Source: Candidatus Pelagibacter sp. IMCC9063
GTDB lineage: Bacteria > Pseudomonadota > Alphaproteobacteria > Pelagibacterales > Pelagibacteraceae
NCBI RefSeq assembly: GCF_000195085.1
Contig: NC_015380.1
Location: 172,001 to 236,000 of the forward strand
Direction: 5' to 3'
Length of the DNA: 64,000 nt
Shown piece by piece: positions 1-64,000 of the stretch. A program made the translations under genes and the position numbers. The notes beneath the pieces were generated by a model. The model saw only the letters and a program-made list of their open reading frames with translations. It was not told the origin of the DNA and ran no database searches. Each line of letters opens with the position of its first letter. Positions within the stretch are counted from its first letter, which is position 1.

Positions 1-296
1 CCGATGAGTTGTGCTGACATGAATCTAGTAAACAATCCAAGAGCCACGCAAATACCGCCAACTAACTCAATCAAACCAACATACCAGGCTAACATTAAAG
101 CAGGTTCTAATCCTGCACTTGCAAAAAATTGGGTAGTTCCTTCAATTCCTCCGAACACTTTTCCATACCCATGAGGTATCATCATCGCACCTGCAACGAA
201 CCTTATCATAGGATATGCTAATGGATCTAACAGATCGTAAATGGGGTCTAAGAACCTAAATATTCTTTTGGAAGTTCTGTGTACAATTGGATCCAT
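1..296 (-). CDS. DoxX family membrane protein (partial, C-terminus outside window)
   Basis: The frame runs from an ATG at 296 off the left edge, giving about 98 N-terminal residues. A hydrophobic stretch with PMIRFVAGAMMIPHGYGK followed by a second segment around LVGGICVALGLFTR matches the first helices of DoxX/SURF4-type integral membrane proteins. The family is small (about 130-180 residues, four helices) and has no firm general biochemical role. It lies just downstream of the HupE-like gene on the same strand with an 18-bp gap, so the two may be co-transcribed. The family call rests on pattern recognition of the N-terminal half only. Confidence 0.75.
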   Translation of the reverse strand, partial: MDPIVHRTSKRIFRFLDPIYDLLDPLAYPMIRFVAGAMMIPHGYGKVFGGIEGTTQFFASAGLEPALMLAWYVGLIELVGGICVALGLFTRFMSAQLI

Positions 297-314
297 ATAT
301 AATCATAACAAAAT

Positions 315-1436
315 CTAAATTAAAAAACCAACTCTTTCTATAAACCAAAACAAGCCAACTATAGCAATCATTGCAGATAATGGATTGGTTAAGTAGCTTC
401 GGTACCATTTTTTTTGACCAAACCAAAGTCCGATCGATACAAAACAAATACTGATGACAAGCAACTGTCCAATCTCTACTCCGATATTAAAAGAGATCAG
501 GCTCGTTATAAAATAGCTTTCTGCAACACCAATTTCATTTAGAATTCCGGCAAATCCCAGTCCATGTAACAGTCCAAAAATAAATACTAACACTGGCCTC
601 CATTTGGATAGATCTTTAAGAAATATATTTTCTATAGCAATATAAACAATTGAGACAGCGATGATGGGCTCTACTATAAAAGCAGGAATGACTATAATCT
701 TCATAACTCCTAAAAAAATAGTTACGGTATGGGCAAGAGTAAAAGCTGATACTTGCCAAATCAAAGGTCGTAGTCTAGTCGATAACAAAAACAATCCCAC
801 TACAAATAAAATATGATCTAAGCCTTTGGGTACAATATGTTGAAAACCAATAATGATATAATCTTGAACTACACTTAAAAAAGTTTGTTGTTGATTGGTT
901 GAAGTTGAAAAATTAGCAGTATCTCCATTTTGTAAATATTTGGTGAATAGCTCCTCTCTATCTTTATTAACCCTAAGAACAATAGAGCCATAAAAAGGGT
1001 CCCAACGAAATTGTAACAAAGGATTGCTAGAAGAAAAACTACCCCTGACTACAATTTCTGTTTCTCTGGCCAAAGAAACATCACCAACTTCACTTATATG
1101 TATATCGTAATTTTTAAATGCAATTTTATCATTTCCATTTAGAAAATAAATATTTTGAAAAAAAGACGTTCTAATTTTTTGATATTCTTGCCGCAAAAGC
1201 TCTGGTGTATATCTTCTTAATTGTTCATACCGCTCTGAATTCTTTGATTCATTTGTATTGTCATGATTAGGATCTACTTCAGAGATAATCGATTCTAAAT
1301 TTAGCTGAATCTTAAGTTCATAATGTATCTCTGATGGTTTAGAAGTTAATTCTAAATTGGCAATAGCCGGCTTCAATTCATGACTAAATGCAAATTGACA
1401 GAGACTGAAAAAAATAATTAAAGAGCGTATTAACAT
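315..1436 (-). CDS. HupE/UreJ_2-type membrane protein with periplasmic N-terminal domain
   Basis: 373 residues. A signal peptide (about 1-18, ending before HELKP) leads into a roughly 170-residue extracytoplasmic region. From about residue 195 there is a multi-helix domain with the HupE/UreJ_2 pattern: GFQHIVPKGLDHILFV, then LAHTVTI and LLHGLGFAG. His200, His208 and His236 are candidate metal ligands. HupE/UreJ proteins are linked to nickel or other metal uptake, but this long subfamily is poorly characterised. The gene is divergent from a DUF4198-type gene whose relatives are also linked to metal uptake, so a shared role in metal acquisition is plausible. The ATG at 1436 starts directly with the signal peptide. 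Confidence 0.8.
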   Translation of the reverse strand: MLIRSLIIFFSLCQFAFSHELKPAIANLELTSKPSEIHYELKIQLNLESIISEVDPNHDNTNESKNSERYEQLRRYTPELLRQEYQKIRTSFFQNIYFLNGNDKIAFKNYDIHISEVGDVSLARETEIVVRGSFSSSNPLLQFRWDPFYGSIVLRVNKDREELFTKYLQNGDTANFSTSTNQQQTFLSVVQDYIIIGFQHIVPKGLDHILFVVGLFLLSTRLRPLIWQVSAFTLAHTVTIFLGVMKIIVIPAFIVEPIIAVSIVYIAIENIFLKDLSKWRPVLVFIFGLLHGLGFAGILNEIGVAESYFITSLISFNIGVEIGQLLVISICFVSIGLWFGQKKWYRSYLTNPLSAMIAIVGLFWFIERVGFLI

Positions 1437-1458
1437 TGAAGTAAGATATAATTAAGTA
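1437..1458. promoter_or_regulatory. 22-bp divergent promoter region with shared -10 element
   Basis: Only 22 bp separate the start codons of the HupE-like gene and the DUF4198-type gene. A perfect TATAAT at 1447-1452 lies six bases before the plus-strand ATG, so transcription would begin at or next to the A of the ATG (leaderless mRNA). The opposite strand of the same bases gives TTATAT/TATATC about nine bases before the minus-strand ATG. Neither start has a Shine-Dalgarno sequence. The promoter call is inference from sequence. Confidence 0.45.
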
Positions 1459-2244
1459 ATGAACCATTTTCTAGCTAAATTAACTGTAGTCCTTTTATTT
1501 AGTTCTATCTCTCTAACCAGTTCTGCGCATGAACTATGGCTAGAACCTGAGGCTTTTATCACACAGCCTAATTCTAAACTAAATGCACATATTAAAGTTG
1601 GCCAAAAATTTAATGGGGACAAGTTTCCTTACCTTCGTTCTGAAACAAAAAGTCTAAAACTTTTTTTAGAACAAAAATCAATTACCCTACAACCTAGAGA
1701 TGGAGATTATCCTGCTATTCAATCTTTATTAGAGGGATCTGGTTTGCATGTTCTTTCATATGAATCTACTCCAGAAAAAGTTGATTATAAAAATTTCGAA
1801 ATATTTAAAACTTTCTTAAAAGATGAAGGAATTTGGAATGAGTGGAGTGCAAAAAATCCTGACTTTATTAATTCTGATATTAACGAAACCTACACAAGGT
1901 ATGCAAAATCTCTTATTCAAGTTGGTGCTAAGTCGGGCGAAGATTTTAATACAGGTCTTCTTTTTGAATTAATTGCATTAAACAATCCTTATGGAAGTGA
2001 AAATAAAGTTGATGTTCTTTTGCTTTATAAAAACAAACCTTTTCCCAATTCACAAATTACTATTTTTAATAAAACCGGAAATGAAACTACAATTAGCAAA
2101 ATCAGAACTAATAATGATGGCAAGGCAATTATTTCTCTTGAAAAAAAAGGAGCTTTTTTAATAAGCGCAGTACATTTTAAAAAATCAGAAATCAAAAATG
2201 CTGACTGGCATTCTTTGTGGGCCAGTTTAACCTTTAAAAAATAA
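1459..2244 (+). CDS. DUF4198 domain-containing periplasmic protein
   Basis: 261 residues with an N-terminal signal peptide (about 1-22, cleaved near SSAHELW). The mature N-terminus HELWLEP is the typical start of DUF4198 proteins, which are periplasmic and often sit near nickel/cobalt uptake genes. The C-terminal half (KVDVLLLYKNKPFPNSQITIF, then TNNDGKAIISL) resembles the Ig-like fold of that family. With the adjacent divergent HupE-like gene this suggests a periplasmic metal-handling pair; that role is inferred. The start codon has no Shine-Dalgarno and sits just after a TATAAT box. Confidence 0.7.
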   Translation: MNHFLAKLTVVLLFSSISLTSSAHELWLEPEAFITQPNSKLNAHIKVGQKFNGDKFPYLRSETKSLKLFLEQKSITLQPRDGDYPAIQSLLEGSGLHVLSYESTPEKVDYKNFEIFKTFLKDEGIWNEWSAKNPDFINSDINETYTRYAKSLIQVGAKSGEDFNTGLLFELIALNNPYGSENKVDVLLLYKNKPFPNSQITIFNKTGNETTISKIRTNNDGKAIISLEKKGAFLISAVHFKKSEIKNADWHSLWASLTFKK

Positions 2245-2247
2245 AAT

Positions 2248-2324
2248 TGGTGCGCTCGAAGGGATTCGAACCCCTAACCTTCTGATTCGTAATCAGACGA
2301 TCTATCCAGTTGATCTACGAGCGC
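2248..2324 (-). tRNA. tRNA-Arg (anticodon ACG), CCA encoded
   Basis: Read on the minus strand this folds as a complete cloverleaf. The acceptor stem GCGCTCG (2318-2324) pairs with CGAGCGC (2252-2258). The anticodon stem TCTGA/TCAGA encloses the loop TTACGAA with anticodon ACG, and the T arm contains GGTTCGAATCC. A encoded at 2251 is the discriminator and CCA is encoded at 2248-2250. Its 3' end is 4 bp from the stop of the DUF4198 gene. The 5' half is duplicated 42 kb away at 44296-44338. Confidence 0.97.
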
Positions 2325-2334
2325 TCAATGTTTG
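2290..2334 (-). repeat. Left end of putative island: 5' half of tRNA-Arg plus flank (direct repeat copy 1)
   Basis: These 45 bases, from the anticodon loop through the 5' end of tRNA-Arg and 10 bases of upstream flank, recur at 44296-44338 in the same orientation with one substitution and one 2-base deletion. Partial tRNA copies at both ends of a gene block are the usual footprint of tyrosine-recombinase islands. The att role is inferred. Confidence 0.6.
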
Positions 2335-2418
2335 CTTGTAAATAACATAGGTCAATTCATCTTTCTACGGCAAATTGAATCGTTGTTAACACTTGCTATC
2401 ATCACCGATTGGATTTGT

Positions 2419-2442
2419 CTTGGGGTGCTGCTGGGGTGCTGC
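2419..2442 (+). repeat. GGGGTGCTG tandem motif near left island end
   Basis: Two adjacent copies of GGGGTGCTGC(T), preceded by CTT, lie about 95 bp inside the intact tRNA. A close variant (CTTGGGGTGCTGTTGGGG followed by ATGTTGC) lies at 44264-44288, immediately inside the partial tRNA copy. GC-rich repeats at both ends of an otherwise AT-rich block could be recombinase arm-binding sites; this is inference. Confidence 0.4.
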
Positions 2443-2534
2443 AAAAAAAAATCGTTCCTAAATGTTCTTCTAGGAATTCCTTACCCTTAATGGCTTTGGT
2501 AGTCAGAAGATCAAATAAAAAAGGAGTAGTTCCA

Positions 2535-2651
2535 ATGATTAACGAAGATAAGAAAACGAAGAAAATAGTAAGGCAGAAACTAACAGAGAGTTTCATTGCT
2601 TCTGTTGAGAGGAAAGATAAGCCACAGGTGTATCTTTTGAAAAATCTTTAG
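2535..2651 (+). pseudogene. Possible N-terminal remnant of a tyrosine recombinase (integrase)
   Basis: A 38-residue frame beginning at ATG 2535, behind AAAAAGGAG, contains KIVRQKLTESFIASVERK then DKPQVYLLKNL. This resembles the opening segment of phage-type integrases (basic stretch, KLT..FI, then a short acidic/aromatic strand). The frame stops at 2649-2651 and nothing integrase-like follows before the oppositely oriented lectin gene. The position directly beside a tRNA gene at an island boundary fits an eroded integrase. The match is short; a small unrelated ORF is possible. Confidence 0.35.
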
Positions 2652-2719
2652 TTTTAGCGTGGGTGTACCATTCTTTTTTATTTTTGAATTTTAAAGGTTG
2701 AACATATTTTTTTGCTTAA

Positions 2720-4915
2720 TTAAAATGGTTTACTTACTTTAAATGCAAATTCATTTTCAAAGTCTTGATTATTTCTAATCAATCTTCTTATTGAAGTAGA
2801 AAAATACCAACTATCAATTAAATTTAAATCAAAGCCTAACTCTAATTTTATAGAATTTGAATAGTCTTCTTTTACAGTATAACTATATTTAGTGTTGGGA
2901 TCAGATATATAAGATACTTTTACATCTGAATCGGGAGTTAAATTTTCAAAAAACTCAATTCTTCCGTATGGTAAAAAATATCCTTTCTTAATTTTTTTTT
3001 TATATTTTGTTAAAGCGCCAATTGAAATGGATTTATTTTTTAAATTTTGTTCTTCAAATCTTAATGCTTGAATATTGCCTGACTCTAAAAAACTTTCAAA
3101 TTTAGATATACCATAATCAAATCTTCCAAATAATAATGATGTAGAGTTATCTTTGTCCATTATTTTATTAAATTTTATTGAGCTAAAGTATTGCTTAACA
3201 CCTCTATTCCCCGTTAAAGAGTTGGAAGTGTTAGCTTGCTCAATTCTTGTAAGATCATTCTCAATATGTCCATAACCAACTAAACCATCAATAAATGTTG
3301 ATTTATTGTTATGCCAGCTAGAATAGATTGTTGCACTTTTTGCATCAGAATTAATTTTAGTACCCAATTGCCCTACATCCGTATCCTGATCTTCTAGTCT
3401 AATGGCTATACCAAAAAGAGTATTTTTCTCTATTATTTTATCTATTCCAATTGTTAAGGCATCTGAATCAAATTCTTGATTTACCTTACCTGATTTAACT
3501 TTCACTTTACCCTTTTTAAAATACCCTGAACTCCAAATTTTCCATTTTCGAGGCACCATTCCAAATTCATTTTTTAAATATTGTGAAAGAGGTAACTCAC
3601 TTATAAATTTTTCAATATTTTTATTTGATAGTTTATGCTCTTTGTCGACATCGCCTTTTAAAAGATAAACGTCTAATAATTTACCTTTTAAAAGATAAGC
3701 ATCTAATAATTTTGCATAGGGGTAGGTATCTTTGTTTGTTGTATCAATATCTATACCTAGATCTTGAAATTTAATATTGTCATTTTTTTTGGTGGTTCGA
3801 TACCACTCCATTCTTTCTAAAACAGGATAAGTTGATCCATAAATAAATCTTTTTGCACTTTCTGATTGTCCTTCAACTATCCCGACTAATTCTTTATCGT
3901 CAAAAACATCAAATGGGTTATCCGTAGCTTCTGTAGATGTTATGGATATTGATGCTGCTCCAAAAGCTGTGGCTGTACCTCCCTGACCGCCGTACTCAAT
4001 AATATAGGCATCAACTGCATCGTTATCAATTACAAAATCATTCCACTTTCCTCTCCTATCGTCATCTAACGCTCCATAAACGTGCATATAATGTTCATCA
4101 TTTCTGTTGTAGTCATTTGGTTCACGGTCACCACCCGCGGCTACAAGCCAATTTAAATAACTTTGTTCTGAACATCCGCTGATTGTGGCTCCTGGTCCAC
4201 CAGAATTTAAAAGAGGTTCGATTGCGCAAGTATAACTTTGGCCAGCTTCAGGTCCATCCATCCACTTCCATATTCTTTCAGTTCCACTATCAGATCCTCC
4301 AGTCCATGCATTTGTTGAAATTTTATCTTTTATCCATGCGTTTTCTTGTGCAGATGTAATGTTTACTAAATAACCCCTAAGCCCATTAAATTTTTGTGCA
4401 TCACTTTTAGCAGCTGCTCTTGCATCATCCCATTCTATATCTGTAGCTGCAATAGCTCTATAATAATGACCATTAACAGGATTGTAAGAGGCGCCTGTTG
4501 GTGTTGCAGAAACCGAAATAGTTGCACTAGAGGTGCTTCCATCACCTTTAAAAGAAAGTGTAGCTAATGCATTATTAACTTCTGCTTGAGTTCCCTCAAA
4601 ACCAATCTCTGTTCTATTATCATTTGAACAATTAGCAGGTTCAGAACTAGAATTATCAGCCGTATAACCACAAAATCCATTAATTTGCTCAAGTCCCGTA
4701 ACCGTTGTTATTTTTACAAAACCAGCTGTTGCAGTAATTGTTATAAGTACATCTGTAGAAAAACCACTTACAGAAGGAGTAGTGCCAGTTTCAGAAAGTA
4801 ATACAAAATCTGAAGTATTGGTTGTTAGAGTTGAAGGAAAAGTGAAACTTGCAGAGTAAACTGCTTTGGTACTAAAAAAAATTATCAAAAAAAAGGTAGT
4901 AAAAATAAATTTCAT
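2720..4915 (-). CDS. Autotransporter-like outer-membrane protein with C-type lectin domain
   Basis: 731 residues with a signal peptide (about 1-21). Roughly residues 150-315 have the C-type lectin pattern: NGHYYRAI, WDDARAAA, LRGYLVNITSAQEN, WTGGSD, WKWMDGPEAGQ, a LNW...EPND motif and KWNDF, ending in YIIEYGG. A linker (about 355-420) contains RMEWYRTTKKNDN, the module shared with neighbouring autotransporters. The C-terminal ~270 residues alternate in beta-barrel fashion and end in Phe (SKPF), the usual outer-membrane signature. Inference: a surface-displayed, probably glycan-binding adhesin. LLDAYLLKGK/LLDVYLLKGD is a short internal duplication. It follows the 711-residue propeller protein by 16 bp and is likely co-transcribed with it. 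Confidence 0.75.
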   Translation of the reverse strand: MKFIFTTFFLIIFFSTKAVYSASFTFPSTLTTNTSDFVLLSETGTTPSVSGFSTDVLITITATAGFVKITTVTGLEQINGFCGYTADNSSSEPANCSNDNRTEIGFEGTQAEVNNALATLSFKGDGSTSSATISVSATPTGASYNPVNGHYYRAIAATDIEWDDARAAAKSDAQKFNGLRGYLVNITSAQENAWIKDKISTNAWTGGSDSGTERIWKWMDGPEAGQSYTCAIEPLLNSGGPGATISGCSEQSYLNWLVAAGGDREPNDYNRNDEHYMHVYGALDDDRRGKWNDFVIDNDAVDAYIIEYGGQGGTATAFGAASISITSTEATDNPFDVFDDKELVGIVEGQSESAKRFIYGSTYPVLERMEWYRTTKKNDNIKFQDLGIDIDTTNKDTYPYAKLLDAYLLKGKLLDVYLLKGDVDKEHKLSNKNIEKFISELPLSQYLKNEFGMVPRKWKIWSSGYFKKGKVKVKSGKVNQEFDSDALTIGIDKIIEKNTLFGIAIRLEDQDTDVGQLGTKINSDAKSATIYSSWHNNKSTFIDGLVGYGHIENDLTRIEQANTSNSLTGNRGVKQYFSSIKFNKIMDKDNSTSLLFGRFDYGISKFESFLESGNIQALRFEEQNLKNKSISIGALTKYKKKIKKGYFLPYGRIEFFENLTPDSDVKVSYISDPNTKYSYTVKEDYSNSIKLELGFDLNLIDSWYFSTSIRRLIRNNQDFENEFAFKVSKPF

Positions 4916-4931
4916 AAATTTTTTAAATCAG

Positions 4932-7067
4932 CTAAAATTTATTTGAAACTTCTATATTTGCACCATAGTCAGGAGTTTTACTCATCAAAGTGTAATTAGA
5001 CCCAACAGTAATATCAAAGCCATTTACATTGTTGGTGAATGATAAACTAGTATTGTTAAAATTATTAACATCAAAGACAAATTTCATTTCATCAATTGGA
5101 ACATAACCTACAGATAAATAAATTTCATTACTGTGGCTTTTGGCAGATTGAAATCTTTCAAAATTTCCAACTAATGACCAACCTGATATGGAAGTGACAT
5201 CAAAACCGTAACCAATTCTTAAATTATGTTTGGACTTATTATCTACTTTGTAATTATAAACTGTACTTTGATTATTTAGGTAATAGAATTCTGCATCTGA
5301 TGATGGGCTTAGATCGGCAACATACTCTAGTCGCCCATGGTGATTTATAATTTCATCTTCTTGCCTATCAGTATCCGTTTTATCCAGAAGGATACCAAGG
5401 GTTGCTAATGCAGATTTAATATTTTGATCCTTGTAAAGTAATACATCTGTCAAACTATTTGCTATATTAGATCGTTCACTAAAAGCTTTTAGTTTGGTGT
5501 ACCCTAAATCTAATTTAATACCTGGATTAAGATTTATATCTTCATCAACTATTCTTTTTCCAAAATTAAATGATCCAAAGATCTGTTGACCTTCTCGGTT
5601 TCCCTCTAAGGTATTGCCATAAATAACTCTTCTTTGATCAATATCTAGTGAGCTAACTCCAATTAATGTATCGGTAAAAACCTGATTATCTCTAAGTTTA
5701 GTGCCGTATAGAGCCAAACTATAAGCATCTGTCTCTAATTTGCTTCCTTTATATCCAATATCAACATTATCGTTTCCATATTGAAAAACGTACCCATACA
5801 TAGCGTCTCTATCATCTTCTTTAATTCTATCCGCACCAATTGAGATACCATAACTATGAAAATCTCTTGATGATGAGTTTGAGGATTTATTTTTACCTAA
5901 ACTAACTCTACCCTCGCTCCACTGAAACCAATCGTCACTATCATAACTTCTATCAACTTCTTTTTTAGAGCTTTTAAGAGCACTAACTAATTTTGATATT
6001 TTTTCATTTGTAAAATCAATTTCTGCATTAAGATTTGATAAATTGTCTTTATTTTTATGTCTTCTTAACCACTCTGTTCGGTGAAAGATTGGAAGAGTGT
6101 TGTTTTTAATTATACGTTTTGATAATTCAACATTAGCTTCAATGATTGCTTTAACATCACTATTATTAGAAGGATCGCTACATGTAATAGTGCCAGCACA
6201 AGCTACACTATATTCATAAATTGTATTAGAACCAGTGGTACTCTGTCCAGTATGTGTATCCTCTGTAATATATAGTTTTGTAAAATTGGCTGAAAAAATA
6301 AACCCTGTCATAGTTGAAGCTCCTGAAGATGAAACTTGGGTACTAAATGAATATGACTGAGAAAATTCTAAAGTACTAACATCCCATGGAGTTGTTAATG
6401 TATATTTATGAATTGAGTCTGTGCCACCTCCACCTATATAAAATATAGTTCCACTTGAATGAAATTGAATACTTCTTGGGTTATCTTCTTTACTGGTTAA
6501 AGCTGAAGATTGAGTTGAATCTTTTGTTGCAGTCGTAACATCCCATGGAGTAGATAGTGTAAACTGTTGTATTACTTCTGTTTGATTACCAGTGACATAC
6601 ATCCTGGTTCCATCATATTTAAAAGCTAATGATCTTAATTGATTCTCATTTGATACATCAAAATCATCATCATATTGTAATGTAGAAGTATCCCAAGCTG
6701 TAGTTAAATTGTATTGTCTAATTGATAAGGCTGCATTATCTACAACGTACATCACTTTTCCATCAGGTTTAAATTGTATTGCGTGAGGTTTATTTATGTT
6801 GGTTAAAAATGTTGAAGAAGTTTTAATTGCTGTACTAATATCAAATGGGGTACTTAAAGAATACTGAATTACACTGTCAACCTCAGAATAACTATCTTTT
6901 TCACGATTAGTTACATACATAATTGTTCCATCTGGTTTAAAATTTATTTGTCTTAAACCATCTGCATCTGTGGAAATATCTTTTGATTGCTTAAATTCTA
7001 TAAAAGCAAATGAGTTGGAACAGAAAAAAAATATATAAAATATTGAAATAAGAAATATTTTTTTCAT
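4932..7067 (-). CDS. Beta-propeller-like repeat autotransporter
   Basis: 711 residues with signal peptide (about 1-21). Five repeats of about 45-50 residues follow the pattern F-x-x-D-G-T-x-M-Y-V ... Q-Y/F-x-L-S-T-P-W/F-D-x-S/T-T, as in blades of SMP-30/YncE-like propellers. After the last blade comes a Cys-containing boundary (ACAGTITCSDPS), then the shared linker (RTEWLRRHKNKDNLSNLN) and a ~300-residue barrel (WSEGRVSLGK, YGYVFQYGND) ending in Phe. Predicted to be anchored in the outer membrane with the propeller outside; ligand unknown. First gene of a two-gene unit with the lectin protein. Operator-like palindrome ACCTATTTTGGGT lies 73 bp upstream. Confidence 0.75.
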   Translation of the reverse strand: MKKIFLISIFYIFFFCSNSFAFIEFKQSKDISTDADGLRQINFKPDGTIMYVTNREKDSYSEVDSVIQYSLSTPFDISTAIKTSSTFLTNINKPHAIQFKPDGKVMYVVDNAALSIRQYNLTTAWDTSTLQYDDDFDVSNENQLRSLAFKYDGTRMYVTGNQTEVIQQFTLSTPWDVTTATKDSTQSSALTSKEDNPRSIQFHSSGTIFYIGGGGTDSIHKYTLTTPWDVSTLEFSQSYSFSTQVSSSGASTMTGFIFSANFTKLYITEDTHTGQSTTGSNTIYEYSVACAGTITCSDPSNNSDVKAIIEANVELSKRIIKNNTLPIFHRTEWLRRHKNKDNLSNLNAEIDFTNEKISKLVSALKSSKKEVDRSYDSDDWFQWSEGRVSLGKNKSSNSSSRDFHSYGISIGADRIKEDDRDAMYGYVFQYGNDNVDIGYKGSKLETDAYSLALYGTKLRDNQVFTDTLIGVSSLDIDQRRVIYGNTLEGNREGQQIFGSFNFGKRIVDEDINLNPGIKLDLGYTKLKAFSERSNIANSLTDVLLYKDQNIKSALATLGILLDKTDTDRQEDEIINHHGRLEYVADLSPSSDAEFYYLNNQSTVYNYKVDNKSKHNLRIGYGFDVTSISGWSLVGNFERFQSAKSHSNEIYLSVGYVPIDEMKFVFDVNNFNNTSLSFTNNVNGFDITVGSNYTLMSKTPDYGANIEVSNKF

Positions 7068-7139
7068 TATGATGTTAGATAACTTTGGGTTAATTTTCTT
7101 AAGTTATATAATAATATTTAACGAATTCTGAAATGACCG

Positions 7140-7152
7140 ACCTATTTTGGGT
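7140..7152. promoter_or_regulatory. Operator-like palindrome, site A
   Basis: ACCTATTTTGGGT fits RCCYANNNTRGGY. It lies 73 bp upstream of the 711-residue autotransporter start. One of eight copies, all inside the surface-structure block. Confidence 0.6.
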
Positions 7153-7245
7153 CTAATAATTTTTTTTACTTGCTCTAAAGATTGAGGATTATTGAGAGGT
7201 TGAATGTTAAGGATTTAGACTTTGATAAAACTAGATATCTAGTAT

Positions 7246-7578
7246 TTATTTAAGCTTACTAAATGAGTCTTGAAAACAGTCAATCTCATCTAAAGTTTCA
7301 AAAAAAATTTGATTTAAAGATGAAGAGTGAATTATTTGACACTTTTTTTGTTTTTCGCCGTCCATTAATGACGAATTATTTTTGACTAGAGTATTTATGT
7401 GTTCAGCAGGAGTAGAACCTGTTGTTTTTTTAATTCCATAAGATGTGGCTGCAGATGCACCTGCAAGTATAGGATTACCTGTTTTCGCCAGAGTATATAC
7501 TGGGCCCACAGCTGAGCTATATTGAGTACAACCACTTAAAACTATAAAAACAATAATATAAAAAATATTTTTCTTCAT
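7246..7578 (-). CDS. Small lipoprotein, function unknown
   Basis: 110 residues from the preferred ATG at 7578, which has AGGA about ten bases upstream; an in-frame ATG at 7590 abuts that AGG and is less likely. The N-terminus MKKNIFYIIVFIVLSGCTQ is a lipoprotein signal with lipobox LSGC. A Gly/Ala-rich segment (LAKTGNPILAGASAATSYG) follows, then a C-terminal part with two Cys. No family recognised with confidence. It ends the gene series running down from the FecR gene, 45 bp after the CHASE2-PP2C gene, so it is probably co-transcribed with that sensor. Confidence 0.7.
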   Translation of the reverse strand: MKKNIFYIIVFIVLSGCTQYSSAVGPVYTLAKTGNPILAGASAATSYGIKKTTGSTPAEHINTLVKNNSSLMDGEKQKKCQIIHSSSLNQIFFETLDEIDCFQDSFSKLK

Positions 7579-7623
7579 ACGCTCAATCATCCTAACATAT
7601 TCTCTTTGTATTTGTCTTATTAT

Positions 7624-9678
7624 TCATTTTTGTTTTGCAAGCTCTGTATTTCTAATATTTAAAGCCAAGCAAGTAATATCATCTCTTAATTTTTCTGCTC
7701 CCCAATTAAGTTCTGTTGTAATAGAATTTATTATATTTTGCGGAGTAACATTTTCTATTTTTTTTATTATTCTTTCAACGCCCTCTACTCCTAGTTCTTG
7801 ACCATTGCTTAAATAACCTTCTGTTACGCCATCGGTATAAATTAAAAATGTTTTTTCTTTCAAATTGGTAGCTATTGATTTTACCATAGACTCTGTAGAA
7901 TATTTTAAAATTCCTATTGGTGGTATTTGAGATTTCATAAACTCAAAATTTTTTTCTTTATCAAAAACCATAATACTTTCATGACCTGCGTTTACAAAGA
8001 TCGCCTCTCCAGTTTCTGTATTAAATTTTCCAAATACAGCTGTCATAAACATTCCTTTAAACTTTGCTTCAACTAGTTCATTATTTACTGTGAATACAAC
8101 TTTTTCTAATGGATAGGACAAATTAGAAATTGTTCTAAATATTGAGGCTGCTTTAGCCATGTACATACCAGCTGTAATACCTTTTCCTGATACATCTGCT
8201 AATATGAAAAAATATTCATTTTTACCTACATTGACTACGTCAAAAAAATCTCCAGAAACATCTCTGGCTGGAATATTTTTTGCATAAAGAAAATTTTTAA
8301 ACTTTGATATGTCTGGAAATAAGCTTTTCTGTACATCTCCTGCGAGCTCCCTTTCTCTTAATAACTTTGCCTCTTTTTGCAAATTTGCGAGTGCAATTCG
8401 ATTTTCTTCTATAAACCTTAAATAAAGTCCAGTTAAGAAAGTAATTGTAAGCATGAATATAGGATAGCTAATATCTACAAGTTGGGACTTAAATAAAAAA
8501 GCGCTAAAGCCAATTATAATTACTATGATTAAGCTTCCAAAGAATATTAATAAACTATATTTGGGTTTAGTATGTTGGGAGAGAAAAAAAACAACACTAG
8601 CGACTATAATTGAAAATAGTAATTCAAATAAATAAGTGTTTGGATTTCGAATAAGATAGGATTGATCTAAAATATTTTCAATTATGTTTCCATGCACTTC
8701 GACTCCTGGAATTGTATTTCCTAAAGGAGTTTTTACTAAATCAAACAAACCCTGTGCTGATGCACCAATCAAAACATACTTATCTTTAAATATTGATGGA
8801 TTAAATTTACCCTCAAAAACAGAGCTTGCGGAAATATACTGGTTTTTTAATGATTCTTTATATCTAATCCAAATAATTCCATTCGGATCTGAGTAAATTT
8901 TATGAGGTCTTGAACTTATTCTGTTAATGCCCGCCTCATTCATCTCTACATATAAATTCTTTTGATTGGACCCTACGCGGATCATTTCTAGTGCCATGGT
9001 TGGATATAGCTGATTTTTCAAACGAACAATCAATGGAAGGGATCTGATAATACCATCAGTTTGATCTAAAAAAGAAATAGAGCCCAATCCTTTTGCACTA
9101 TTTTCTAATTTTTCAAGTGATCCTATGGAGTGAGGAAAAGAATATGTAAATTTTTTAGGATCTCCTCCTTTTACAAGAAATTTTGCTTTTGGTGATCTAT
9201 CATAAGTTCCATGAGAGGGAACATTGCTACCGAGCACTGCTGTAACTGATTTTGATTTTTTTAACTGCTCTCTAAATATTTCATCAGGTCCTTTAATATT
9301 TTGCAAACCAGCGACATCGGCTGGTATTAAATTATAAGCTCTAATTATTTCTTCGGGAGATTGTTTGTCCTTCTCTGCAAAGAAGATATCGAGGCCTATG
9401 GCTTTTGGATTAGAGGCATTAACATTTTCCACAATTTTTGCAAAAATAGATCTATTCCATGGAAATTGGCCAAAATCACCTAAACTTTTTTCATCTATAT
9501 CTATTATAATAACTTCAGAAGTTTGCTTGTTTAATGGAAAAATTTTTTGATAAACATCAAAACTTAAATAAGAAATTGATTGTATAAAACTAGGATTAAT
9601 TGTTTTTAAAAAAACTAAAAAAAATAATAAAATTAAAAAAATTGTATAGTTCTTATATTTAGCAAATAAAATGCTCAT
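7624..9678 (-). CDS. CHASE2 sensor with SpoIIE-type PP2C serine phosphatase
   Basis: 684 residues. One N-terminal membrane helix (about 12-30), a periplasmic CHASE2 domain (about 50-345; VIIIDIDEKSL, FPWNRSIFAKIV, AIGLDIFFAE), three helices (about 348-425), then a cytoplasmic PP2C/RsbU-SpoIIE domain (about 455-680). Metal-binding acidic motifs are present: SGDFFD, ADVSGKG, YTDGVTEG and DDIT. Such phosphatases dephosphorylate the Ser of STAS anti-anti-sigma proteins. A STAS gene and an RsbW-like kinase gene lie at 18188-18924, so the three can form a partner-switching module with this protein as the envelope sensor. Encoded 13 bp after an autotransporter gene, in the FecR-led series. Confidence 0.88.
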   Translation of the reverse strand: MSILFAKYKNYTIFLILLFFLVFLKTINPSFIQSISYLSFDVYQKIFPLNKQTSEVIIIDIDEKSLGDFGQFPWNRSIFAKIVENVNASNPKAIGLDIFFAEKDKQSPEEIIRAYNLIPADVAGLQNIKGPDEIFREQLKKSKSVTAVLGSNVPSHGTYDRSPKAKFLVKGGDPKKFTYSFPHSIGSLEKLENSAKGLGSISFLDQTDGIIRSLPLIVRLKNQLYPTMALEMIRVGSNQKNLYVEMNEAGINRISSRPHKIYSDPNGIIWIRYKESLKNQYISASSVFEGKFNPSIFKDKYVLIGASAQGLFDLVKTPLGNTIPGVEVHGNIIENILDQSYLIRNPNTYLFELLFSIIVASVVFFLSQHTKPKYSLLIFFGSLIIVIIIGFSAFLFKSQLVDISYPIFMLTITFLTGLYLRFIEENRIALANLQKEAKLLRERELAGDVQKSLFPDISKFKNFLYAKNIPARDVSGDFFDVVNVGKNEYFFILADVSGKGITAGMYMAKAASIFRTISNLSYPLEKVVFTVNNELVEAKFKGMFMTAVFGKFNTETGEAIFVNAGHESIMVFDKEKNFEFMKSQIPPIGILKYSTESMVKSIATNLKEKTFLIYTDGVTEGYLSNGQELGVEGVERIIKKIENVTPQNIINSITTELNWGAEKLRDDITCLALNIRNTELAKQK

Positions 9679-9691
9679 GTTTTTTTTATAA

Positions 9692-11848
9692 TTAAAAAAT
9701 TTGTCTTAAGCTAAGCATTGCTTCTTCAATGGTATTTGGCCTCAATGCATCTTGATTATTTAATGTAAAATCAATTTCAAAATCATTAATTTTTTTACTT
9801 ATCTTAAATTCAGATCCTAAATGTTCTGAGCCTGCTAATTTGTAAGCATAGTTAGTTTTTTTATTGGGCAAGAATCCTATCGCTAAATTTATTTTATCAG
9901 TATGACCTACTCCTAATGCTTGATTTCTTTCATAAATTAAAAAGATACTAAAGCTATCTGGTAAAATTATATCTACCCCCAATTCACCATTTAAATTATG
10001 TAAAGCACCTGAATATAATTTGGTATCAAAATCACCTGTTGTATCAGCGAGATAAGAATATTTTATGCTGGAGGATCGGTGTAAATTTGCTTTGTATTCT
10101 AATTTTCCATGCTTTCTAATTTTATATTTTTCATTTTCTAATTCTTCAGCTGCAGCAATTGAGAGTCTTGCATTTCTTGATTGAACGCCTTGCTTTTTAA
10201 ATTTCATGGCAGCGTTACCACTTTCTTGATATTTATTTAACAAAGTGTAACCAAGATCAATTTGTCCTGAAGGAACTAGAGTTAAATTATTTTTTTTAAT
10301 CTCATCTTTTAATTTAATTGTTCCATATATTTGTTTACCGTCTCTTTTGGCAGTGACACGCTCACCGTCGAACACTGATAAAATATCAAAATTGAGAGCC
10401 CCCACTCCAATAACCGTGTCTATAAATTTTGTATCATCTTTAATTGGCGAAGAAGTATAATGGGTTAAATTATAAGTATTCGCATCTAAATTACTTCCAA
10501 CTGTTCCAACCTCAACATCATCTTTACCAAACCTAAATGCCAGCCCCCTGATGCCATTATTTTTGGTAAATTTATCTGCTCCAACTGTGATTGCATCCGT
10601 TTTAATTTTTTTAAATGAGGAAGCTTTTGTCTCTCCAACTCTTCCAACAGCAATACTTCCTTCGCTCCAAAAAAATATATCTTGTTCTTGTTCTTGTTCT
10701 TTAGTTTTTTTGCTAGTAGCTGAATTTTTTACAACTTTAGCAAGAGAAACTAGCATTGGATTAGTAAAATTAAGATCTAAATTAAGATTAGTTAAGTTTT
10801 GATTATCTTTGTTTCTTCTAATCCACTTTAAACGATTTAAAGCAGTATCGGTTGACTGTTCAATGGTTCTTGTTGCAACTTCTATTTGTGCAATAGCTAT
10901 TCCTGTTCTGATACTATTTTCTGTAATTGAAGGACAATTACCTGAAAAAAGAGTAAACGGACAATTTAAGGTATATTCACTTACCTTTTTACTCGAACCA
11001 GTAATAAACATTTTTAATCCAGAAGGACTAAATGCTAAACCATATGGGAATGCCTCGCTTGATAAGTCTAAAAAACCTACATGAGATAAAGTTGATATAT
11101 CGAAACCTGTAGATAAATCGTATTGATTAACAGTTTTTTCACTCGTTCCTATTATAAACATTCTGGTACCATCAGTATTAAACTCTATATTAGACGGTGT
11201 TATACTCTGAGTACTCAGATCTTGTGATCGTAAAAAAGTAACATCTGAAAGATCAAAACCTACAGCTAATTCATATTGGTGTATGGAATCATTCTGATGT
11301 CCAGTAATATACATCATTGTTCCATCATTATTAAAATCAAGACCATAAATATTATTATCCTGGCTTTGAACCCGAAAAAAACGTACAAAATTTGCTGATG
11401 ACAAATCAAAATTTGCAGTAAGTGAATATTCCTGCACATAATCTCTGTTTTTTCCAAGAACAAACATTTTTGATCCATCATTGTTAAATTTTATACTCGT
11501 TTCAAAAGCGTCACCAAGATTAGCCAAACTATCTACATAAGAAGCTGTCGATATATCAAAGGGAGTTGATAAAGTATATTCATGCATATCATCCTCACCA
11601 CTACCAGAAGTACCTCCATTACCGTTCTGTTCACCAATAACAAACATTTTTGTTCCATCATTACTAAAGGTAAGACCTCTAGGCATATCCTCTTCACCTG
11701 CAACTGAAAAGCTTTGCAGAAAGAGTGGAGTAGCAGAATCACCACTTTCTAAAGCAGCACCTTCTCTAACAAAAGTTAGATTAATAATTAGAAAGGCTAG
11801 TATAAATCTAATTGTCGATTTCATGAAAAAATTTTTATTTAAAGACAT
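9692..11848 (-). CDS. Beta-propeller-like repeat autotransporter, tandem paralogue 1
   Basis: 718 residues. An ATG at 11848 precedes the signal peptide; a second ATG at residue 9 (MKSTIRFILAFLIINL) may be the real start. Five propeller-like repeats (e.g. FSNDGTKMFVIG ... YTLSTPFDIST) span about 50-300, closed by a Cys pair (NCPFTLFSGNCPS). From about residue 313 to the end the sequence is nearly identical to the upstream neighbour: linker LNRLKWIRRNKDNQNLTN, a Glu/Gln microsatellite, then a barrel (FWSEGSIAVGRVG) ending in Phe. Predicted surface adhesin or receptor. The 13-bp gaps on both sides indicate one operon with the FecR, paralogue and CHASE2-PP2C genes. Confidence 0.75.
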   Translation of the reverse strand: MSLNKNFFMKSTIRFILAFLIINLTFVREGAALESGDSATPLFLQSFSVAGEEDMPRGLTFSNDGTKMFVIGEQNGNGGTSGSGEDDMHEYTLSTPFDISTASYVDSLANLGDAFETSIKFNNDGSKMFVLGKNRDYVQEYSLTANFDLSSANFVRFFRVQSQDNNIYGLDFNNDGTMMYITGHQNDSIHQYELAVGFDLSDVTFLRSQDLSTQSITPSNIEFNTDGTRMFIIGTSEKTVNQYDLSTGFDISTLSHVGFLDLSSEAFPYGLAFSPSGLKMFITGSSKKVSEYTLNCPFTLFSGNCPSITENSIRTGIAIAQIEVATRTIEQSTDTALNRLKWIRRNKDNQNLTNLNLDLNFTNPMLVSLAKVVKNSATSKKTKEQEQEQDIFFWSEGSIAVGRVGETKASSFKKIKTDAITVGADKFTKNNGIRGLAFRFGKDDVEVGTVGSNLDANTYNLTHYTSSPIKDDTKFIDTVIGVGALNFDILSVFDGERVTAKRDGKQIYGTIKLKDEIKKNNLTLVPSGQIDLGYTLLNKYQESGNAAMKFKKQGVQSRNARLSIAAAEELENEKYKIRKHGKLEYKANLHRSSSIKYSYLADTTGDFDTKLYSGALHNLNGELGVDIILPDSFSIFLIYERNQALGVGHTDKINLAIGFLPNKKTNYAYKLAGSEHLGSEFKISKKINDFEIDFTLNNQDALRPNTIEEAMLSLRQIF
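9719..10910 (-). repeat. Near-identical 1.19-kb direct repeat (barrel region), copy 1
   Basis: Encodes the linker and beta-barrel of the 718-residue autotransporter. It is nearly identical base for base to 11889-13092, the only length change noticed being 12 bases in the Glu/Gln microsatellite. The passenger-coding DNA on the other side of each boundary is clearly different. Confidence 0.85.
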
Positions 11849-11861
11849 AGTTTAATTTTTA

Positions 11862-14120
11862 TCAAAACTTACTAGTTAAATTAATTGTTGCTTCTTCAAT
11901 GGTATTTGGCCTCAATGCATCTTGATTATTTAATGTAAAATCAATTTGAAAATCATTGATATTTTTACTTATTTTAAATTCAGATCCTAAATTTTCTGAG
12001 CCTGCTAATTTGTAAGCATAGTTAGTTTTTTTATTGGGCAAGAATCCTATCGCTAAATGTATTTTATCAGTATGTCCTACTTCCAAAGCTTGATTTCTTT
12101 CATAAATTAAAAAGATACTAAAGCTATCTGGTAAAATTATATCTACACCCAATTCACCATTTAAATTATGTAAAGCACCTGAATATAATTTGGTATCAAA
12201 ATTACTTGTTGTATCAGCGAGATAAGAATATTTTATGCTGGAGGATCGGTGTAAGTTTGCTTTGTATTCTAATTTTCCATGCTTTCTAATTTTATATTTT
12301 TCATTTTCTAATTCTTCAGCTGCAGCAATTGAAAGTCTTGCATTTCTTGATTGAACGCCTTGCTTTTTAAATTTCATGGCAGCGTTACCACTTTCTTGAT
12401 AATCATTTAACAAAGTGTAACCAAGATCAACTTGTCCAGAAGGAATTAATATTAAATTATTTTTTTTAATCTCATCTTTTAATTTAATTGTTCCATATAT
12501 TTGTTTACCGTCTCTTTTGGCGGTTACACGTTGCCCATCGAGCACTGATAAAATATCAAAATTGAGAGCCCCCACTCCAATAACCGTGTCTATAAATTTT
12601 GTATCATCTTTAATTGGAGATGAGGTATAATGGGTTAAATTATAAGTATCCGTATCTAAATTGCTTCCAGCTGAGCCAACCTCAACATCATCTTTACCAA
12701 ACCTAAATGCAAGTCCAGTTATCCCATTATTTTTGGTAAATTTATCTGCTCCAACTGTGATTGCATCCGTTTTAAATTTTTTAAATGAGGAAACTTTTGT
12801 CTCTCCAACTCTTCCAACAGCAATACTTCCTTCGCTCCAAAAAAATATATCTTGTTCTTGTTCTTGTTCTTGATTTTGATCTTTAGTTTTTTTGCTAGTA
12901 GCTGAATTTTTTACAACTTTAGCAAGAGAAACAAGCATTGGATTAGTAAAATTAAGATCTAAATTTAGATTAGTTAAGTTTTGATTATCTTTATTTCTTC
13001 TAATCCATTTTAGTCTATTTAAAGCAGTGTCCGTTGAGTGTTCTATAGTTCTTGTTGCGACTTCTATTTGTGCAATGGCTAATCCCGTTCTGTCACCTTT
13101 AGCAATTGCAGGACATTTTCCTTCAATAATATTAAAAGGACACACTAAATCAAATTCATGTATTGTATCATCATCACTCCCACGATCATCAGAGACAAAC
13201 ATTTTTAATCCAGCTGCACTAAATGCAAGTGCTCTTGTTTGATCGGCAGTTACACTTTTTATTAAATTTTTTATGTTTACCTCTCCATCTTTGACATAGG
13301 AAGATGTGTCATATGCTTTTGAAAGTGAATATTGAGCAACTGTAAATAGATCATGATCGGTAACAAAAATTCTTTTTCCATTTGCACTAAAAAAAATTGC
13401 ATCAGGATTACTTTGCGTTAAAAGAATTCCAGCATTATCAACCTGTGATATTGTTGATAAATCATATGGGGTTGAAAGAGTATATTCTCTAATACCATCG
13501 AGAGAATCAGGATTGTTGACATCATTAAAGCTTAAAAATATTTTTGTACCATCGGGATTAATCTCAATACCTTGCACGTGATTATTATTTATACTTAAAG
13601 ATCCATATCTCCAGCCATCCTGAATAGCTGTAGTGTCAGGATTCACATTCGCAACATATACACAAGTTGAAACATCATAAGGTGCAGTTAAATCATATCT
13701 ATATACAAGGTCTCTGTTAGAACCATTGGTACCTCTAGTGACAGTAAAGATTTTAAGTCCATCACTACTAAATACCATATCACCAATATTACCTCTTATA
13801 GTGCCCGTTAAATCACATCTCGCAGAATCTCCTGCATAAACGGCTGTGGAAATATCAAATGGTGTTGGTAGATTATATTCGTTTATAAAATCATCACCAT
13901 CGCCCGCACGATGTGGAGAGCTTGAACCATTCCCAGCAGATACAAACATTTTGGTTCCATCAGGATTAAAAGCAATACCATTTAATCCTAGAGTAGCACC
14001 GGATCCATCAAGAAAACTGTATGCTTGGTCGCTGTCTACTTCAGTTACCATAGCTCCAAAGGAATTAGAGATGGGAATTAAGAGAAAAAAAATGATTATA
14101 AATTTTTTTATTGAAAACAT
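11862..14120 (-). CDS. Beta-propeller-like repeat autotransporter, tandem paralogue 2
   Basis: 752 residues with signal peptide (about 1-22). The passenger has about five long propeller-like repeats (FNPDGTKMFVSAGNG, INPDGTKIFLSFND, FSANGKRIFVTDHD), richer in Asp/Gly insertions than its neighbour, and ends in a Cys pair (VCPFNIIEGKCPA). From about residue 343 it shares linker and barrel with paralogue 1, with extra Gln/Glu residues in the DQNQEQEQEQEQD run. It ends in Phe (SKF). It lies 23 bp after the FecR-domain gene. The pattern, conserved barrel with diverged head, suggests duplication followed by passenger divergence or homogenisation of the barrel by gene conversion. Confidence 0.75.
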   Translation of the reverse strand: MFSIKKFIIIFFLLIPISNSFGAMVTEVDSDQAYSFLDGSGATLGLNGIAFNPDGTKMFVSAGNGSSSPHRAGDGDDFINEYNLPTPFDISTAVYAGDSARCDLTGTIRGNIGDMVFSSDGLKIFTVTRGTNGSNRDLVYRYDLTAPYDVSTCVYVANVNPDTTAIQDGWRYGSLSINNNHVQGIEINPDGTKIFLSFNDVNNPDSLDGIREYTLSTPYDLSTISQVDNAGILLTQSNPDAIFFSANGKRIFVTDHDLFTVAQYSLSKAYDTSSYVKDGEVNIKNLIKSVTADQTRALAFSAAGLKMFVSDDRGSDDDTIHEFDLVCPFNIIEGKCPAIAKGDRTGLAIAQIEVATRTIEHSTDTALNRLKWIRRNKDNQNLTNLNLDLNFTNPMLVSLAKVVKNSATSKKTKDQNQEQEQEQDIFFWSEGSIAVGRVGETKVSSFKKFKTDAITVGADKFTKNNGITGLAFRFGKDDVEVGSAGSNLDTDTYNLTHYTSSPIKDDTKFIDTVIGVGALNFDILSVLDGQRVTAKRDGKQIYGTIKLKDEIKKNNLILIPSGQVDLGYTLLNDYQESGNAAMKFKKQGVQSRNARLSIAAAEELENEKYKIRKHGKLEYKANLHRSSSIKYSYLADTTSNFDTKLYSGALHNLNGELGVDIILPDSFSIFLIYERNQALEVGHTDKIHLAIGFLPNKKTNYAYKLAGSENLGSEFKISKNINDFQIDFTLNNQDALRPNTIEEATINLTSKF
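11889..13092 (-). repeat. Near-identical direct repeat (barrel region), copy 2
   Basis: Partner of 9719-10910; see that entry. Includes the expanded GTTCTT hexamer run encoding Glu-Gln repeats near 12850-12880. Confidence 0.85.
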
Positions 14121-14143
14121 ATAGCTTCTGTCTGGTCCAAAAA

Positions 14144-15379
14144 TTATTTCTTACGTTTTCTTTTGTTTCTGGCTTTTCTTTTTTTCTTAGCTATTTTTTT
14201 TCTTGTTATTTTTTTTGCTTTTTTCTTTATTACTTTTTTCTTTTTAATTTTTTTCTTTTTTACTTTTTTCTTTTTAACTTTTTTCTTTTTAGTCTTGCCT
14301 TTTTTCTTCACTGCTTTTTTCTTTTTGTCTTTTTTCTTTACTTGTTTTTTATTTTTCTTTTTATCTTTTTTCTTTTTATCTTTCTTCTTTACTTCTTTTG
14401 TATTTTTCTTTTTATTTTTTTTCTTTTTATCTTTCTTCTTTACTTCTTTTGTATTTTTCTTTTCATCTTTTTTCGCAACCACTATTTTTTCTTCTGTTTC
14501 AATAACTTTTTCTTCAACAATGTTTTCAGATTGTGTTATGTCTGACACCTCTTCTTCATTTGTTTTTAGTAAAACAATTCTCTTTTCTTCGTCTTTTTTA
14601 ATATTTTCTTTAATTAATATTTTTATCTCTTCTTTATCAAAACCCTGGGCTTTAAGTTCTTGTCTAATTTTTTTTCTAGTAGCTTTTCTTTCTTCTTTTG
14701 TAGTTCCATCAAGCTTTGCCACTCTAACTACTTTCATTCTTTTTTTAAATTTTTTTAGTTGGTTTTTAGTTATTTGTTTTGCTTTTCCTGGTGCACTACC
14801 TTGAACCATACTTGCTACACTGTAAGGATTATCCAGTAGTGTTTGACCCAAATTATTTCCAACCAGAACTGCCCCAGGCCTTAAACCCAATGTGTTATTT
14901 TTTCCTGGTCCTATTAATAAAGTATCTGTTTTTTGATTTGATACTATGGTTTGAAACTCTGTTCCTCTTGAACCTAAAGTTCCTTCAGGAACGTTAACAG
15001 TTAAGCTGTCTGGATTCTTTTTGCTTATTAAACCTGAAATTATTTTTAAACTTCCTTTTTTAACATTCGCTACAATTTTTCCATCATTTGTTGCTGGATC
15101 GTATATAAAGGTATCCATAACTACTTCTGAATCTGATCCAATGGTAAATGTTGATTGATCTAGTAGTAATATTTGTGTGCCCGAATCTATTCCTGCATAA
15201 ATCGTTTCGTTTAAATAAACTTTATCGCCAGCTTTAAGTTCTCTTGTGCCAGCTTTAGCTGTTCCAGATACTGCACCTACAATTCCGACTAATTGCTTAC
15301 TAATATCAATTTTTGCATCCGCCTGGCTGATATTGAATACAAAAAATAATAGTATGATTGGTGATAAAATCTTCTTCAT
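14144..15379 (-). CDS. FecR-domain periplasmic protein with lysine-rich C-terminal tail
   Basis: 411 residues with signal peptide (about 1-22). Residues about 30-150 form a FecR domain (VGAVSGTAKAGTRELKAGDKV, GTQILLLDQSTFTIGSDSEV, VPEGTLGSRGTEF), common in secreted proteins next to CHASE2 or TPR genes. The second half is increasingly basic; the last ~120 residues are mostly Lys with a 17-residue tandem repeat (NTKEVKKKDKKKK then N/D-KKK). A polycationic tail could bind LPS, DNA or peptidoglycan, but that is inference. First gene of the series FecR, two autotransporters, CHASE2-PP2C, lipoprotein. Palindrome ACCCATATTAGGT lies 46 bp upstream. Confidence 0.8.
   Translation of the reverse strand: MKKILSPIILLFFVFNISQADAKIDISKQLVGIVGAVSGTAKAGTRELKAGDKVYLNETIYAGIDSGTQILLLDQSTFTIGSDSEVVMDTFIYDPATNDGKIVANVKKGSLKIISGLISKKNPDSLTVNVPEGTLGSRGTEFQTIVSNQKTDTLLIGPGKNNTLGLRPGAVLVGNNLGQTLLDNPYSVASMVQGSAPGKAKQITKNQLKKFKKRMKVVRVAKLDGTTKEERKATRKKIRQELKAQGFDKEEIKILIKENIKKDEEKRIVLLKTNEEEVSDITQSENIVEEKVIETEEKIVVAKKDEKKNTKEVKKKDKKKKNKKKNTKEVKKKDKKKKDKKKNKKQVKKKDKKKKAVKKKGKTKKKKVKKKKVKKKKIKKKKVIKKKAKKITRKKIAKKKRKARNKRKRKK
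14371..14472 (-). repeat. 51-bp tandem repeat in lysine-tail coding region
   Basis: Two adjacent units with period 51 bp (17 codons) start at 14371 and 14422. They keep the reading frame and encode the NTKEVKKKDKKKK unit of the FecR protein tail. The surrounding pyrimidine-rich strand creates long meaningless open frames on the plus strand. Confidence 0.8.
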
Positions 15380-15424
15380 TTGGCAGAAGATAAACTTTTT
15401 TTAGATTTTTATAAGGTTGCCTTG

Positions 15425-15437
15425 ACCCATATTAGGT
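15425..15437. promoter_or_regulatory. Operator-like palindrome, site B
   Basis: ACCCATATTAGGT fits RCCYANNNTRGGY, 46 bp before the FecR start. On the minus strand a TATAAA hexamer (15413-15408) follows after 11 bases, so the palindrome would overlap the -35 region of a promoter. Confidence 0.65.
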
Positions 15438-15504
15438 GCAGTTTCTGTGCATTTTATCCAAAATATAGCTGTGTATTTAATTTATAAAATAGGTTTTGTT
15501 TTGG

Positions 15505-16896
15505 TTACTTATTTAAGTGAAATGACTTCGATAAACTGACTGCAAACGAGTCTGAAATATAATCATAATTAATTATATTAGCTTCAGAGAAAATTTTTTC
15601 GTATGAAAAGCTGATAAATAAACTTTTATCTGGATCGATGGTAGGGAAAAAATCTCCAATAGCTTTAGTAAACATCAAATCAAAAGTGTTTGTTACATCT
15701 GATCTTATCCTGTTTGAATTTATGCTTGTATCTACATTTTTATAATCATTAAAACTCAACCCATTGCCTACCGAAATATAACCCAAAGGGAGAGCGAAAT
15801 TTAATCTAAAATTCAAATCATAAGTTTCAAAGTCGTTTGTTCCTACTTTTGCTTCTGAAGTGCTGTACCCCAAACCTGTTGAGGATGAAATGATTTCATT
15901 AAATACATAATCGTGTCCAAGCGAAAGACCATGCCCTTTAGCATTCGTTTCATTTGCAGTTGTATCAGTGCTATTTTTATTATTTTTAGAATCTGAAAAA
16001 GAATAACCATAGCTAAATGAATTTTGATCTCCTACAGAAAAAGATCCTCCTATTCCTTGCATTAAAGAAAAGCCATCTGCATCATCTTGGTAATCTGTTT
16101 TGCTTATCATTACATATGGGCTTAAACTTTGGTTGCCTAAGTATGTATCCAAAGCAATAGTTAAACCGTAACTTTCAAAATCATCTGCTGTTTCCTCTCT
16201 TTGCTCTGAGTCTGTAAAACTCGCATTTATCATTAATGATGAATTTTCTCCTAAAGATCGAGTTGCTGTTAATCCTAAGCCCTCACTATACGTTTTGTCA
16301 TACTTCGCACTATTAAACCCAACGACTTCATCAGCACTACTTTGTAATCTTGTTTTTGAAACACTATTAACATTTTGATTAGAAACACCACCAAGAGATA
16401 TATCTGCATAAAAATTCCATAGCTTGGGAGCTCCCCTTTCTTTAAGTGTAGTTTCAATTTGATTTATTGTTTCTACATCTTCAGGTGTTAAGTCTTCACT
16501 AGTTTTGATATCTTCAATTATAGTCAAAGCTTTATTGGGCGAGTCTGCTTGGACTAAAACGGAAAGTAAATATAGTTTTATCTCAACATTATCTGGATAA
16601 ATCATATTTAATCTTTCCAGAGTTGCGATGGTTTGTTTGTAATTTCCAATTTTTCCTTGTTGTTGTGCATATTTTAAATTTAAATCTAAATCATTTGGCT
16701 TTTGTAAAATTTGCAAATAAGTAATGTTTTTTTCTGAAGAACCTGGAATTAGAATTTCTTCTCCGTTAACTATAATTTTAGAGCCACTAGTATCTGCAGC
16801 CATTATTGCGCTCGTTGTTTCTAAAAAAAAGCTAACTAAAAAAAAAGAAAATAAGACTAATGAAACAGCACCTGTTGTTAGTTTTTTTTTAATCAT
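15505..16896 (-). CDS. TPR-containing outer-membrane beta-barrel protein
   Basis: 463 residues. A long hydrophobic N-terminus with signal peptide (about 10-33) leads to a TPR-like helical region (about 60-155; NLKYAQQQGKIGNYKQTIAT, YPDNVEIKLYLLSVLVQ). After an Asn/Ser-rich turn, about 290 residues of alternating polar/hydrophobic strands follow (SSLMINASFTDS, SLSPYVMISKTDYQ). The layout resembles DUF560-type surface assembly proteins with a periplasmic TPR and a membrane barrel, but it does not end in Phe and the assignment is tentative. Downstream of two pilin genes and a small membrane protein, with an 8-bp overlap with the latter. Genes of this type often accompany FecR proteins. Confidence 0.6.
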   Translation of the reverse strand: MIKKKLTTGAVSLVLFSFFLVSFFLETTSAIMAADTSGSKIIVNGEEILIPGSSEKNITYLQILQKPNDLDLNLKYAQQQGKIGNYKQTIATLERLNMIYPDNVEIKLYLLSVLVQADSPNKALTIIEDIKTSEDLTPEDVETINQIETTLKERGAPKLWNFYADISLGGVSNQNVNSVSKTRLQSSADEVVGFNSAKYDKTYSEGLGLTATRSLGENSSLMINASFTDSEQREETADDFESYGLTIALDTYLGNQSLSPYVMISKTDYQDDADGFSLMQGIGGSFSVGDQNSFSYGYSFSDSKNNKNSTDTTANETNAKGHGLSLGHDYVFNEIISSSTGLGYSTSEAKVGTNDFETYDLNFRLNFALPLGYISVGNGLSFNDYKNVDTSINSNRIRSDVTNTFDLMFTKAIGDFFPTIDPDKSLFISFSYEKIFSEANIINYDYISDSFAVSLSKSFHLNK

Positions 16897-17119
16897 TTTT
16901 ACTCCAAATAAAATAAAAGAAATATGGAATAGTTGCAGGAACTATGCCAAACCAAAACCATTCATCCCATCTAAAACTCTTATCTAATCCTAAGTTGCTA
17001 AGTCCATTCCACCATGTCAGGTAACCAATTCCTATTATCCAAACTAAGCTAATAGTTACTGATATCTTTTCTTTTTTAGAAAGATTGAAGGGAAATAATT
17101 TTTTAGTAGGTTCGTTCAT
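16889..17119 (-). CDS. Small inner-membrane protein, unknown function
   Basis: 76 residues with two predicted membrane helices (VTISLVWIIGIGYLTWW and WFGIVPATIPYFFYFIW) separated by a Trp/Asp-rich loop. No family recognised. It lies 28 bp after the pilin at 17148 and overlaps the TPR/outer-membrane gene by 8 bp, so it is likely translated from the same message and may assist pilin or barrel export. Confidence 0.65.
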   Translation of the reverse strand: MNEPTKKLFPFNLSKKEKISVTISLVWIIGIGYLTWWNGLSNLGLDKSFRWDEWFWFGIVPATIPYFFYFIWSKND

Positions 17120-17147
17120 TGTTATGAAAGCATTTGATCAATTTAGA

Positions 17148-17570
17148 CTACTTACCTGTCCAAGTTCCGTTAGCAGTCATTGTTAACGTTTTGTCGCCAT
17201 TGGTTGCTGTCACAATGTAGCTCGTCCCAACTTTAGCTATACACATGTCATAACCAGCTTCTTTTGTAATTACATCTCCTCCACCAAACAGTGCGTCCTC
17301 AATTGCTATTGATGATGCACCAGTTGAAGGTGGCACACCAATATCTGGTGAGCAGCTACCGATTTCATTTCCGGTAAAGTATTCACTATTATCTGAGTAA
17401 TATTCTGTTTGTGCTAAAGATATTTGCTGCATAGCATTTTCTGCAGACTTTTGTTTTGTTCCTGAAACATAGCCGTTGTAACTAACAATACCTATGGATG
17501 AAAGAATTCCTATGATTGCAACAACCACTAAAAGCTCAATTAAACTAAAACCTGAGCTTTTAGTGATCAT
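17148..17570 (-). CDS. Type IV pilin, PilE/PilA-like
   Basis: 140 residues. A short prepilin leader MITKSSG is followed by FSLIELLVVVAIIGILSSIG: the cleavage site G/F, conserved Glu5 and the hydrophobic alpha1-N helix. Tyr-rich positions follow (SYNGYVSGTK) and a Cys pair (CSPD...DMCIAK) could close the C-terminal D-loop. Processed by the PilD peptidase encoded at 29558. It sits 18 bp after another pilin gene; which is the major subunit cannot be told from sequence. Confidence 0.88.
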   Translation of the reverse strand: MITKSSGFSLIELLVVVAIIGILSSIGIVSYNGYVSGTKQKSAENAMQQISLAQTEYYSDNSEYFTGNEIGSCSPDIGVPPSTGASSIAIEDALFGGGDVITKEAGYDMCIAKVGTSYIVTATNGDKTLTMTANGTWTGK

Positions 17571-17588
17571 AACTTTTAGATCTATATA

Positions 17589-18062
17589 TTATTCAGCAAC
17601 TTCAACTGTGTTTACAACTGTTGGTGCTTCTCCATCTACTGTTGCACAATCGTTTTGAAAACAAGTTGTAATTGTTAACACATTACCAGTAGCTTCCATG
17701 TTAACAAAACCCATGTCCGCTTTTGCAGCATATGCGCTTGATGATCGTACTGCAGCACTATCTGGGTCATATGGATTTTTAAAATCTTTCAAAGCTTCTT
17801 TAGCAGCAACAATCACATCTGCACCAGTTCGACCTGAACATGTAAGTTCAGTGCTCATTGCCTTCGTCTCACCAATATTACATTTTTGATCCTCTGCAGC
17901 TATGTATTTTACAACAGTAGCATGATTGGATTTAGCAGATGCTTTTTTTGCGCCTGCAGTATAACCGTTATAAGCAACCGTACCAACTGCTGCTAAAATT
18001 CCTATAATTGCTACAACCACTAGCAATTCAATTAATGTAAAACCTTTATTATTTTTTTTCAT
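17589..18062 (-). CDS. Type IV pilin, PilA-like (probable major pilin)
   Basis: 157 residues. Leader MKKNNKG, then FTLIELLVVVAIIGILAAVG with Glu5, the classic class IVa prepilin start. The globular part contains four Cys (DQKCNIG, LTCSGR, TCFQNDC), enough for two disulfides. It is the first gene of its transcription unit, with a good upstream region (AAAGGAAA before the ATG at 18062) and palindrome site C 85 bp upstream, which supports but does not prove major-subunit status. Confidence 0.88.
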   Translation of the reverse strand: MKKNNKGFTLIELLVVVAIIGILAAVGTVAYNGYTAGAKKASAKSNHATVVKYIAAEDQKCNIGETKAMSTELTCSGRTGADVIVAAKEALKDFKNPYDPDSAAVRSSSAYAAKADMGFVNMEATGNVLTITTCFQNDCATVDGEAPTVVNTVEVAE

Positions 18063-18146
18063 ATATAATTTCCTTTAGTTTATTACTTGTATTTTTTGAT
18101 TCTCGTCAATAATACCGCTCCAATTCAAGAAAATATCTAGTCATGC

Positions 18147-18159
18147 ACCCATAATGGGC
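18147..18159. promoter_or_regulatory. Operator-like palindrome, site C (shared divergent promoter)
   Basis: ACCCATAATGGGC fits RCCYANNNTRGGY. It lies between the divergent pilin (start 18062) and STAS (start 18188) genes and could control both. Confidence 0.65.
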
Positions 18160-18187
18160 TCATTTACTTGATTTTTGTGGTAAAAAA

Positions 18188-18511
18188 TTGATGTTATCCC
18201 TTTTTAAAAATATGACTTATAAAACTAGCGAAAATGCCAACATCAGTACTGTTTTTCTAGACGGAGAAATAGACATGGATGTAATTGAGAAAGCAAAAGA
18301 AATTATTTTTCCTTTAGTTGAAGCAGGTAAGGAAGTTCATATTAATTTAAAGGATGTTTCATACATGGATTCATCAGGAATTTCTGTTCTTATTGAGAGC
18401 CACCAAAAAGCAACAGAAAAAGGTACGAAAGTAATTATAAAAGAAATTAGTAAATCTGTCTTAAAGGTAATCATGATGGCAAAGTTAGAACAGATATTAA
18501 ATCTAGAGTAA
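18188..18511 (+). CDS. STAS-domain anti-anti-sigma factor
   Basis: 107 residues, a single STAS domain. NLKDVSYMDSSGISVLIES carries the conserved D-S-S-G motif whose Ser is phosphorylated by RsbW-type kinases and dephosphorylated by PP2C phosphatases. In partner switching the unphosphorylated form binds and titrates the kinase/anti-sigma. The stop overlaps the next gene's ATG (TAATG), so the pair is translationally coupled. The cognate phosphatase is probably the CHASE2-PP2C protein at 7624-9678. A second ATG three codons in may be an alternative start. Confidence 0.9.
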   Translation: MMLSLFKNMTYKTSENANISTVFLDGEIDMDVIEKAKEIIFPLVEAGKEVHINLKDVSYMDSSGISVLIESHQKATEKGTKVIIKEISKSVLKVIMMAKLEQILNLE

Positions 18512-18924
18512 TGACACTATCAGAATCAAAAGACTTTGTCGTACATAGTTCCAATCTTAAAGAAGTCAGAATATTTTCAAGAGAGGTTTTTGAAAAAATA
18601 AATTTGCCTCAAGAACAAAAAGATGAATTGGTTTTAGCAATTGCAGAAGCTGCTCAAAATATAGTCAAGCACGCCTACAAAGATGTAGAAGAAACTAAAG
18701 ATAAAATGCAAATTAAAATTTCATTTAAAGATAATCAATTAGAAATAGGATTCTTTGATAAAGGAAAACCTGTCATTCCTGAGAATATTCAGCACCGAAA
18801 ATTAGATGATATTAAGCCAGGAGGGCTAGGTACTTTTTTTATTAAACAAATTATGGATGAGGCTGTTTTTAAAAAAGACCAAAAAGGTTGGGTTAACCAT
18901 CTTGTTTTAACAAAAACAATCTAA
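18511..18924 (+). CDS. RsbW-like serine kinase / anti-sigma factor (HATPase_c)
   Basis: 137 residues. GHKL ATPase motifs are all present: N-box LAIAEAAQNIVKHAY (about 44-58), G1 FFDKGKPV (about 88-95), G2 GGLGTFFIKQIMDE. Family members phosphorylate STAS proteins and bind a sigma factor or other target. No sigma factor gene is in this window, so the output is unknown; it may be a chromosomal sigma factor or a non-sigma target. The end overlaps the convergent pilC end by 4 bp, leaving no room for a terminator. Confidence 0.9.
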   Translation: MTLSESKDFVVHSSNLKEVRIFSREVFEKINLPQEQKDELVLAIAEAAQNIVKHAYKDVEETKDKMQIKISFKDNQLEIGFFDKGKPVIPENIQHRKLDDIKPGGLGTFFIKQIMDEAVFKKDQKGWVNHLVLTKTI

Positions 18925-20151
18925 CCAATTAATGCTCCCACATTAAATATTGGTGCATACATCGCAATCATTAATCCACCAATCATAATTCCCATAAAAA
19001 CAATCATGATCGGCTCTATTAAAGTAGACATATTATCTACTGCTGTATCAAACTCTTCTTCATAATAATTTGCAACAGAAGTAAACATTTCATCTAAACT
19101 TCCAGTTTGTTCACCAACAGAAATAAGCTGACTAAACGTTGGTGGAAATAAAGGTTCTTTTAAAAAAAGTTTCGTAAGTGTATCTCCAGAGAAGACTCCT
19201 TTTTTAACATTCTCTAAAGCTAAAGTAACACAATCATTATTACTAACAGATTTAGCAATATCTATACTTTCTAATAAATTTACACCGGCGGCACTTAGAT
19301 TACCCATGATCAATGAAATTCTTGCCAATAAAGATTTTAAAATCATATCTCCAAAAATTGGTAATTGTAAAATTTTAGCATGCCATTTATATCGAAACGC
19401 TGCATTCTTAGACACGGTATACTTGAAGGCAATAATAGTTCCTGAGATAATAAGAAAAGTCATCAGTCCTCCTGTACCCCTCATAAAATCACTGGCAGAC
19501 AAAATACTTGCTGTTGCTCCAGGTAATGCAATTCCCATTCCTTCGTACATCTTTGCAAACACCGGAACAACTTTAATTAACATGAATACCATAACCGTAA
19601 TGGCTACGGTAAACATCACCGCTGGGTACATTAAAGCACCTTTAATTTTTTTCTTAATTCTTTCTTTTTTCTCTAATGACTCAACTAGCTTTAATAAAAA
19701 CACATCTAATTTACCACTAGCCTCTCCAGCTTTAATTAAGTTTACATAAATATTGTCAAAAATTTTTGGATAGCTTTCAAAACATTTTGATAAAGTTGTT
19801 CCTCCTTCAAGCTTTTTTTTAATCTCAACAACAATCTCTTTAAGCGAAGGATTTTCAAGTTGACTGCCTAACATATCCAATACTTGAAGTATGGGTAGAC
19901 CTGCCTTTACCATTGTTGCAAACTGTTTTGAAAAAATTACAATATCTTGAGGTTTAATTTTTTGCTTAAAAAAAGAGGATCCTTCACCTTTTTCTTTTTT
20001 TTTTTATCTTTTTTTTTTTAGATCTTACTAAATTGGTAATAATTAATTTTTGTTCTTTTAGTTTGTGAGAAGCTTCATCTTGATTTAAGGCTTCAATTTC
20101 TCCTTCTACGTATTTACCCGCTGAAATACCCTTGTATGTATAAAATTCCAT
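18921..20151 (-). CDS. pilC: Type IV pilus inner-membrane platform protein PilC (frame broken in poly-A)
   Basis: Two frames together give a full PilC/GspF protein of about 409 residues. The N-terminal part starts at ATG 20151 (MEFYTYKGISAGKYVEGEIE). The main part reads KIKPQDIVIFSKQFATMVKAGLP, then two GspF domains with membrane helices, ending near YAPIFNVGALIG. The switch needs one base fewer (or two more) within or between two 11-A runs on the coding strand (20009-20019 and 19995-20005). As given, translation from 20151 ends at a TAA shortly after. PilC anchors the PilB and PilT motors. Whether the break is real, slippage-corrected or a sequencing error is open. It follows pilB by 9 bp. 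Confidence 0.85.
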
Positions 20152-20160
20152 TAATTATAA

Positions 20161-21921
20161 TTATGAACTTGATAAAACACGCTCAAATTCTCTAAAATTA
20201 AGATCTCCAGAAGCAATCATTTTTTTGCCCATTTCTTGCATGGTTTGAAAACCTTCTTTAATAGCAATTGCTTTGAGTTCAGGTGTGGTTGCTTTTTTTA
20301 ATATCGCTTCTTTAATGGGTTTTGTGACATTTAAAATTTCATAAATTCCCATTCTTCCTTTGTAGCCAGAATTTTTACATTTTGGACAACCTTTGCCTTT
20401 AGTGGCTTTTACTCTTGATGCAAGTTCTGGAGTAAAACCAATATCAGTTAGCACTTTTGGATTTACATCATCGTCTGGCACTCTACAGTCCGTACAAGTT
20501 TTTCTCGCTAGTCTTTGAGCCAAAATAAGAGAACACGCAGCACTTATTAAATAATCTGGAGTACCCATATTTTGTAATCTTGTAATTGTACTTGGGGCAT
20601 CATTAGTGTGCAGGGTGCTAAACACTAAGTGTCCTGTAAGAGCTGCCTTTAAACCTATATCAACTGTTTCCTTGTCTCGCATTTCTCCTATTAAAATAAT
20701 TTCAGGATCTTGACGTAAAAAAGATCTTAAAGCTGTAGAGAAACTATAACCAATATCATCTTTAATTTGAACTTGAGCCACTCCATCTAGTTCATACTCA
20801 ACTGGATCTTCAGCCGTTAAAATATTTAAATGAGGTTTGCTCACTTCTTTTAGAATACTATACAATGTAGTTGTTTTACCCGAGCCCGTTGGTCCGGTAA
20901 CAAGTATTAGACCTTGTGTGCTGTGAATATTTTTTCTTAAAATTTTTAAATCAGTTTCATCAAAATTTAATTGTTCAAGTGTAATATCTCCTGCATCTTT
21001 ATTTAAAACACGCATTACAATTCTCTCGTTGTTTGCAGTTGGTAACATTGATAGACGTAAATCAACTACTTTTCCTTCTATCTTAAAATTAATTGCTCCA
21101 TCTTGTGGTAGTCTTCTTTCCGCAATATCCAATTTACCCATTATTTTAAAACGAGTTACTACTGCTCCATAATTGTCATGTAAGAATTTTGTATAATGAT
21201 CTTGCACTGAAAGCATTCCATCTACTCTATAACGAACTCTTGAATTAAATCGATAAGGTTCAATATGAATATCACTTACTCCTAATTTAATTGCTTCTGC
21301 TACAACTGCGGTACTAAATTTGATAACCTCAGATTCATTTTCTATTGCTTCGATATCTTCTTCTGGGGCTTTCTCGAGAACTTCTCCCACATCCCCTAAT
21401 TCAGATTCAAATGTTTTTGTTTTTTCTCTATTGTCTTTATTTTCTTTTCTAATTGTTGCTGTAGTTACATCTCCACTTTCATTAAGAAGTTTTTCAATAA
21501 ATTCTGAAATTTGAGATACTTTAGCTGCATGTAATTCTATATTTTTTTTTGTTATAGCTTTTAAATTTCTCATTAAACCAAGTTTAGAACTATCTGGTAT
21601 TGCAATATGAAGTGTTTTGCCGTCAACTTTAAATGGTGCAACAAAATTCATATTTATATAATTAGAAGGAAGTACAGTTTTGATATCATCCGTAATATTA
21701 ACTTTTGACAAATCTACTACTTCAAGATTTTGTTCTTTAACGAGCACATCTAAAATCTTAACTTCATCCGTAAGTTTAAGCTCAAAGACAGCATCAATTT
21801 GAGATTTATTACCCTCGCTACTTACCTTTTTAATATTTGGTAAATCTTTACCCGAAATAATGTCATGATCGATTAAAACGTTAATGAGATTAATTTCACT
21901 TTCTCTGCTGATTTTAAGCAT
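20161..21921 (-). CDS. pilB: Type IV pilus extension ATPase PilB/MshE-type
   Basis: 586 residues. An N-terminal GspE_N-like domain (about 1-150), then a secretion ATPase core: Walker A GPTGSGKT at 343-350, Asp box around TAEDPVEYE, Walker B ILIGEMRD, His box FSTLHTNDAP. The zinc-binding tetracysteine is present (CTDC at 476-479, CPKC at 512-515). It powers pilin polymerisation at the cytoplasmic face of PilC. Directly abuts the secretin gene upstream (no gap) and precedes pilC. Confidence 0.93.
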   Translation of the reverse strand: MLKISRESEINLINVLIDHDIISGKDLPNIKKVSSEGNKSQIDAVFELKLTDEVKILDVLVKEQNLEVVDLSKVNITDDIKTVLPSNYINMNFVAPFKVDGKTLHIAIPDSSKLGLMRNLKAITKKNIELHAAKVSQISEFIEKLLNESGDVTTATIRKENKDNREKTKTFESELGDVGEVLEKAPEEDIEAIENESEVIKFSTAVVAEAIKLGVSDIHIEPYRFNSRVRYRVDGMLSVQDHYTKFLHDNYGAVVTRFKIMGKLDIAERRLPQDGAINFKIEGKVVDLRLSMLPTANNERIVMRVLNKDAGDITLEQLNFDETDLKILRKNIHSTQGLILVTGPTGSGKTTTLYSILKEVSKPHLNILTAEDPVEYELDGVAQVQIKDDIGYSFSTALRSFLRQDPEIILIGEMRDKETVDIGLKAALTGHLVFSTLHTNDAPSTITRLQNMGTPDYLISAACSLILAQRLARKTCTDCRVPDDDVNPKVLTDIGFTPELASRVKATKGKGCPKCKNSGYKGRMGIYEILNVTKPIKEAILKKATTPELKAIAIKEGFQTMQEMGKKMIASGDLNFREFERVLSSS

Positions 21922-23478
21922 TTACAATATCCTTGGTGCTATAAATATTAATAGTTCGTCCAATTTGTCTGATTTGCTTTTACCTTTGAACAGATTTCCT
22001 AGAACTGGTAAATTTCCAACGCCTGGTGTCTGTGATTTGCTGCTAAATACTTTATTCTTTTTTATTCCACCGATTACAACAATATCTCCGTCTGCTACTA
22101 AAAGCTTTGTTGAAATTTCCATTTTATTTATGGATGGTTCACCTGCATTTGCTCTATTTACAGTGTTATTGTTGACCATAATTTCTAATAGCACGTTACC
22201 ATCTCCAATAATGCTTGGTGTAACTGTTAGTTTTAATGCCGCTTCTTTAAATGAAGTATCTGCTCCTTCAGATCCGGTGGCTTGATAAGATATTTCTTCT
22301 CCTTGTGTGATTGTTGCAATTTGATTGTCTAAAGTAAAAACTTTTGGATTAGATATGGTCTTACCCTTACCTAATACTTCTAAGGCTGTAATTTCTGCTT
22401 TTAATACGGCTGATCCAGTTTGTCTTAAAATACCTATTCCACTTGTTGCACCAACTGCAGCAAAATCGGTTAAGGCATCCGTTACACCTCCTATAGCTGC
22501 AGCTGAAGGGCCGGGTCCTGCTGGAGGTGTAACAGAAGCCATACTGCTTGCGCCTATGCCACCTATTTTATAATCTTTTTTTGCAGAATATGCTCCACCT
22601 AACCTAGTTCCCAATGCTTGTTCAAAAGTTGAGTCAGCCTCTACGATAAACGCTTCAATTAAAACTTGTTTAGTTCTGACATCAATTTCTTTAATAACTT
22701 TATCAACTACATCTAAATCTTTTTCTTTTCCTCTTACGATTATAGATCTTGTAGTTATTTCTTCTGTTATTTGAATTGGAGAGTAAGAAGAGTCTCCCAC
22801 TGAAGTAAATAGTTCGGTTATGGTTTTTTTAGCTTGTGCAGGACTGATGTAATAAAGTCTAAAAATTTCTGAGAGAATTGGCTCAACTGAATCCTCAAGT
22901 TCCACTTTTTTCTTAACGGCCGCAGCTCTTGTTGATTTGTAAGTTTCTTGTCCAGTTAAGGTCGATGGAGTATGTACTCTTATCAGGTTACTTGATACAT
23001 CAATATCAGCTGCAAAATTCTTCATGTCTAACAAAGCATTGAATGCCTTGTCCCATGGAACATCCACTAATTCTGCTGAAATAGCTCCTGCAACTTCATC
23101 ACCTACTAATATATTAATTTCTCCAATTTTACCCATTAAACTCATGGCTTCTTTGTAATCTAAGTTTTGAAAATTAAGAGTTACCGTTTGTTTTAAAAGT
23201 TTAAAATCATCAGGTATAAGCAAATAGTTTCTTGTTTTCTGGGACGATATTTTTTTTCTTTTTTGTAATAAATTTGTATCCTGAATTCTAGGTTTTGGTC
23301 CCATTCTAACTGTTTTATCAACTTCAATTGTTCCAGACTTTTTAATATCCTCTTTGATTAAAGGAGTATTGTGGTCAAATGGCTTTGATTTATTACCTCG
23401 CTGACTAGATGCACAACCAGCTAAGCTGAGTGCTAAAAAAGAAAATAAAACAAATATTTTTATTAATCTAAAATACAT
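21922..23478 (-). CDS. pilQ: Type IV pilus secretin PilQ/MshL-type lipoprotein
   Basis: 518 residues. A lipoprotein signal (FLALSLAGC) marks an MshL-like secretin. A STN/N0-type domain (about 75-155; QTVTLNFQNLDYKEAMSLM) and an N1-type domain (about 190-260; VRGKEKDLDVVDKVIKEID) precede the secretin core (about 340-518) with the end motif VPVLGNLFKG-like VGNLPVLGNLFKG. Shorter than classical PilQ because AMIN domains are absent. Forms the outer-membrane pore for the pilus. It overlaps the pilP-like gene by 11 bp. Confidence 0.9.
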   Translation of the reverse strand: MYFRLIKIFVLFSFLALSLAGCASSQRGNKSKPFDHNTPLIKEDIKKSGTIEVDKTVRMGPKPRIQDTNLLQKRKKISSQKTRNYLLIPDDFKLLKQTVTLNFQNLDYKEAMSLMGKIGEINILVGDEVAGAISAELVDVPWDKAFNALLDMKNFAADIDVSSNLIRVHTPSTLTGQETYKSTRAAAVKKKVELEDSVEPILSEIFRLYYISPAQAKKTITELFTSVGDSSYSPIQITEEITTRSIIVRGKEKDLDVVDKVIKEIDVRTKQVLIEAFIVEADSTFEQALGTRLGGAYSAKKDYKIGGIGASSMASVTPPAGPGPSAAAIGGVTDALTDFAAVGATSGIGILRQTGSAVLKAEITALEVLGKGKTISNPKVFTLDNQIATITQGEEISYQATGSEGADTSFKEAALKLTVTPSIIGDGNVLLEIMVNNNTVNRANAGEPSINKMEISTKLLVADGDIVVIGGIKKNKVFSSKSQTPGVGNLPVLGNLFKGKSKSDKLDELLIFIAPRIL

Positions 23479-23899
23479 CAGTTTCCTTTATTTTGTTTTT
23501 AAAATTAATTGTTATGTAAGTGTCATCCGCTTTTTGAAATACTGCTTCGTTAAGTGTCATATCAACTAACTTTACTCCGTCACTTAATTCATCTTGTAAT
23601 TTCAGAGTTATAATTTCACCTGAAGCATTAACTAAAGACACATAACTTTCTTCAGAGCCTGAAATAATTCCCACAAGTTTAAAATTATATAGACTCATTT
23701 CTTTACGTTCCCCTGCTTGACCTGATGAAAGGATACTTCCTCCACTTCCTAAAGAAGAGTTTCCTACAAAAGGATCATTTAAAGGCAATGGTTCCTCCGT
23801 ATTTTTATTCACATCGTGACTATCAGCTATTACATTGTTTGGAGTAATGCTCATAAAGAGCAACACCAGAAATAAGGCTATAGTTTTAAAAAAAATCAT
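23468..23899 (-). CDS. pilP: PilP-like pilus assembly protein
   Basis: 143 residues with a signal peptide (about 1-25). The C-terminal ~75 residues (YNFKLVGIISGSEESYVSLVNASGEIITLKLQDEL) follow the PilP beta-domain pattern, which links the PilNO complex to the secretin. A disordered N-terminal region (EEPLPLNDPFVGNSS) contains the short PF..P-type segment common in PilP. Overlaps pilO (14 bp) and the secretin gene (11 bp), consistent with the alignment subcomplex order M-N-O-P-Q. Confidence 0.8.
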   Translation of the reverse strand: MIFFKTIALFLVLLFMSITPNNVIADSHDVNKNTEEPLPLNDPFVGNSSLGSGGSILSSGQAGERKEMSLYNFKLVGIISGSEESYVSLVNASGEIITLKLQDELSDGVKLVDMTLNEAVFQKADDTYITINFKNKIKETDVF

Positions 23900-24548
23900 T
23901 TGCTAATCCTACAATAGTTAAAGTTCCATCAACTTTTACTGTGCCAGCTGAAGTTCCTTGCACAACTTTAATTGACTCTTCGTCAAAATTGAGCATTTTT
24001 TTTGACAGAGATATTTGTCTTTTAAATTTAATATAACCCAAGAAATTACCAGTAATTTCAAAATCCACAGGAATTTTATAATAAGCTATATTGTTTATGC
24101 TTTTCTTTTTGGTTGTCTTTTTCTTTTTCTTTTTCTTTTTATTTAAAATATCTGATCTACTGATTGCTTCTGGTTTTTTCTTTTCTATTTTTGAAATAAC
24201 TAAATTATTTTGTCCTGCAAATTCACTTAGAGTTTGATAAAGCCCTTCAACTTCTGCTCTAGAATGAAATAATGTAGAATATTTTTCATAATCAGGTTCT
24301 AGTTTTTTTATCTTATTTTTGTTTGTTTTTATTTTTTTGTTGAATTTAATTATTTCATTTTGTTTAACGATCATGTCATCTAGTTTAATTTTTTTTGAAT
24401 TTACAATTGGGTTTAAAATAGAATAATAAATAATTAGAAAAAAGATAATTGCTCCAAAAGCAATGCCACTTTTTATAAGAGTCTTTTCGTCAGTAAAAGT
24501 TAAAATTTTTGCTTTTAAATCCTCTATATTTAAATTATTCAAATCCAT
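23886..24548 (-). CDS. pilO: PilO-like alignment subcomplex protein
   Basis: 220 residues: a cytoplasmic N-terminus, one membrane helix (about 28-48, IAFGAIIFFLIIYYSIL), a coiled-coil region rich in Lys, then a ferredoxin-like periplasmic domain (YYKIPVDFEITGNFLGYIKFKRQI) typical of PilO/MshJ. A Lys-rich insert (KKKKKKKKTTKKK) sits in the periplasmic part. It bridges PilMN to PilP. Assigned by topology, domain pattern and position. Confidence 0.8.
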   Translation of the reverse strand: MDLNNLNIEDLKAKILTFTDEKTLIKSGIAFGAIIFFLIIYYSILNPIVNSKKIKLDDMIVKQNEIIKFNKKIKTNKNKIKKLEPDYEKYSTLFHSRAEVEGLYQTLSEFAGQNNLVISKIEKKKPEAISRSDILNKKKKKKKKTTKKKSINNIAYYKIPVDFEITGNFLGYIKFKRQISLSKKMLNFDEESIKVVQGTSAGTVKVDGTLTIVGLANDFF

Positions 24549-24553
24549 TTTTT

Positions 24554-26797
24554 CTATCCTTTTTTAATTTTAACAAAAATTTTAAAACCTTTGCTAGCTT
24601 GTCCTGTTTTGTTGGAACTATTAGGTAATTGCATTGAAGTTAACGATGCTTGTTGAATTAATTTTTTACTACTTAAATTACCAATTAACCTCAAAATATC
24701 TTGATCACTAGCAGCAACACCTTGAATGATAACTTGGCTTTTTCCGTTATAGTCTACAGACTCAAATTTTACTCTATTAGGAACACTCGATGCTATTTGC
24801 GCTAAAACTCTATAACTCATTTCTTTATTTGATTTTAAACTTTTACTTAATTTTAAAGTCTTTACGATTAAGCCCAGTTCTTTAGTGCTTTTTATTTTTT
24901 CTTTTGTTTTAACAGCGTGCGTTGAAAGAACATTTTCATAATTATTTAATTTTTTGTTATAGGAGTGAATATTCCAAAAAGATAATGTGAAAAGTATTGC
25001 ATAAATCCCTATTACTCCTCCTACTACCCCTTTAAATGCAAAATTTGAAAGAGCTTTTATTTTCTTTTCTTTAATTACACTTTTTCTATTTGGCAATAAA
25101 TTGATATTTTTGACTGCAGTTACAAATTTGTAATACCCAAAGACATCTAATTTTCTAAAAGCTAGTCCAATAACTGTTGATAAATAAGATCGATTTTTTA
25201 AAGAAATAGCTTGGTGTAATTGTTGTGGAACTTTCAACCCTTCTAGTGGATCAAATAACTTAAACCCTACGTTAATTAAATCTTTTCTAAAAATTCCTAA
25301 AAACAAATCTACATTTGGTAGGTCTGAAACTACTTTTATATTTCTAATTCTTTTTTCATATTTTGTTTCAAAGTCTTGTATCGCTTGTTTAACTTGTGCA
25401 ATAAACCTTCTACTTAAAGCTTCGCTTTCTTCATGAGTTCCTGTCTCTAACAAAATTTTTCTATCCTGACCTCTTAAAAAAATATCGGTTATAATTGGAT
25501 TGTTGTCATATAAAATCATTACATAATTTTCATCTAAACCGAATTCTAATACTGCTGTTAAATTAGCATCTTCTGTACTTAAAGAAATTTGATTAATTTG
25601 ATCTACTGCTGATTTTAATGCAAAACATTTAACATCAATAATTACTGGATTAAGACCACTATTTTTAATTATGGAAGTGTAATTATTTATGTCAGACAAC
25701 TTGGATGCAACAAATAAAATATCCATAGTATTTTCTTTTTGATTTCTATTTATTACTTGATGAAAAATAGAATAATCATCTAGGTTGTCAGTTAGCTGAA
25801 CTAAGTTTTCCCAAAGTGAATTAGTATCAATTGCTTTTGCCAATTCTTCCTCAGTCATTAATGGAGCTGTGACTACACGTATTATCGCACTCGTTACTGG
25901 AATGGCAATAGCAGCATTCGTTGTCACAATTTTTGCTTTTTGTATAGCAACTGTTAATTCATTACTTACATGATCCGCGTTTTCTAAAACTGAAGTTTCA
26001 TCTGGTAAATTAATAGGATGTATAAAAAATTTATCAAGAACCCATTGATTTTCTTTATTAGTTGAAATTTGAGCCAATCTAATTTCTTTATTAGTAAGTT
26101 CTATACCTAAAATTTCTTCGCCTTGAGCAGATTTTTTTCCAAGTCGTGCTTTAAAAAAACTTTCAACTTTTCCTACATAATTATTTTTTGCTAGTGCAGA
26201 AATTTTATTGGTTAAATCTTTTTTATCAAAACTTATTTTTTTTAAATTAATATTTTTAAATTTTTCAAGAATACTTAAATTTATTTTTGATTCTGAAACA
26301 TTTTTATTCTCAACAGAAGTAGAAACTTTTTCTAAGGCAGCTACAGGTTCTGTTTGTTCTGGTAGTGCAGATGGTTCTTCATTTACTTCCTCTACTACTT
26401 CTTGATGAACCTCTTCTTCCTTTTTACTTTCTCCATAAATATCATCAAACCATTTTTCCAATATTGGTATAGCTTCTTCAAGATTAGGTGTTCCTGATGA
26501 AGAAATTTTTTGTTTTCCATCAAAATAAAGTCTACCAACAAAGTTTTTTGATTTTAGTTCACCTTTATATTTATCTTGCCTAACATATATGTGTAACCTG
26601 CCTTCTTTTTTATGAATTACTTCATGGTTATTATTCTCTTCAATTTTAGGTTGTATTTCTTCTTGATTTTCATTTGATGTCGCGGAAGAATTATTCTCAG
26701 TATAACTAGATTCACCCTGTGATTGATTCTCATCAACCTTGGTGTTTTCATTGGTCTCTTCGTTACTATTAATATTGTCTTTATTATCTTCTACCAT
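24554..26797 (-). CDS. PilM-PilN fusion with N-terminal acidic extension
   Basis: 747 residues. Residues 1-60 are Glu/Asn-rich and disordered; 65-120 form a small beta-rich domain (RLHIYVRQDKYKG, GRLYFDGKQKISSSGT, LEEAIPILEKWFDDI). A linker follows, then a PilM actin-like domain (about 228-560; ILGIELTNKEIRLAQI, AAIAIPVTSAIIRVV, VLEFGLDENYVMILYD). From NINLLP at 564 to the end is PilN: the motif that binds PilM, a helix at about 590-608 and a periplasmic domain. In most bacteria pilM and pilN are separate genes; here the interaction is covalent. First gene of the pilMN-O-P-Q-B-C operon; the ATG at 26797 follows a leader carrying repeat elements and site D. Confidence 0.88.
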   Translation of the reverse strand: MVEDNKDNINSNEETNENTKVDENQSQGESSYTENNSSATSNENQEEIQPKIEENNNHEVIHKKEGRLHIYVRQDKYKGELKSKNFVGRLYFDGKQKISSSGTPNLEEAIPILEKWFDDIYGESKKEEEVHQEVVEEVNEEPSALPEQTEPVAALEKVSTSVENKNVSESKINLSILEKFKNINLKKISFDKKDLTNKISALAKNNYVGKVESFFKARLGKKSAQGEEILGIELTNKEIRLAQISTNKENQWVLDKFFIHPINLPDETSVLENADHVSNELTVAIQKAKIVTTNAAIAIPVTSAIIRVVTAPLMTEEELAKAIDTNSLWENLVQLTDNLDDYSIFHQVINRNQKENTMDILFVASKLSDINNYTSIIKNSGLNPVIIDVKCFALKSAVDQINQISLSTEDANLTAVLEFGLDENYVMILYDNNPIITDIFLRGQDRKILLETGTHEESEALSRRFIAQVKQAIQDFETKYEKRIRNIKVVSDLPNVDLFLGIFRKDLINVGFKLFDPLEGLKVPQQLHQAISLKNRSYLSTVIGLAFRKLDVFGYYKFVTAVKNINLLPNRKSVIKEKKIKALSNFAFKGVVGGVIGIYAILFTLSFWNIHSYNKKLNNYENVLSTHAVKTKEKIKSTKELGLIVKTLKLSKSLKSNKEMSYRVLAQIASSVPNRVKFESVDYNGKSQVIIQGVAASDQDILRLIGNLSSKKLIQQASLTSMQLPNSSNKTGQASKGFKIFVKIKKG

Positions 26798-26819
26798 AAT
26801 TATTATAATAAAATTTTTT

Positions 26820-26852
26820 CTCTAACACCAAGCATTCGAATCTCTAACACAA
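26820..26852 (-). repeat. TTGTGTTAGAG element, cluster 1 (two copies in pilMN leader)
   Basis: On the minus strand TTGTGTTAGAG (26842-26852) and TGGTGTTAGAG (26820-26830) are spaced 22 bp start to start. They lie between palindrome site D and the pilMN start, in the presumed 5' leader, reading in the direction of transcription. Confidence 0.65.
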
Positions 26853-26878
26853 ATTGAGAACCTAACTATAAGTTGTGA

Positions 26879-26891
26879 ACCTAAAATGGGT
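26879..26891. promoter_or_regulatory. Operator-like palindrome, site D
   Basis: ACCTAAAATGGGT fits RCCYANNNTRGGY, 82 bp upstream of the pilMN start. A TATAGT hexamer follows about 8 bases downstream on the minus strand. Confidence 0.6.
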
Positions 26892-27102
26892 GACGTATCA
26901 AAATTCAAAAACAATTGAAAAAATTAATCTTTTAAAAAATTTAAGAATTAGATTAAATCGAGCTTAGTGGAGATAAGATGTTCAATTTGTTAAAATTTAA
27001 AATAGAGAAATTGTTGATTTTTAAATAGCGATTATAAAAAGTAGAAAAAGTTTTTAATTTTATAATAAATTTTCAGACTTTGGTCTAAATAGAGAAATTA
27101 TA

Positions 27103-27177
27103 TTGTGTTAGAGTAATTTTAATATTGTGTTAGACTGCTTTGTTGTTGTGTTAGACTTTTTTGTTATTGTGTTAGAG
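27103..27177 (+). repeat. TTGTGTTAGA(G/C) array, cluster 2 (four phased copies)
   Basis: Copies start at 27103, 27125, 27146 and 27167: spacing 22, 21 and 21 bp, close to two helical turns, so all face the same side of the DNA. They are in opposite orientation to cluster 1. The 10-11 bp between copies is not conserved. This 605-bp non-coding stretch (26798-27402) separates pilMN from the MFS gene and holds no gene I can support. Confidence 0.75.
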
Positions 27178-27258
27178 CAATTTAGAAAAATAAAATTTTT
27201 TTTAAGTTAAAAATCAACAAAAATGACTCTTTTTCATTTCTGTAAAAAATTATATCTT

Positions 27259-27289
27259 TTGTGTTAGAGATATTAAGCTTGTGTTAGAG
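27259..27289 (+). repeat. TTGTGTTAGAG element, cluster 3 (two copies)
   Basis: Copies at 27259-27269 and 27279-27289, spacing 20 bp, same orientation as cluster 2. They lie about 115 bp from the end of the MFS gene. Confidence 0.7.
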
Positions 27290-27402
27290 TATAATTTTTA
27301 ATTGTTAAATATCTATTAATCTTACAGATTCATATTTGTAAAAAAAATATCCCTATTTGCCCCAAACATGAACTATTTATATTTTAAAAAAAAATTAGAT
27401 GG

Positions 27403-28653
27403 TTAAGAGATTTTTTCGCTTTTTGGCTCTTTATCGACAAAAAGCATCAAAATAAAACCTATAATAAAGAAAATGCTAATAGATAAGAGTCCTATTCTTT
27501 GAGAGAAAAAAAAAGTCATGGTTCCAGCCAATAAAGGTCCGGCAAATGCTGTAATTCGACCTGAAAAGCTAAATAATCCAAAGCCACTTCCCTGATCTTC
27601 AGATTTTAATAATCCTGTCATCATAACGCGGCTTGCGCTTTGAATACTTCCTATAAAAAGAGATATAACCATAACATTACAAAAGAATTGTGTTTTAGTT
27701 TGCGCAATAATTGAAGAGTAAAAAATACATAACGTTAATACGGCAATACAAATTAAAATAATAATTTTTGATGAAAATTTATCATTCAAATACCCACCTA
27801 TCAAAACTCCTACGAACGCAACTAAGTTTGCAAAAATAGCTAATTTTAACAACTCTTCCGAAGTAAAACCGAAAACTCCAGAAGCATACACGCCTCCTCC
27901 TGCAACTAAAACAATCAAAGCATCTGAATAGATCATTCTAGCTAAAAGAAACTTTCCAGTAGTTGTAAATTTATTTTTCCATATTAATGCAATAAGTTTT
28001 TGAAAAACCGGAACTCCATCGTCATTTACTTTGTATTCCACGCGATGTTTAAAATAATGTATCATGGGATAAGAAAAAATTAAAAACCAAATCGCAGCAA
28101 TAATAGGAACAAACCTTATATTTTCAAATTTATTTTTATCTAAACCAAAAGGAACAATGTCAGGTAACACAAAAACATATAATGAAAATAATAATACAGG
28201 AACGCATCCAATATATCCTAAAGCAAATGCAAAGCCTGATGTTTTTCCAATATTGTTTTCATTTGAACAGTTCTTTAATAGTGAATTATAAAAAATAACA
28301 CCAGCTTCATAACAATAATTAGATACTAAAAAAATAATCAATGCATACCAAATATAATCTACTGATGGTTTAGCAAACCAAAACAAGCTTGTGAATAAAA
28401 CACACAAAATAGTAAATATGTGTAATAAATTAATTTTACCTTTAGAATGTTTGTCAGCTATGTTTCCAAGTAAAGGACCTGTTACGGCAACTAGTATTCC
28501 ACAAACTCCAGCTGTCCACTGCCAGTACGCTGCTCCAAGTTGTGGATTACCTACAATATGATTTGCAAAGTACGCTGATGTAATAAATGTAACAATTATA
28601 ATAGTATAAGCTGAATTGGCTAAGTCATAAAGAGCATAAAATAACTTGCTCAT
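27403..28653 (-). CDS. UMF1/Atg22-family MFS transporter
   Basis: 416 residues with about 12 membrane helices. The N-terminus FYALYDLANSAYTIIIVTF is the signature of the UMF1 (vacuole effluxer Atg22-like) branch of the major facilitator superfamily, and GNIADKHSKGK is the MFS loop 2-3 motif. Substrate unknown; bacterial members are little studied. The start ATG overlaps the stop of the regulator gene by one base, so the two form one operon. It is the only transporter inside the surface-structure block. Confidence 0.85.
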   Translation of the reverse strand: MSKLFYALYDLANSAYTIIIVTFITSAYFANHIVGNPQLGAAYWQWTAGVCGILVAVTGPLLGNIADKHSKGKINLLHIFTILCVLFTSLFWFAKPSVDYIWYALIIFLVSNYCYEAGVIFYNSLLKNCSNENNIGKTSGFAFALGYIGCVPVLLFSLYVFVLPDIVPFGLDKNKFENIRFVPIIAAIWFLIFSYPMIHYFKHRVEYKVNDDGVPVFQKLIALIWKNKFTTTGKFLLARMIYSDALIVLVAGGGVYASGVFGFTSEELLKLAIFANLVAFVGVLIGGYLNDKFSSKIIILICIAVLTLCIFYSSIIAQTKTQFFCNVMVISLFIGSIQSASRVMMTGLLKSEDQGSGFGLFSFSGRITAFAGPLLAGTMTFFFSQRIGLLSISIFFIIGFILMLFVDKEPKSEKIS

Positions 28654-29204
28654 TACTTTTTCTCATTCATTTGTAATAATTTTTCGAGTGTACCATTTGT
28701 CTTCCATCTTTTAACTAAGGTGCTTGTATCTATTGTGGTTTTTGAAACAAATTCTTTATAAATTACTTTATAGGCTGGCCCAAGTATAATTCCACTGACA
28801 GCATCAACTTTTACTATTTTTTTTTCCTCAAGTTGTAATACTTTTCTACGAACAGTTTCTCTTGGTAACTGCAGTACTTCCGCAATACTAGCAAATGCTA
28901 ATTTATTAATTTTACTTAAATTAGACATAGACATCAGATCAAAATTTTTTTGAATTTCAGTAAATGTTTTAACTCCATCTTTGTTCATATGATAAAGTGA
29001 ATGACTAACAACAACCTGAAGAACAATAAAAGATTCAAAATCAATCTTTAAATTTTCTCTTATTCTTGAATAGTAGGTTAATAAAAACATTAACCATTCG
29101 TATAGTCCTTTTGAAAAAGCTGGTTGACTGTCTTTACTGATGTATTTTTCTTCCTCTGAAGACAAAGCCTCGATATTTTCGTTTGTTTCTTCTTCTATTG
29201 CCAT
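28653..29204 (-). CDS. Winged-helix transcriptional regulator (HTH_Crp-like C-terminus)
   Basis: 183 residues. An acidic N-terminus and a helical segment (about 30-100) precede a winged helix (about 105-150): FASIAEVLQLPRETVRRKVLQLEEKKIVKV, with the recognition helix PRETVRRKV typical of Crp/Fnr and GntR-like HTHs. No cyclic-nucleotide-binding beta-roll is visible. Two operator-like palindromes lie 9-41 bp upstream of its start, one overlapping the predicted -10 region. This suggests autoregulation and makes it my leading candidate for the protein that binds the RCCYANNNTRGGY sites. That link is inference. Confidence 0.75.
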   Translation of the reverse strand: MAIEEETNENIEALSSEEEKYISKDSQPAFSKGLYEWLMFLLTYYSRIRENLKIDFESFIVLQVVVSHSLYHMNKDGVKTFTEIQKNFDLMSMSNLSKINKLAFASIAEVLQLPRETVRRKVLQLEEKKIVKVDAVSGIILGPAYKVIYKEFVSKTTIDTSTLVKRWKTNGTLEKLLQMNEKK

Positions 29205-29212
29205 AATGATTT

Positions 29213-29225
29213 ACCTATAATGGGT
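29213..29225. promoter_or_regulatory. Operator-like palindrome, site E
   Basis: ACCTATAATGGGT fits RCCYANNNTRGGY, 9 bp before the regulator start; it covers the likely -10 (TTATAG on the minus strand), as expected for repression. Confidence 0.65.
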
Positions 29226-29232
29226 ATGTATC

Positions 29233-29245
29233 GCCTAAATTGGGT
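29233..29245. promoter_or_regulatory. Operator-like palindrome, site F
   Basis: GCCTAAATTGGGT fits RCCYANNNTRGGY; its centre is 20 bp from that of site E (about two helical turns), allowing side-by-side binding of two dimers. The -10-like hexamer TTATAG follows after 12 bases. Confidence 0.65.
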
Positions 29246-29557
29246 TTCTGTCAACTTCTACTTTTACCCTCTGCCTCACCTAGAAGAAATTACTATTGCG
29301 AATATAATTTTTGTCTTTTTAATATCTTAAATTCTATTCATAAGATTGAACGAGTACCAACGTAATTAATTGTGTTATGAATTTAGACTATGAAATTGAA
29401 AAATTGCATTTTAAAACTATTTTGATATTTCTTACTGACTATGGAAATTATTATTAACTCTCCAAATTTTTATTTGCATCTTCAAGACATGGCATTATTC
29501 ATACAATACTCTATAGATGGCTTGTTGCATTTTGCTTCACAAATAAAAATTTAATTT
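29246..29557. other. Intergenic region without recognised gene
   Basis: 312 bp between the regulator promoter and pilD. No ORF, tRNA or strong hairpin seen. TTGTGTTATGA at 29370-29380 is a weak match to the 11-bp repeat element. No palindrome of the RCCYANNNTRGGY type was found here. Confidence 0.5.
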
Positions 29558-30321
29558 GTGCATTATTTAGCTTTATTTTTTTTTGGTATTATCTGTGGAA
29601 GTTTTGCCAATGTTTGTATTCATCGTTTGCCCGAAAATAAAAGTATAGTTACAGGGCGATCCTCCTGTCCTAACTGTAAAAAGAAAATTATTTGGTATGA
29701 CAATATTCCTTTACTATCTTTTATATTGTTAAAGAGTAAATGTAGATTTTGTAAAAAACTAATTAATTTACAATATTTTATAGTTGAATTAATCACCGCC
29801 ATTAGCTTTGTATTAATCTATTATTTTTTTGGATTAACCCTTGCTTCTTTATTGTTATCTATATTAAGTTTTTTTTTATTATTATTTTTTTTATAGATTT
29901 AAAACATTTTATAATTCCAAATGAATTAACTTTTCCTTTAATGGTTATAGGATTTTTTAAATCTTTTGATCCAAATTTAAATCAAACAATTTTTCCAAAT
30001 TATATCAACTCTTTAATTGGGGGGGTCTTCGGTTATTTAATAATTTGGTTGATCATTTTTTTTTATAAAAAAGTTAGAAAAAAAGAAGGTATGGGTCTTG
30101 GGGACGCTAAATTATTAGCAGTAGTGGGTTTTTGGTTTGGCTGGTTTAGTATTCCTTTTACAATTTTTATGTCTTCTGTCGTTGCTCTAATATTTGTTAT
30201 TCCATCACTAATCAACAAATCAAGAAAGATGTCGTCTCAAATTCCTTTTGGTCCTTATATTATTATTGCAGTTATTTTTTATGTATTTTTTTCCAACCAA
30301 ATTAAAACTTTTTTATTATAA
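29558..30321 (+). CDS. pilD: Prepilin peptidase/methyltransferase PilD (frame broken in poly-T)
   Basis: Two frames together give a complete 254-residue PilD. N-terminal part: GSFANVCIHRLPE, zinc-type Cys pairs CPNC and CRFC, first helices. C-terminal part: IDLKHFIIPNELTFP with the first catalytic Asp and GMGLGDAKLLAVVG with the second (GxGD). The break is at a T8 run (29885-29892): the zero frame reads T-TTT-TTA (29887-29893) followed at once by TAG (29894-29896). A -1 shift there, or one extra T, restores the frame. It cleaves and N-methylates prepilins. It stands alone on the plus strand and converges on the pilY1 gene. Confidence 0.88.
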
Positions 30322-30331
30322 AAAAATTTTA

Positions 30332-33300
30332 TTAGTAATTTTCTCTCCAAGATCTTCTGTAAGTAGTAACTTCTCCTGCATTGGTAGAGAGGATGAATAA
30401 TGTATCTTCTTGTTCAGCAGGTCCTGCTACGTTACCATAAAGTGTGTCTGCAAATATTGTTAATTCAGACAATATTCCTCTTCTAACAAATAAACAATCT
30501 TCACCTGCTATTACTGCGCCTAGTTCAGATGAATTATTAGTTCCGCATTCATCATCGGCTGAACAAATAAACGCTTTACCTATATTACATTTATTTCCTA
30601 CAGGAGGTTCGTAAATTGGATAGAATACATTCCCTTTATAAACCGTAGGCGGTGCTGACACTTTTCTAAATCTTTTTGGCTGATTTGGATCTAATTTAAT
30701 AACCCATGCTTGTTCATTAGGACCAGGACAAAGCTCTCCAGTGGCATCAATAGTGGTATTCACACAAACCGTTACATCATCAATATGATTAGCCGCATCT
30801 GCACCTTTCTTAGCCTCTTCCTCAAAGTTACCTTCCGATTGTTTAGGAACATTAACTTCATTTAAGTGCTTAAAGTATGGAAATTCCTCATCTTTTATCC
30901 CATATAAGATATTGTCCATCTTATTACTTCTGTCACCAATTCTTTGGAAGTCACCAGTTCCACCAAAGAGCCAAAAATTATTTGTATCTTTTCCTATTGT
31001 GGCATCCATGGATTTATAACTATATCGTCCATTTTCAACTGTTGCATTTAATTTGAATAATGTTGTTTGATCATAAAGTTTAGCATTATTAATTGTTTGG
31101 TTGGTTAAGTTAATTTTTGTAATTTTTCCTTCAAGGTCATTAAAATAAACCATGGCTCCTCTCCAAGGAACACCTCGTGTTAAATCTGGTGTGATAACAA
31201 CAGGCGTTGTTGGAAGTGCATTTGCTATATCACTAGTATCAGTGTCAACGATACTAATAGCTCCTTGATTAACCACAGCACCAAAAATGCTGCCTGGATT
31301 TTCAAGATCTTCTAAATTAACAAGGAATACATTTGATCCTGAGCATACAAAGGTATTTCCCATGCCTCCTCCAATTACTGCTACATATTTATCATCATTA
31401 ATATTTTCATCACCTTCTTGTGCAGGAATTCTAAATATTCTTGGTGTTGACCAGGTTTCTCCTAGTTGGCTATAATCATATCCAACTGGGTCTGTGCCAG
31501 TGGACGAGCATGAAGTTTGCAAAACAATTTGATTACTTGATGTATCGCCTATACCTACGTTGAAAGTTTTTTCAGCTCCAAAATCAACTTTCAAAAAACC
31601 ATCAACCATTTTAGCGCTTGCAAAATTTATTTTAACTTTATCTCCATTTATTATTTCAGTAACTACAAGATCATCTTGACTAACATTACCAGCGCCATCT
31701 GAGGGAACCTCTATATCAAATACGAATGTTGAACCTGTAAAACAAGCTGCTGTTCCGTTAGCTCTAAATGAGCCGGAAGCTAGAGCATTTGTTTGACAAG
31801 TAGCGATGGCATCTTGTTGAGTACAGCTATTATCAGCTTCACAAGTGTCTGAGTCAGCAGCATCTGCTGTATTTTGATTTTCAGATGCTATTTTAGCTTC
31901 TTCTGAGTTACTTATATTTATAGTTGCCTGAGTATATTGATATTCTGCAATCTGACCTGTGTTATCAGCTACTAAAACTTTACTATTTATATGATCATTA
32001 AAAACGGAATACATATGCAGAGGTCCTTGATTGCCATTGATAATGGGATTGGTAACATCTAATACAGAAAAACCAGCTCCTCCTCTTCCATAGGGAATCA
32101 TTAATATCGTACGCCAGCTTTTACCTTGCTCATAAGCTCCATCTGCATTTAGTCCTTGTATATACATGTCATGAACAACTGGTGAACCATCGACACCAAA
32201 AATTGGATTAGTTCCACCTGGATCTCCTGCAAATTTTCCATCATAAGCTTTGTTTATTATCGTTGGTAGTTTTGATGCAATAAAAGGAGGTATAAAAGCC
32301 CACTCCTCTTCTCCCGTAGCTGAATTAAATGCATGTAGCATTCCATCATTTGCTCCCGCATAAATAACATTTTGTCTAGATTGATTTGCATTAACAAAAG
32401 ACTGGTAATTGTTTTTAGCTCTCCAATATGCCTCTTGATTGACATCTGTAAAATTTGAATTTGCATCTGGAGGTCCAACTTCTAATAGTTGTGAATTGTA
32501 AACATCGCCCAGTAAGTGGGCTCTTTTTTCAATTATATTGCAGTCTCCATCGTAATCAAAATAATCTATACCTCGAACAAAGTTAATTAATCCCTTAACA
32601 TCATCATTTACTCCATCTTCTACACCATCAGCACTTGAACAATTAGATGTGGTATTATGATAATCTAAAATTGAATTTCCAGTTAAGTCAAAAAGACTTT
32701 CTATATCTGATCTATTTTGGTCATCTGTTGTCCAATTATTCCAATTTCCTATATATGAGTTATCTGACAGAGTAGTCCAAATGTTTCTCTCGTTACTTCT
32801 ATTTTTTAATTTTTCTGCTGCATTCCAATTTTCTTCACTTGATTCTGTATTAAGAGATCCATCAGCTTTAACACTTTGTCTACTGATGGTTCCTCGCCAT
32901 TCTCCATACTGGATATATTCAAACTGTGCTTGGTATAAAGAACCCCCTTCTTGAATGGTTGCGGTAATTGATGGAGCGGTGAAAGATAATTTTTCAGCTA
33001 TAATTTGTTGTATTTTACTTGCTAACTCTGTTTTTAACATTTGAGCGTTATCTGCATCTATTCTTGCTTGACAATCTGGTGAGCCTGCAGTGTCACATGA
33101 ACCAGCAAGTGCCATTGCATCAAATTTGCTCAGTCCTGAAGCATTAATTCCGCCACCATAAGCAACGACTAAAGTTTTTACACCCAAATTTTGTCTCAAT
33201 AATCGAATTTTTTCTGCTGCTTGTGAACCATGTGTCCATTGACCATCACCAATAACTATTACATAACTTATTTGGCAGTCAGCTTCGTCGGCTTCCGTAC

Positions 33301-34918
33301 CTTTTAAGTTTAATGCATCTTGGTGTTGCCTAAAATATTCATCAGCTAGTTGTGCAAAAGCATTGGCATCTGTTCCCCATTCTAAAGATGTAACATCAAG
33401 TGCCCCCGGTATTTGTGCAGCACCCTCTTTGCTAATTCCTACGGATATACCTGAGTCACTGTTAAAAAGTTGAGATCTTCCTTCTGGATGCACTCCATTC
33501 CAGCCTCTATAATAATCACAACCATCAACGACATGGCAGTAATATCCTTTACCTACTGTATTTATATTACCTTTTCCCGCACCTAATACCCCAGCATTCC
33601 AAAACCCATAGCCAAAATTAGCTCCTGCTGTTAACGAAGAGTCGGATACAACTGCTTTGATAGCTTCCTTAGCTCCTTCAAATCTAGTCTCTTTTTTTCC
33701 ACCGTATTCAGCCTGCCATGAAGTATCAATATTGGCTACTGTAAATTTGTTTTCATCAAATTCTTGTATCGTTGCTTTATTATCTGACACCCATACTTTT
33801 GTAGAAGTAACAAACAAAGCTTGTGGACCCCATAAATTAACTTCCGCTGCACTAAGTGCACCCGCACTGGCTGTATTCTCGGCATTTCTTTTTCTTCCAG
33901 CAAGTATGACTGAGGTTAATGTATTATCTCCTGTAAGACTTACTTTTTGAACTACACCATGATTAGAACTTGTAACATATATTGTAGAATCGCTATCTGG
34001 AGAAACCTGAATTGCAGTAGCTTTTCGATGAGAAGTGTTTGAGTTGCCTTGAGCATAATATTTGTCTCGGCCTGTATCACTAGGACAATAATTGTTTCCA
34101 GTTTTAGTTAATGCATATCCATGGATGTGTCCCTGGTAGTTATAATATACAAATCCTCCACTATTATCGACTGTAAGACGAATGCCGGATTGAATAACAG
34201 TACCCAAACTTCCACCATAATTACTTCCACAAGTTAAAGAGTCACCTGTCGTTAAATTTTTAGTATAAAAATATTTTCGCCAGTCATTACCTCCCCACCA
34301 TCTTCCAGATGCAAACAAATGATCGTTACCATTAATAGTTCTTACTTCCATTGCCATAGGTCTAAAGCCACCAAGCTCAGCATAAGTAATAACTTCAATA
34401 CATTTTCCAGATGTATTAATTCCTACAATTTTTCCATTATTTGAGCCAAGATCAGCACCATAAATCACATCCCCCGATACACCCTTAACATTAGTTGCAA
34501 GACCCAAGTTATTTATAGTTTTAACTATAGAATTATTAGTTCCATCTAAAGTACATGTGTCTGTTGCAGAACCTCTAAAATTTCTATTACCTGCTGCAAA
34601 AGTTCGATCAACAGTATTGTCAGCTGTTAGAATTTTTACAAAGCCTAAATTTCCTTCACCTACAATTAAGTTACCATCTGAATCTTCTACAATATCACCC
34701 GGATTCTCAATTCCATTACCCGAACTAAGCCTTCTATTCATGCTGGCAGAGCTATCTAAAAGTATTAATATGTTAGCTGGGACATCTCCTGCACCCGAGC
34801 CTGGAGGCAAAGGTTTAGAGATAGCATTTTGATTTAATACAACAAGTACAATAAACAGATTGCTAATTATAATTTTTAAAAACTTTTTATACATTTTTTT
34901 ATTATTCCTTTTACTCAA
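30332..34918 (-). CDS. pilY1: PilY1-type tip adhesin with vWA domain
   Basis: 1528 residues; signal peptide about 9-34. A vWA-type MIDAS (LILLDSSASMNRR, D55-S-S-A-S59) opens the N-terminal region, which also contains NHL/propeller-like segments (VVEDSDGNLIVGEG-type). The rest of the vWA-like fold resumes near SYVIVIGDGQWTHGS. The C-terminal ~650 residues form the PilY1 propeller (VIYAGANDGMLHAFNSATGEE, YKYVAVIGGGMG-like DDKYVAVIGGGMG, DLEGKITKINL). PilY1 sits at the pilus tip, primes assembly with minor pilins and mediates adhesion or surface sensing. It lies at the end of the pilT-fimT-pilV-W-X-unknown-pilY1 operon, overlapping the preceding gene by 8 bp. Confidence 0.88.
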   Translation of the reverse strand: MSKRNNKKMYKKFLKIIISNLFIVLVVLNQNAISKPLPPGSGAGDVPANILILLDSSASMNRRLSSGNGIENPGDIVEDSDGNLIVGEGNLGFVKILTADNTVDRTFAAGNRNFRGSATDTCTLDGTNNSIVKTINNLGLATNVKGVSGDVIYGADLGSNNGKIVGINTSGKCIEVITYAELGGFRPMAMEVRTINGNDHLFASGRWWGGNDWRKYFYTKNLTTGDSLTCGSNYGGSLGTVIQSGIRLTVDNSGGFVYYNYQGHIHGYALTKTGNNYCPSDTGRDKYYAQGNSNTSHRKATAIQVSPDSDSTIYVTSSNHGVVQKVSLTGDNTLTSVILAGRKRNAENTASAGALSAAEVNLWGPQALFVTSTKVWVSDNKATIQEFDENKFTVANIDTSWQAEYGGKKETRFEGAKEAIKAVVSDSSLTAGANFGYGFWNAGVLGAGKGNINTVGKGYYCHVVDGCDYYRGWNGVHPEGRSQLFNSDSGISVGISKEGAAQIPGALDVTSLEWGTDANAFAQLADEYFRQHQDALNLKGTEADEADCQISYVIVIGDGQWTHGSQAAEKIRLLRQNLGVKTLVVAYGGGINASGLSKFDAMALAGSCDTAGSPDCQARIDADNAQMLKTELASKIQQIIAEKLSFTAPSITATIQEGGSLYQAQFEYIQYGEWRGTISRQSVKADGSLNTESSEENWNAAEKLKNRSNERNIWTTLSDNSYIGNWNNWTTDDQNRSDIESLFDLTGNSILDYHNTTSNCSSADGVEDGVNDDVKGLINFVRGIDYFDYDGDCNIIEKRAHLLGDVYNSQLLEVGPPDANSNFTDVNQEAYWRAKNNYQSFVNANQSRQNVIYAGANDGMLHAFNSATGEEEWAFIPPFIASKLPTIINKAYDGKFAGDPGGTNPIFGVDGSPVVHDMYIQGLNADGAYEQGKSWRTILMIPYGRGGAGFSVLDVTNPIINGNQGPLHMYSVFNDHINSKVLVADNTGQIAEYQYTQATINISNSEEAKIASENQNTADAADSDTCEADNSCTQQDAIATCQTNALASGSFRANGTAACFTGSTFVFDIEVPSDGAGNVSQDDLVVTEIINGDKVKINFASAKMVDGFLKVDFGAEKTFNVGIGDTSSNQIVLQTSCSSTGTDPVGYDYSQLGETWSTPRIFRIPAQEGDENINDDKYVAVIGGGMGNTFVCSGSNVFLVNLEDLENPGSIFGAVVNQGAISIVDTDTSDIANALPTTPVVITPDLTRGVPWRGAMVYFNDLEGKITKINLTNQTINNAKLYDQTTLFKLNATVENGRYSYKSMDATIGKDTNNFWLFGGTGDFQRIGDRSNKMDNILYGIKDEEFPYFKHLNEVNVPKQSEGNFEEEAKKGADAANHIDDVTVCVNTTIDATGELCPGPNEQAWVIKLDPNQPKRFRKVSAPPTVYKGNVFYPIYEPPVGNKCNIGKAFICSADDECGTNNSSELGAVIAGEDCLFVRRGILSELTIFADTLYGNVAGPAEQEDTLFILSTNAGEVTTYRRSWRENY

Positions 34919-35450
34919 TAATTAAATAATCTTTATATTCTGCATTTGATATTTGTAATTCTTCAATTAGAAATTTTTTTCTGTGGTACCACTTACCGTA
35001 TATAATTTCTTTGCCACCAATTTTCCAAGCTTTATAACCTGTCCAGTCTGGTCTACTACTATTTTCAATTTTACCATAATTGCTGATTACATAATTATAA
35101 AGTAACTGTTTTTTACTTTCCTCATTATCCGTTCCATTTAATACTCCAACTATAATTCCAGCAATTTTATCATTGACAATAAACGCTTGAATAAAAGAAT
35201 TACCTAGATTTGAATTAGGACAAAAACGATCAATCCCTGTTGAAACAGTTGTGACATCATTTGGTTCCTCTGCATTTTCTTTATCTGTCTCGATAGGTCC
35301 AAAATACTTTTCAATTTGAGATTTGTTGCCACCAATGTTAATAGAAAGGAAATCGCATGCAAAACTAGCCTTGTTTACAACTAAAAGAAATACCAAGGAA
35401 ATGGATGTTACCTTTAATATCTGCATAATTTTTTTTAAAATTTTATTCAT
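34911..35450 (-). CDS. Exported protein of unknown function in minor-pilin operon
   Basis: 179 residues with signal peptide (about 1-31, ending near SFAC). The mature part has two Cys and a compact alpha/beta look (IEKYFGPIETDKE, AFIVNDKIAGIIVGVLNG, WTGYKAWKIGGKEIIYGKW). I do not recognise a family. It lies 3 bp after pilX and overlaps pilY1 by 8 bp, so a role in minor-pilin/PilY1 tip assembly is suggested by position only. Confidence 0.7.
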   Translation of the reverse strand: MNKILKKIMQILKVTSISLVFLLVVNKASFACDFLSINIGGNKSQIEKYFGPIETDKENAEEPNDVTTVSTGIDRFCPNSNLGNSFIQAFIVNDKIAGIIVGVLNGTDNEESKKQLLYNYVISNYGKIENSSRPDWTGYKAWKIGGKEIIYGKWYHRKKFLIEELQISNAEYKDYLIIE

Positions 35451-35453
35451 ATT

Positions 35454-36232
35454 TTAATTTGGCATAACCATCACTGTTTCTAACGGAATAATTATTTCTT
35501 CCTCACCGTCATAATCATCAAGTTCCGTACCTTGGGCAACCATGATTCCGCAGGCATATATCTTATAAGCTGTTCCTAATGATTGAGAATTATTAGATGT
35601 TTTTTTAATGCTTGAACCAGTTCCAAGATAAGGCGCACTTCCAATATTAACTGAAAAAAATTCATACCTGAATCTTTTTAGATATTCTTTTTCTTTTGTA
35701 AGCTTTTCCATGACTTTGGCATCACCCGAGGTAAGGGGATCTACATCACTCGGAGTTCCAAAAATAGGCTCAATCAGCTTTCCAAAATTTTGATTGACAA
35801 CATGATGGGTTACTTGAAAATCTGCTCTTTTAATATTTCTAAAGCTTTTAAAGCAATTTGTTTCTGTTACGTTTATTTGATTTCTTGGTAATGATCTGTC
35901 ATTTGTATGTCTAACATTCCCTCCCTCATCTGCTTTTAAAGAGCTTAAATATAAATTATGAGCATTCACTTCATCGACTGTAGCTTTTTCTCCAGGTCCA
36001 GGTATGTTGTCTTCATGTATCCATGGTCCCAAAAATTGATTAATTATTTTTTTTCTCCCTCTAAAAGGCCCGTTTCTGCTACATAAAATGCCTGTTGGTA
36101 TTGATCACTAGTATTGTTGCTTTGATGATCTCCTGAAGAAATAACTATTAAAGCTCCACCCATAAGTGACATCACAAGCAAAAGTATAAGTGACAGAACT
36201 AGAGCAAATCCTTTTTCATTTTTATTCATCAT
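35454..36232 (-). CDS. pilX: PilX-like minor pilin (frame broken in poly-A)
   Basis: The first frame (36232-36044) has the PilX_N start NEKGFALVLSLILLLVMSLMG and the helix end QAFYVAETGLLEGEKK. It then meets TAA directly after an A8 run (36047-36054 on the coding strand). The second frame continues IINQFLGPWIHEDN and runs to 35454 (VMVMPN). One more A, or a -1 shift on A-AAA-AAA, joins them into about 259 residues. The prepilin cleavage site G/F is present, but Glu5 is replaced (FALVL), normal for PilX. It works with PilV/PilW and PilY1 in the tip-priming complex. Confidence 0.83.
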
Positions 36233-36240
36233 TTTTATCC

Positions 36241-37128
36241 TTAACTACCAATATTTCTAGTATTCACAGTGACGACAACTGAGTCTCTTAAATACTTATC
36301 TATAAATTTACGGGTTCTCTCCCCAAGTCCTTTTACAAATCTTGGATTGTCATCTTTTGCATTGAATCTATAAAACTCATTTTTTGATCTAAAAGTTAAT
36401 CTTATATCTACAGCTTTAATATTATAAAGATTTTCTCTACTACTTGTGTCTGGTCTTGGAGGAGGATTGATAATTCTTCCTTGCTGATCAAAAACTATAA
36501 ACTCCATATCCACAAGATGATCTCTAATTAATTCACCGGAGAAACATTCTGCACAACTACTGGACCAGTTACCTGTTACACTTTCACTAGACTGTATCCA
36601 ACTTTGTTTTGATTTATAAACAGCATAATATTCATTATCCCCACTTGGTTTAGCGTAGTAAGTAACTCTATACCGCTTGTAAGGTTGTGCATCATTTTGA
36701 TTGAAGTCCCCGTAAACTATATGAATTTTATCACAACATAAATCTGCGTCATCGTTTTTAGAGGTGGCTATATCTGACTCTGCTGCATCTCCTAATGTAT
36801 CTTTGATTACTATAATTGGATCATGGCTTGTTTCTATATCGCTACTACCAGAAATGTATTCAAGATTATCTTGTTTTGATATGTCATCAGTATTTACACC
36901 ATAGTGATATTTAAAGCCTGCCAACCTAATATCTCTAATCAACATTGCAACAATATCTCTTCCAGAACGACTTATTTTTGCACGGTCTGTGACTTGAGTA
37001 TAACTACTATTTACAATGCTGTAAGTTGTATACATCGCTCCCATCATAATAGCTGAGATAACCACTCCAATCATAATTTCTATTAGAGTTATTCCAGCAA
37101 TATCTTTTAATTTATTTTTTTTCATCAT
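36241..37128 (-). CDS. pilW: PilW-like minor pilin
   Basis: 295 residues. Leader MMKKNKLKDIAG then ITLIEIMIGVVISAIMMGAMY: prepilin motif with Glu5 and a long hydrophobic helix, as in PilW. A Cys pair (DLCCDK) and CAECFSG occur in the globular domain. The ATG overlaps the pilV stop (TAATG). Central member of the minor-pilin set encoded between pilT and pilY1. Confidence 0.83.
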   Translation of the reverse strand: MMKKNKLKDIAGITLIEIMIGVVISAIMMGAMYTTYSIVNSSYTQVTDRAKISRSGRDIVAMLIRDIRLAGFKYHYGVNTDDISKQDNLEYISGSSDIETSHDPIIVIKDTLGDAAESDIATSKNDDADLCCDKIHIVYGDFNQNDAQPYKRYRVTYYAKPSGDNEYYAVYKSKQSWIQSSESVTGNWSSSCAECFSGELIRDHLVDMEFIVFDQQGRIINPPPRPDTSSRENLYNIKAVDIRLTFRSKNEFYRFNAKDDNPRFVKGLGERTRKFIDKYLRDSVVVTVNTRNIGS

Positions 37129-37694
37129 TATTTAAGTTGGTAATCAGCAGTGAAATATAAAAATCTTCTTTTCTTTCCATCGTTCATATTAACTTGCACT
37201 CTACCTATGAACATCTCATCATAAACCTCAGCATGAATATCTGACTCGTCTTCTTTATATGATGAAGTATAATCACATCCTGTTTTACATATTTGAAAAA
37301 TTTTTACATCTTTAATATCTTTTTCACTTTTACATTTAAGGTATCTGTCAGTTTTAAAAATGCTATTCCATTTTTCTCTTTTATTTTCCGCAGCATCTTC
37401 CACAGCTGTCTCATAAATTGATTTTATTGAATCAATGGTGTTTTTTTTCGGACCACATGCCTCGATCCTTTCAAAACTAGTATTCGTTATTTTGTGGGCT
37501 ATAACATCTTCTGCTATCATGCTTACTAAATAGTTTGCCTTGGTTCTTTCGCTAGAGCTATCAATCGATTGAACCGAAAAGTTGACCATTTGAAAAATAG
37601 CAACAAATCCTATTCCTATAATTGCGGTGGAGATTAAAGACTCTAAAATAGTGATTCCTGATTGTCTTTTTCTTTTATTTGAAAATTTAATCAT
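37128..37694 (-). CDS. pilV: PilV-like minor pilin
   Basis: 188 residues from the ATG at 37694, chosen because it gives a normal basic prepilin leader (MIKFSNKRKRQSG) and begins 5 bases after the fimT stop; longer in-frame starts (37736, 37715) lie inside fimT. Cleavage motif G/ITILESLISTAIIGIG with Glu5. Ser/Thr- and Lys-rich globular part with four Cys (EACGPK, LKCKSE, QICKTGCDY). Minor pilin of the tip-priming complex. Confidence 0.8.
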   Translation of the reverse strand: MIKFSNKRKRQSGITILESLISTAIIGIGFVAIFQMVNFSVQSIDSSSERTKANYLVSMIAEDVIAHKITNTSFERIEACGPKKNTIDSIKSIYETAVEDAAENKREKWNSIFKTDRYLKCKSEKDIKDVKIFQICKTGCDYTSSYKEDESDIHAEVYDEMFIGRVQVNMNDGKKRRFLYFTADYQLK

Positions 37695-37699
37695 TTTAT

Positions 37700-38392
37700 T
37701 TATTGTAAAATCCATTCTGATTTGGATTTGCTCCATTTTTCTAAAGTAATATTGCCAAATCTAGACCAATTTAATGCAAATAAATTATCTTGATTTAGAT
37801 CGTTTGGATCTCCATCTTCTTTAACATCACATTTTATTTCTTTAACTTCACAAATATAAAACGCTCCTGATGATTCAAATTCTTCAGCAGTGCTATACCA
37901 AGACCCATCTTTAGAAAAACAAACGGTTCCTGATTTGTCTTCAAAATTTACTGCTATGTCGTCAAATTGTAAGGAGCTAACTTCTAATTTATTAGATTTA
38001 ATTCCTTCATCCATCCCTTTATCATCCCAATCCTGAACAAGAGCACATCTTGAAGTTTGGTCAACATTCCAAGCATCCTCACTGTAATTAATTTTTTGTG
38101 CAAGGTTACTCAGTTTCATACCCTTCGAGATAACCACGACTTCGCCGTCTTCTGTTGCTGTTACTTCTACTTGGACAAATCCATACAATCCTCTTTGAAC
38201 TTGAGAATTAATATTTGTGAATAAGCTTTTTATTTCTATAGCGGCTCCCCTTACTTCTCTTGCTTTTTTCCAAGACGAAAAATTTGGGTAAGCTGCTGCT
38301 GATATTACGGATATAATTGCAATCACAACCAAAAGCTCTATGAGATTAAAACCTTTAATGTTCTTTTCCTGCACCTGGATCAATTTTCCCAT
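37700..38392 (-). CDS. FimT/GspH-like minor pilin
   Basis: About 230 residues. The prepilin motif KNIKG/FNLIELLVVIAIISVISAAAYPNF is followed by the FimT/GspH pattern WKKAREVRGAAIEIKSLFTNINSQVQRG. The true start is uncertain: ATG 38407, ATG 38392 or GTG 38374 are in frame, and all overlap the end of pilT; the shorter ones give the more usual leader length. Probably processed by PilD and part of the minor-pilin complex. Confidence 0.8.
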   Translation of the reverse strand: MGKLIQVQEKNIKGFNLIELLVVIAIISVISAAAYPNFSSWKKAREVRGAAIEIKSLFTNINSQVQRGLYGFVQVEVTATEDGEVVVISKGMKLSNLAQKINYSEDAWNVDQTSRCALVQDWDDKGMDEGIKSNKLEVSSLQFDDIAVNFEDKSGTVCFSKDGSWYSTAEEFESSGAFYICEVKEIKCDVKEDGDPNDLNQDNLFALNWSRFGNITLEKWSKSKSEWILQ

Positions 38393-39368
38393 TATTAACA
38401 AGTTCATCTAATGATTTTTGCATTGTAATCATACCATCACGAACTGACGTTTGCATGATACTTGGGATTTGGTGAATTTTAGCTTCACGTATTAAGTTTT
38501 GTATTGGAGCTGTACATTTCATAACTTCAAAAGCAGCCACTCGGCCTTGACCATCTTTTGTTTTTATTAATCTTTGAGTTACTACCATTTTTAATGAAGT
38601 GGAAATTTGCGCACGAATTTGTGCTTGTTGTTCTGGAGGAAATACATCAATAATTCTATTAATAGTATTGGGCGCTCCACTAGTATGCAATGTTCCAAAA
38701 ACTAAATGACCTGTTTCTGCAGCAGTTAAGGCAAGACCAACTGTTTCAAGATCTCTCATCTCTCCCACTAAAATAACATCTGGATCTTCACGCAAAGCTG
38801 CCTTTAAAGCACTTGCAAATGATTGTGTTTGTTTTCCAACTTCACGCTGTGAAACAATACTTTTTGCATCTTTGTGCACAAACTCCACCGGGTCTTCAAC
38901 TGTAATAATATGCGCTGTTCTTGTTTTGTTAATTTCATTAATAATTGCTGCAAGTGTAGTTGATTTTCCAGACCCTGTTGGTCCTGTAACTAGAACTAAC
39001 CCTTTATGCATATCAATAATATCATAAAGAACATCTGGTAAATCAAATTGTGACATTTCAGGAATGACACTTTCCACTCTTCTAAGAACTGCAGCAGGCC
39101 CTCTAATTGTTTTATAAAAGTTAGCTCTAAACCTTAATCCGCTTAACATTACAGCAGAATCTAATTCATGCGTTTCTTGAAATTTTTTTGTTTCTGTTTC
39201 ATTGCAATTTGTCGACATAAGATCTTGAAGATCTTGTGCTTTTACAAGAATATCTTTAACCGTCACTACTTCACCTGTTTGTCTATAAGCTAACGGTGAG
39301 CCACTTCGAATATGAAAATCGGAAATTTTTTTATTATTTTTTGCTAATTCTTCTAATTTTTCAAACAT
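38355..39368 (-). CDS. pilT: Type IV pilus retraction ATPase PilT
   Basis: 337 residues. PAS-like N-terminal domain, Walker A GPTGSGKS at 129-136, Asp box ITVEDPVEF, Walker B VILVGEMRD, His box FGTLHTSGAP. The PilT-specific C-terminal motif is IQNLIREAKIHQIPSIMQT (the AIRNLIRE region). Its presence with PilB means the pilus should retract. First gene of the minor-pilin/pilY1 operon; site G lies 45 bp upstream, followed by a TAATAT hexamer 12 bases further down. Confidence 0.94.
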   Translation of the reverse strand: MFEKLEELAKNNKKISDFHIRSGSPLAYRQTGEVVTVKDILVKAQDLQDLMSTNCNETETKKFQETHELDSAVMLSGLRFRANFYKTIRGPAAVLRRVESVIPEMSQFDLPDVLYDIIDMHKGLVLVTGPTGSGKSTTLAAIINEINKTRTAHIITVEDPVEFVHKDAKSIVSQREVGKQTQSFASALKAALREDPDVILVGEMRDLETVGLALTAAETGHLVFGTLHTSGAPNTINRIIDVFPPEQQAQIRAQISTSLKMVVTQRLIKTKDGQGRVAAFEVMKCTAPIQNLIREAKIHQIPSIMQTSVRDGMITMQKSLDELVNNGKIDPGAGKEH

Positions 39369-39412
39369 CTGTATTTTTTATACAATAAAAAAGAATATTA
39401 CCATTAGAGGTC

Positions 39413-39425
39413 ACCCAATTTGGGC
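39413..39425. promoter_or_regulatory. Operator-like palindrome, site G (between pilT and an autotransporter)
   Basis: ACCCAATTTGGGC fits RCCYANNNTRGGY. It lies in the divergent region between pilT (minus) and the autotransporter gene (plus). A -10-like TAATAT follows 12 bases away on the pilT side. Confidence 0.65.
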
Positions 39426-39471
39426 TTGCTAACAGTCCAAAAAAAAAACTGGAATGTATTAATACATCTTC

Positions 39472-41867
39472 ATGTTCAAAATTTTAAAGAAAACCAAATA
39501 CACAAACACGTTAAATTTTTTTTTGGGAAAAATAAATTATTAACTATAAAAGGTGTTCTTAAGCCTAAGATATTTTTAGTTTTATTTAGTTTATTTTTTT
39601 CATCTCTAGCCCTTGCTGCAGCTTTAACAGTAACTTGGGTGGATGGTCGTATTCCATCTGGAAACGCAAACTGTACAAGTTCTCAAACTGGCGCTTCTCT
39701 CGTAAATGACAGAACGACGGATCCTAATGATGTTCAATTTAGTGATGATGGTCTTCAAGTATTTACAGCAAATCCTGCTATGCAATCAAATCTTAACTTA
39801 TCTATGAATAAGTTAAGCACACCTTTTGATCTGACCTCAGTTAAAACTGATAATGGCAGTAATGATTGTGATGATCTAGATGGTTTTTTACCTTCAAGTA
39901 TAGCTAGTGGAGCAATGCATGTACAATTAGAAAATATACAGATTGTATCAAGTGGTAGAAAATTTTTTATATTGGATATACATGGAGAGTTAGGTAGGTT
40001 TGATTTATCTACACCAAATGATTTTTCAACGGCAACTTATGTTGGAAAACTTTCCTTTTTAAATGAAAAAGATTCTTTTGCGCTAAATAGAGATGGAACA
40101 AAAGTTTTTACATTAAATTCTACAGATAATGCTCCAGTAGTTACCACTTGGTCTTTGCCTGGTCCTTACGATGTTTCTTCAAAGACAAAAATAAGTGAAT
40201 TAGATTTAACATCTTTAGGTCTTGAATTAACAGCAGGTCCAAATGATATAGGACGTGATATTGAATTTAATGATACTGGGAGTGCTATGTTTATTTTAAT
40301 GTCAAATGATGCTGCACCTAGAGATAAAAGTTATATTCATCATTTTAGATTAGGAACAAATTATGATGTATCAACAGCAACATTTGTTGGAAAATGGAAT
40401 GTTGGTGATTTTGGTAATACGCCAACAGGCTATGGAATGCCAAGAGGATTTTCTTTTTCAAGCGATGGAATGCATATGTACATCGTTCAAATTCAAGCTG
40501 GGGCTGGGGTAGATCAGATAAATCAATATAATTTAGAGTGTCCTTATGGGTTGGTAGAATGTACATCTGATGCAAGTGCCTCAGTTAGTTCTCAAGCTGA
40601 ATTAGCTAATCAAAATATAAGTTTAAATGTTTCAACTATTTTTAAAAGATTTGAATGGATAAAAAGAAATAGAAAGAATGAAAATTTATCTAGTCATAAT
40701 ATTAATATAAACTATTCTAATCCTTTGTTAAAATCTTTAGCAAGTAAGTTTGAACCTTCATTGACAAATAATTTGGTATCACTTGTAAGCAATACTTTAA
40801 ATAAAGACAAAAAGAAGAAATCTAAATGGTCGTCATGGAGTATAGTCGATGTATCAATAGGAGATTTTGAGGAAACACTTTTAGATAAAGGAAAAGCCAT
40901 TAAAACAAAGGGTATAACATTTGGTTCAGATAGAAAAATTGGAGATAATAAGTTTTTTGGCTTGGCATTAAGGTATGCGGATAGTGCATCAAATATTAGA
41001 CGTTCTTTTCAAAATGTTGATCTGGAGTCTTTAACATTGAATATTTATGGTACTACTCCCGCAATCAACAACCAGTATATAAATACAGTCTTGGGCTTAA
41101 GTGCCTTAAAATTTGATAATAAGCACTCAGGGAAAACATCGGGTGAACGGAATGGAAAACAAGCATTTGCATCCGTTAATTACAGAAGTAAAAATACATT
41201 TAGTAAGCTCAATATTACTCCTACAGGAAAACTTACTTATGGAGTGACGCAATTATCTGAATTTACAGATTTTATAAGCAAAACTATAGATACGCTAGCT
41301 CAAGAAGATATTCGTTATCACGAGGATACATTTGTAAGTGGTGAATTTGCAGGTGGTCTTTTATTTGAAATGGAAAAATATGAGAATGAAAAAGAGGGAA
41401 CGACTTTCCAACCCATGGGAGGAATTGAAATTATTTATGATCTAAGCGATGATATTACTTACGAATATCAAAGGCTAGCCTCAACTAGTGTAAATAAAGA
41501 AACGATTACTAAATATTATAATAAGAAATTAAAAACTAACATTGGTTTTGAGCATATAGTTGAAAATGGCTTCACCATATTTGTAGATTATCAAAAGATG
41601 ATTAGTTTAAATGATGATTGTGAAAGTTGTGTTCACGCAGGAACAGGTAGAACTTTTAAAAATGAAAGTTTTATAATTAAAATTAGTAAATCAAAAGAAG
41701 AAGATTCACAATTTGCTTTTGATTTCGAGCCTTTATCAAATAATTCTGCAAAATTAAGCTACACAAAAAACATCAATAATTTTAATCTTAAATTAAACTC
41801 TAATATGGATTTATTTACTCAAAGTTCTGACTATGGTGCAAATTTAGAAATTTCAAGTAAATTTTAA
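39472..41867 (+). CDS. Beta-propeller-like repeat autotransporter (start region out of frame at poly-T)
   Basis: The long frame encodes a signal-like segment (PKIFLVLFSLFFSSLALAAA), about four propeller-like repeats (FSDDGLQVFTA, LNRDGTKVFTLN, FSSDGMHMYIVQ), a Cys boundary (LECPYGLVECTSD), the shared linker (FKRFEWIKRNRKNENLSSHN) and a barrel ending in Phe (SKF). No ATG or GTG precedes the signal segment in that frame; only TTG at 39420 and 39426, inside or next to site G. An ATG at 39472 opens MFKILKKTKYTNTLNFF in another frame and would join after one extra T in a T9 run (39516-39524), giving about 798 residues. The start used here is this inferred one. Confidence 0.75.
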
Positions 41868-42211
41868 TGAGTAAAATAAAAATATTTTTTTATTTAGTGT
41901 TAGCTTTTATTTTTTATAAAGGCTTTGTTGCATTTCAAAATTTTGAAATTGGTGTTGCTGACAGAGTAGCTGATATAGAAGAAAAAGCAGATTTTGAAAA
42001 AAAAGGTGAAGTAATTGGTCTCATGATGTATTTGGGTGACCCACCAAAATTATATGAACATTTATTAACTAAGAATAAATCTAGGTGTTTGGAAATGAAA
42101 CAAATGGCTGAAGAAAACTCATCTGCGTACTATGAATGTGAAAGAGTGAATGCCGTCCTTAAAGGTAGAAAAATTGTAAGCATCATTAATAAAATTGAAG
42201 TTATAGAATAA
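41867..42211 (+). CDS. Small membrane-anchored protein, unknown function
   Basis: 114 residues. One N-terminal helix (about 6-24, FFYLVLAFIFYKGFVAF) serves as anchor or uncleaved signal. A charged C-terminal domain follows with two Cys (SRCLEMK, YYECERV). No family recognised. Its ATG overlaps the stop of the autotransporter gene (TAATG), so the two are translationally coupled; a helper role in secretion or folding of that protein is possible. Confidence 0.7.
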   Translation: MSKIKIFFYLVLAFIFYKGFVAFQNFEIGVADRVADIEEKADFEKKGEVIGLMMYLGDPPKLYEHLLTKNKSRCLEMKQMAEENSSAYYECERVNAVLKGRKIVSIINKIEVIE

Positions 42212-42219
42212 CTATTAAA

Positions 42220-44094
42220 TTAAAATTTTAAATTATAATTTAAATTTGCTTGCAGTCCGCCTGTATCTTGACTTGTTTGCAGTCCGTCTAATGACATTAA
42301 AAAAATATTATTTTCTGAAAATTTATACTCGTAATTTATACCTGCAGATAAACTTAATTCTTTTTTTAAATCATTGTTCTGAGAGTAAGATCCCTTTACC
42401 CCATTTACATAAAAAACTTGTACATTATCATCAATGACTGATCTAGCATCAGCTATCCATGAAAAATAAAAATTTGTTTTTTCATCATTTATTATTTCGT
42501 ATTCATCACTTAAAGCTATTGATCCATTATAAATATCTTTCTCTTCCCATGTAAAATATTTACTTTCTTCGTGTGAGGGCGTGTAGGAATAACCAAAATT
42601 GAAACTTATATCTGGAAGAGAACTATTCATACTTGAATTAGAAAATAAATTATCCAGGTTTGTCTTAGCTCCCATTAAAAACTGATAATTTTCATATGAA
42701 TCTGTAACATTTAAGTCACCAGTTGTTGTTGTGTTGGTTAAAATGTTTCTCTCACTTTTATTATAATTTGCTCCTCCAAGTATGAATAATTCTGAGTTTG
42801 TATTAAAAATTTCAATTTCATTAAAATGCAATCCTGCTAAAAAACCATTTTTCTTAATATCGTGGTCTTGGGAAATATTTAATAAGCCAGTCTCAACTGA
42901 CACAATAAAATTTTTATTTTCTGATATAGGGTTGATGATATTTGCACCAACACTAGTTGTTTTACTGCCAAGCCTCAAGGTGCTTTTCTTTTCTTTTCTT
43001 TTATGAAATGAAGTGAATAATTCACCCCAAGCTTCGTTTTGATTTAAATATTCCTCACTTTTTTTAAAACGAGTAAGTGACTTTCTTATATTTAAAGATT
43101 TATAACTTAATGTCTCATCTAACATTTCATTACCAGCTTGACCAATGGATCCAGCTGAACCTTTGACAACTGGGTTACCATCCAAATCCTCTAAATCGTA
43201 AGTTCCATCTCCCGTTGTTTCGTAAAAATAACCCTGACCAGCACCATGTTGTAATTTAATAGTGTGCCCTGAACCTTCTATACTAATTTTACCTATTACT
43301 TTTCCTTTATCTTTTAAATTTACCGTGACACCACTTCCATTTAATCCAAGTGCGAAACCATCAACACCAGCTTTATTTTCTATTGTACCACTATTTGTAA
43401 ATGTTGCAGTTGAAACTGCGGAAACAAAAACTGTTGATCCTCTGAAAGCATTTTCATTGTCATTATTATTATGGATGTATCCTCCAGAATTATTTATTAT
43501 AGTTATATTATCTGTATCATCTTCAGATTTGACAGCATTGCTAGGTGTATTTGATCTACTAATATCTTCTGCATAAATCTCTCCAGAATTATTTATTGTT
43601 ACATTGTTAGCGTCATTATCATTGGTTGCTGTAACGGTAATTGTATTGGTATTACTTTTAATAATACCACCTGCGTTATTTGTAATATTGGAATTTGTAG
43701 CATCGAGTAAGTTTATAGCTTTAGAATTACCGGCGCTGATAGTTCCTGAGTTAGTTACAGTTAAGCCTGATTGGTTTTTTCCCTGAATTGTATTTGAGGA
43801 AAGTGCGCCATTAGAAAAAATTGAAGATCCAGACTCAACTGTTACAGTTCCATTATTTTTTGTAAAAATATTTACTGTTTGTGATGAGTCTGTTGATAAA
43901 GTGGTAGATTCTGAAATTGTTAAAGATGTGCCATTTGCATCGAATTTTTTTTGAGTGGTATTATTATTACTAGTACTATTTACAGTATTGTCTCCTGTTA
44001 TATTTTCTGAATAGGCAGAACCCATAATAAAAGAACAAAATAAAAAAAATAGAATATAAAAATAATTGAGGAATTTTCTCCAAAAAAAAATCAT
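42220..44094 (-). CDS. Autotransporter adhesin with Asn/Thr-rich passenger
   Basis: 624 residues; signal peptide about 10-29 (ending near GSAYSEN). Passenger (about 30-315) rich in Asn, Thr and Ser with repeated V-T-N-S/N-x-G-T-I and NNSGEI/NNSGGYI units, the pattern of a right-handed beta-helix. The C-terminal ~280 residues form an autotransporter beta-domain (NQNEAWGELFTSFHKRKE, FGYSYTPSHEES) ending in Phe (LNYNLKF). It lacks the Trp/Arg linker of the propeller family, so it is a separate lineage. Site H lies 54 bp upstream. Confidence 0.8.
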   Translation of the reverse strand: MIFFWRKFLNYFYILFFLFCSFIMGSAYSENITGDNTVNSTSNNNTTQKKFDANGTSLTISESTTLSTDSSQTVNIFTKNNGTVTVESGSSIFSNGALSSNTIQGKNQSGLTVTNSGTISAGNSKAINLLDATNSNITNNAGGIIKSNTNTITVTATNDNDANNVTINNSGEIYAEDISRSNTPSNAVKSEDDTDNITIINNSGGYIHNNNDNENAFRGSTVFVSAVSTATFTNSGTIENKAGVDGFALGLNGSGVTVNLKDKGKVIGKISIEGSGHTIKLQHGAGQGYFYETTGDGTYDLEDLDGNPVVKGSAGSIGQAGNEMLDETLSYKSLNIRKSLTRFKKSEEYLNQNEAWGELFTSFHKRKEKKSTLRLGSKTTSVGANIINPISENKNFIVSVETGLLNISQDHDIKKNGFLAGLHFNEIEIFNTNSELFILGGANYNKSERNILTNTTTTGDLNVTDSYENYQFLMGAKTNLDNLFSNSSMNSSLPDISFNFGYSYTPSHEESKYFTWEEKDIYNGSIALSDEYEIINDEKTNFYFSWIADARSVIDDNVQVFYVNGVKGSYSQNNDLKKELSLSAGINYEYKFSENNIFLMSLDGLQTSQDTGGLQANLNYNLKF

Positions 44095-44147
44095 GGTGAA
44101 AAATACTCTATAAATTATTTTTTATTAGCGCCTTTGCAATTGTATGT

Positions 44148-44160
44148 ACCCAAACTGGGT
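44148..44160. promoter_or_regulatory. Operator-like palindrome, site H
   Basis: ACCCAAACTGGGT fits RCCYANNNTRGGY, 54 bp upstream of the Asn/Thr-rich autotransporter start. Last copy before the right island end. Confidence 0.65.
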
Positions 44161-44263
44161 AATAAAAATATAAAAATTTAGGTAAATTTTGCTTACTTGT
44201 TGCAACTTTTTATTCATATTAAAGTACAATTAGGATTATATTTGTATTATTTTAAATTAGTAG

Positions 44264-44288
44264 CTTGGGGTGCTGTTGGGGATGTTGC
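44264..44288 (+). repeat. GGGGTGCTG-type motif at right island end
   Basis: Diverged copy of the 2419-2442 motif, in the same orientation, a few bases inside the partial tRNA copy. Together the two mark both ends of the block. Confidence 0.4.
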
Positions 44289-44295
44289 AGTTTCC

Positions 44296-44338
44296 TAATC
44301 AGACGATCTATCCGGTTGATCTACGCGCTCAATGTTTG
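44296..44338 (-). repeat. Right end of putative island: partial tRNA-Arg copy (direct repeat copy 2)
   Basis: 43 bases matching the 5' half of tRNA-Arg and its upstream flank at 2290-2334, with one substitution and a 2-base deletion in the acceptor stem. It lacks the anticodon 3' side, T arm and CCA, so it cannot make a tRNA. Same orientation as the intact gene. Confidence 0.7.
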
Positions 44339-44423
44339 ATTAGCGAATATCACAGTAAGATAAATGTTTCTAGGAAGGATTAGTTTTGTTTTTAATTACA
44401 CAGTCATTTGTTAGTATCTATTC

Positions 44424-44555
44424 ATGTCAAAATTAATCATCAAAAAATGTGAGAAGTGCAATTGCCAGAATGAAACCGTGTATGCAAATTTTTTACTATA
44501 TGGGTTTATGATTTGCGATTCTTGCAAAATTTCAGAGACTATTTTCCCCGTTTAG
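44424..44555 (+). CDS. Small zinc-ribbon protein
   Basis: 43 residues from ATG 44424 to TAG 44553-44555. Two Cys knuckles, KCEKCNC (Cys9, Cys12, Cys14) and CDSC (Cys34, Cys37), are spaced as in zinc ribbons, with a short hydrophobic strand between. No clear Shine-Dalgarno. It lies just outside the partial tRNA copy and 84 bp before the TAXI receptor gene. The coding call rests on the Cys pattern; function unknown. Confidence 0.5.
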   Translation: MSKLIIKKCEKCNCQNETVYANFLLYGFMICDSCKISETIFPV

Positions 44556-44639
44556 ATTTTTTTAAAGTTGCCTACAAATAAACAAATTTATGTTTACTAT
44601 AGTTTTCTTTTAAGGTTTATTAAAAACACAATATAACAA

Positions 44640-45626
44640 ATGAACAAATTTTTAAAAAAAATTTTAATTATTTTAGCCGTAAGCTTTTTTAGCTTAACTG
44701 CCAACTCTATCTCTGCTGAATATTTTACTATTGGATCGGGCGCTTCTAATAAAATTAACTTTGTATTAGGAAATGCTATCTGCAAAATGATGGGAAAGTT
44801 ACCATCTGAAGAACATGGCACAGGTAATAATTCTAAATCCTATCGTTGTACGGCACCATCGACTGGATCTGCTTCATTTAATTTAGACCAAGTTCAGGAG
44901 GAAAATTTTCAATTTTCTTTTGTAAGATCTGACAAGGTTAACGCTGTATTGTCACAGCAAGGGTCTGAAACTATTAAACCCTTCAAAGAAATTAGATCCG
45001 TTTTTTCTACCAGTCCTTATATTTTTCAAATTGTCGCTAGAAAAAAGTCAAACATTAAAGATTGGAAATCTTTAAAGGGTAAAAAAATACATATAGGGAA
45101 AGAAGGATCCGTTGAGAGAAAAACTTTTGATTTGCTCATGGATGCCAACCGAGTAAATAAAAGTTTTTTTGGAATTACGATAGAAGACGACAATATATTT
45201 AAGGCAGATGATATTTGTAGTAATAAATTAGATGCCGTGGGTCTTATAAGTGCAGTACCTAACCTAGAGATAGAAAAAGCAATAACTAAATGTGGGGCTT
45301 CTGTTTTGGATTTAAAAGATTCTAACCTCGATCATATAATAAAAAATAATACTTACTTTTCTTTAGTAGAAATTTCTAAAGACACCTACAAAAACAAAGA
45401 AAAGATTAAGTCTGTTAGCTTTGTCGATAATTTAATTACTCACTCTAATGTTTCTGAAGATACCGTTTATCATTTGGTCAAAGCTGTATTTGAAAACTTT
45501 TCTGACTTTCAAAAAGAACATGAAGCATTCGCTAAATTAAATATTCAACAAATGATTAGACAAGGAATTGCTGCACCCTTACATCCTGGTGCCATTAAAT
45601 ATTATAAAGAAAGAGGATGGATGTAG
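44640..45626 (+). CDS. TAXI-family TRAP transporter solute receptor
   Basis: 328 residues with signal peptide (about 1-26). The mature start YFTIGSGASNKINFVLGNAIC and the segment STGSASFNLDQVQ follow the TAXI receptor pattern (periplasmic binding protein for TRAP carriers, often for C4/C5 acids or glutamate). No TRAP membrane subunit of the fused DctQM type adjoins it, so it is an orphan receptor here. Convergent with the rhamnonate-dehydratase-like gene. Confidence 0.85.
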   Translation: MNKFLKKILIILAVSFFSLTANSISAEYFTIGSGASNKINFVLGNAICKMMGKLPSEEHGTGNNSKSYRCTAPSTGSASFNLDQVQEENFQFSFVRSDKVNAVLSQQGSETIKPFKEIRSVFSTSPYIFQIVARKKSNIKDWKSLKGKKIHIGKEGSVERKTFDLLMDANRVNKSFFGITIEDDNIFKADDICSNKLDAVGLISAVPNLEIEKAITKCGASVLDLKDSNLDHIIKNNTYFSLVEISKDTYKNKEKIKSVSFVDNLITHSNVSEDTVYHLVKAVFENFSDFQKEHEAFAKLNIQQMIRQGIAAPLHPGAIKYYKERGWM

Positions 45627-45629
45627 TTA

Positions 45630-45655
45630 TTTGATATTTAATTAATAATATCAAA
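45630..45655. terminator. AT-rich hairpin between convergent genes
   Basis: TTTGATATT (45630-45638) and AATATCAAA (45647-45655) form a 9-bp stem with an 8-base loop, overlapping the stop of the minus-strand gene. It could act as a weak terminator in both directions. Confidence 0.4.
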
Positions 45656-46813
45656 ACTATCCAAATATTTATCGGAAATTGTAAGACCCAAGCCAGGCTT
45701 GTCATCCTCTAAATCGATAAAACCATTTTTAGGAGCAGGGTCGCCTTCAAATATATAATAGAAAAGTTCATTTCCAATCTCCACATCGTGCACTGGGAAG
45801 TACTCTGAAATAGGGCAATTTACATTGGCCATAGTTAAATGGTAGTTATGCATCTGTCCTGCGTGAGGAACAACTGGAACTTGATAAGCTTCCGCTAAAG
45901 CATTTATTTTTTGTGCGGCTGTTATTCCACCCACTCTATTAGTATCGTACTGAATATAACTGACTGCTTTCAAATCTAACAGTTGTTTAAATCCAAACAA
46001 TGAAAACTCATGCTCTCCTCCAGAAATGGGAATCATGTTCATATTATTTAACTCGGCATACCCGTGAATATCATCTGCAATGACTGGTTCTTCTAACCAC
46101 CTCGGATTAAATTTCATTAGCTTGGGCATCATTTGTTTGGTGTAATCCAGATTCCATCCCATATAACATTCAAGCATAAGATCTGTATCGTAACCAACCA
46201 CTTCTCTTACCGCCTCTACTAGTTCTAAGTTTTTTTTCATACCTGAAATTCCATCTTTAGGTCCCCATCCAAATCTCATCTTAAACATGGTAAAACCTTC
46301 TTTGACGTACTTCTCTGCTTCTTGCTGAAGATCTTTAATTGGTTGGCTGTACAGCTTAGAAGCATACACCGGGATTTTTTCTTTGGTCCTACCGCCTAAT
46401 AATTTAAAAACAGGTTTCTTAGTAATCTTTCCAATCAAATCCCAAATAGCAATATCGACTGCAGAAATTGCTGTCATACCAACCCCTTTTCTTCCCCAAG
46501 CTAATGTTCTTCGATACATTTTTTCCCAAAGATAAGCATAGTCAAAAGGGTCCTCATTAATTAACAATGGTTTTAAATAAAGATCGATTGTTTTTTTTAC
46601 AATCTGAGGCGCCAAGGCTGCATTACCAATTCCTACAATACCGTCATCTGTTTCTATTTCACAAACAAGCCATTCATGAAATCTAAATGACCCCATATTG
46701 TCACCACGGTCATAAAGTAAATCTGAGGCGTTAGTACAAAAGTTTTTCTGAGGAGGGACAGTTTTCCCCTTCCACTGGTAGACGGTAGTTTTAATATCTT
46801 TAATTTTTGTCAT
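45638..46813 (-). CDS. rhmD: Enolase-superfamily sugar acid dehydratase, L-rhamnonate dehydratase-like
   Basis: 391 residues. Mandelate racemase/muconate lactonizing enzyme fold: N-terminal capping domain, then barrel with metal ligands in [15 protein letters not shown] and SGGEHEF, and the catalytic His in [12 protein letters not shown]. The GGEHEF and [10 protein letters not shown] segments are those of L-rhamnonate dehydratase (RhmD), which turns L-rhamnonate into 2-keto-3-deoxy-L-rhamnonate. Neighbouring FAH hydrolase and SDR genes supply the next steps of the non-phosphorylating route, which supports this. Related acids such as L-lyxonate, L-mannonate or L-fuconate cannot be excluded. 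Overlaps the PdxA-like gene by 14 bp. Confidence 0.8.
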
Positions 46814-47801
46814 TCATTAAACCGTGACTCATATCTAGAGCTATTTGAAAAGAATTTATTGTAGGCTCCATATTAGCAATATTTTTATCTGTAATATCGA
46901 ATGCAGTTCCATGTGCAGGTGTTGTTACTGGAACGGACAATCCTCCAGATACAGTTACCCCTCTATCAAAGCCAAAAGCTTTAAGTCCACACTGTAAAGC
47001 ATCGTGATACATGCCAATAATGCAGTCATACTCTTTATTCTTAAAGGCAGTAATGAAAGAAGTATCGCACGGCAAAGGGCCTCCCGCATTAATTCCCATT
47101 TTTTTAGCTTCCTCAATAGCTGGGATAATTTCATCTTTTTCTTCCGTTCCAAATTCTCCATGAGGATTTAGTGCTTGAACGGCTACTCTTGGATTCTTCA
47201 TGCCACTCATTCGTAAAGTTTTATCAATTAATTTTATGGGTTTTAAAATATTTTCAATTGTGATGTTTTGTGCAACATCTTTTAATGGAATGTGGGAAGT
47301 GACACGAGCAGTCCAAAAATTGTCTACCACATTGAATTCGCAACAAAACTCTTTCATCCCTAGTTTCTCTTGCATAAATTCATGTTCATCGTTGTATTTG
47401 CAGCCACCTAAAATTAAACTAGTCTTATTCATAGGTCCAAAATTGATAGCGTGAATCTTTTTTTCTTTTGCTAAGTCAAGTGCGTAATCTAGGCTTTCTA
47501 AAACACTCGCACCCGATTCTGCATTAGCTATTTTTTTTTCATATGCTCTATTTTTACCATTAGTAATATCAATAAAAAATTTAGAACCTTTGCTAAAATC
47601 TATTTCATCAAAATTTTTTGCAGGGATTAAGTCTGTCTTTACTCCCGATGTTTTTTCTCCATCTTCCAGAATACTTCTTTCGCCGATCAAAACACAATTT
47701 GCCTTGTCTGTTATCTTGTCTGTAAGCAATTTTGTTACTAATTCTGGACCAATTCCAGAAGGATCTCCTAGTATAATTCCTATAGTTGGTTTGTTATTCA
47801 T
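46800..47801 (-). CDS. PdxA-family 4-phosphate dehydrogenase (PdxA/PdxA2)
   Basis: 333 residues. [15 protein letters not shown] is the PdxA N-terminal motif; the metal and substrate His are visible in [10 protein letters not shown] and MYHDALQ, and the C-terminal [13 protein letters not shown] is family-typical. PdxA oxidises 4-hydroxythreonine-4-phosphate in vitamin B6 synthesis. Copies in sugar-acid operons (PdxA2) act on D-threonate/D-erythronate 4-phosphates. Here the overlap with a sugar-acid dehydratase gene favours a catabolic PdxA2-type role, but no kinase partner is seen. Confidence 0.75.
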
Positions 47802-47852
47802 TTTTTAAGTGGCCTTTCTTTTTTTTAATACTTAATAGTTTATTATATTTTT

Positions 47853-48569
47853 TTACTTATCAAAATACTTATCCGTAATTTTATAATGACCAATTAGCGC
47901 ATTTACAGCTTTATTCTCGTCTCGTTTTAACACATGCTTTAATATATCCGCATGTTCTGTATTAACTTGGCGTTTGTGATAGGATTTTTTTTGCTTAATT
48001 AATATAAACCTAAATCTTAAATTTAAATCATAAAGCTGTTCACAGAATTTAACTAAATACTCTGACCGACATCTATTAACTAAAGTCATGTGAAATTTTT
48101 TATGTATCATCTCCCAAGAGTTAGTATTGGATGGATCATACTCTTCCTTCCAGTCTCTTTTTTCCATTCTATGACATAAAACAATCAATTCTTCCTCCCA
48201 TGAATCAATGCTCTTCTTGTTTTGCATGGATTTTCTAAAGGCTATTTCTTCTATCCATAATCTTGTTTTTAAAATTTCTTTAAAATCTTGGATAGTAGAT
48301 TCTGTTGCAACAAATCCTTTTTGGTCTATTTTTTGTACTAAGTTATCTGCAACTAGCCAAGTCAGAGCTTCTCTAATTGGTGTGGATCCAACATTATAAA
48401 TTTCTTTTAATGAATCAATTTTTAACTTTTCTCCTGGCTTTAATTCACCATTGATTAAAGACTTTTTAATTTGGTTATAAATTTGTGCGATATAAGAGGT
48501 GGGTCTCTCTTCAACTTCAGGATGCAAATCTAAAATTTTAGTATTTTTTTTTATAATACTCTGCTTCAT
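47853..48569 (-). CDS. GntR/FadR-type transcriptional regulator
   Basis: 238 residues. N-terminal GntR winged helix (about 22-90; SYIAQIYNQIKKSLINGELKPG, VGSTPIREALTWLVADNLV) and a helical FCD effector domain (about 98-230) with His/Asp/Glu residues typical of metal-dependent ligand binding. Divergent from the tctCBA transporter and upstream of pdxA-rhmD on its strand. It probably senses the sugar acid or an intermediate and controls both units. Confidence 0.87.
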   Translation of the reverse strand: MKQSIIKKNTKILDLHPEVEERPTSYIAQIYNQIKKSLINGELKPGEKLKIDSLKEIYNVGSTPIREALTWLVADNLVQKIDQKGFVATESTIQDFKEILKTRLWIEEIAFRKSMQNKKSIDSWEEELIVLCHRMEKRDWKEEYDPSNTNSWEMIHKKFHMTLVNRCRSEYLVKFCEQLYDLNLRFRFILIKQKKSYHKRQVNTEHADILKHVLKRDENKAVNALIGHYKITDKYFDK

Positions 48570-48607
48570 AAAAATATCGTTTTTTTGTTGACTGTACCTG
48601 TATAAAC

Positions 48608-48632
48608 GTTTTTAATCAAAACAATTAAAAAC
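48608..48632. promoter_or_regulatory. Hyphenated palindrome upstream of tctC
   Basis: GTTTTTAAT (48608-48616) and ATTAAAAAC (48624-48632) are perfect inverted repeats around a 7-base centre, between the divergent GntR gene and tctC. Possible GntR operator or leader hairpin. A strong Shine-Dalgarno (AAGGGGAG) follows before the tctC ATG. Confidence 0.4.
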
Positions 48633-48650
48633 TAAAAAGGGGAGTCAATA

Positions 48651-49625
48651 ATGATAAAGAAAAAACTACTTACAGTAGCGTTAGCAGCTCTAGTAATGGT
48701 TCTTGACATGCCAATTACCGAAATGAATGCTCAAGCTGGTTCGCATAGTAAAAAAGCGATCCAAGCTGTAACTCATGCAGGTTTTGGTGGTGGAACAGAT
48801 GTAACTACTAGAATGATGCTATTAAGAGCTCGAAGAGTTCTGAAACAAGATATGCAATTAGTAAATAAAAAGGGTGGCGGTGGTGCTGTGTCTATGGACT
48901 ACATGATGTCATTACCTGCTGATGGTCAGCATACTTTAACGTGGACAACAGGTCATGCTGTTTCTATGGCTTTAGGAAAAACTAAAGTGAAGCTAAGTGA
49001 TATGCAACCTTTGGCTAGAGGAACAGATGATCCTCAGTTATTTGTTGTTAGTTGCAAATCTAAATTTAAAGACGGAAAAACTTTTGTGAAAATGCAAAAG
49101 AGCAAGTCTTTTTCTTATGGAACAACTCACACAGGTGGAATTGATGACGTAAGTGCAATTGCTTTTACTAAAAAAGGAAAATTAAAAGATCCTAAAATTG
49201 TTGCTTACAAAGGTGTATCTCCAATTAAAACAAACCTAATCAAGGGTGATATTGATGTGGGTGTTTTGAATTTAGGAGAAGCATTAACTGAAATCAACGA
49301 AGGTAAACTTTGTGTTGCTGTTGTATTGGCTAAAAAAAGAATGGCTAAGCTTTCAAAAGTTCCAACAGCCACTGAGCTAGGAATACCTGTTGCACTATCT
49401 ACAGTTCGTGGATTTGTAACTAAAAAAGGTGTTTCGGCTGAACGAGCTAAAGAGCTTGAAAACGGAATGCTAAAAGCTATGGGTCATAACTACTACAAAA
49501 ATTTCTTAACAGAAATTGGTTTAGACCAGACTAGTGTAGTTGGTGCAGACGAGTGGGGAAAGCAAATGGAAGATATGCTTAAAGAAATGACCGCTCAACT
49601 AAAAGCATTAGGTTACTTAAAATAA
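48651..49625 (+). CDS. tctC: Tripartite tricarboxylate transporter receptor (TctC/Bug family)
   Basis: 324 residues with signal peptide (about 1-31). The Bug-type periplasmic receptor pattern is clear: THAGFGGGTDVTTRMM, NKKGGGGAVSMDYMMSLPADGQ, and IPVALSTVRGFVTKKGVS near the C-terminus. Binds a carboxylate ligand and delivers it to TctAB. Genome context (dehydratase, hydrolase, dehydrogenase) suggests a sugar acid as ligand. The gene has the strongest ribosome binding site in this cluster and is followed by a terminator hairpin inside tctB, fitting higher expression of the receptor. Confidence 0.9.
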   Translation: MIKKKLLTVALAALVMVLDMPITEMNAQAGSHSKKAIQAVTHAGFGGGTDVTTRMMLLRARRVLKQDMQLVNKKGGGGAVSMDYMMSLPADGQHTLTWTTGHAVSMALGKTKVKLSDMQPLARGTDDPQLFVVSCKSKFKDGKTFVKMQKSKSFSYGTTHTGGIDDVSAIAFTKKGKLKDPKIVAYKGVSPIKTNLIKGDIDVGVLNLGEALTEINEGKLCVAVVLAKKRMAKLSKVPTATELGIPVALSTVRGFVTKKGVSAERAKELENGMLKAMGHNYYKNFLTEIGLDQTSVVGADEWGKQMEDMLKEMTAQLKALGYLK

Positions 49626-49643
49626 ACCCAACTATATTCTCCC

Positions 49644-50153
49644 ATGAATAAAGTTAAGGTACTTAAAAAGGGCAGATTTAATTCTGCCCTTTTTTCTTTG
49701 AATCCAGAATTTCTTTTATTATTATTTATATATTTATTTTGTATTGCTACTTATACATCTTCTTTGTATTTCAGTGAGGTTCCTCCTATTTTGATGAGAG
49801 GAATTCAACCAGCTACTTTCCCAAAGGGATTGATTGTACTGATCGCTTTTCTAAACTCTATTTTAACTTACCTCTATTTTACAACCAAAACAGCTTCTAA
49901 TAAGGATCTTCCTCGCATATTTTACAAAACTATTTTTGGTCTATTTGTGTTTGTGTTTATCTCTCATTTTATAGACTTGTTTCTTGCTCTAATTATTTTT
50001 GCTTTTTTCATTTCCTATTGGTGGGGAGAAAAAAATATATTATTAATTTTATCTCTTTCTATTATATTTCCAATATTAGTATTTGTCTTATTCGAGGTGG
50101 TACTTGGCCTAAGATTTCCTTCTGGAATACTAACTAACCTGTACTATAACTAA
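49644..50153 (+). CDS. tctB: Tripartite tricarboxylate transporter small membrane subunit (TctB)
   Basis: 169 residues with four predicted helices and the GIQPATFPKGLI segment common in TctB. TctB is the poorly conserved small subunit pairing with TctA. Codons about 7-17 (LKKGRFNSALF) are themselves the arms of a strong hairpin with a T-run. No other good start lies between the hairpin and the first helix. The next gene, tctA, begins 6 bp after the stop. Confidence 0.85.
   Translation: MNKVKVLKKGRFNSALFSLNPEFLLLLFIYLFCIATYTSSLYFSEVPPILMRGIQPATFPKGLIVLIAFLNSILTYLYFTTKTASNKDLPRIFYKTIFGLFVFVFISHFIDLFLALIIFAFFISYWWGEKNILLILSLSIIFPILVFVLFEVVLGLRFPSGILTNLYYN
49664..49695 (+). terminator. Intrinsic terminator/attenuator inside the tctB 5' coding region
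   Basis: AAAAGGGCAGA and TCTGCCCTTTT (stem about 11 bp, 6-base loop) followed by further T residues form a classic rho-independent terminator. It lies 40 bp after the tctC stop but within codons 7-17 of tctB. Confidence 0.8.
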
Positions 50154-50159
50154 CTACTT

Positions 50160-51656
50160 ATGACTGAAAACTTTCTTTACATGCTTGCGCCTATAATGAA
50201 TGGTAAAATATTTTTAATTTTACTTTTAGGAACATTATTTGGTTTGATTTTAGGAGTTTTACCAGGCCTGGGTCCTACTACCGGTGGTGCATTAATATTA
50301 CCTTTTACTATGACTCTAGAACCTCTTTCAGCAATTATTTTACTCACTTCTATTTATTGTGCAGGAACATATGGTGGAGCTATTACTGCTATATTAATTA
50401 ATACTCCCGGCACTCCTGCTGCTGCTGCAACATGCTTAGATGGATATCCACTCGCACAAAAGGGAGAGGCTGCAAGAGCTTTGGGTATGGCAACTTTTGG
50501 CAGTGCCTTTGGAGGAATTTTTAGTGTGATAGTGCTAGTATTGTTTGCTCCAATTTTAGCAAATATTGCTTATGAATTTGGTCAACCTGAATATTTTGCC
50601 TTAGCTATTTTTGGCCTAACTATGCTGGCCTCCATTGGAGAAGGAAGCCCGGTTAAAAATTTACTAGCAGGTGCTTTTGGTATTTTGTTATCAACTGTTG
50701 GAAAAGACATTATGACCTCCGTTGACAGATTCACTTTTGGGGTTGGTCAATTGACGGAAGGGATTGGTTTTATTCCAGTCGTGGTTGGTCTTTTTGCAAT
50801 AAGTGAGATGCTAGTTCAGTCAACATTAACTAATCAAATTTTTAAAAGAGTTGCGATGAAGGCTGTAAAACTTCCTACTAAAGAAGATTTTAAATATTGT
50901 TTTAAAACAATTTTACGTTCTTCTGGAATTGGTTCGTTTATTGGAATCTTGCCAGCAGAGGGTGGAACAGTTGCTTCATTGATTGGATATTCAGAAGCTA
51001 AAAGATGGTCTAAGAATCCAAGCAAATTCGGCAAAGGTGCAATCGATGGAATTGCAGGTGCAGAAACTGCTAATAATGCAGCGACTGGCGGAGCGATGGT
51101 CCCTACTCTTGCCTTAGGAATTCCAGGCAGCGCAACGACAGCGGTTATTTTAACAGGAATGATTATTCATGGATTAAGACCGGGTCCAGATCTATTTAAA
51201 GAGCAGCCAGAGTTTTTGTATGGGATTTTCGGAGCAATGTTTTTTGCAAATATTTTATTTTTTATTATGGGATTTTTCGGAGCAAAGCTATTTGCAAGAA
51301 TTACATTAATTCCAAGTAGATTGTTATGGCCCATGATTTTTGTACTTTCTGTATGTGGTACCTACTCTCTCAATCAATCTTTTTCCGATGTATTGCTTAT
51401 GATTATTTTTGGAGTCATTGGATTTGTTTTAAGAAAATTTGGTTTTTCAGTAGTTCCTATAATCATTGGTTTAATTTTAGGGCAACTAGTTGAACTTACA
51501 TTGAGACAATCTTTAGTTATTTTTGATGGAAACTATTTATTATTTTTTACAAGACCTATTGTAGTTGCGTTCTTTGTACTATCTGTAATTGCCCTAACTT
51601 TTCCATATCTAAAAAAAAAGAAACATACCTATTTTAAAAACAAGAAAACAAACTAA
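50160..51656 (+). CDS. tctA: Tripartite tricarboxylate transporter large membrane subunit (TctA)
   Basis: 498 residues, about 12 helices. Family motifs GVLPGLGPTTGGALILPF, CAGTYGGAITAILINTPGT and GIAGAETANNAATGGAMVPTL-like repeat halves identify TctA. It is the ion-coupled channel component. The C-terminus is Lys-rich (LKKKKHTYFKNKK). Shine-Dalgarno for the next gene (AAGGAG) overlaps just after its stop, linking transport and catabolism in one transcript. Confidence 0.93.
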   Translation: MTENFLYMLAPIMNGKIFLILLLGTLFGLILGVLPGLGPTTGGALILPFTMTLEPLSAIILLTSIYCAGTYGGAITAILINTPGTPAAAATCLDGYPLAQKGEAARALGMATFGSAFGGIFSVIVLVLFAPILANIAYEFGQPEYFALAIFGLTMLASIGEGSPVKNLLAGAFGILLSTVGKDIMTSVDRFTFGVGQLTEGIGFIPVVVGLFAISEMLVQSTLTNQIFKRVAMKAVKLPTKEDFKYCFKTILRSSGIGSFIGILPAEGGTVASLIGYSEAKRWSKNPSKFGKGAIDGIAGAETANNAATGGAMVPTLALGIPGSATTAVILTGMIIHGLRPGPDLFKEQPEFLYGIFGAMFFANILFFIMGFFGAKLFARITLIPSRLLWPMIFVLSVCGTYSLNQSFSDVLLMIIFGVIGFVLRKFGFSVVPIIIGLILGQLVELTLRQSLVIFDGNYLLFFTRPIVVAFFVLSVIALTFPYLKKKKHTYFKNKKTN

Positions 51657-51666
51657 AAGGAGAAAT

Positions 51667-52500
51667 ATGAAACTATTAAGAGTAGGAAATACAGGCAAGG
51701 AGAAACCAGCCTTATTGCATGAGGGTAAAATAAAAAGTTTAGAAGAACATATTCTAGATTTGGATCCGGCGACAATAAATTTTGATACTTTAGACAAGTT
51801 AAAAAAAATTGATGTATCGAAACTTCCTGACTTAGATTCTGATCAAAGAATTGGATCTTGTGTTAAGAATCCTGGCAAGTTTATTGCGATTGGCTTAAAT
51901 TATTCTGATCATGCCGAAGAATCAGGCATGGCAATTCCCAAAGAGCCTATTATATTTCATAAAGCCACCAGTTCTATTGTGGGGCCCAATGATAATGTGG
52001 TTATGCCCAAAGACTCTAAGAAACTTGATTGGGAAGTAGAAATTGGATTTGTTATTGGAAAAGAAACCAAGAATATCACAGAGCAAGAAGCCTCAGATCA
52101 TATATTGGGATATTGCATTGTGAATGATGTTAGTGAGAGAGAGTGGCAAATAGAAAGAGGTGGTAACTGGACTAAAGGAAAATCTGGGGACACATTTGGT
52201 CCCATTGGTCCCTACCTGGTAACCAAAGATGAAATCAAAGATATTAATAATTTATCACTTCAGTTAGACGTAAACGGAAAAAGAATGCAAACAGGCAGTA
52301 CAAATAAAATGATTTTTAATTTTAATTTTATTTTATCTTATTTGAGTAATTTTATGTCTTTGCAGCCAGGAGATGTTGTTACCACAGGAACACCGCCTGG
52401 AGTGGGAATGGGAATGAAGCCGCCAGTTTTTCTCAAAAGAGGAGACAAAATTACCCTAGAAGTAACAGGGCTAGGAATGCAAAATCAAACAGTTGTTTAA
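51667..52500 (+). CDS. Fumarylacetoacetate hydrolase-family enzyme (diketo-deoxy sugar acid hydrolase-like)
   Basis: 277 residues. FAH fold with metal ligands in LDWEVEIGFVIG (Glu-x-Glu) and CIVNDVSERE (Asp), preceded by AIGLNYSDHAEESG and ending with GDVVTTGTPPGVGMG. The family includes 2,4-diketo-3-deoxy-L-rhamnonate hydrolase, which gives pyruvate and L-lactate, and ureidoglycolate lyase-like enzymes. Given the RhmD-like dehydratase and SDR next to it, the former role is favoured. Begins 10 bp after tctA with AAGGAG; overlaps the longest SDR frame. Confidence 0.83.
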   Translation: MKLLRVGNTGKEKPALLHEGKIKSLEEHILDLDPATINFDTLDKLKKIDVSKLPDLDSDQRIGSCVKNPGKFIAIGLNYSDHAEESGMAIPKEPIIFHKATSSIVGPNDNVVMPKDSKKLDWEVEIGFVIGKETKNITEQEASDHILGYCIVNDVSEREWQIERGGNWTKGKSGDTFGPIGPYLVTKDEIKDINNLSLQLDVNGKRMQTGSTNKMIFNFNFILSYLSNFMSLQPGDVVTTGTPPGVGMGMKPPVFLKRGDKITLEVTGLGMQNQTVV

Positions 52501-52513
52501 GAAAGGAAAAAAC

Positions 52514-53260
52514 ATGAATCAAATTAATTTAAAAGATAGAACTGCCATTGTGACCGGAGGTGCTCAGGGATTTGGGCTTGCAATTACAGAGCGGTTTTTA
52601 GAATCTGGTGCAAACGTTATCATGTGGGATATTGATGAAGATACTAGTGGCAAAGTTTTAAAGGAAAAAAATAACCCTAAACTTTCTGCTGCAAAAATAG
52701 ATGTAACTAATTTTGATCAAATTTCTTCTGAAATTGAAAAAATTTCTCACCAAACAAAGATTGATATTTTCGTAAACAATGCTGGCATCACAGGGAAAAA
52801 TGCAACAGTCTGGGATTATCCTATTGATGAATGGAAGAAAGTTTTAGATCTAGACTTGAATGCAGTTTTTTATTGCTGCAAGGCAATCGCTCCACATATG
52901 ATTAAAAATAATTTTGGAAGAATTGTTAATATATCTTCGATTGCTGGAAAAGAAGGAAATCCGAATGCCAGTGCTTACAGTACTGCAAAGGCTGGAGTTA
53001 TTGGATTGACTAAATCATTAGGAAAAGAATTGGCTGATAAAAATATTGCAGTCAATTGCATTACCCCTGCGGCTGCAAAAACAAGAATTTTTGACCAAAT
53101 GACCGAAGAGCATATTAATTATATGCTTTCTAAAATTCCTAGAAATAGATTTGCTAAAGTTGAGGAGCTAGCCTCTTTAGTTGCTTGGTTAGCCAGTGAA
53201 GAGAATTCCTTTTCTACTGGTGCGGTATTTGATTTGAGCGGTGGAAGAGCAACTTACTAA
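52514..53260 (+). CDS. Short-chain dehydrogenase/reductase (sugar acid dehydrogenase-like)
   Basis: 248 residues from ATG 52514, which has AAGGAAAA upstream; an ATG at 52493 would overlap the hydrolase gene. Classical SDR: TGGAQGFGLAI (cofactor binding), NNAGI, catalytic Ser in NISSIAG and Tyr-x-x-x-Lys in AYSTAKAG, C-terminal FDLSGGRATY. In the non-phosphorylating L-rhamnose route an SDR (LRA5-type) oxidises 2-keto-3-deoxy-L-rhamnonate; this is the likely role here by context. Without context it would only be called a 3-oxoacyl-ACP reductase-like SDR. Confidence 0.83.
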   Translation: MNQINLKDRTAIVTGGAQGFGLAITERFLESGANVIMWDIDEDTSGKVLKEKNNPKLSAAKIDVTNFDQISSEIEKISHQTKIDIFVNNAGITGKNATVWDYPIDEWKKVLDLDLNAVFYCCKAIAPHMIKNNFGRIVNISSIAGKEGNPNASAYSTAKAGVIGLTKSLGKELADKNIAVNCITPAAAKTRIFDQMTEEHINYMLSKIPRNRFAKVEELASLVAWLASEENSFSTGAVFDLSGGRATY

Positions 53261-53272
53261 TATATAAAAATA

Positions 53273-54154
53273 TTATTTATATTTATCTTCAATTTCGTAA
53301 TATTCATTAAAACCAACAATATCTCTTAGGTCGGAGAATTTTGAAACATTGGTATTGTAAATTTTGTTCTTCATATTTTGTAAAGATTCTTGCATTGTCT
53401 TAACGGAAGCACTCATTAAAGTTAAAGGGAAAACTGCAATCTTAAATCCAAGATCTTCTAGTTCGTTTATTTCAAGCAAGGGTGTTTCGCCATCTTCAAT
53501 TAAATTAATCATGTGATGACCAGGAACTTCCTTGATCACCCTTTTCATATCTTCTTTAGATTTAATTGCTTCTACAAAAAGAATATCTGCACCAAGCTCT
53601 GAAAATTTTTGCATACGTTTAATTGCATCATCCAATCCTCTGGTTGCTATAGCATCTGTTCTGGCCATAACTAAAATATCTTTATTGTTCATTTTACTAG
53701 CATCTACTGCAGCTTTAATTCTTGAATTTGCCTCATCTGCTTCAACCACATCTTTTCCTTTAGTGTGACCACATTTTTTAGGCCATTTCTGATCTTCAAT
53801 CATTATTGCTGCTGCACCTGCATCTGCAAATCCTCTGACAGTTCTATAAACATTTACAGCATTTCCATAACCTGTATCTCCATCAAAAATGATGGGTATG
53901 GAAGTAACGTTACAAATATTTCTTACCTGTTCAGCCATTTCCGAAAAAGAAATCAAACCTGCATCTGGCATTCCAAGTCTAGTAGAAGAAACTGCAAATC
54001 CAGACATAAAGCCTACATTTATTCCTTCTCGTTCAATTAACTTTGCAGATAAAGCATCGAAACAGCCAGGCATCACTACAATTCCTTTTTGGTCTAATAG
54101 TTTTTTTAACTTATCTGCTTTTGGTTTTGAATCTTGTGATGAAAATAATGTCAT
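53273..54154 (-). CDS. Isocitrate lyase / PEP mutase family enzyme
   Basis: 293 residues. The (beta/alpha)8 pattern of the ICL/PEP mutase superfamily: MPGCFDALSAKLIE, metal-binding FDGDTGYGNAVNV, MIEDQKWPKKCGHTKGK with the catalytic Cys of lyases, and MARTDAI. Members cleave 2-methylisocitrate, dimethylmalate or oxaloacetate-type acids. The KKCGH loop favours C-C lyase over mutase activity. It overlaps the dctM gene by 4 bp, so it probably acts on the compound imported by the TRAP system. Confidence 0.83.
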   Translation of the reverse strand: MTLFSSQDSKPKADKLKKLLDQKGIVVMPGCFDALSAKLIEREGINVGFMSGFAVSSTRLGMPDAGLISFSEMAEQVRNICNVTSIPIIFDGDTGYGNAVNVYRTVRGFADAGAAAIMIEDQKWPKKCGHTKGKDVVEADEANSRIKAAVDASKMNNKDILVMARTDAIATRGLDDAIKRMQKFSELGADILFVEAIKSKEDMKRVIKEVPGHHMINLIEDGETPLLEINELEDLGFKIAVFPLTLMSASVKTMQESLQNMKNKIYNTNVSKFSDLRDIVGFNEYYEIEDKYK

Positions 54155-55422
54155 AATTTAAACGGTATATATAATGCAATTTGTGGAAATAAATAAACTA
54201 AAAAAACTGCGAATAACATAATAATAACGAAAGGAATAACACCCTTTGCAATTTCAGACATTTTTGCATCACATATTGCCTGTAGAACATAAATATTCAG
54301 TCCTACTGGCGGCGTGATCAACGCGCACTCGATCATTAAAGTAAAAATAATTCCAAACCAAATTAAATCAATGTTCATTGCAGCAATAGAAATTGCAAAA
54401 ATAGGCATCATGATTAAAATCAAAGACAGGGTCTCCATTATAAAACCAAGAATAAGCAACGTAATACAAACTACTAATATAAACATCCCCTGTTCGCTTA
54501 TATTGCTTACAATGATTGCAGATAGATCCTGAGGAATTCGATATAGAGATATTGCCTTACCAAAAATTTTAGCTCCGGCTATAATAATAAATATTGTAAC
54601 TGTTGTTTTCATAGTCTCGAGACCAGCTTCAATAAATCCCTTAAGGTCTAATCTTTTTTTAACAACCACATATATAAATGAAATTAAAAAACCTATACCA
54701 CCCGCTTCTGTTGGGGTATAGATCCCAGCGTAAATTCCCCCAAGCATTATGAAAGCCATTAAAAGTATTGGAAGTCCTTTTTTGGTATATTCTATTTTTT
54801 CCTCTCGAGTAGTTGTAACGTTAGTAACTTCCCTATTAAAAAAAATTACATATAAAACTGAAAATAATATGAAGAGTAGTGCCAACAATATTCCTGGACC
54901 GATACCTGCTAAAAACATACTCAATACCGATTCCTCGACTACAAAAGCATAAACAATCATTGGTATCGAAGGAGGAATTAAAATCCCCAGTGTTCCACCA
55001 GCAGCTAAAATACCTAAGCAAAAATTTTTATGATATCCCCTTTTAATCATTGCAGGATAAGCAACGGTTGAAATAGTTGCGGCAGTAGCTACAGAAGAAC
55101 CGGAAATAGCTGCAAAAATACTACAAGAAAGAATAGTGGCAATTGCCAAACCTCCAGGAAAATTTCCTACCCAAGCTTGTGCAAAACCAAATAGATCGTC
55201 TCCAACTCCAGCTTTTAATAGGATATTTGACATCATTAGAAACATGGGAACGGCAAGAAGTATAAAATTGTCACCTACACTATAAAATGTTTGTGGAACC
55301 ATTAATGGAGAGATATCTCCCAGTAACATTAATATTAGCCCTATAGATCCCAGTCCAAAAGCAATCGGAACACTTAAGAACAAAATTAAAAATAGTGAAA
55401 AAATAATTAGTGCAGTAGTCAT
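54151..55422 (-). CDS. dctM: TRAP transporter large permease DctM
   Basis: 423 residues, about 12 helices. Family motifs include LLAVPMFLMMSNILLKAG, AISGSSVATAATISTVAYPAM, LGILIPPSIPMIVYA and ITPPVGLNIYVLQA. Sodium-coupled permease of a TRAP system. The start overlaps the dctQ stop by one base and the end overlaps the ICL-family gene. Confidence 0.93.
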   Translation of the reverse strand: MTTALIIFSLFLILFLSVPIAFGLGSIGLILMLLGDISPLMVPQTFYSVGDNFILLAVPMFLMMSNILLKAGVGDDLFGFAQAWVGNFPGGLAIATILSCSIFAAISGSSVATAATISTVAYPAMIKRGYHKNFCLGILAAGGTLGILIPPSIPMIVYAFVVEESVLSMFLAGIGPGILLALLFILFSVLYVIFFNREVTNVTTTREEKIEYTKKGLPILLMAFIMLGGIYAGIYTPTEAGGIGFLISFIYVVVKKRLDLKGFIEAGLETMKTTVTIFIIIAGAKIFGKAISLYRIPQDLSAIIVSNISEQGMFILVVCITLLILGFIMETLSLILIMMPIFAISIAAMNIDLIWFGIIFTLMIECALITPPVGLNIYVLQAICDAKMSEIAKGVIPFVIIMLFAVFLVYLFPQIALYIPFKL

Positions 55423-55895
55423 TATTTTATAAATAACCTTATCTTTCTAACAAACTCTATTGAGGCTCTAATAACTAATAAAAAAAAGCAGAGCGGGATT
55501 GCAAGCTCAGTTAAAAAAGATGGAACATCTAAAATTGTTGAACTTGTTCTACCTACTTTTAAAGAATCGTAGGCAATGAGCCATCCATAGTAAACAACAA
55601 AGGAACTAAAGAACAAAATAAAAAGCATTGATATGAAGTCTAGTATTCTTTTTCCAGTTTCCCCGAGACGGTCGTAGATGACCGTAATTCTAATAAAATC
55701 ATTTTTATGAAAAGAATACGTAAGAGCTAAATAGGTGGCCCAAATTTGTAAAAACCTAGATATTTCATTTACCCATATTGTAGGAGAGTTAAAAATATAG
55801 CGAGATATAACTTCAAACGAGACTATAAAACCTATCATGATAAATAAGCCTGCAGATAGGTAACCTGAATATTTTATAATTTTTTCTAAGTTCAT
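55422..55895 (-). CDS. dctQ: TRAP transporter small permease DctQ
   Basis: 157 residues with four helices; FEVISRYIFNSPTIWVNEISRFLQIWATYLA carries the DctQ signature (split here by description only: R-Y-I-F, then W-V-N-E). Pairs with DctM. Separated from dctP by a 59-bp gap that holds a hairpin. Confidence 0.9.
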   Translation of the reverse strand: MNLEKIIKYSGYLSAGLFIMIGFIVSFEVISRYIFNSPTIWVNEISRFLQIWATYLALTYSFHKNDFIRITVIYDRLGETGKRILDFISMLFILFFSSFVVYYGWLIAYDSLKVGRTSSTILDVPSFLTELAIPLCFFLLVIRASIEFVRKIRLFIK

Positions 55896-55906
55896 TTTAA
55901 ATACAA

Positions 55907-55941
55907 CAAGCCCTACGCTATTAATAATAACGCAGGGCTTG
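55907..55941 (-). terminator. Intercistronic hairpin between dctP and dctQ
   Basis: CAAGCCCT (55907-55914) pairs with AGGGCTTG (55934-55941); two further GC pairs extend the stem past one mismatch. No strong T-run follows on the minus strand, so it may act as a partial terminator or 3' stabiliser of dctP mRNA. Confidence 0.6.
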
Positions 55942-55954
55942 AATAGATTTTATA

Positions 55955-56944
55955 TTAAAGGTTGTTAGCTGCTGTAACTAACTTATCTCCAACTCCACCT
56001 TTTCCACCAGTTCTTTTGATGTAATCAGTGATTACTGAAGAAGAAGCTTTTTTTAACGCTTTAAGTTCAGCACCAGATAATTTTACGATCTTCATTCCAT
56101 TATCTTTTGCTTCCTTATAAGCTCTGGCTTCTATTCCAGACATGTCATCTCTAACTGCTTTTTCTGCAACTTTTGATGCTTCGGTTACTGCTTTTCTTTG
56201 TTTCATAGTCAGTGAATTCAACCACTTTTTATTAGCAACAAGAACAAATTCAATATCACCGTGATTAGTTACTGTTAGAGTATCCATCACTTGATAAAGT
56301 TTTCTAGATTTAACTCCAGATACACCTGTCATTCCTGCATCCACAGTTCCTCTTTGGTAAGCTAAATATTGCTCAGAACCTGAAATTAAGGCAGGCTTAG
56401 CTCCAAGAGAGCTAACAAATGCACCTAGTGTTTTTCCAAATACTCTTATTTTTTTATTTTTAAAAGCAGCCGGAGTGTTCATCGGTGTTCCGTTAGATAA
56501 CATCACAGCAGAACCATATGCCTGATAGTATAAAGGCACAGCTCCTGATTTTGAAATTGCTGGGTCTAACACTTGTCTAATTTTAGATCCAGATTTAGTT
56601 GCTTTTCTAATTTTCTTTTCTGAATCAAATAAGAATGGCAAATAAAAAACATCTACTTCAGGGTTTGTACCTGCAAACCTTGTAAGTGACGCCACGCCTG
56701 CCTCAATTGCCCCTGAGCCTACAGCTTGCGGAACTTCCTTATCTTTATAAAGTTGAGCAGAATCGTAGATTTCAACTTTGATATCTGATCGTTTCTCCAA
56801 TTCTTTCTTAAAAACCAAAAGGTTTTGACCTAAATGGGCTTTTAAAGGAAGTTGAAGAGTAATTCTCATTTTAGTTTCTGCAAAAACTGCAGATGTAAAC
56901 AAAACTAAAACAGAAGCTAATACTAATTGTTTAATTTTTTTCAT
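55955..56944 (-). CDS. dctP: TRAP transporter solute receptor DctP
   Basis: 329 residues with signal peptide (about 1-22). DctP pattern: KMRITLQLPLKAHLGQNL, VPQAVGSGAIEAGVASL, and the central AYQRGTVDAGMTGVSG that includes the residues near the ligand carboxylate site. Ligand not identifiable from sequence. First gene of the dctPQM-ICL operon, 62 bp after aceE on the same strand. Confidence 0.9.
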   Translation of the reverse strand: MKKIKQLVLASVLVLFTSAVFAETKMRITLQLPLKAHLGQNLLVFKKELEKRSDIKVEIYDSAQLYKDKEVPQAVGSGAIEAGVASLTRFAGTNPEVDVFYLPFLFDSEKKIRKATKSGSKIRQVLDPAISKSGAVPLYYQAYGSAVMLSNGTPMNTPAAFKNKKIRVFGKTLGAFVSSLGAKPALISGSEQYLAYQRGTVDAGMTGVSGVKSRKLYQVMDTLTVTNHGDIEFVLVANKKWLNSLTMKQRKAVTEASKVAEKAVRDDMSGIEARAYKEAKDNGMKIVKLSGAELKALKKASSSVITDYIKRTGGKGGVGDKLVTAANNL

Positions 56945-57006
56945 TGTATCCCCTTATAGATTATTTTCTTAATTTAACATTACTTTGTCTCGGAATACAA
57001 GTTGGA

Positions 57007-59670
57007 TTATTTATTCCAAGGGTGCTCAGAATTGGCATTTATATGGTACTTTTTAAGTGCAGACTTGAGTACTGATTTAGGAATTTTTCCTTGGTCGCAA
57101 AGGGCATCTAATGCTGCAATTACAATTTGTAATTTGTCTATTTCAAAAAATTTTCTAAGGTTTTTTCTGGTATCGCTTCTACCAAAACCATCTGTTCCTA
57201 ATGCTACAAAAGAGTTAGATAAATAGGAGCTAATTAATTGAGGGTAAGCTCTTGTGTAATCACTGCTTGCAATGATTGGATCCTCGTTATTAATTAATTT
57301 TTGGACAAAGCTTTTTTCTTTTTTTTCAATTGCAGTTAATCGGTTTGATCGTTCAACTTCTCTTGCTTGTTTGGATAATTCTGTAAAACTAGTAATGCTA
57401 TAAACATGACTTCCAATATTAAACTCTTCTTTTAAAATTTTAGCAGCCTCAATACTTTCTCTTAAAATAGGACCCGATCCTAGTAAATTAATATTTATTT
57501 CTCCATCATTTTTCTCAAATAAATAACCACCTTGAATAATTTGTTTTTGTATATTTTTGGGCGCTTTAGGATTAGCATATTTTTCATTTCCTACTGTGAT
57601 ATAATAAAATTCATTTTTACACTCTTCCATCATTCGTCTTGCACCATAATCAAAGATAGTTGCAAGCTCATAAGCAAAACAGGGATCGTAAGATTTTAAA
57701 TTAGGAACGGTAGAGGCTATAATTTGACTAGATCCATCTTGATGCTGCAAACCTTCTCCTGATAAGGTTGTCTTCCCTGCTGTTGCTCCAATAAGAAAGC
57801 CTCTTGGCATTTGATCTGCTGCAGCCCATATTAAATCTCCGACCCTTTGAAATCCAAACATCGAATAAAAAATATAAAAAGGCAACATGGGAAAACTATG
57901 ATTGGAATAAGAAGTGGCAGCGGCAACCCAGGATGAAAGAGCTCCCGCTTCGTTGATTCCCTCTTCTAATAACTGTCCATCTGTAGATTCTTTATATGAC
58001 ATGATTGTACTTGCATCTTCTGGTTCATAAAGCTGCCCCTCTGGAGAATAAATACCAACTTGTTGAAATAAATTTGCCATTCCAAAAGTCCGAGCTTCAT
58101 CTGCAACAATAGGAACTAATCTTGGTCCAATCTCTTTGTTTCTTAGTAATCCACTTAATAGTCTTGTAATATTCATAGTAGTAGAAACGAGCCTGTCACT
58201 TCCATCGAAAGCAAATTGTGCATATTTTTCAACAGGTGGAATCTTAATAGAAACTTCTGTAAATTTTCTTTGAGGAATAAATCCTCCCAACTTAGCTCTT
58301 TTGCTCTTTAAATATTGGATTTCTTGAGAGCTTTCTTCTGGCTTATAAAATTTTAAATTTTCAATATCACGATCATTCATGGGTAAAGAAAATTTATCTC
58401 GAAAGACTTTTAACGCCTCAAAATCTAGTTTTTTAGCTTGGTGTGCAGTCATTTGGGACTCTCCCGCTTTTCCCATTCCGTAACCTTTTTTGGTTTTGGC
58501 TAAAATAACAGAGGGTTTGCCTTTTGTATTTATTGCTTGATTGTAAGCTGCATATAATTTCTTTAGATCATGCCCTCCTCTTTTAAGCGCATCTATATCT
58601 TCATCTGACATATGAGAAACTAACTCCATAACTTCTGGGTCTTCTCCAAAAAAATTTTTTATATTATAGGCGCCATCTCTTGCACCTAACGTTTGATATT
58701 TTCCATCCACTGTTTCTGCAAAACGTTTTAATAATAAATGTTTTTTATCAAGAGCAAACAATCGGTCCCATTCCGATCCCCACAATACCTTAATGACATT
58801 CCAACCTGCTGCTTTAAAAAGAGATTCCAATTCTTGTATAATTTGACCATTACCTCGAACAGGTCCATCTAGTCTTTGTAAATTGCAATTTACGATAAAC
58901 GTTAAATTATCTAGTTTTTCTCTTGCGGCAAAGGATAAGGCTCCTTGACTTTCTGGCTCATCCATTTCTCCATCGCCAAATACCCCCCAGACGTGCTTGT
59001 CTGTTTTTAATAAATTTCTATTTTCTAGATACCTCATAAATCTTGCTTGATAGATAGAACTAATAGGACCAATTCCCATGGAGCCAGTTGGAAAACTCCA
59101 AAAGTCTGGCATTAAATAAGGGTGACAATAAGAAGAAAGTCCTCCACCATTTGCTTCATGTCTATAATTTTCTAACTGCTCTTTAGACAGCCTACCTTCA
59201 AGAAAAGCTCTAGCATAAACACCTGTTGAAGAGTGGGGCTGATAGAAAACCAAATCCGCATTATCTCCTCCTTTAAAAAAGTGATTAAACCCCACTTCAA
59301 ATATTTCTGCACAGGATGCATAGCTGGCTATATGGCCTCCTACTTCTCCATATTTTTCATTCGCTCTCATTACCATTGCTAGAGCATTCCACCTTAGGAT
59401 TGCGGTTATTTTTTCCTCAATCTCAAGATCGCCTGGATAAATTCCCTGCTCTTCTAAAGCTACTGTATTTCGGTAAAGAGAATAAGGAAGTGGCTCATAT
59501 AAAATCCTTAACTCTTTTGCTCTTTGCTCAATTGCCTCTAAAATTTCTTTAGCACCTTCCTTACCCTCTCTTTGTACCACTCCTTCTAGAGACTGAATCC
59601 ACTCCTCGATTTCTTGTGGATCCATTTTGGAAATACTATTTTTAGAAAAATTTTTTATATCCGAGCTCAT
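57007..59670 (-). CDS. aceE: Pyruvate dehydrogenase E1 component, homodimeric type
   Basis: 887 residues, the usual length of AceE. Thiamine diphosphate motif GDGEMDEPESQG followed by NCNLQRLDGPVRGNG, and GLQHQDGSS in the second half, are characteristic. It decarboxylates pyruvate and acetylates lipoyl-E2. No aceF or lpd gene adjoins. Many alphaproteobacteria use the heterodimeric PdhAB type, so a homodimeric E1 is a useful lineage marker. Leader region shared with the divergent EamA gene is 66 bp. Confidence 0.95.
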   Translation of the reverse strand: MSSDIKNFSKNSISKMDPQEIEEWIQSLEGVVQREGKEGAKEILEAIEQRAKELRILYEPLPYSLYRNTVALEEQGIYPGDLEIEEKITAILRWNALAMVMRANEKYGEVGGHIASYASCAEIFEVGFNHFFKGGDNADLVFYQPHSSTGVYARAFLEGRLSKEQLENYRHEANGGGLSSYCHPYLMPDFWSFPTGSMGIGPISSIYQARFMRYLENRNLLKTDKHVWGVFGDGEMDEPESQGALSFAAREKLDNLTFIVNCNLQRLDGPVRGNGQIIQELESLFKAAGWNVIKVLWGSEWDRLFALDKKHLLLKRFAETVDGKYQTLGARDGAYNIKNFFGEDPEVMELVSHMSDEDIDALKRGGHDLKKLYAAYNQAINTKGKPSVILAKTKKGYGMGKAGESQMTAHQAKKLDFEALKVFRDKFSLPMNDRDIENLKFYKPEESSQEIQYLKSKRAKLGGFIPQRKFTEVSIKIPPVEKYAQFAFDGSDRLVSTTMNITRLLSGLLRNKEIGPRLVPIVADEARTFGMANLFQQVGIYSPEGQLYEPEDASTIMSYKESTDGQLLEEGINEAGALSSWVAAATSYSNHSFPMLPFYIFYSMFGFQRVGDLIWAAADQMPRGFLIGATAGKTTLSGEGLQHQDGSSQIIASTVPNLKSYDPCFAYELATIFDYGARRMMEECKNEFYYITVGNEKYANPKAPKNIQKQIIQGGYLFEKNDGEININLLGSGPILRESIEAAKILKEEFNIGSHVYSITSFTELSKQAREVERSNRLTAIEKKEKSFVQKLINNEDPIIASSDYTRAYPQLISSYLSNSFVALGTDGFGRSDTRKNLRKFFEIDKLQIVIAALDALCDQGKIPKSVLKSALKKYHINANSEHPWNK

Positions 59671-59736
59671 AAATAAAGATTATATATTTTAATAATTTTA
59701 AAACCTTAAGCAATGGTACTTAATTAAGTAAAATAG

Positions 59737-60633
59737 ATGAACTGGATATTAATCACAATATTTGCGGCTTTTTTTCAAAATTTAAGATCGAGCCTGCAAA
59801 AAAACCTCAATAAAGACATATCTCTAGTTGCATCCACTTATGTGAGATTTGTTTTCTGTCTGCCATTTGCTGCTGTCTTATACTTTTCTTATTTTCAAAA
59901 CTTTGAAATAGTACTTTTTACGATTCAACAAGATGATTTTTTATTTTATATTTTTTTAGCAGCCATCTCTCAAATTTTTTTTACTTTTCTTCTTTTGTAT
60001 TCTTTTCAATTTTCTAATTTTATGATTGGAACAACTTTAAGCAAAACAGAAGTTGTTCAAATTGCAATTTTAGAAATTATTATTTTACATGATAAATTTA
60101 ATTACTGGACCATTGTGGGTATTATTGTTTCAACGATCGGAGTATTTATATTCTCGACTAAAGATCGTAATGCTATTTTTAAAAATTTATTATCTAAATC
60201 TACTTTAGTTGGGTTAGCCTGTGGTTTTTTATTAGCTTTAAGCGTGGTAGCTTTTAGAGCGGCAGCTCTAAGTTTGGGGGATTTAAAGTCTAACCTTGAA
60301 ATGGCTTTAAGCACTTTGTTTTTTGGGGTTTTAATTCAAACTTTTATTTTAACAGTTTACATTTCTTTGTTTGAAAAAGAGCAATTTAAAAAAATCTACC
60401 AAAATAAAAAACAATGTATTGCAACAGGATTTTGCGGATTCATTACAACGCTATCGTGGTTTTATGTATTTACTTTAATGCAAGCAGCTATTGTTAGAGC
60501 TGTTGGGCAAATTGAATTATTATTTAGCTATATAGCTTCTAGATATTACTTTAAAGAAAAGATCAAATTGATTGAAGTAATTGGAATTTTAGTATTTGCT
60601 ATTGGTGTTGGTGTTATCTTGGTAGCAAAGTAA
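59737..60633 (+). CDS. EamA/DMT-superfamily transporter
   Basis: 298 residues with about ten helices in two EamA halves; the second half ends AIVRAVGQIELLFSYIASRYYFKEKIKLIEVIGILVF-type (key words VGQIELL, YFKEKI), typical of the drug/metabolite transporter superfamily. Likely an inner-membrane exporter or importer of small metabolites. Substrate cannot be told. Divergent from aceE. Confidence 0.85.
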   Translation: MNWILITIFAAFFQNLRSSLQKNLNKDISLVASTYVRFVFCLPFAAVLYFSYFQNFEIVLFTIQQDDFLFYIFLAAISQIFFTFLLLYSFQFSNFMIGTTLSKTEVVQIAILEIIILHDKFNYWTIVGIIVSTIGVFIFSTKDRNAIFKNLLSKSTLVGLACGFLLALSVVAFRAAALSLGDLKSNLEMALSTLFFGVLIQTFILTVYISLFEKEQFKKIYQNKKQCIATGFCGFITTLSWFYVFTLMQAAIVRAVGQIELLFSYIASRYYFKEKIKLIEVIGILVFAIGVGVILVAK

Positions 60634-60693
60634 AGCTAAGCTATAATATTTCGACAGGATATCTAAACCTTAGATAGTTAAGGCTTATGTTAG

Positions 60694-60930
60694 TTAAATT
60701 TTACCTAGTTTAAGGTTAAATTCATTTGCAATCATAAGAAGTTTTTTTCCTTGTTCCGTAAGTTCTATTCCTCGAATATCTCTTTTAAATACTCTAAATC
60801 CAATTTTTTTTTCTAATTGGATAACATCTCGGCTTAAGGTGGATTGTGATTTGCCAATTATTTGTGCAGCGGCTGTGAAACTTTTATTACCGCAAATTTT
60901 AGCAAAAACTTGTATTCTTCTCCAGTCCAT
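60694..60930 (-). CDS. LysR-type helix-turn-helix protein lacking the effector domain
   Basis: 78 residues covering only the LysR DNA-binding domain: WRRIQVFAKICGNKSFTAAA, then SQSTLSRDVIQLEKKIGFRVF and LTEQGKKLL. Full LysR proteins are about 300 residues; here the frame stops and the EamA gene ends only 60 bp further on, so no effector domain is left. Either a stand-alone regulator or a remnant. It lies between EamA and amt. Confidence 0.75.
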   Translation of the reverse strand: MDWRRIQVFAKICGNKSFTAAAQIIGKSQSTLSRDVIQLEKKIGFRVFKRDIRGIELTEQGKKLLMIANEFNLKLGKI

Positions 60931-61014
60931 ACAGACTGAAATATCTTAATCAAAACATTAAGCGAATATTTTCTTAGCGTACTAGCTATGTCCTAAGTGG
61001 GTAGCTGAAAACGC

Positions 61015-61042
61015 ATAGGCCCATAAATTATTACGGGCCTAT
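61015..61042 (-). terminator. Terminator hairpin after amt
   Basis: ATAGGCCC (61015-61022) pairs with GGGCCTAT (61035-61042), a perfect 8-bp stem with a 12-base loop, 27 bp after the amt stop; GCGTTTTC follows on the minus strand. Confidence 0.6.
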
Positions 61043-61068
61043 AATTGTACTACTAACTAAAGAGATAA

Positions 61069-62352
61069 TTAGTCTCGGATAGCGTATGCTCGTACTCCGA
61101 TTTCAGAAACATCTGTTCCTTTTTTCTGAGCTTCATCACTAATTCTGATGCCTACCGTAGCTTTTAAGATAGACCAGACGATCATTGATGCGACAAACAT
61201 AAACACTACTACTGAGAAAGTTCCTAAGAACTGAGTAGCAAATGATGTGTCTTTATTGGTAATTGGTACTGCTAAAGTTCCCCAAATTCCTGCGAATAAG
61301 TGAACTGGAATAGCTCCCACAACATCATCGATTTTTAGTTTTTCAAGCAATGATGTACCAGCCACAACTACTGTTGCACCGATACCACCGATACAAATAG
61401 CTGCAATAGGAGATGGTGCTAATGGTTCTGCAGTAATTGCAACTAAACCACCTAATGCTCCATTAAGCATCATGACGACATCAGTTTTTCCACCAACAAA
61501 TCTTGTGATTAATGCATTTACCAACACTCCAGCTGCTGCTGCTAAGTTAGTGTTGATAAAAATAGTAGATATTGCAGAGGCATCGGCAAACGTTCCGAGT
61601 GCCAACTGAGATCCACCATTAAAACCAAACCAACCAAACCAAAGAACAAAAGTTCCAAGGGTTGCTAGAGGAATCGAAGACGCCGCAAATGGGAGAAGAT
61701 TTTTTCCACTGGTAAATCGTCCCACTCTTGGTCCTAAAATGATTGCACCTGCAAGAGCTGCTGCTCCACCTGCTGCATGAACTAAAGTTGAACCTGCAAA
61801 ATCTGAGAATCCTTTTGCAGCTAACCATCCTCCGCCCCACTGCCATCCCATTTCAATTGGGTACAAAACCCCAGTTAAAATAGCAACGAACAAAAAGAAA
61901 GGCCAAATTTTTATTCTTTCAGCTAAAGTTCCAGATACAATTGATGCAGTTGTTGCAGCAAATACCATTTGGAAATACCAGTCAGATCCTGCTGCATAAG
62001 TATCTTTTGCAAAGTCTGTTCCGTCTGACCAGGAAGAGAAGCTACCTATAAAACCACCTTCAGAAATTCCATAAGCTACATTATATCCACAAAGCCAAAA
62101 CATAATTCCAGCGATAGAATATAAACCGATATTTTTTGCAGCAATCGAGGAAACACTCTTCGATGTTACAAGTCCGCATTCTAACATGGCAAATCCTGGC
62201 GCCATAAACATTACTAGAAAGCCACAAATTAAAAACAATAACGTATTAAATACGAATTGAGTTTCTGCATTTACTGTTGATTCAGCTGCAAAAGATGGAC
62301 TTACAAAAAGTAACGAAAAAATTGCTACAAGCAATAAATTTTTTATTTTCAT
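61069..62352 (-). CDS. amt: Ammonium transporter Amt
   Basis: 427 residues with signal peptide (about 1-22) and 11 helices. The twin pore histidines are visible in TLVHAAGGAAALAGA and IPVHLFAGIWGT, and FMAPGFAMLECG and GFNGGSQLALG are family motifs. Conducts ammonium under nitrogen limitation. Usually paired with glnK; none is adjacent here. The 267-bp leader contains inverted repeats that may be regulatory. Confidence 0.95.
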   Translation of the reverse strand: MKIKNLLLVAIFSLLFVSPSFAAESTVNAETQFVFNTLLFLICGFLVMFMAPGFAMLECGLVTSKSVSSIAAKNIGLYSIAGIMFWLCGYNVAYGISEGGFIGSFSSWSDGTDFAKDTYAAGSDWYFQMVFAATTASIVSGTLAERIKIWPFFLFVAILTGVLYPIEMGWQWGGGWLAAKGFSDFAGSTLVHAAGGAAALAGAIILGPRVGRFTSGKNLLPFAASSIPLATLGTFVLWFGWFGFNGGSQLALGTFADASAISTIFINTNLAAAAGVLVNALITRFVGGKTDVVMMLNGALGGLVAITAEPLAPSPIAAICIGGIGATVVVAGTSLLEKLKIDDVVGAIPVHLFAGIWGTLAVPITNKDTSFATQFLGTFSVVVFMFVASMIVWSILKATVGIRISDEAQKKGTDVSEIGVRAYAIRD

Positions 62353-62619
62353 TATTTATCTCCTTTTGATTATTAAAAAATTAACCATACTGATCCAAAA
62401 AAAAATAAGGATAGTTAAAAATACTTAACTGTCATGAAGATTGCAGATATCTAAAAGCAGAATAGGAGCTATGAATTTTTTGCTAGGTTGGGGTGTGCTT
62501 TAATTTAACTAACAGGGGACTGAATGAAAAAACCAAAGCACACTTAATATGAATCGTTAATATGATTTGCTCCATTTTAAAACCAACCATGAGGGGAATC
62601 GCGTAAAACGATTCTTGAT
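62353..62619. promoter_or_regulatory. amt leader region with inverted repeats
   Basis: No ORF seen. AGTTAA (62412-62417) and TTAACT (62424-62429) flank 6 bases. GTGTGCTTT (62493-62501) and AAAGCACAC (62535-62543) form a perfect 9-bp inverted repeat around 33 bases. GAATCG and CGATTC around 62596-62614 form a small hairpin just after the aminotransferase gene. Which, if any, are functional is unknown. Confidence 0.4.
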
Positions 62620-63471
62620 CTATTTGAGGTGCTTTAAGGCCTGTTTTATATAAGCTTCTCTCAAAGCTTTCGTAAAAATACCAGGTTTTCCAGAGCTTAT
62701 ATTACTTTCATTAATTTTTACTACTCCTGTGACGAACGTAGTAGCAGAAGTGATAAATGCCTCGTCTGCATTCTCTGCCTCGGTGACCGTAAATTGCTTA
62801 GCGGTTACTTTATAATTTAGCTGCTTTGCAACGTTGATAACCGCTTCTCTGGTAATGCCTTTTAGAATTAGATTGTCAGCTTCTCTTGTGTAGATATTCT
62901 TTCCTTTAATAATCCATGCATTGTTAGAAGACCCTTCCATCACATACCCATTTTGTGTCATCCAAGCATCATCGGCACCCTGCTTCATGGCTTCTGTTTT
63001 TGCCATAGATGGGTAAAGTAGTTGTGTAGTTTTAATATCACAACGTTTCCATCTCAAGTCATCAATAGTAACAATAGAGATTCCATTATGTACGCTCGGA
63101 TTATCTATTAAATTTTTTTTTTGAGTAAATGCAGTAATCGTTAACGCTGTTTTAGAATCGGGAAAAGCAAAATCTCTTTCTGCAATACCTCTGCTTACTT
63201 GCAAATAAACGATTCCTTCTTTAATTTCATTTAGATCAACTAGTTTTCTATGAAATGTTAGAAATTCTTCTTCATTAATTGTAGGTCCAAAATTTAGTTC
63301 TTTCATAGACCTTTTCAATCGTTCTATATGATTATCAAAATCAACTAACTTTCCATTCAATACAGATGTCACTTCGTACACAGAATCTGCAAATAAAAAT
63401 GCTCTGTCAAAAATTGAAACTTTTGCATCCTGCTCTGCAATAAATTCTCCGTTTACATATGCTGTTCTCAT
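62620..63471 (-). CDS. dat: D-amino acid aminotransferase (class IV PLP)
   Basis: 283 residues. Class IV aminotransferase: YVNGEFIAEQDAKVSIFDRAFLFADSVYEV at the N-terminus (key part RAFLFADSVYE), the PLP Lys in RCDIKTTQLLYPSMAK, and GYVMEGSSNNAWI. The DIKTTQLL segment is closer to D-alanine aminotransferases than to branched-chain enzymes. Makes D-glutamate/D-alanine for peptidoglycan. Follows nadB by 15 bp, probably co-transcribed. Confidence 0.87.
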   Translation of the reverse strand: MRTAYVNGEFIAEQDAKVSIFDRAFLFADSVYEVTSVLNGKLVDFDNHIERLKRSMKELNFGPTINEEEFLTFHRKLVDLNEIKEGIVYLQVSRGIAERDFAFPDSKTALTITAFTQKKNLIDNPSVHNGISIVTIDDLRWKRCDIKTTQLLYPSMAKTEAMKQGADDAWMTQNGYVMEGSSNNAWIIKGKNIYTREADNLILKGITREAVINVAKQLNYKVTAKQFTVTEAENADEAFITSATTFVTGVVKINESNISSGKPGIFTKALREAYIKQALKHLK

Positions 63472-63486
63472 AATTTGATACTTTCT

Positions 63487-64000
63487 TTAAGCTATATTTG
63501 TTTCTTCTACAAAATTTTTATTTAATAAATATTGATTCATATCTTCAATCGTAAACACATTACTAAAAGCAAATGTATTATCAATTTTTGCAAAATCATT
63601 TCTATAATGAGTTCCTCTGCTCTCTTGTCTCATAATGGCAGCATATGTTATTAGCCTAGAAATTAAAATCATATCCTTTAATTTTGCCGATAAATGTTTT
63701 GATTCTCTTTCTATTCGGTCAAATTCTATAAAGGCTTGGTTTAAGCTTTGATTGTTTCTTTCTAGACCGACGTTTCTTGTCATGTTTGATCGTAATTGCC
63801 ATATGTATTTTTTAGCTCTAATTTTACTTATTGTTTTTTCTTTAGGAAAATAATTTTCAATATTAATTTTTTCTAATTTCGTTTGATCGATTGTTTTGGA
63901 ATTAATTGCCTCTGCTATTTTTTTAGCAAATACAAAAGCTTCTAACAAAGAATTGCTTGCCAAACGATTTGCTCCATGAGCTCCTGTAGAACTAGTTTCT
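63487..64000 (-). CDS. nadB: L-aspartate oxidase NadB (partial, N-terminus outside window)
   Basis: The frame enters at the right edge with ETSSTGAHGANRLASNSLLE, the FAD-family motif shared by NadB and SdhA. It continues with MRQESRGTHYRNDF and the helical C-terminal domain of NadB. About 171 residues are visible of an enzyme of roughly 500. It oxidises aspartate to iminoaspartate for NAD synthesis. Apparent starts inside this stretch are not the true start. Confidence 0.88.
   Translation of the reverse strand, partial: ETSSTGAHGANRLASNSLLEAFVFAKKIAEAINSKTIDQTKLEKINIENYFPKEKTISKIRAKKYIWQLRSNMTRNVGLERNNQSLNQAFIEFDRIERESKHLSAKLKDMILISRLITYAAIMRQESRGTHYRNDFAKIDNTFAFSNVFTIEDMNQYLLNKNFVEETNIA

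Follow-up and report, generated by a model that had tools for sequence, protein, structure and literature searches.

Where does the message of the receptor gene end in the tctCBA operon of Candidatus Pelagibacter sp. IMCC9063, and what might be gained by placing a terminator-like hairpin inside the gene that follows? SAR11 cells rely on abundant periplasmic receptors, one of which is the product of tctC. We analyzed a 64,000-nt stretch of contig NC_015380.1, referred to here as the window, in which the operon and its neighbor were assigned with Pfam as follows.

47853 to 48569, divergent to tctC: gene for a GntR/FCD regulator
48651 to 49625, plus strand: tctC, periplasmic receptor of a TTT transporter (PF03401, E 3.5e-17)
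49644 to 50153, plus strand: tctB, small membrane subunit (PF07331, E 8.8e-11, residues 27-159)
50160 to 51656, plus strand: tctA, large membrane subunit (PF01970, E 1.6e-157)

The tctC stop is separated from the tctB ATG at 49644 by 18 nt. Among the best 80 of 267 named matches, the TctB nearest to that of the window belonged to a Pelagibacteraceae MAG (95% identity, L100), followed by that of HIMB114 (57%, L101). Comparison of 49500-49800 with a phage collection gave no match, and an Rfam search over 48500-50300 returned 13 sub-threshold matches and none above the gathering score. The junction between tctC and tctB contained three features.

49626 to 49660, plus strand: SL1, an interrupted hairpin around the tctB start codon (window fold of -8.4 kcal/mol, z -3.15)
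49665 to 49694, plus strand: SL2, a terminator-type stem-loop, AAAAAGGGCAGA-TTTAAT-TCTGCCCTTTTT, recognized from sequence, fold, and conservation with compensatory changes
49690 to 49695, plus strand: the T-run of SL2, seen in the sequence and partly paired with an upstream A-run

The SL2 stem is 12 bp long, with arms AAAAAGGGCAGA and TCTGCCCTTTTT around the loop TTTAAT. It is GC-rich, and its U-rich 3′ tract pairs with sequence on the 5′ side (AAAAAGGGCAGA/TCTGCCCTTTTTT). The first-pass annotation had assigned the hairpin to tctB codons 7 to 17, a position right to within one codon, as the computed stem occupies codons 8 to 17. Folding of 49626-49700 gave -26.5 kcal/mol, whereas shuffles averaged -9.3 (z = -6.95) and 0 of 200 were as low; the SL2 stem by itself gave -18.1 kcal/mol (z -5.3). 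Stems were also scored as the number of pairs plus twice the number of G-C pairs; both this score and the threshold of 20 were our own choice. Scores of at least 20 were found in 1 of 558 random 100-mers drawn inside ORFs of the window and at 3 of its 36 co-directional junctions with gaps below 200 bp, namely those after tctC, dctP, and amtB. SL2 is not a chance structure. The earlier claim that a strong terminator-type hairpin stands at the end of tctC, encoded by the first tctB codons, was borne out by this fold, by the 12-bp stem, and by the T-run. A consensus terminator scan of the window did not list SL2, probably because its stem rule counts the T-run as belonging to the A-U portion of the stem. 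At the amtB junction, the ammonium transporter gene (61069-62352, minus strand) is directly followed by a 13-bp hairpin without a T-run, and this hairpin precedes a short ORF with a LysR-type HTH domain (60694-60930).

Conservation of the hairpin in relatives had been set beforehand as a test. A search of 397 genomes of the family yielded 68 orthologous matches, of which 66 were read, a frameshifted match (G241) and one at a contig edge (G181) being left out. One further locus, L072, ranked as a main match by score, but it is a member of a paralogous group and was counted there. A second set comprised the best 80 of the 267 named matches. The two sets overlap, and their union comprises 84 distinct tctC-tctB junctions, all from Pelagibacteraceae (SAR11), mutually related and not independent. 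An SL2-type hairpin was kept in all 84. HIMB114 (L101), a cultured strain of SAR11 subclade IIIa, shares this element. Each of the 66 readable orthologous junctions carries a hairpin of 10-17 bp, with a T-run after it or at its end, within an open tctB frame. In the set of the best 80 of 267 named loci, all 80 have a stem score of at least 20 inside tctB and a T-run of at least 6 T in 8.

We then asked how the stem varies. In an alignment of 48 distinct junctions, double-sided changes were present at 6 of the 14 pairs of the SL2 stem. Over the whole structure in these 48 junctions, SL1 included, we counted 18 double-sided cells, where shuffles gave 1.9, and pairing held in 97% of cells as against 45-60% when the structure was slid along the alignment. 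The stem is translated as KGRFNSALF in the clade of the window and as KRANKSLPFF in other clades, the same RNA read in another frame. This difference in frame, together with the compensatory changes, indicates that the RNA and not the peptide is under selection, so that the earlier prediction of a conserved hairpin held, with selection acting at the nucleotide level. Beyond the family, TctB loci from other Alphaproteobacteria numbered 30, of which 25 had an upstream ORF; 7 of these 25 junctions had a strong, shuffle-significant hairpin, and in 2 of the 25 (L233 and L250) the hairpin lies inside the next frame. Several of the upstream ORFs, in GC-rich DNA, are probably spurious, and we therefore drew no conclusion from the 7 of 25.

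An embedded terminator could be an artefact of annotation. Were the true tctB start to lie after SL2, for example at the in-frame TTG at 49698, SL2 would be an ordinary intergenic terminator; the PF07331 match, which begins only at residue 27 and thus 3′ of the hairpin-coded part of tctB, fits such a start. That TTG is, however, TTA in L003, a 95%-identical relative, and in 74 of the 84 junctions there is no in-frame start within about 60 nt past the hairpin (10 have an ATG, GTG, or TTG), whereas the frame is open across the hairpin in all 84. The TTA in L003 and the scarcity of starts in relatives make the upstream ATG at 49644 very likely the real start, and a start beyond SL2 highly improbable. 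The tctB start codon lies 5′ of the SL2 stem in 84 of 84 junctions, at a distance of 24-26 nt in 83 of them; the spacing from the tctC stop to the stem ranges from 37 to 51 nt. No tctB start is preceded by a Shine-Dalgarno-like sequence (0 of 84), but this was given no weight, since such sequences are present at only 11 of 52 ORFs in the window. In L028 and L119 the tctB frame begins at the ATG within AATGTAC and not at the usual ATG, apparently with one extra base in the A-run.

We also determined whether other receptor genes of this genome are followed by comparable structures. A strong hairpin was present at 10 of 11 receptor-permease junctions: 4 of 4 in TRAP, 4 of 4 in TTT, and 2 of 3 in ABC operons. 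Of the remaining close co-directional junctions of the window, 1 of 34 had one (Fisher p 4e-8). Four ABC-type receptors were found via two Pfam families. In two of them a hairpin precedes the permease gene, L098 lacks one, and L097 is not immediately followed by a permease. The single exception in the genome, L098, is an SBP_bac_3 receptor gene with no hairpin before the next permease-like gene. The idea put forward at the outset, that the receptor is kept in excess, fits these 10 of 11 junctions. The hairpin is intergenic in 8 of the 10 and lies inside the next gene in only 2, both TTT, which indicates that the pattern does not depend on overlap with coding sequence. One of the intergenic hairpins lies in the window itself.

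55907 to 55941, minus strand: hairpin of a TRAP operon with a 16-bp stem, between dctP (55955-56944) and dctQ (55422-55895)

The pattern extends to relatives. DctP had more than 100 matches in the family, and the 30 with loci were examined; 27 of these 30 distinct TRAP junctions, from 30 family genomes, scored at least 20, with the hairpin nearly always before the next gene, and 3 scored below 20. Several TRAP hairpins have no strong T-run. At paralogous TTT junctions, a hairpin follows tctC in 21 of 21 loci, 14 inside tctB and 7 before its ATG. Most of these have no clear T-run (groups of L002, L008, L009, L010, and L072), which suggests mRNA protection rather than termination there.

The region directly upstream of SL2 is also constrained. 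In most relatives SL1 is a stem of 7-9 bp, GTACATT/AATGTAC, with the ATG in its loop. In 79 of the 84 distinct junctions, a GTAC core 5′ of the tctB ATG has a potential pairing partner, a second GTAC core, in codons 4-5. The valine codon in the 3′ arm is GTA in 78 of 78 cases; in the rest of tctB, 301 of 954 valine codons are GTA. The codon that follows this valine starts with C in every case, whether the residue is Q, R, H, or L. When each junction was tested singly for a perfect stem, p was below 0.05 in 39 of 50 distinct junctions, a set that includes one paralogue. In the window SL1 was not significant by this test (p 0.6), and among the paralogous junctions 0 of 13 were. Divergent relatives carry other stems in its place, CGTGC/GCACG in L011 (significant alone) and TACTAT/ATAGTA in L004 (not significant alone), and L050 shows a compensatory change. 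The alignment count of 48 distinct junctions contained no double-sided change within SL1, so the covariation evidence for this hairpin is thin. A competing hairpin, with GTACA as part of the loop and the start codon paired (fold of L016, 1463-1505), was not adopted because it is found in a minority of junctions: its stem reaches at least 5 bp in 21 of 79 GTACA-holding junctions and 3 bp or less in 57.

Since SL1 is an inverted repeat and a GntR-type gene lies divergent to tctC, SL1 might be a DNA operator for such a regulator, with SL2 as a plain terminator. The spacing between the GTAC cores, however, varies from 15 to 21 nt. When 23 genomes were scanned for the SL1 pattern, 20 carried it, and in 19 of these 20 it occurred once, at tctB; the remaining one had one extra site. 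The variable spacing and the near-single occurrence per genome rule out an operator shared by a regulon, and an operator function of any such kind appears very unlikely.

SL1 and SL2 could instead form a translation-coupled attenuator, in which ribosomes finishing tctC open SL1, restart on tctB, and block SL2, so that tctBA is transcribed, and in which transcription otherwise stops. Such coupling would fit the position of the start codon, always 5′ of the stem and at near-constant distance while the stop-to-stem spacing varies, as well as the GTAC core, the invariant GTA, and the C-initial codon of SL1, and the stems that are altered yet present in L011 and L004 or compensated in L050. The constant spacing may, however, merely reflect the rarity of indels in coding sequence. 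SL1 is weak in the window and absent in the 13 paralogous junctions; the minimum-energy folds are two independent hairpins, with no antiterminator pairing in them; and, to act in time, a ribosome would need to start at 49644 within the brief interval left until RNA polymerase moves past 49695. Eight of the 10 receptor hairpins in the genome and 7 of the 21 paralogous TTT hairpins lie outside the membrane-subunit gene, so in general the pattern operates without coupling. The proposal that reading into tctBA requires ribosomes on tctB to open the stem was therefore not supported, and we consider an attenuator unlikely. Ribosome-mediated transcription attenuation, of which bmrB-bmrCD is reportedly an example and the trp leader the type, likewise has a terminator over a translated stretch, where ribosome position could matter. 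Unlike the trp leader type, the junction studied here has no leader peptide, the frame overlapping the hairpin is that of the membrane-subunit gene, and the minimum-energy folds are without an antiterminator. That the two hairpins make up one conserved SAR11 switch, in which SL1 senses ribosomes finishing tctC and SL2 converts this into tctBA output, is quite doubtful; if it were so, the receptor-to-channel ratio would follow the translation state of the cell.

SL2 might also act purely as a protector of the 3′ end, blocking 3′-5′ exonucleases and not polymerase, so that the tctC part of the message outlives tctBA. The malE-malF type of protective intercistronic hairpin is the model (Newbury 1987, as cited in Dar and Sorek 2018, PMC5927463), and the accessible text of the 2018 study documents hairpins that stabilize the mRNA of E. 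coli SBP genes. SL2 resembles these in that it is stable and closes off the 3′ side of the receptor segment within a polycistronic mRNA, and the receptor hairpins that have no T-run, after paralogous tctC (groups of L002, L008, and L072) and after dctP genes, favor protection as well. Yet orthologues keep the long T-run (80 of 80 among the best 80 of 267 named loci), which protection alone would not need. SL2 differs in this from the malE-malF type, as intrinsic terminator motifs were excluded from the 2018 study according to the accessible text (PMC5927463). We judge pure protection to be improbable.

The most economical reading, and the one we favor as likely, is that SL2 is a leaky intrinsic terminator that ends tctC and also forms the protective 3′ end of a short tctC mRNA, leaving the receptor in excess. 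From the structure of SL2, its conservation, the selection at the nucleotide level, and the association with receptor genes, we infer termination, a partial efficiency, and mRNA protection. Most transcripts would end at about 49695, giving an abundant and stable receptor mRNA. A minority would read through to yield the tctCBA mRNA for the membrane subunits, and receptor would accumulate in excess over TctB and TctA. Because tctB begins 5′ of SL2, SL2 itself forms the first tctB codons on the read-through mRNA and would be translated. Judged by sequence, the hairpin probably serves to make much more receptor than membrane channel. The ABC junction of L098, which has no hairpin, and the 3 of 30 TRAP junctions that score below 20 stand against this explanation. 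The T-run-poor hairpins of the paralogous TTT operons and of several TRAP operons speak against termination as the function common to all; mRNA protection may be that function.

Comparable elements have been described. Stem-loops after the SBP genes of ABC importer operons cause premature termination, as measurements in Clostridia showed and as was inferred for E. coli (Wu et al. 2022, PMC9045158, in its accessible text). Like SL2, they are described there as lying right after a 5′ receptor gene, the first in its transporter operon, with a GC-rich stem, a U-tract paired to an A-run, and an expected excess of receptor. That work, as far as its accessible text goes, concerns ABC operons and measured termination, whereas ours concerns TTT and TRAP operons of SAR11, for which termination is predicted from sequence; and the terminators it describes are intergenic, whereas SL2 lies among the tctB codons, behind a start-codon hairpin. 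The intergenic position appears in that text as a descriptive rather than a functional trait (PMC9045158). SL2 would accordingly be of a known kind, the terminator internal to an operon behind its receptor gene as in ABC operons, and its place within the downstream tctB codons is what appears to set it apart. RNA 3′ ends inside ORFs are known in E. coli, as stated in the accessible text of PMC7815308. Neither the tctC-tctB element nor any receptor hairpin of SAR11 was described in the literature that we searched. The motifs in the accessible text of a SAR11 RNA survey are others (PMC2704228), and a SAR11 transcriptome places several receptor genes among the most transcribed, with no 3′ ends given in its accessible text (PMC5069720).

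Terminator scans limited to intergenic DNA can miss coding-embedded elements such as SL2. Its conservation suggests that a terminator can stay intact under two constraints at once, RNA folding and protein coding. Exact sites are now given for measuring transporter stoichiometry in SAR11. Together these data suggest that most receptor-permease boundaries in the genome bear a hairpin through which the receptor-to-channel ratio could be set with very little DNA.
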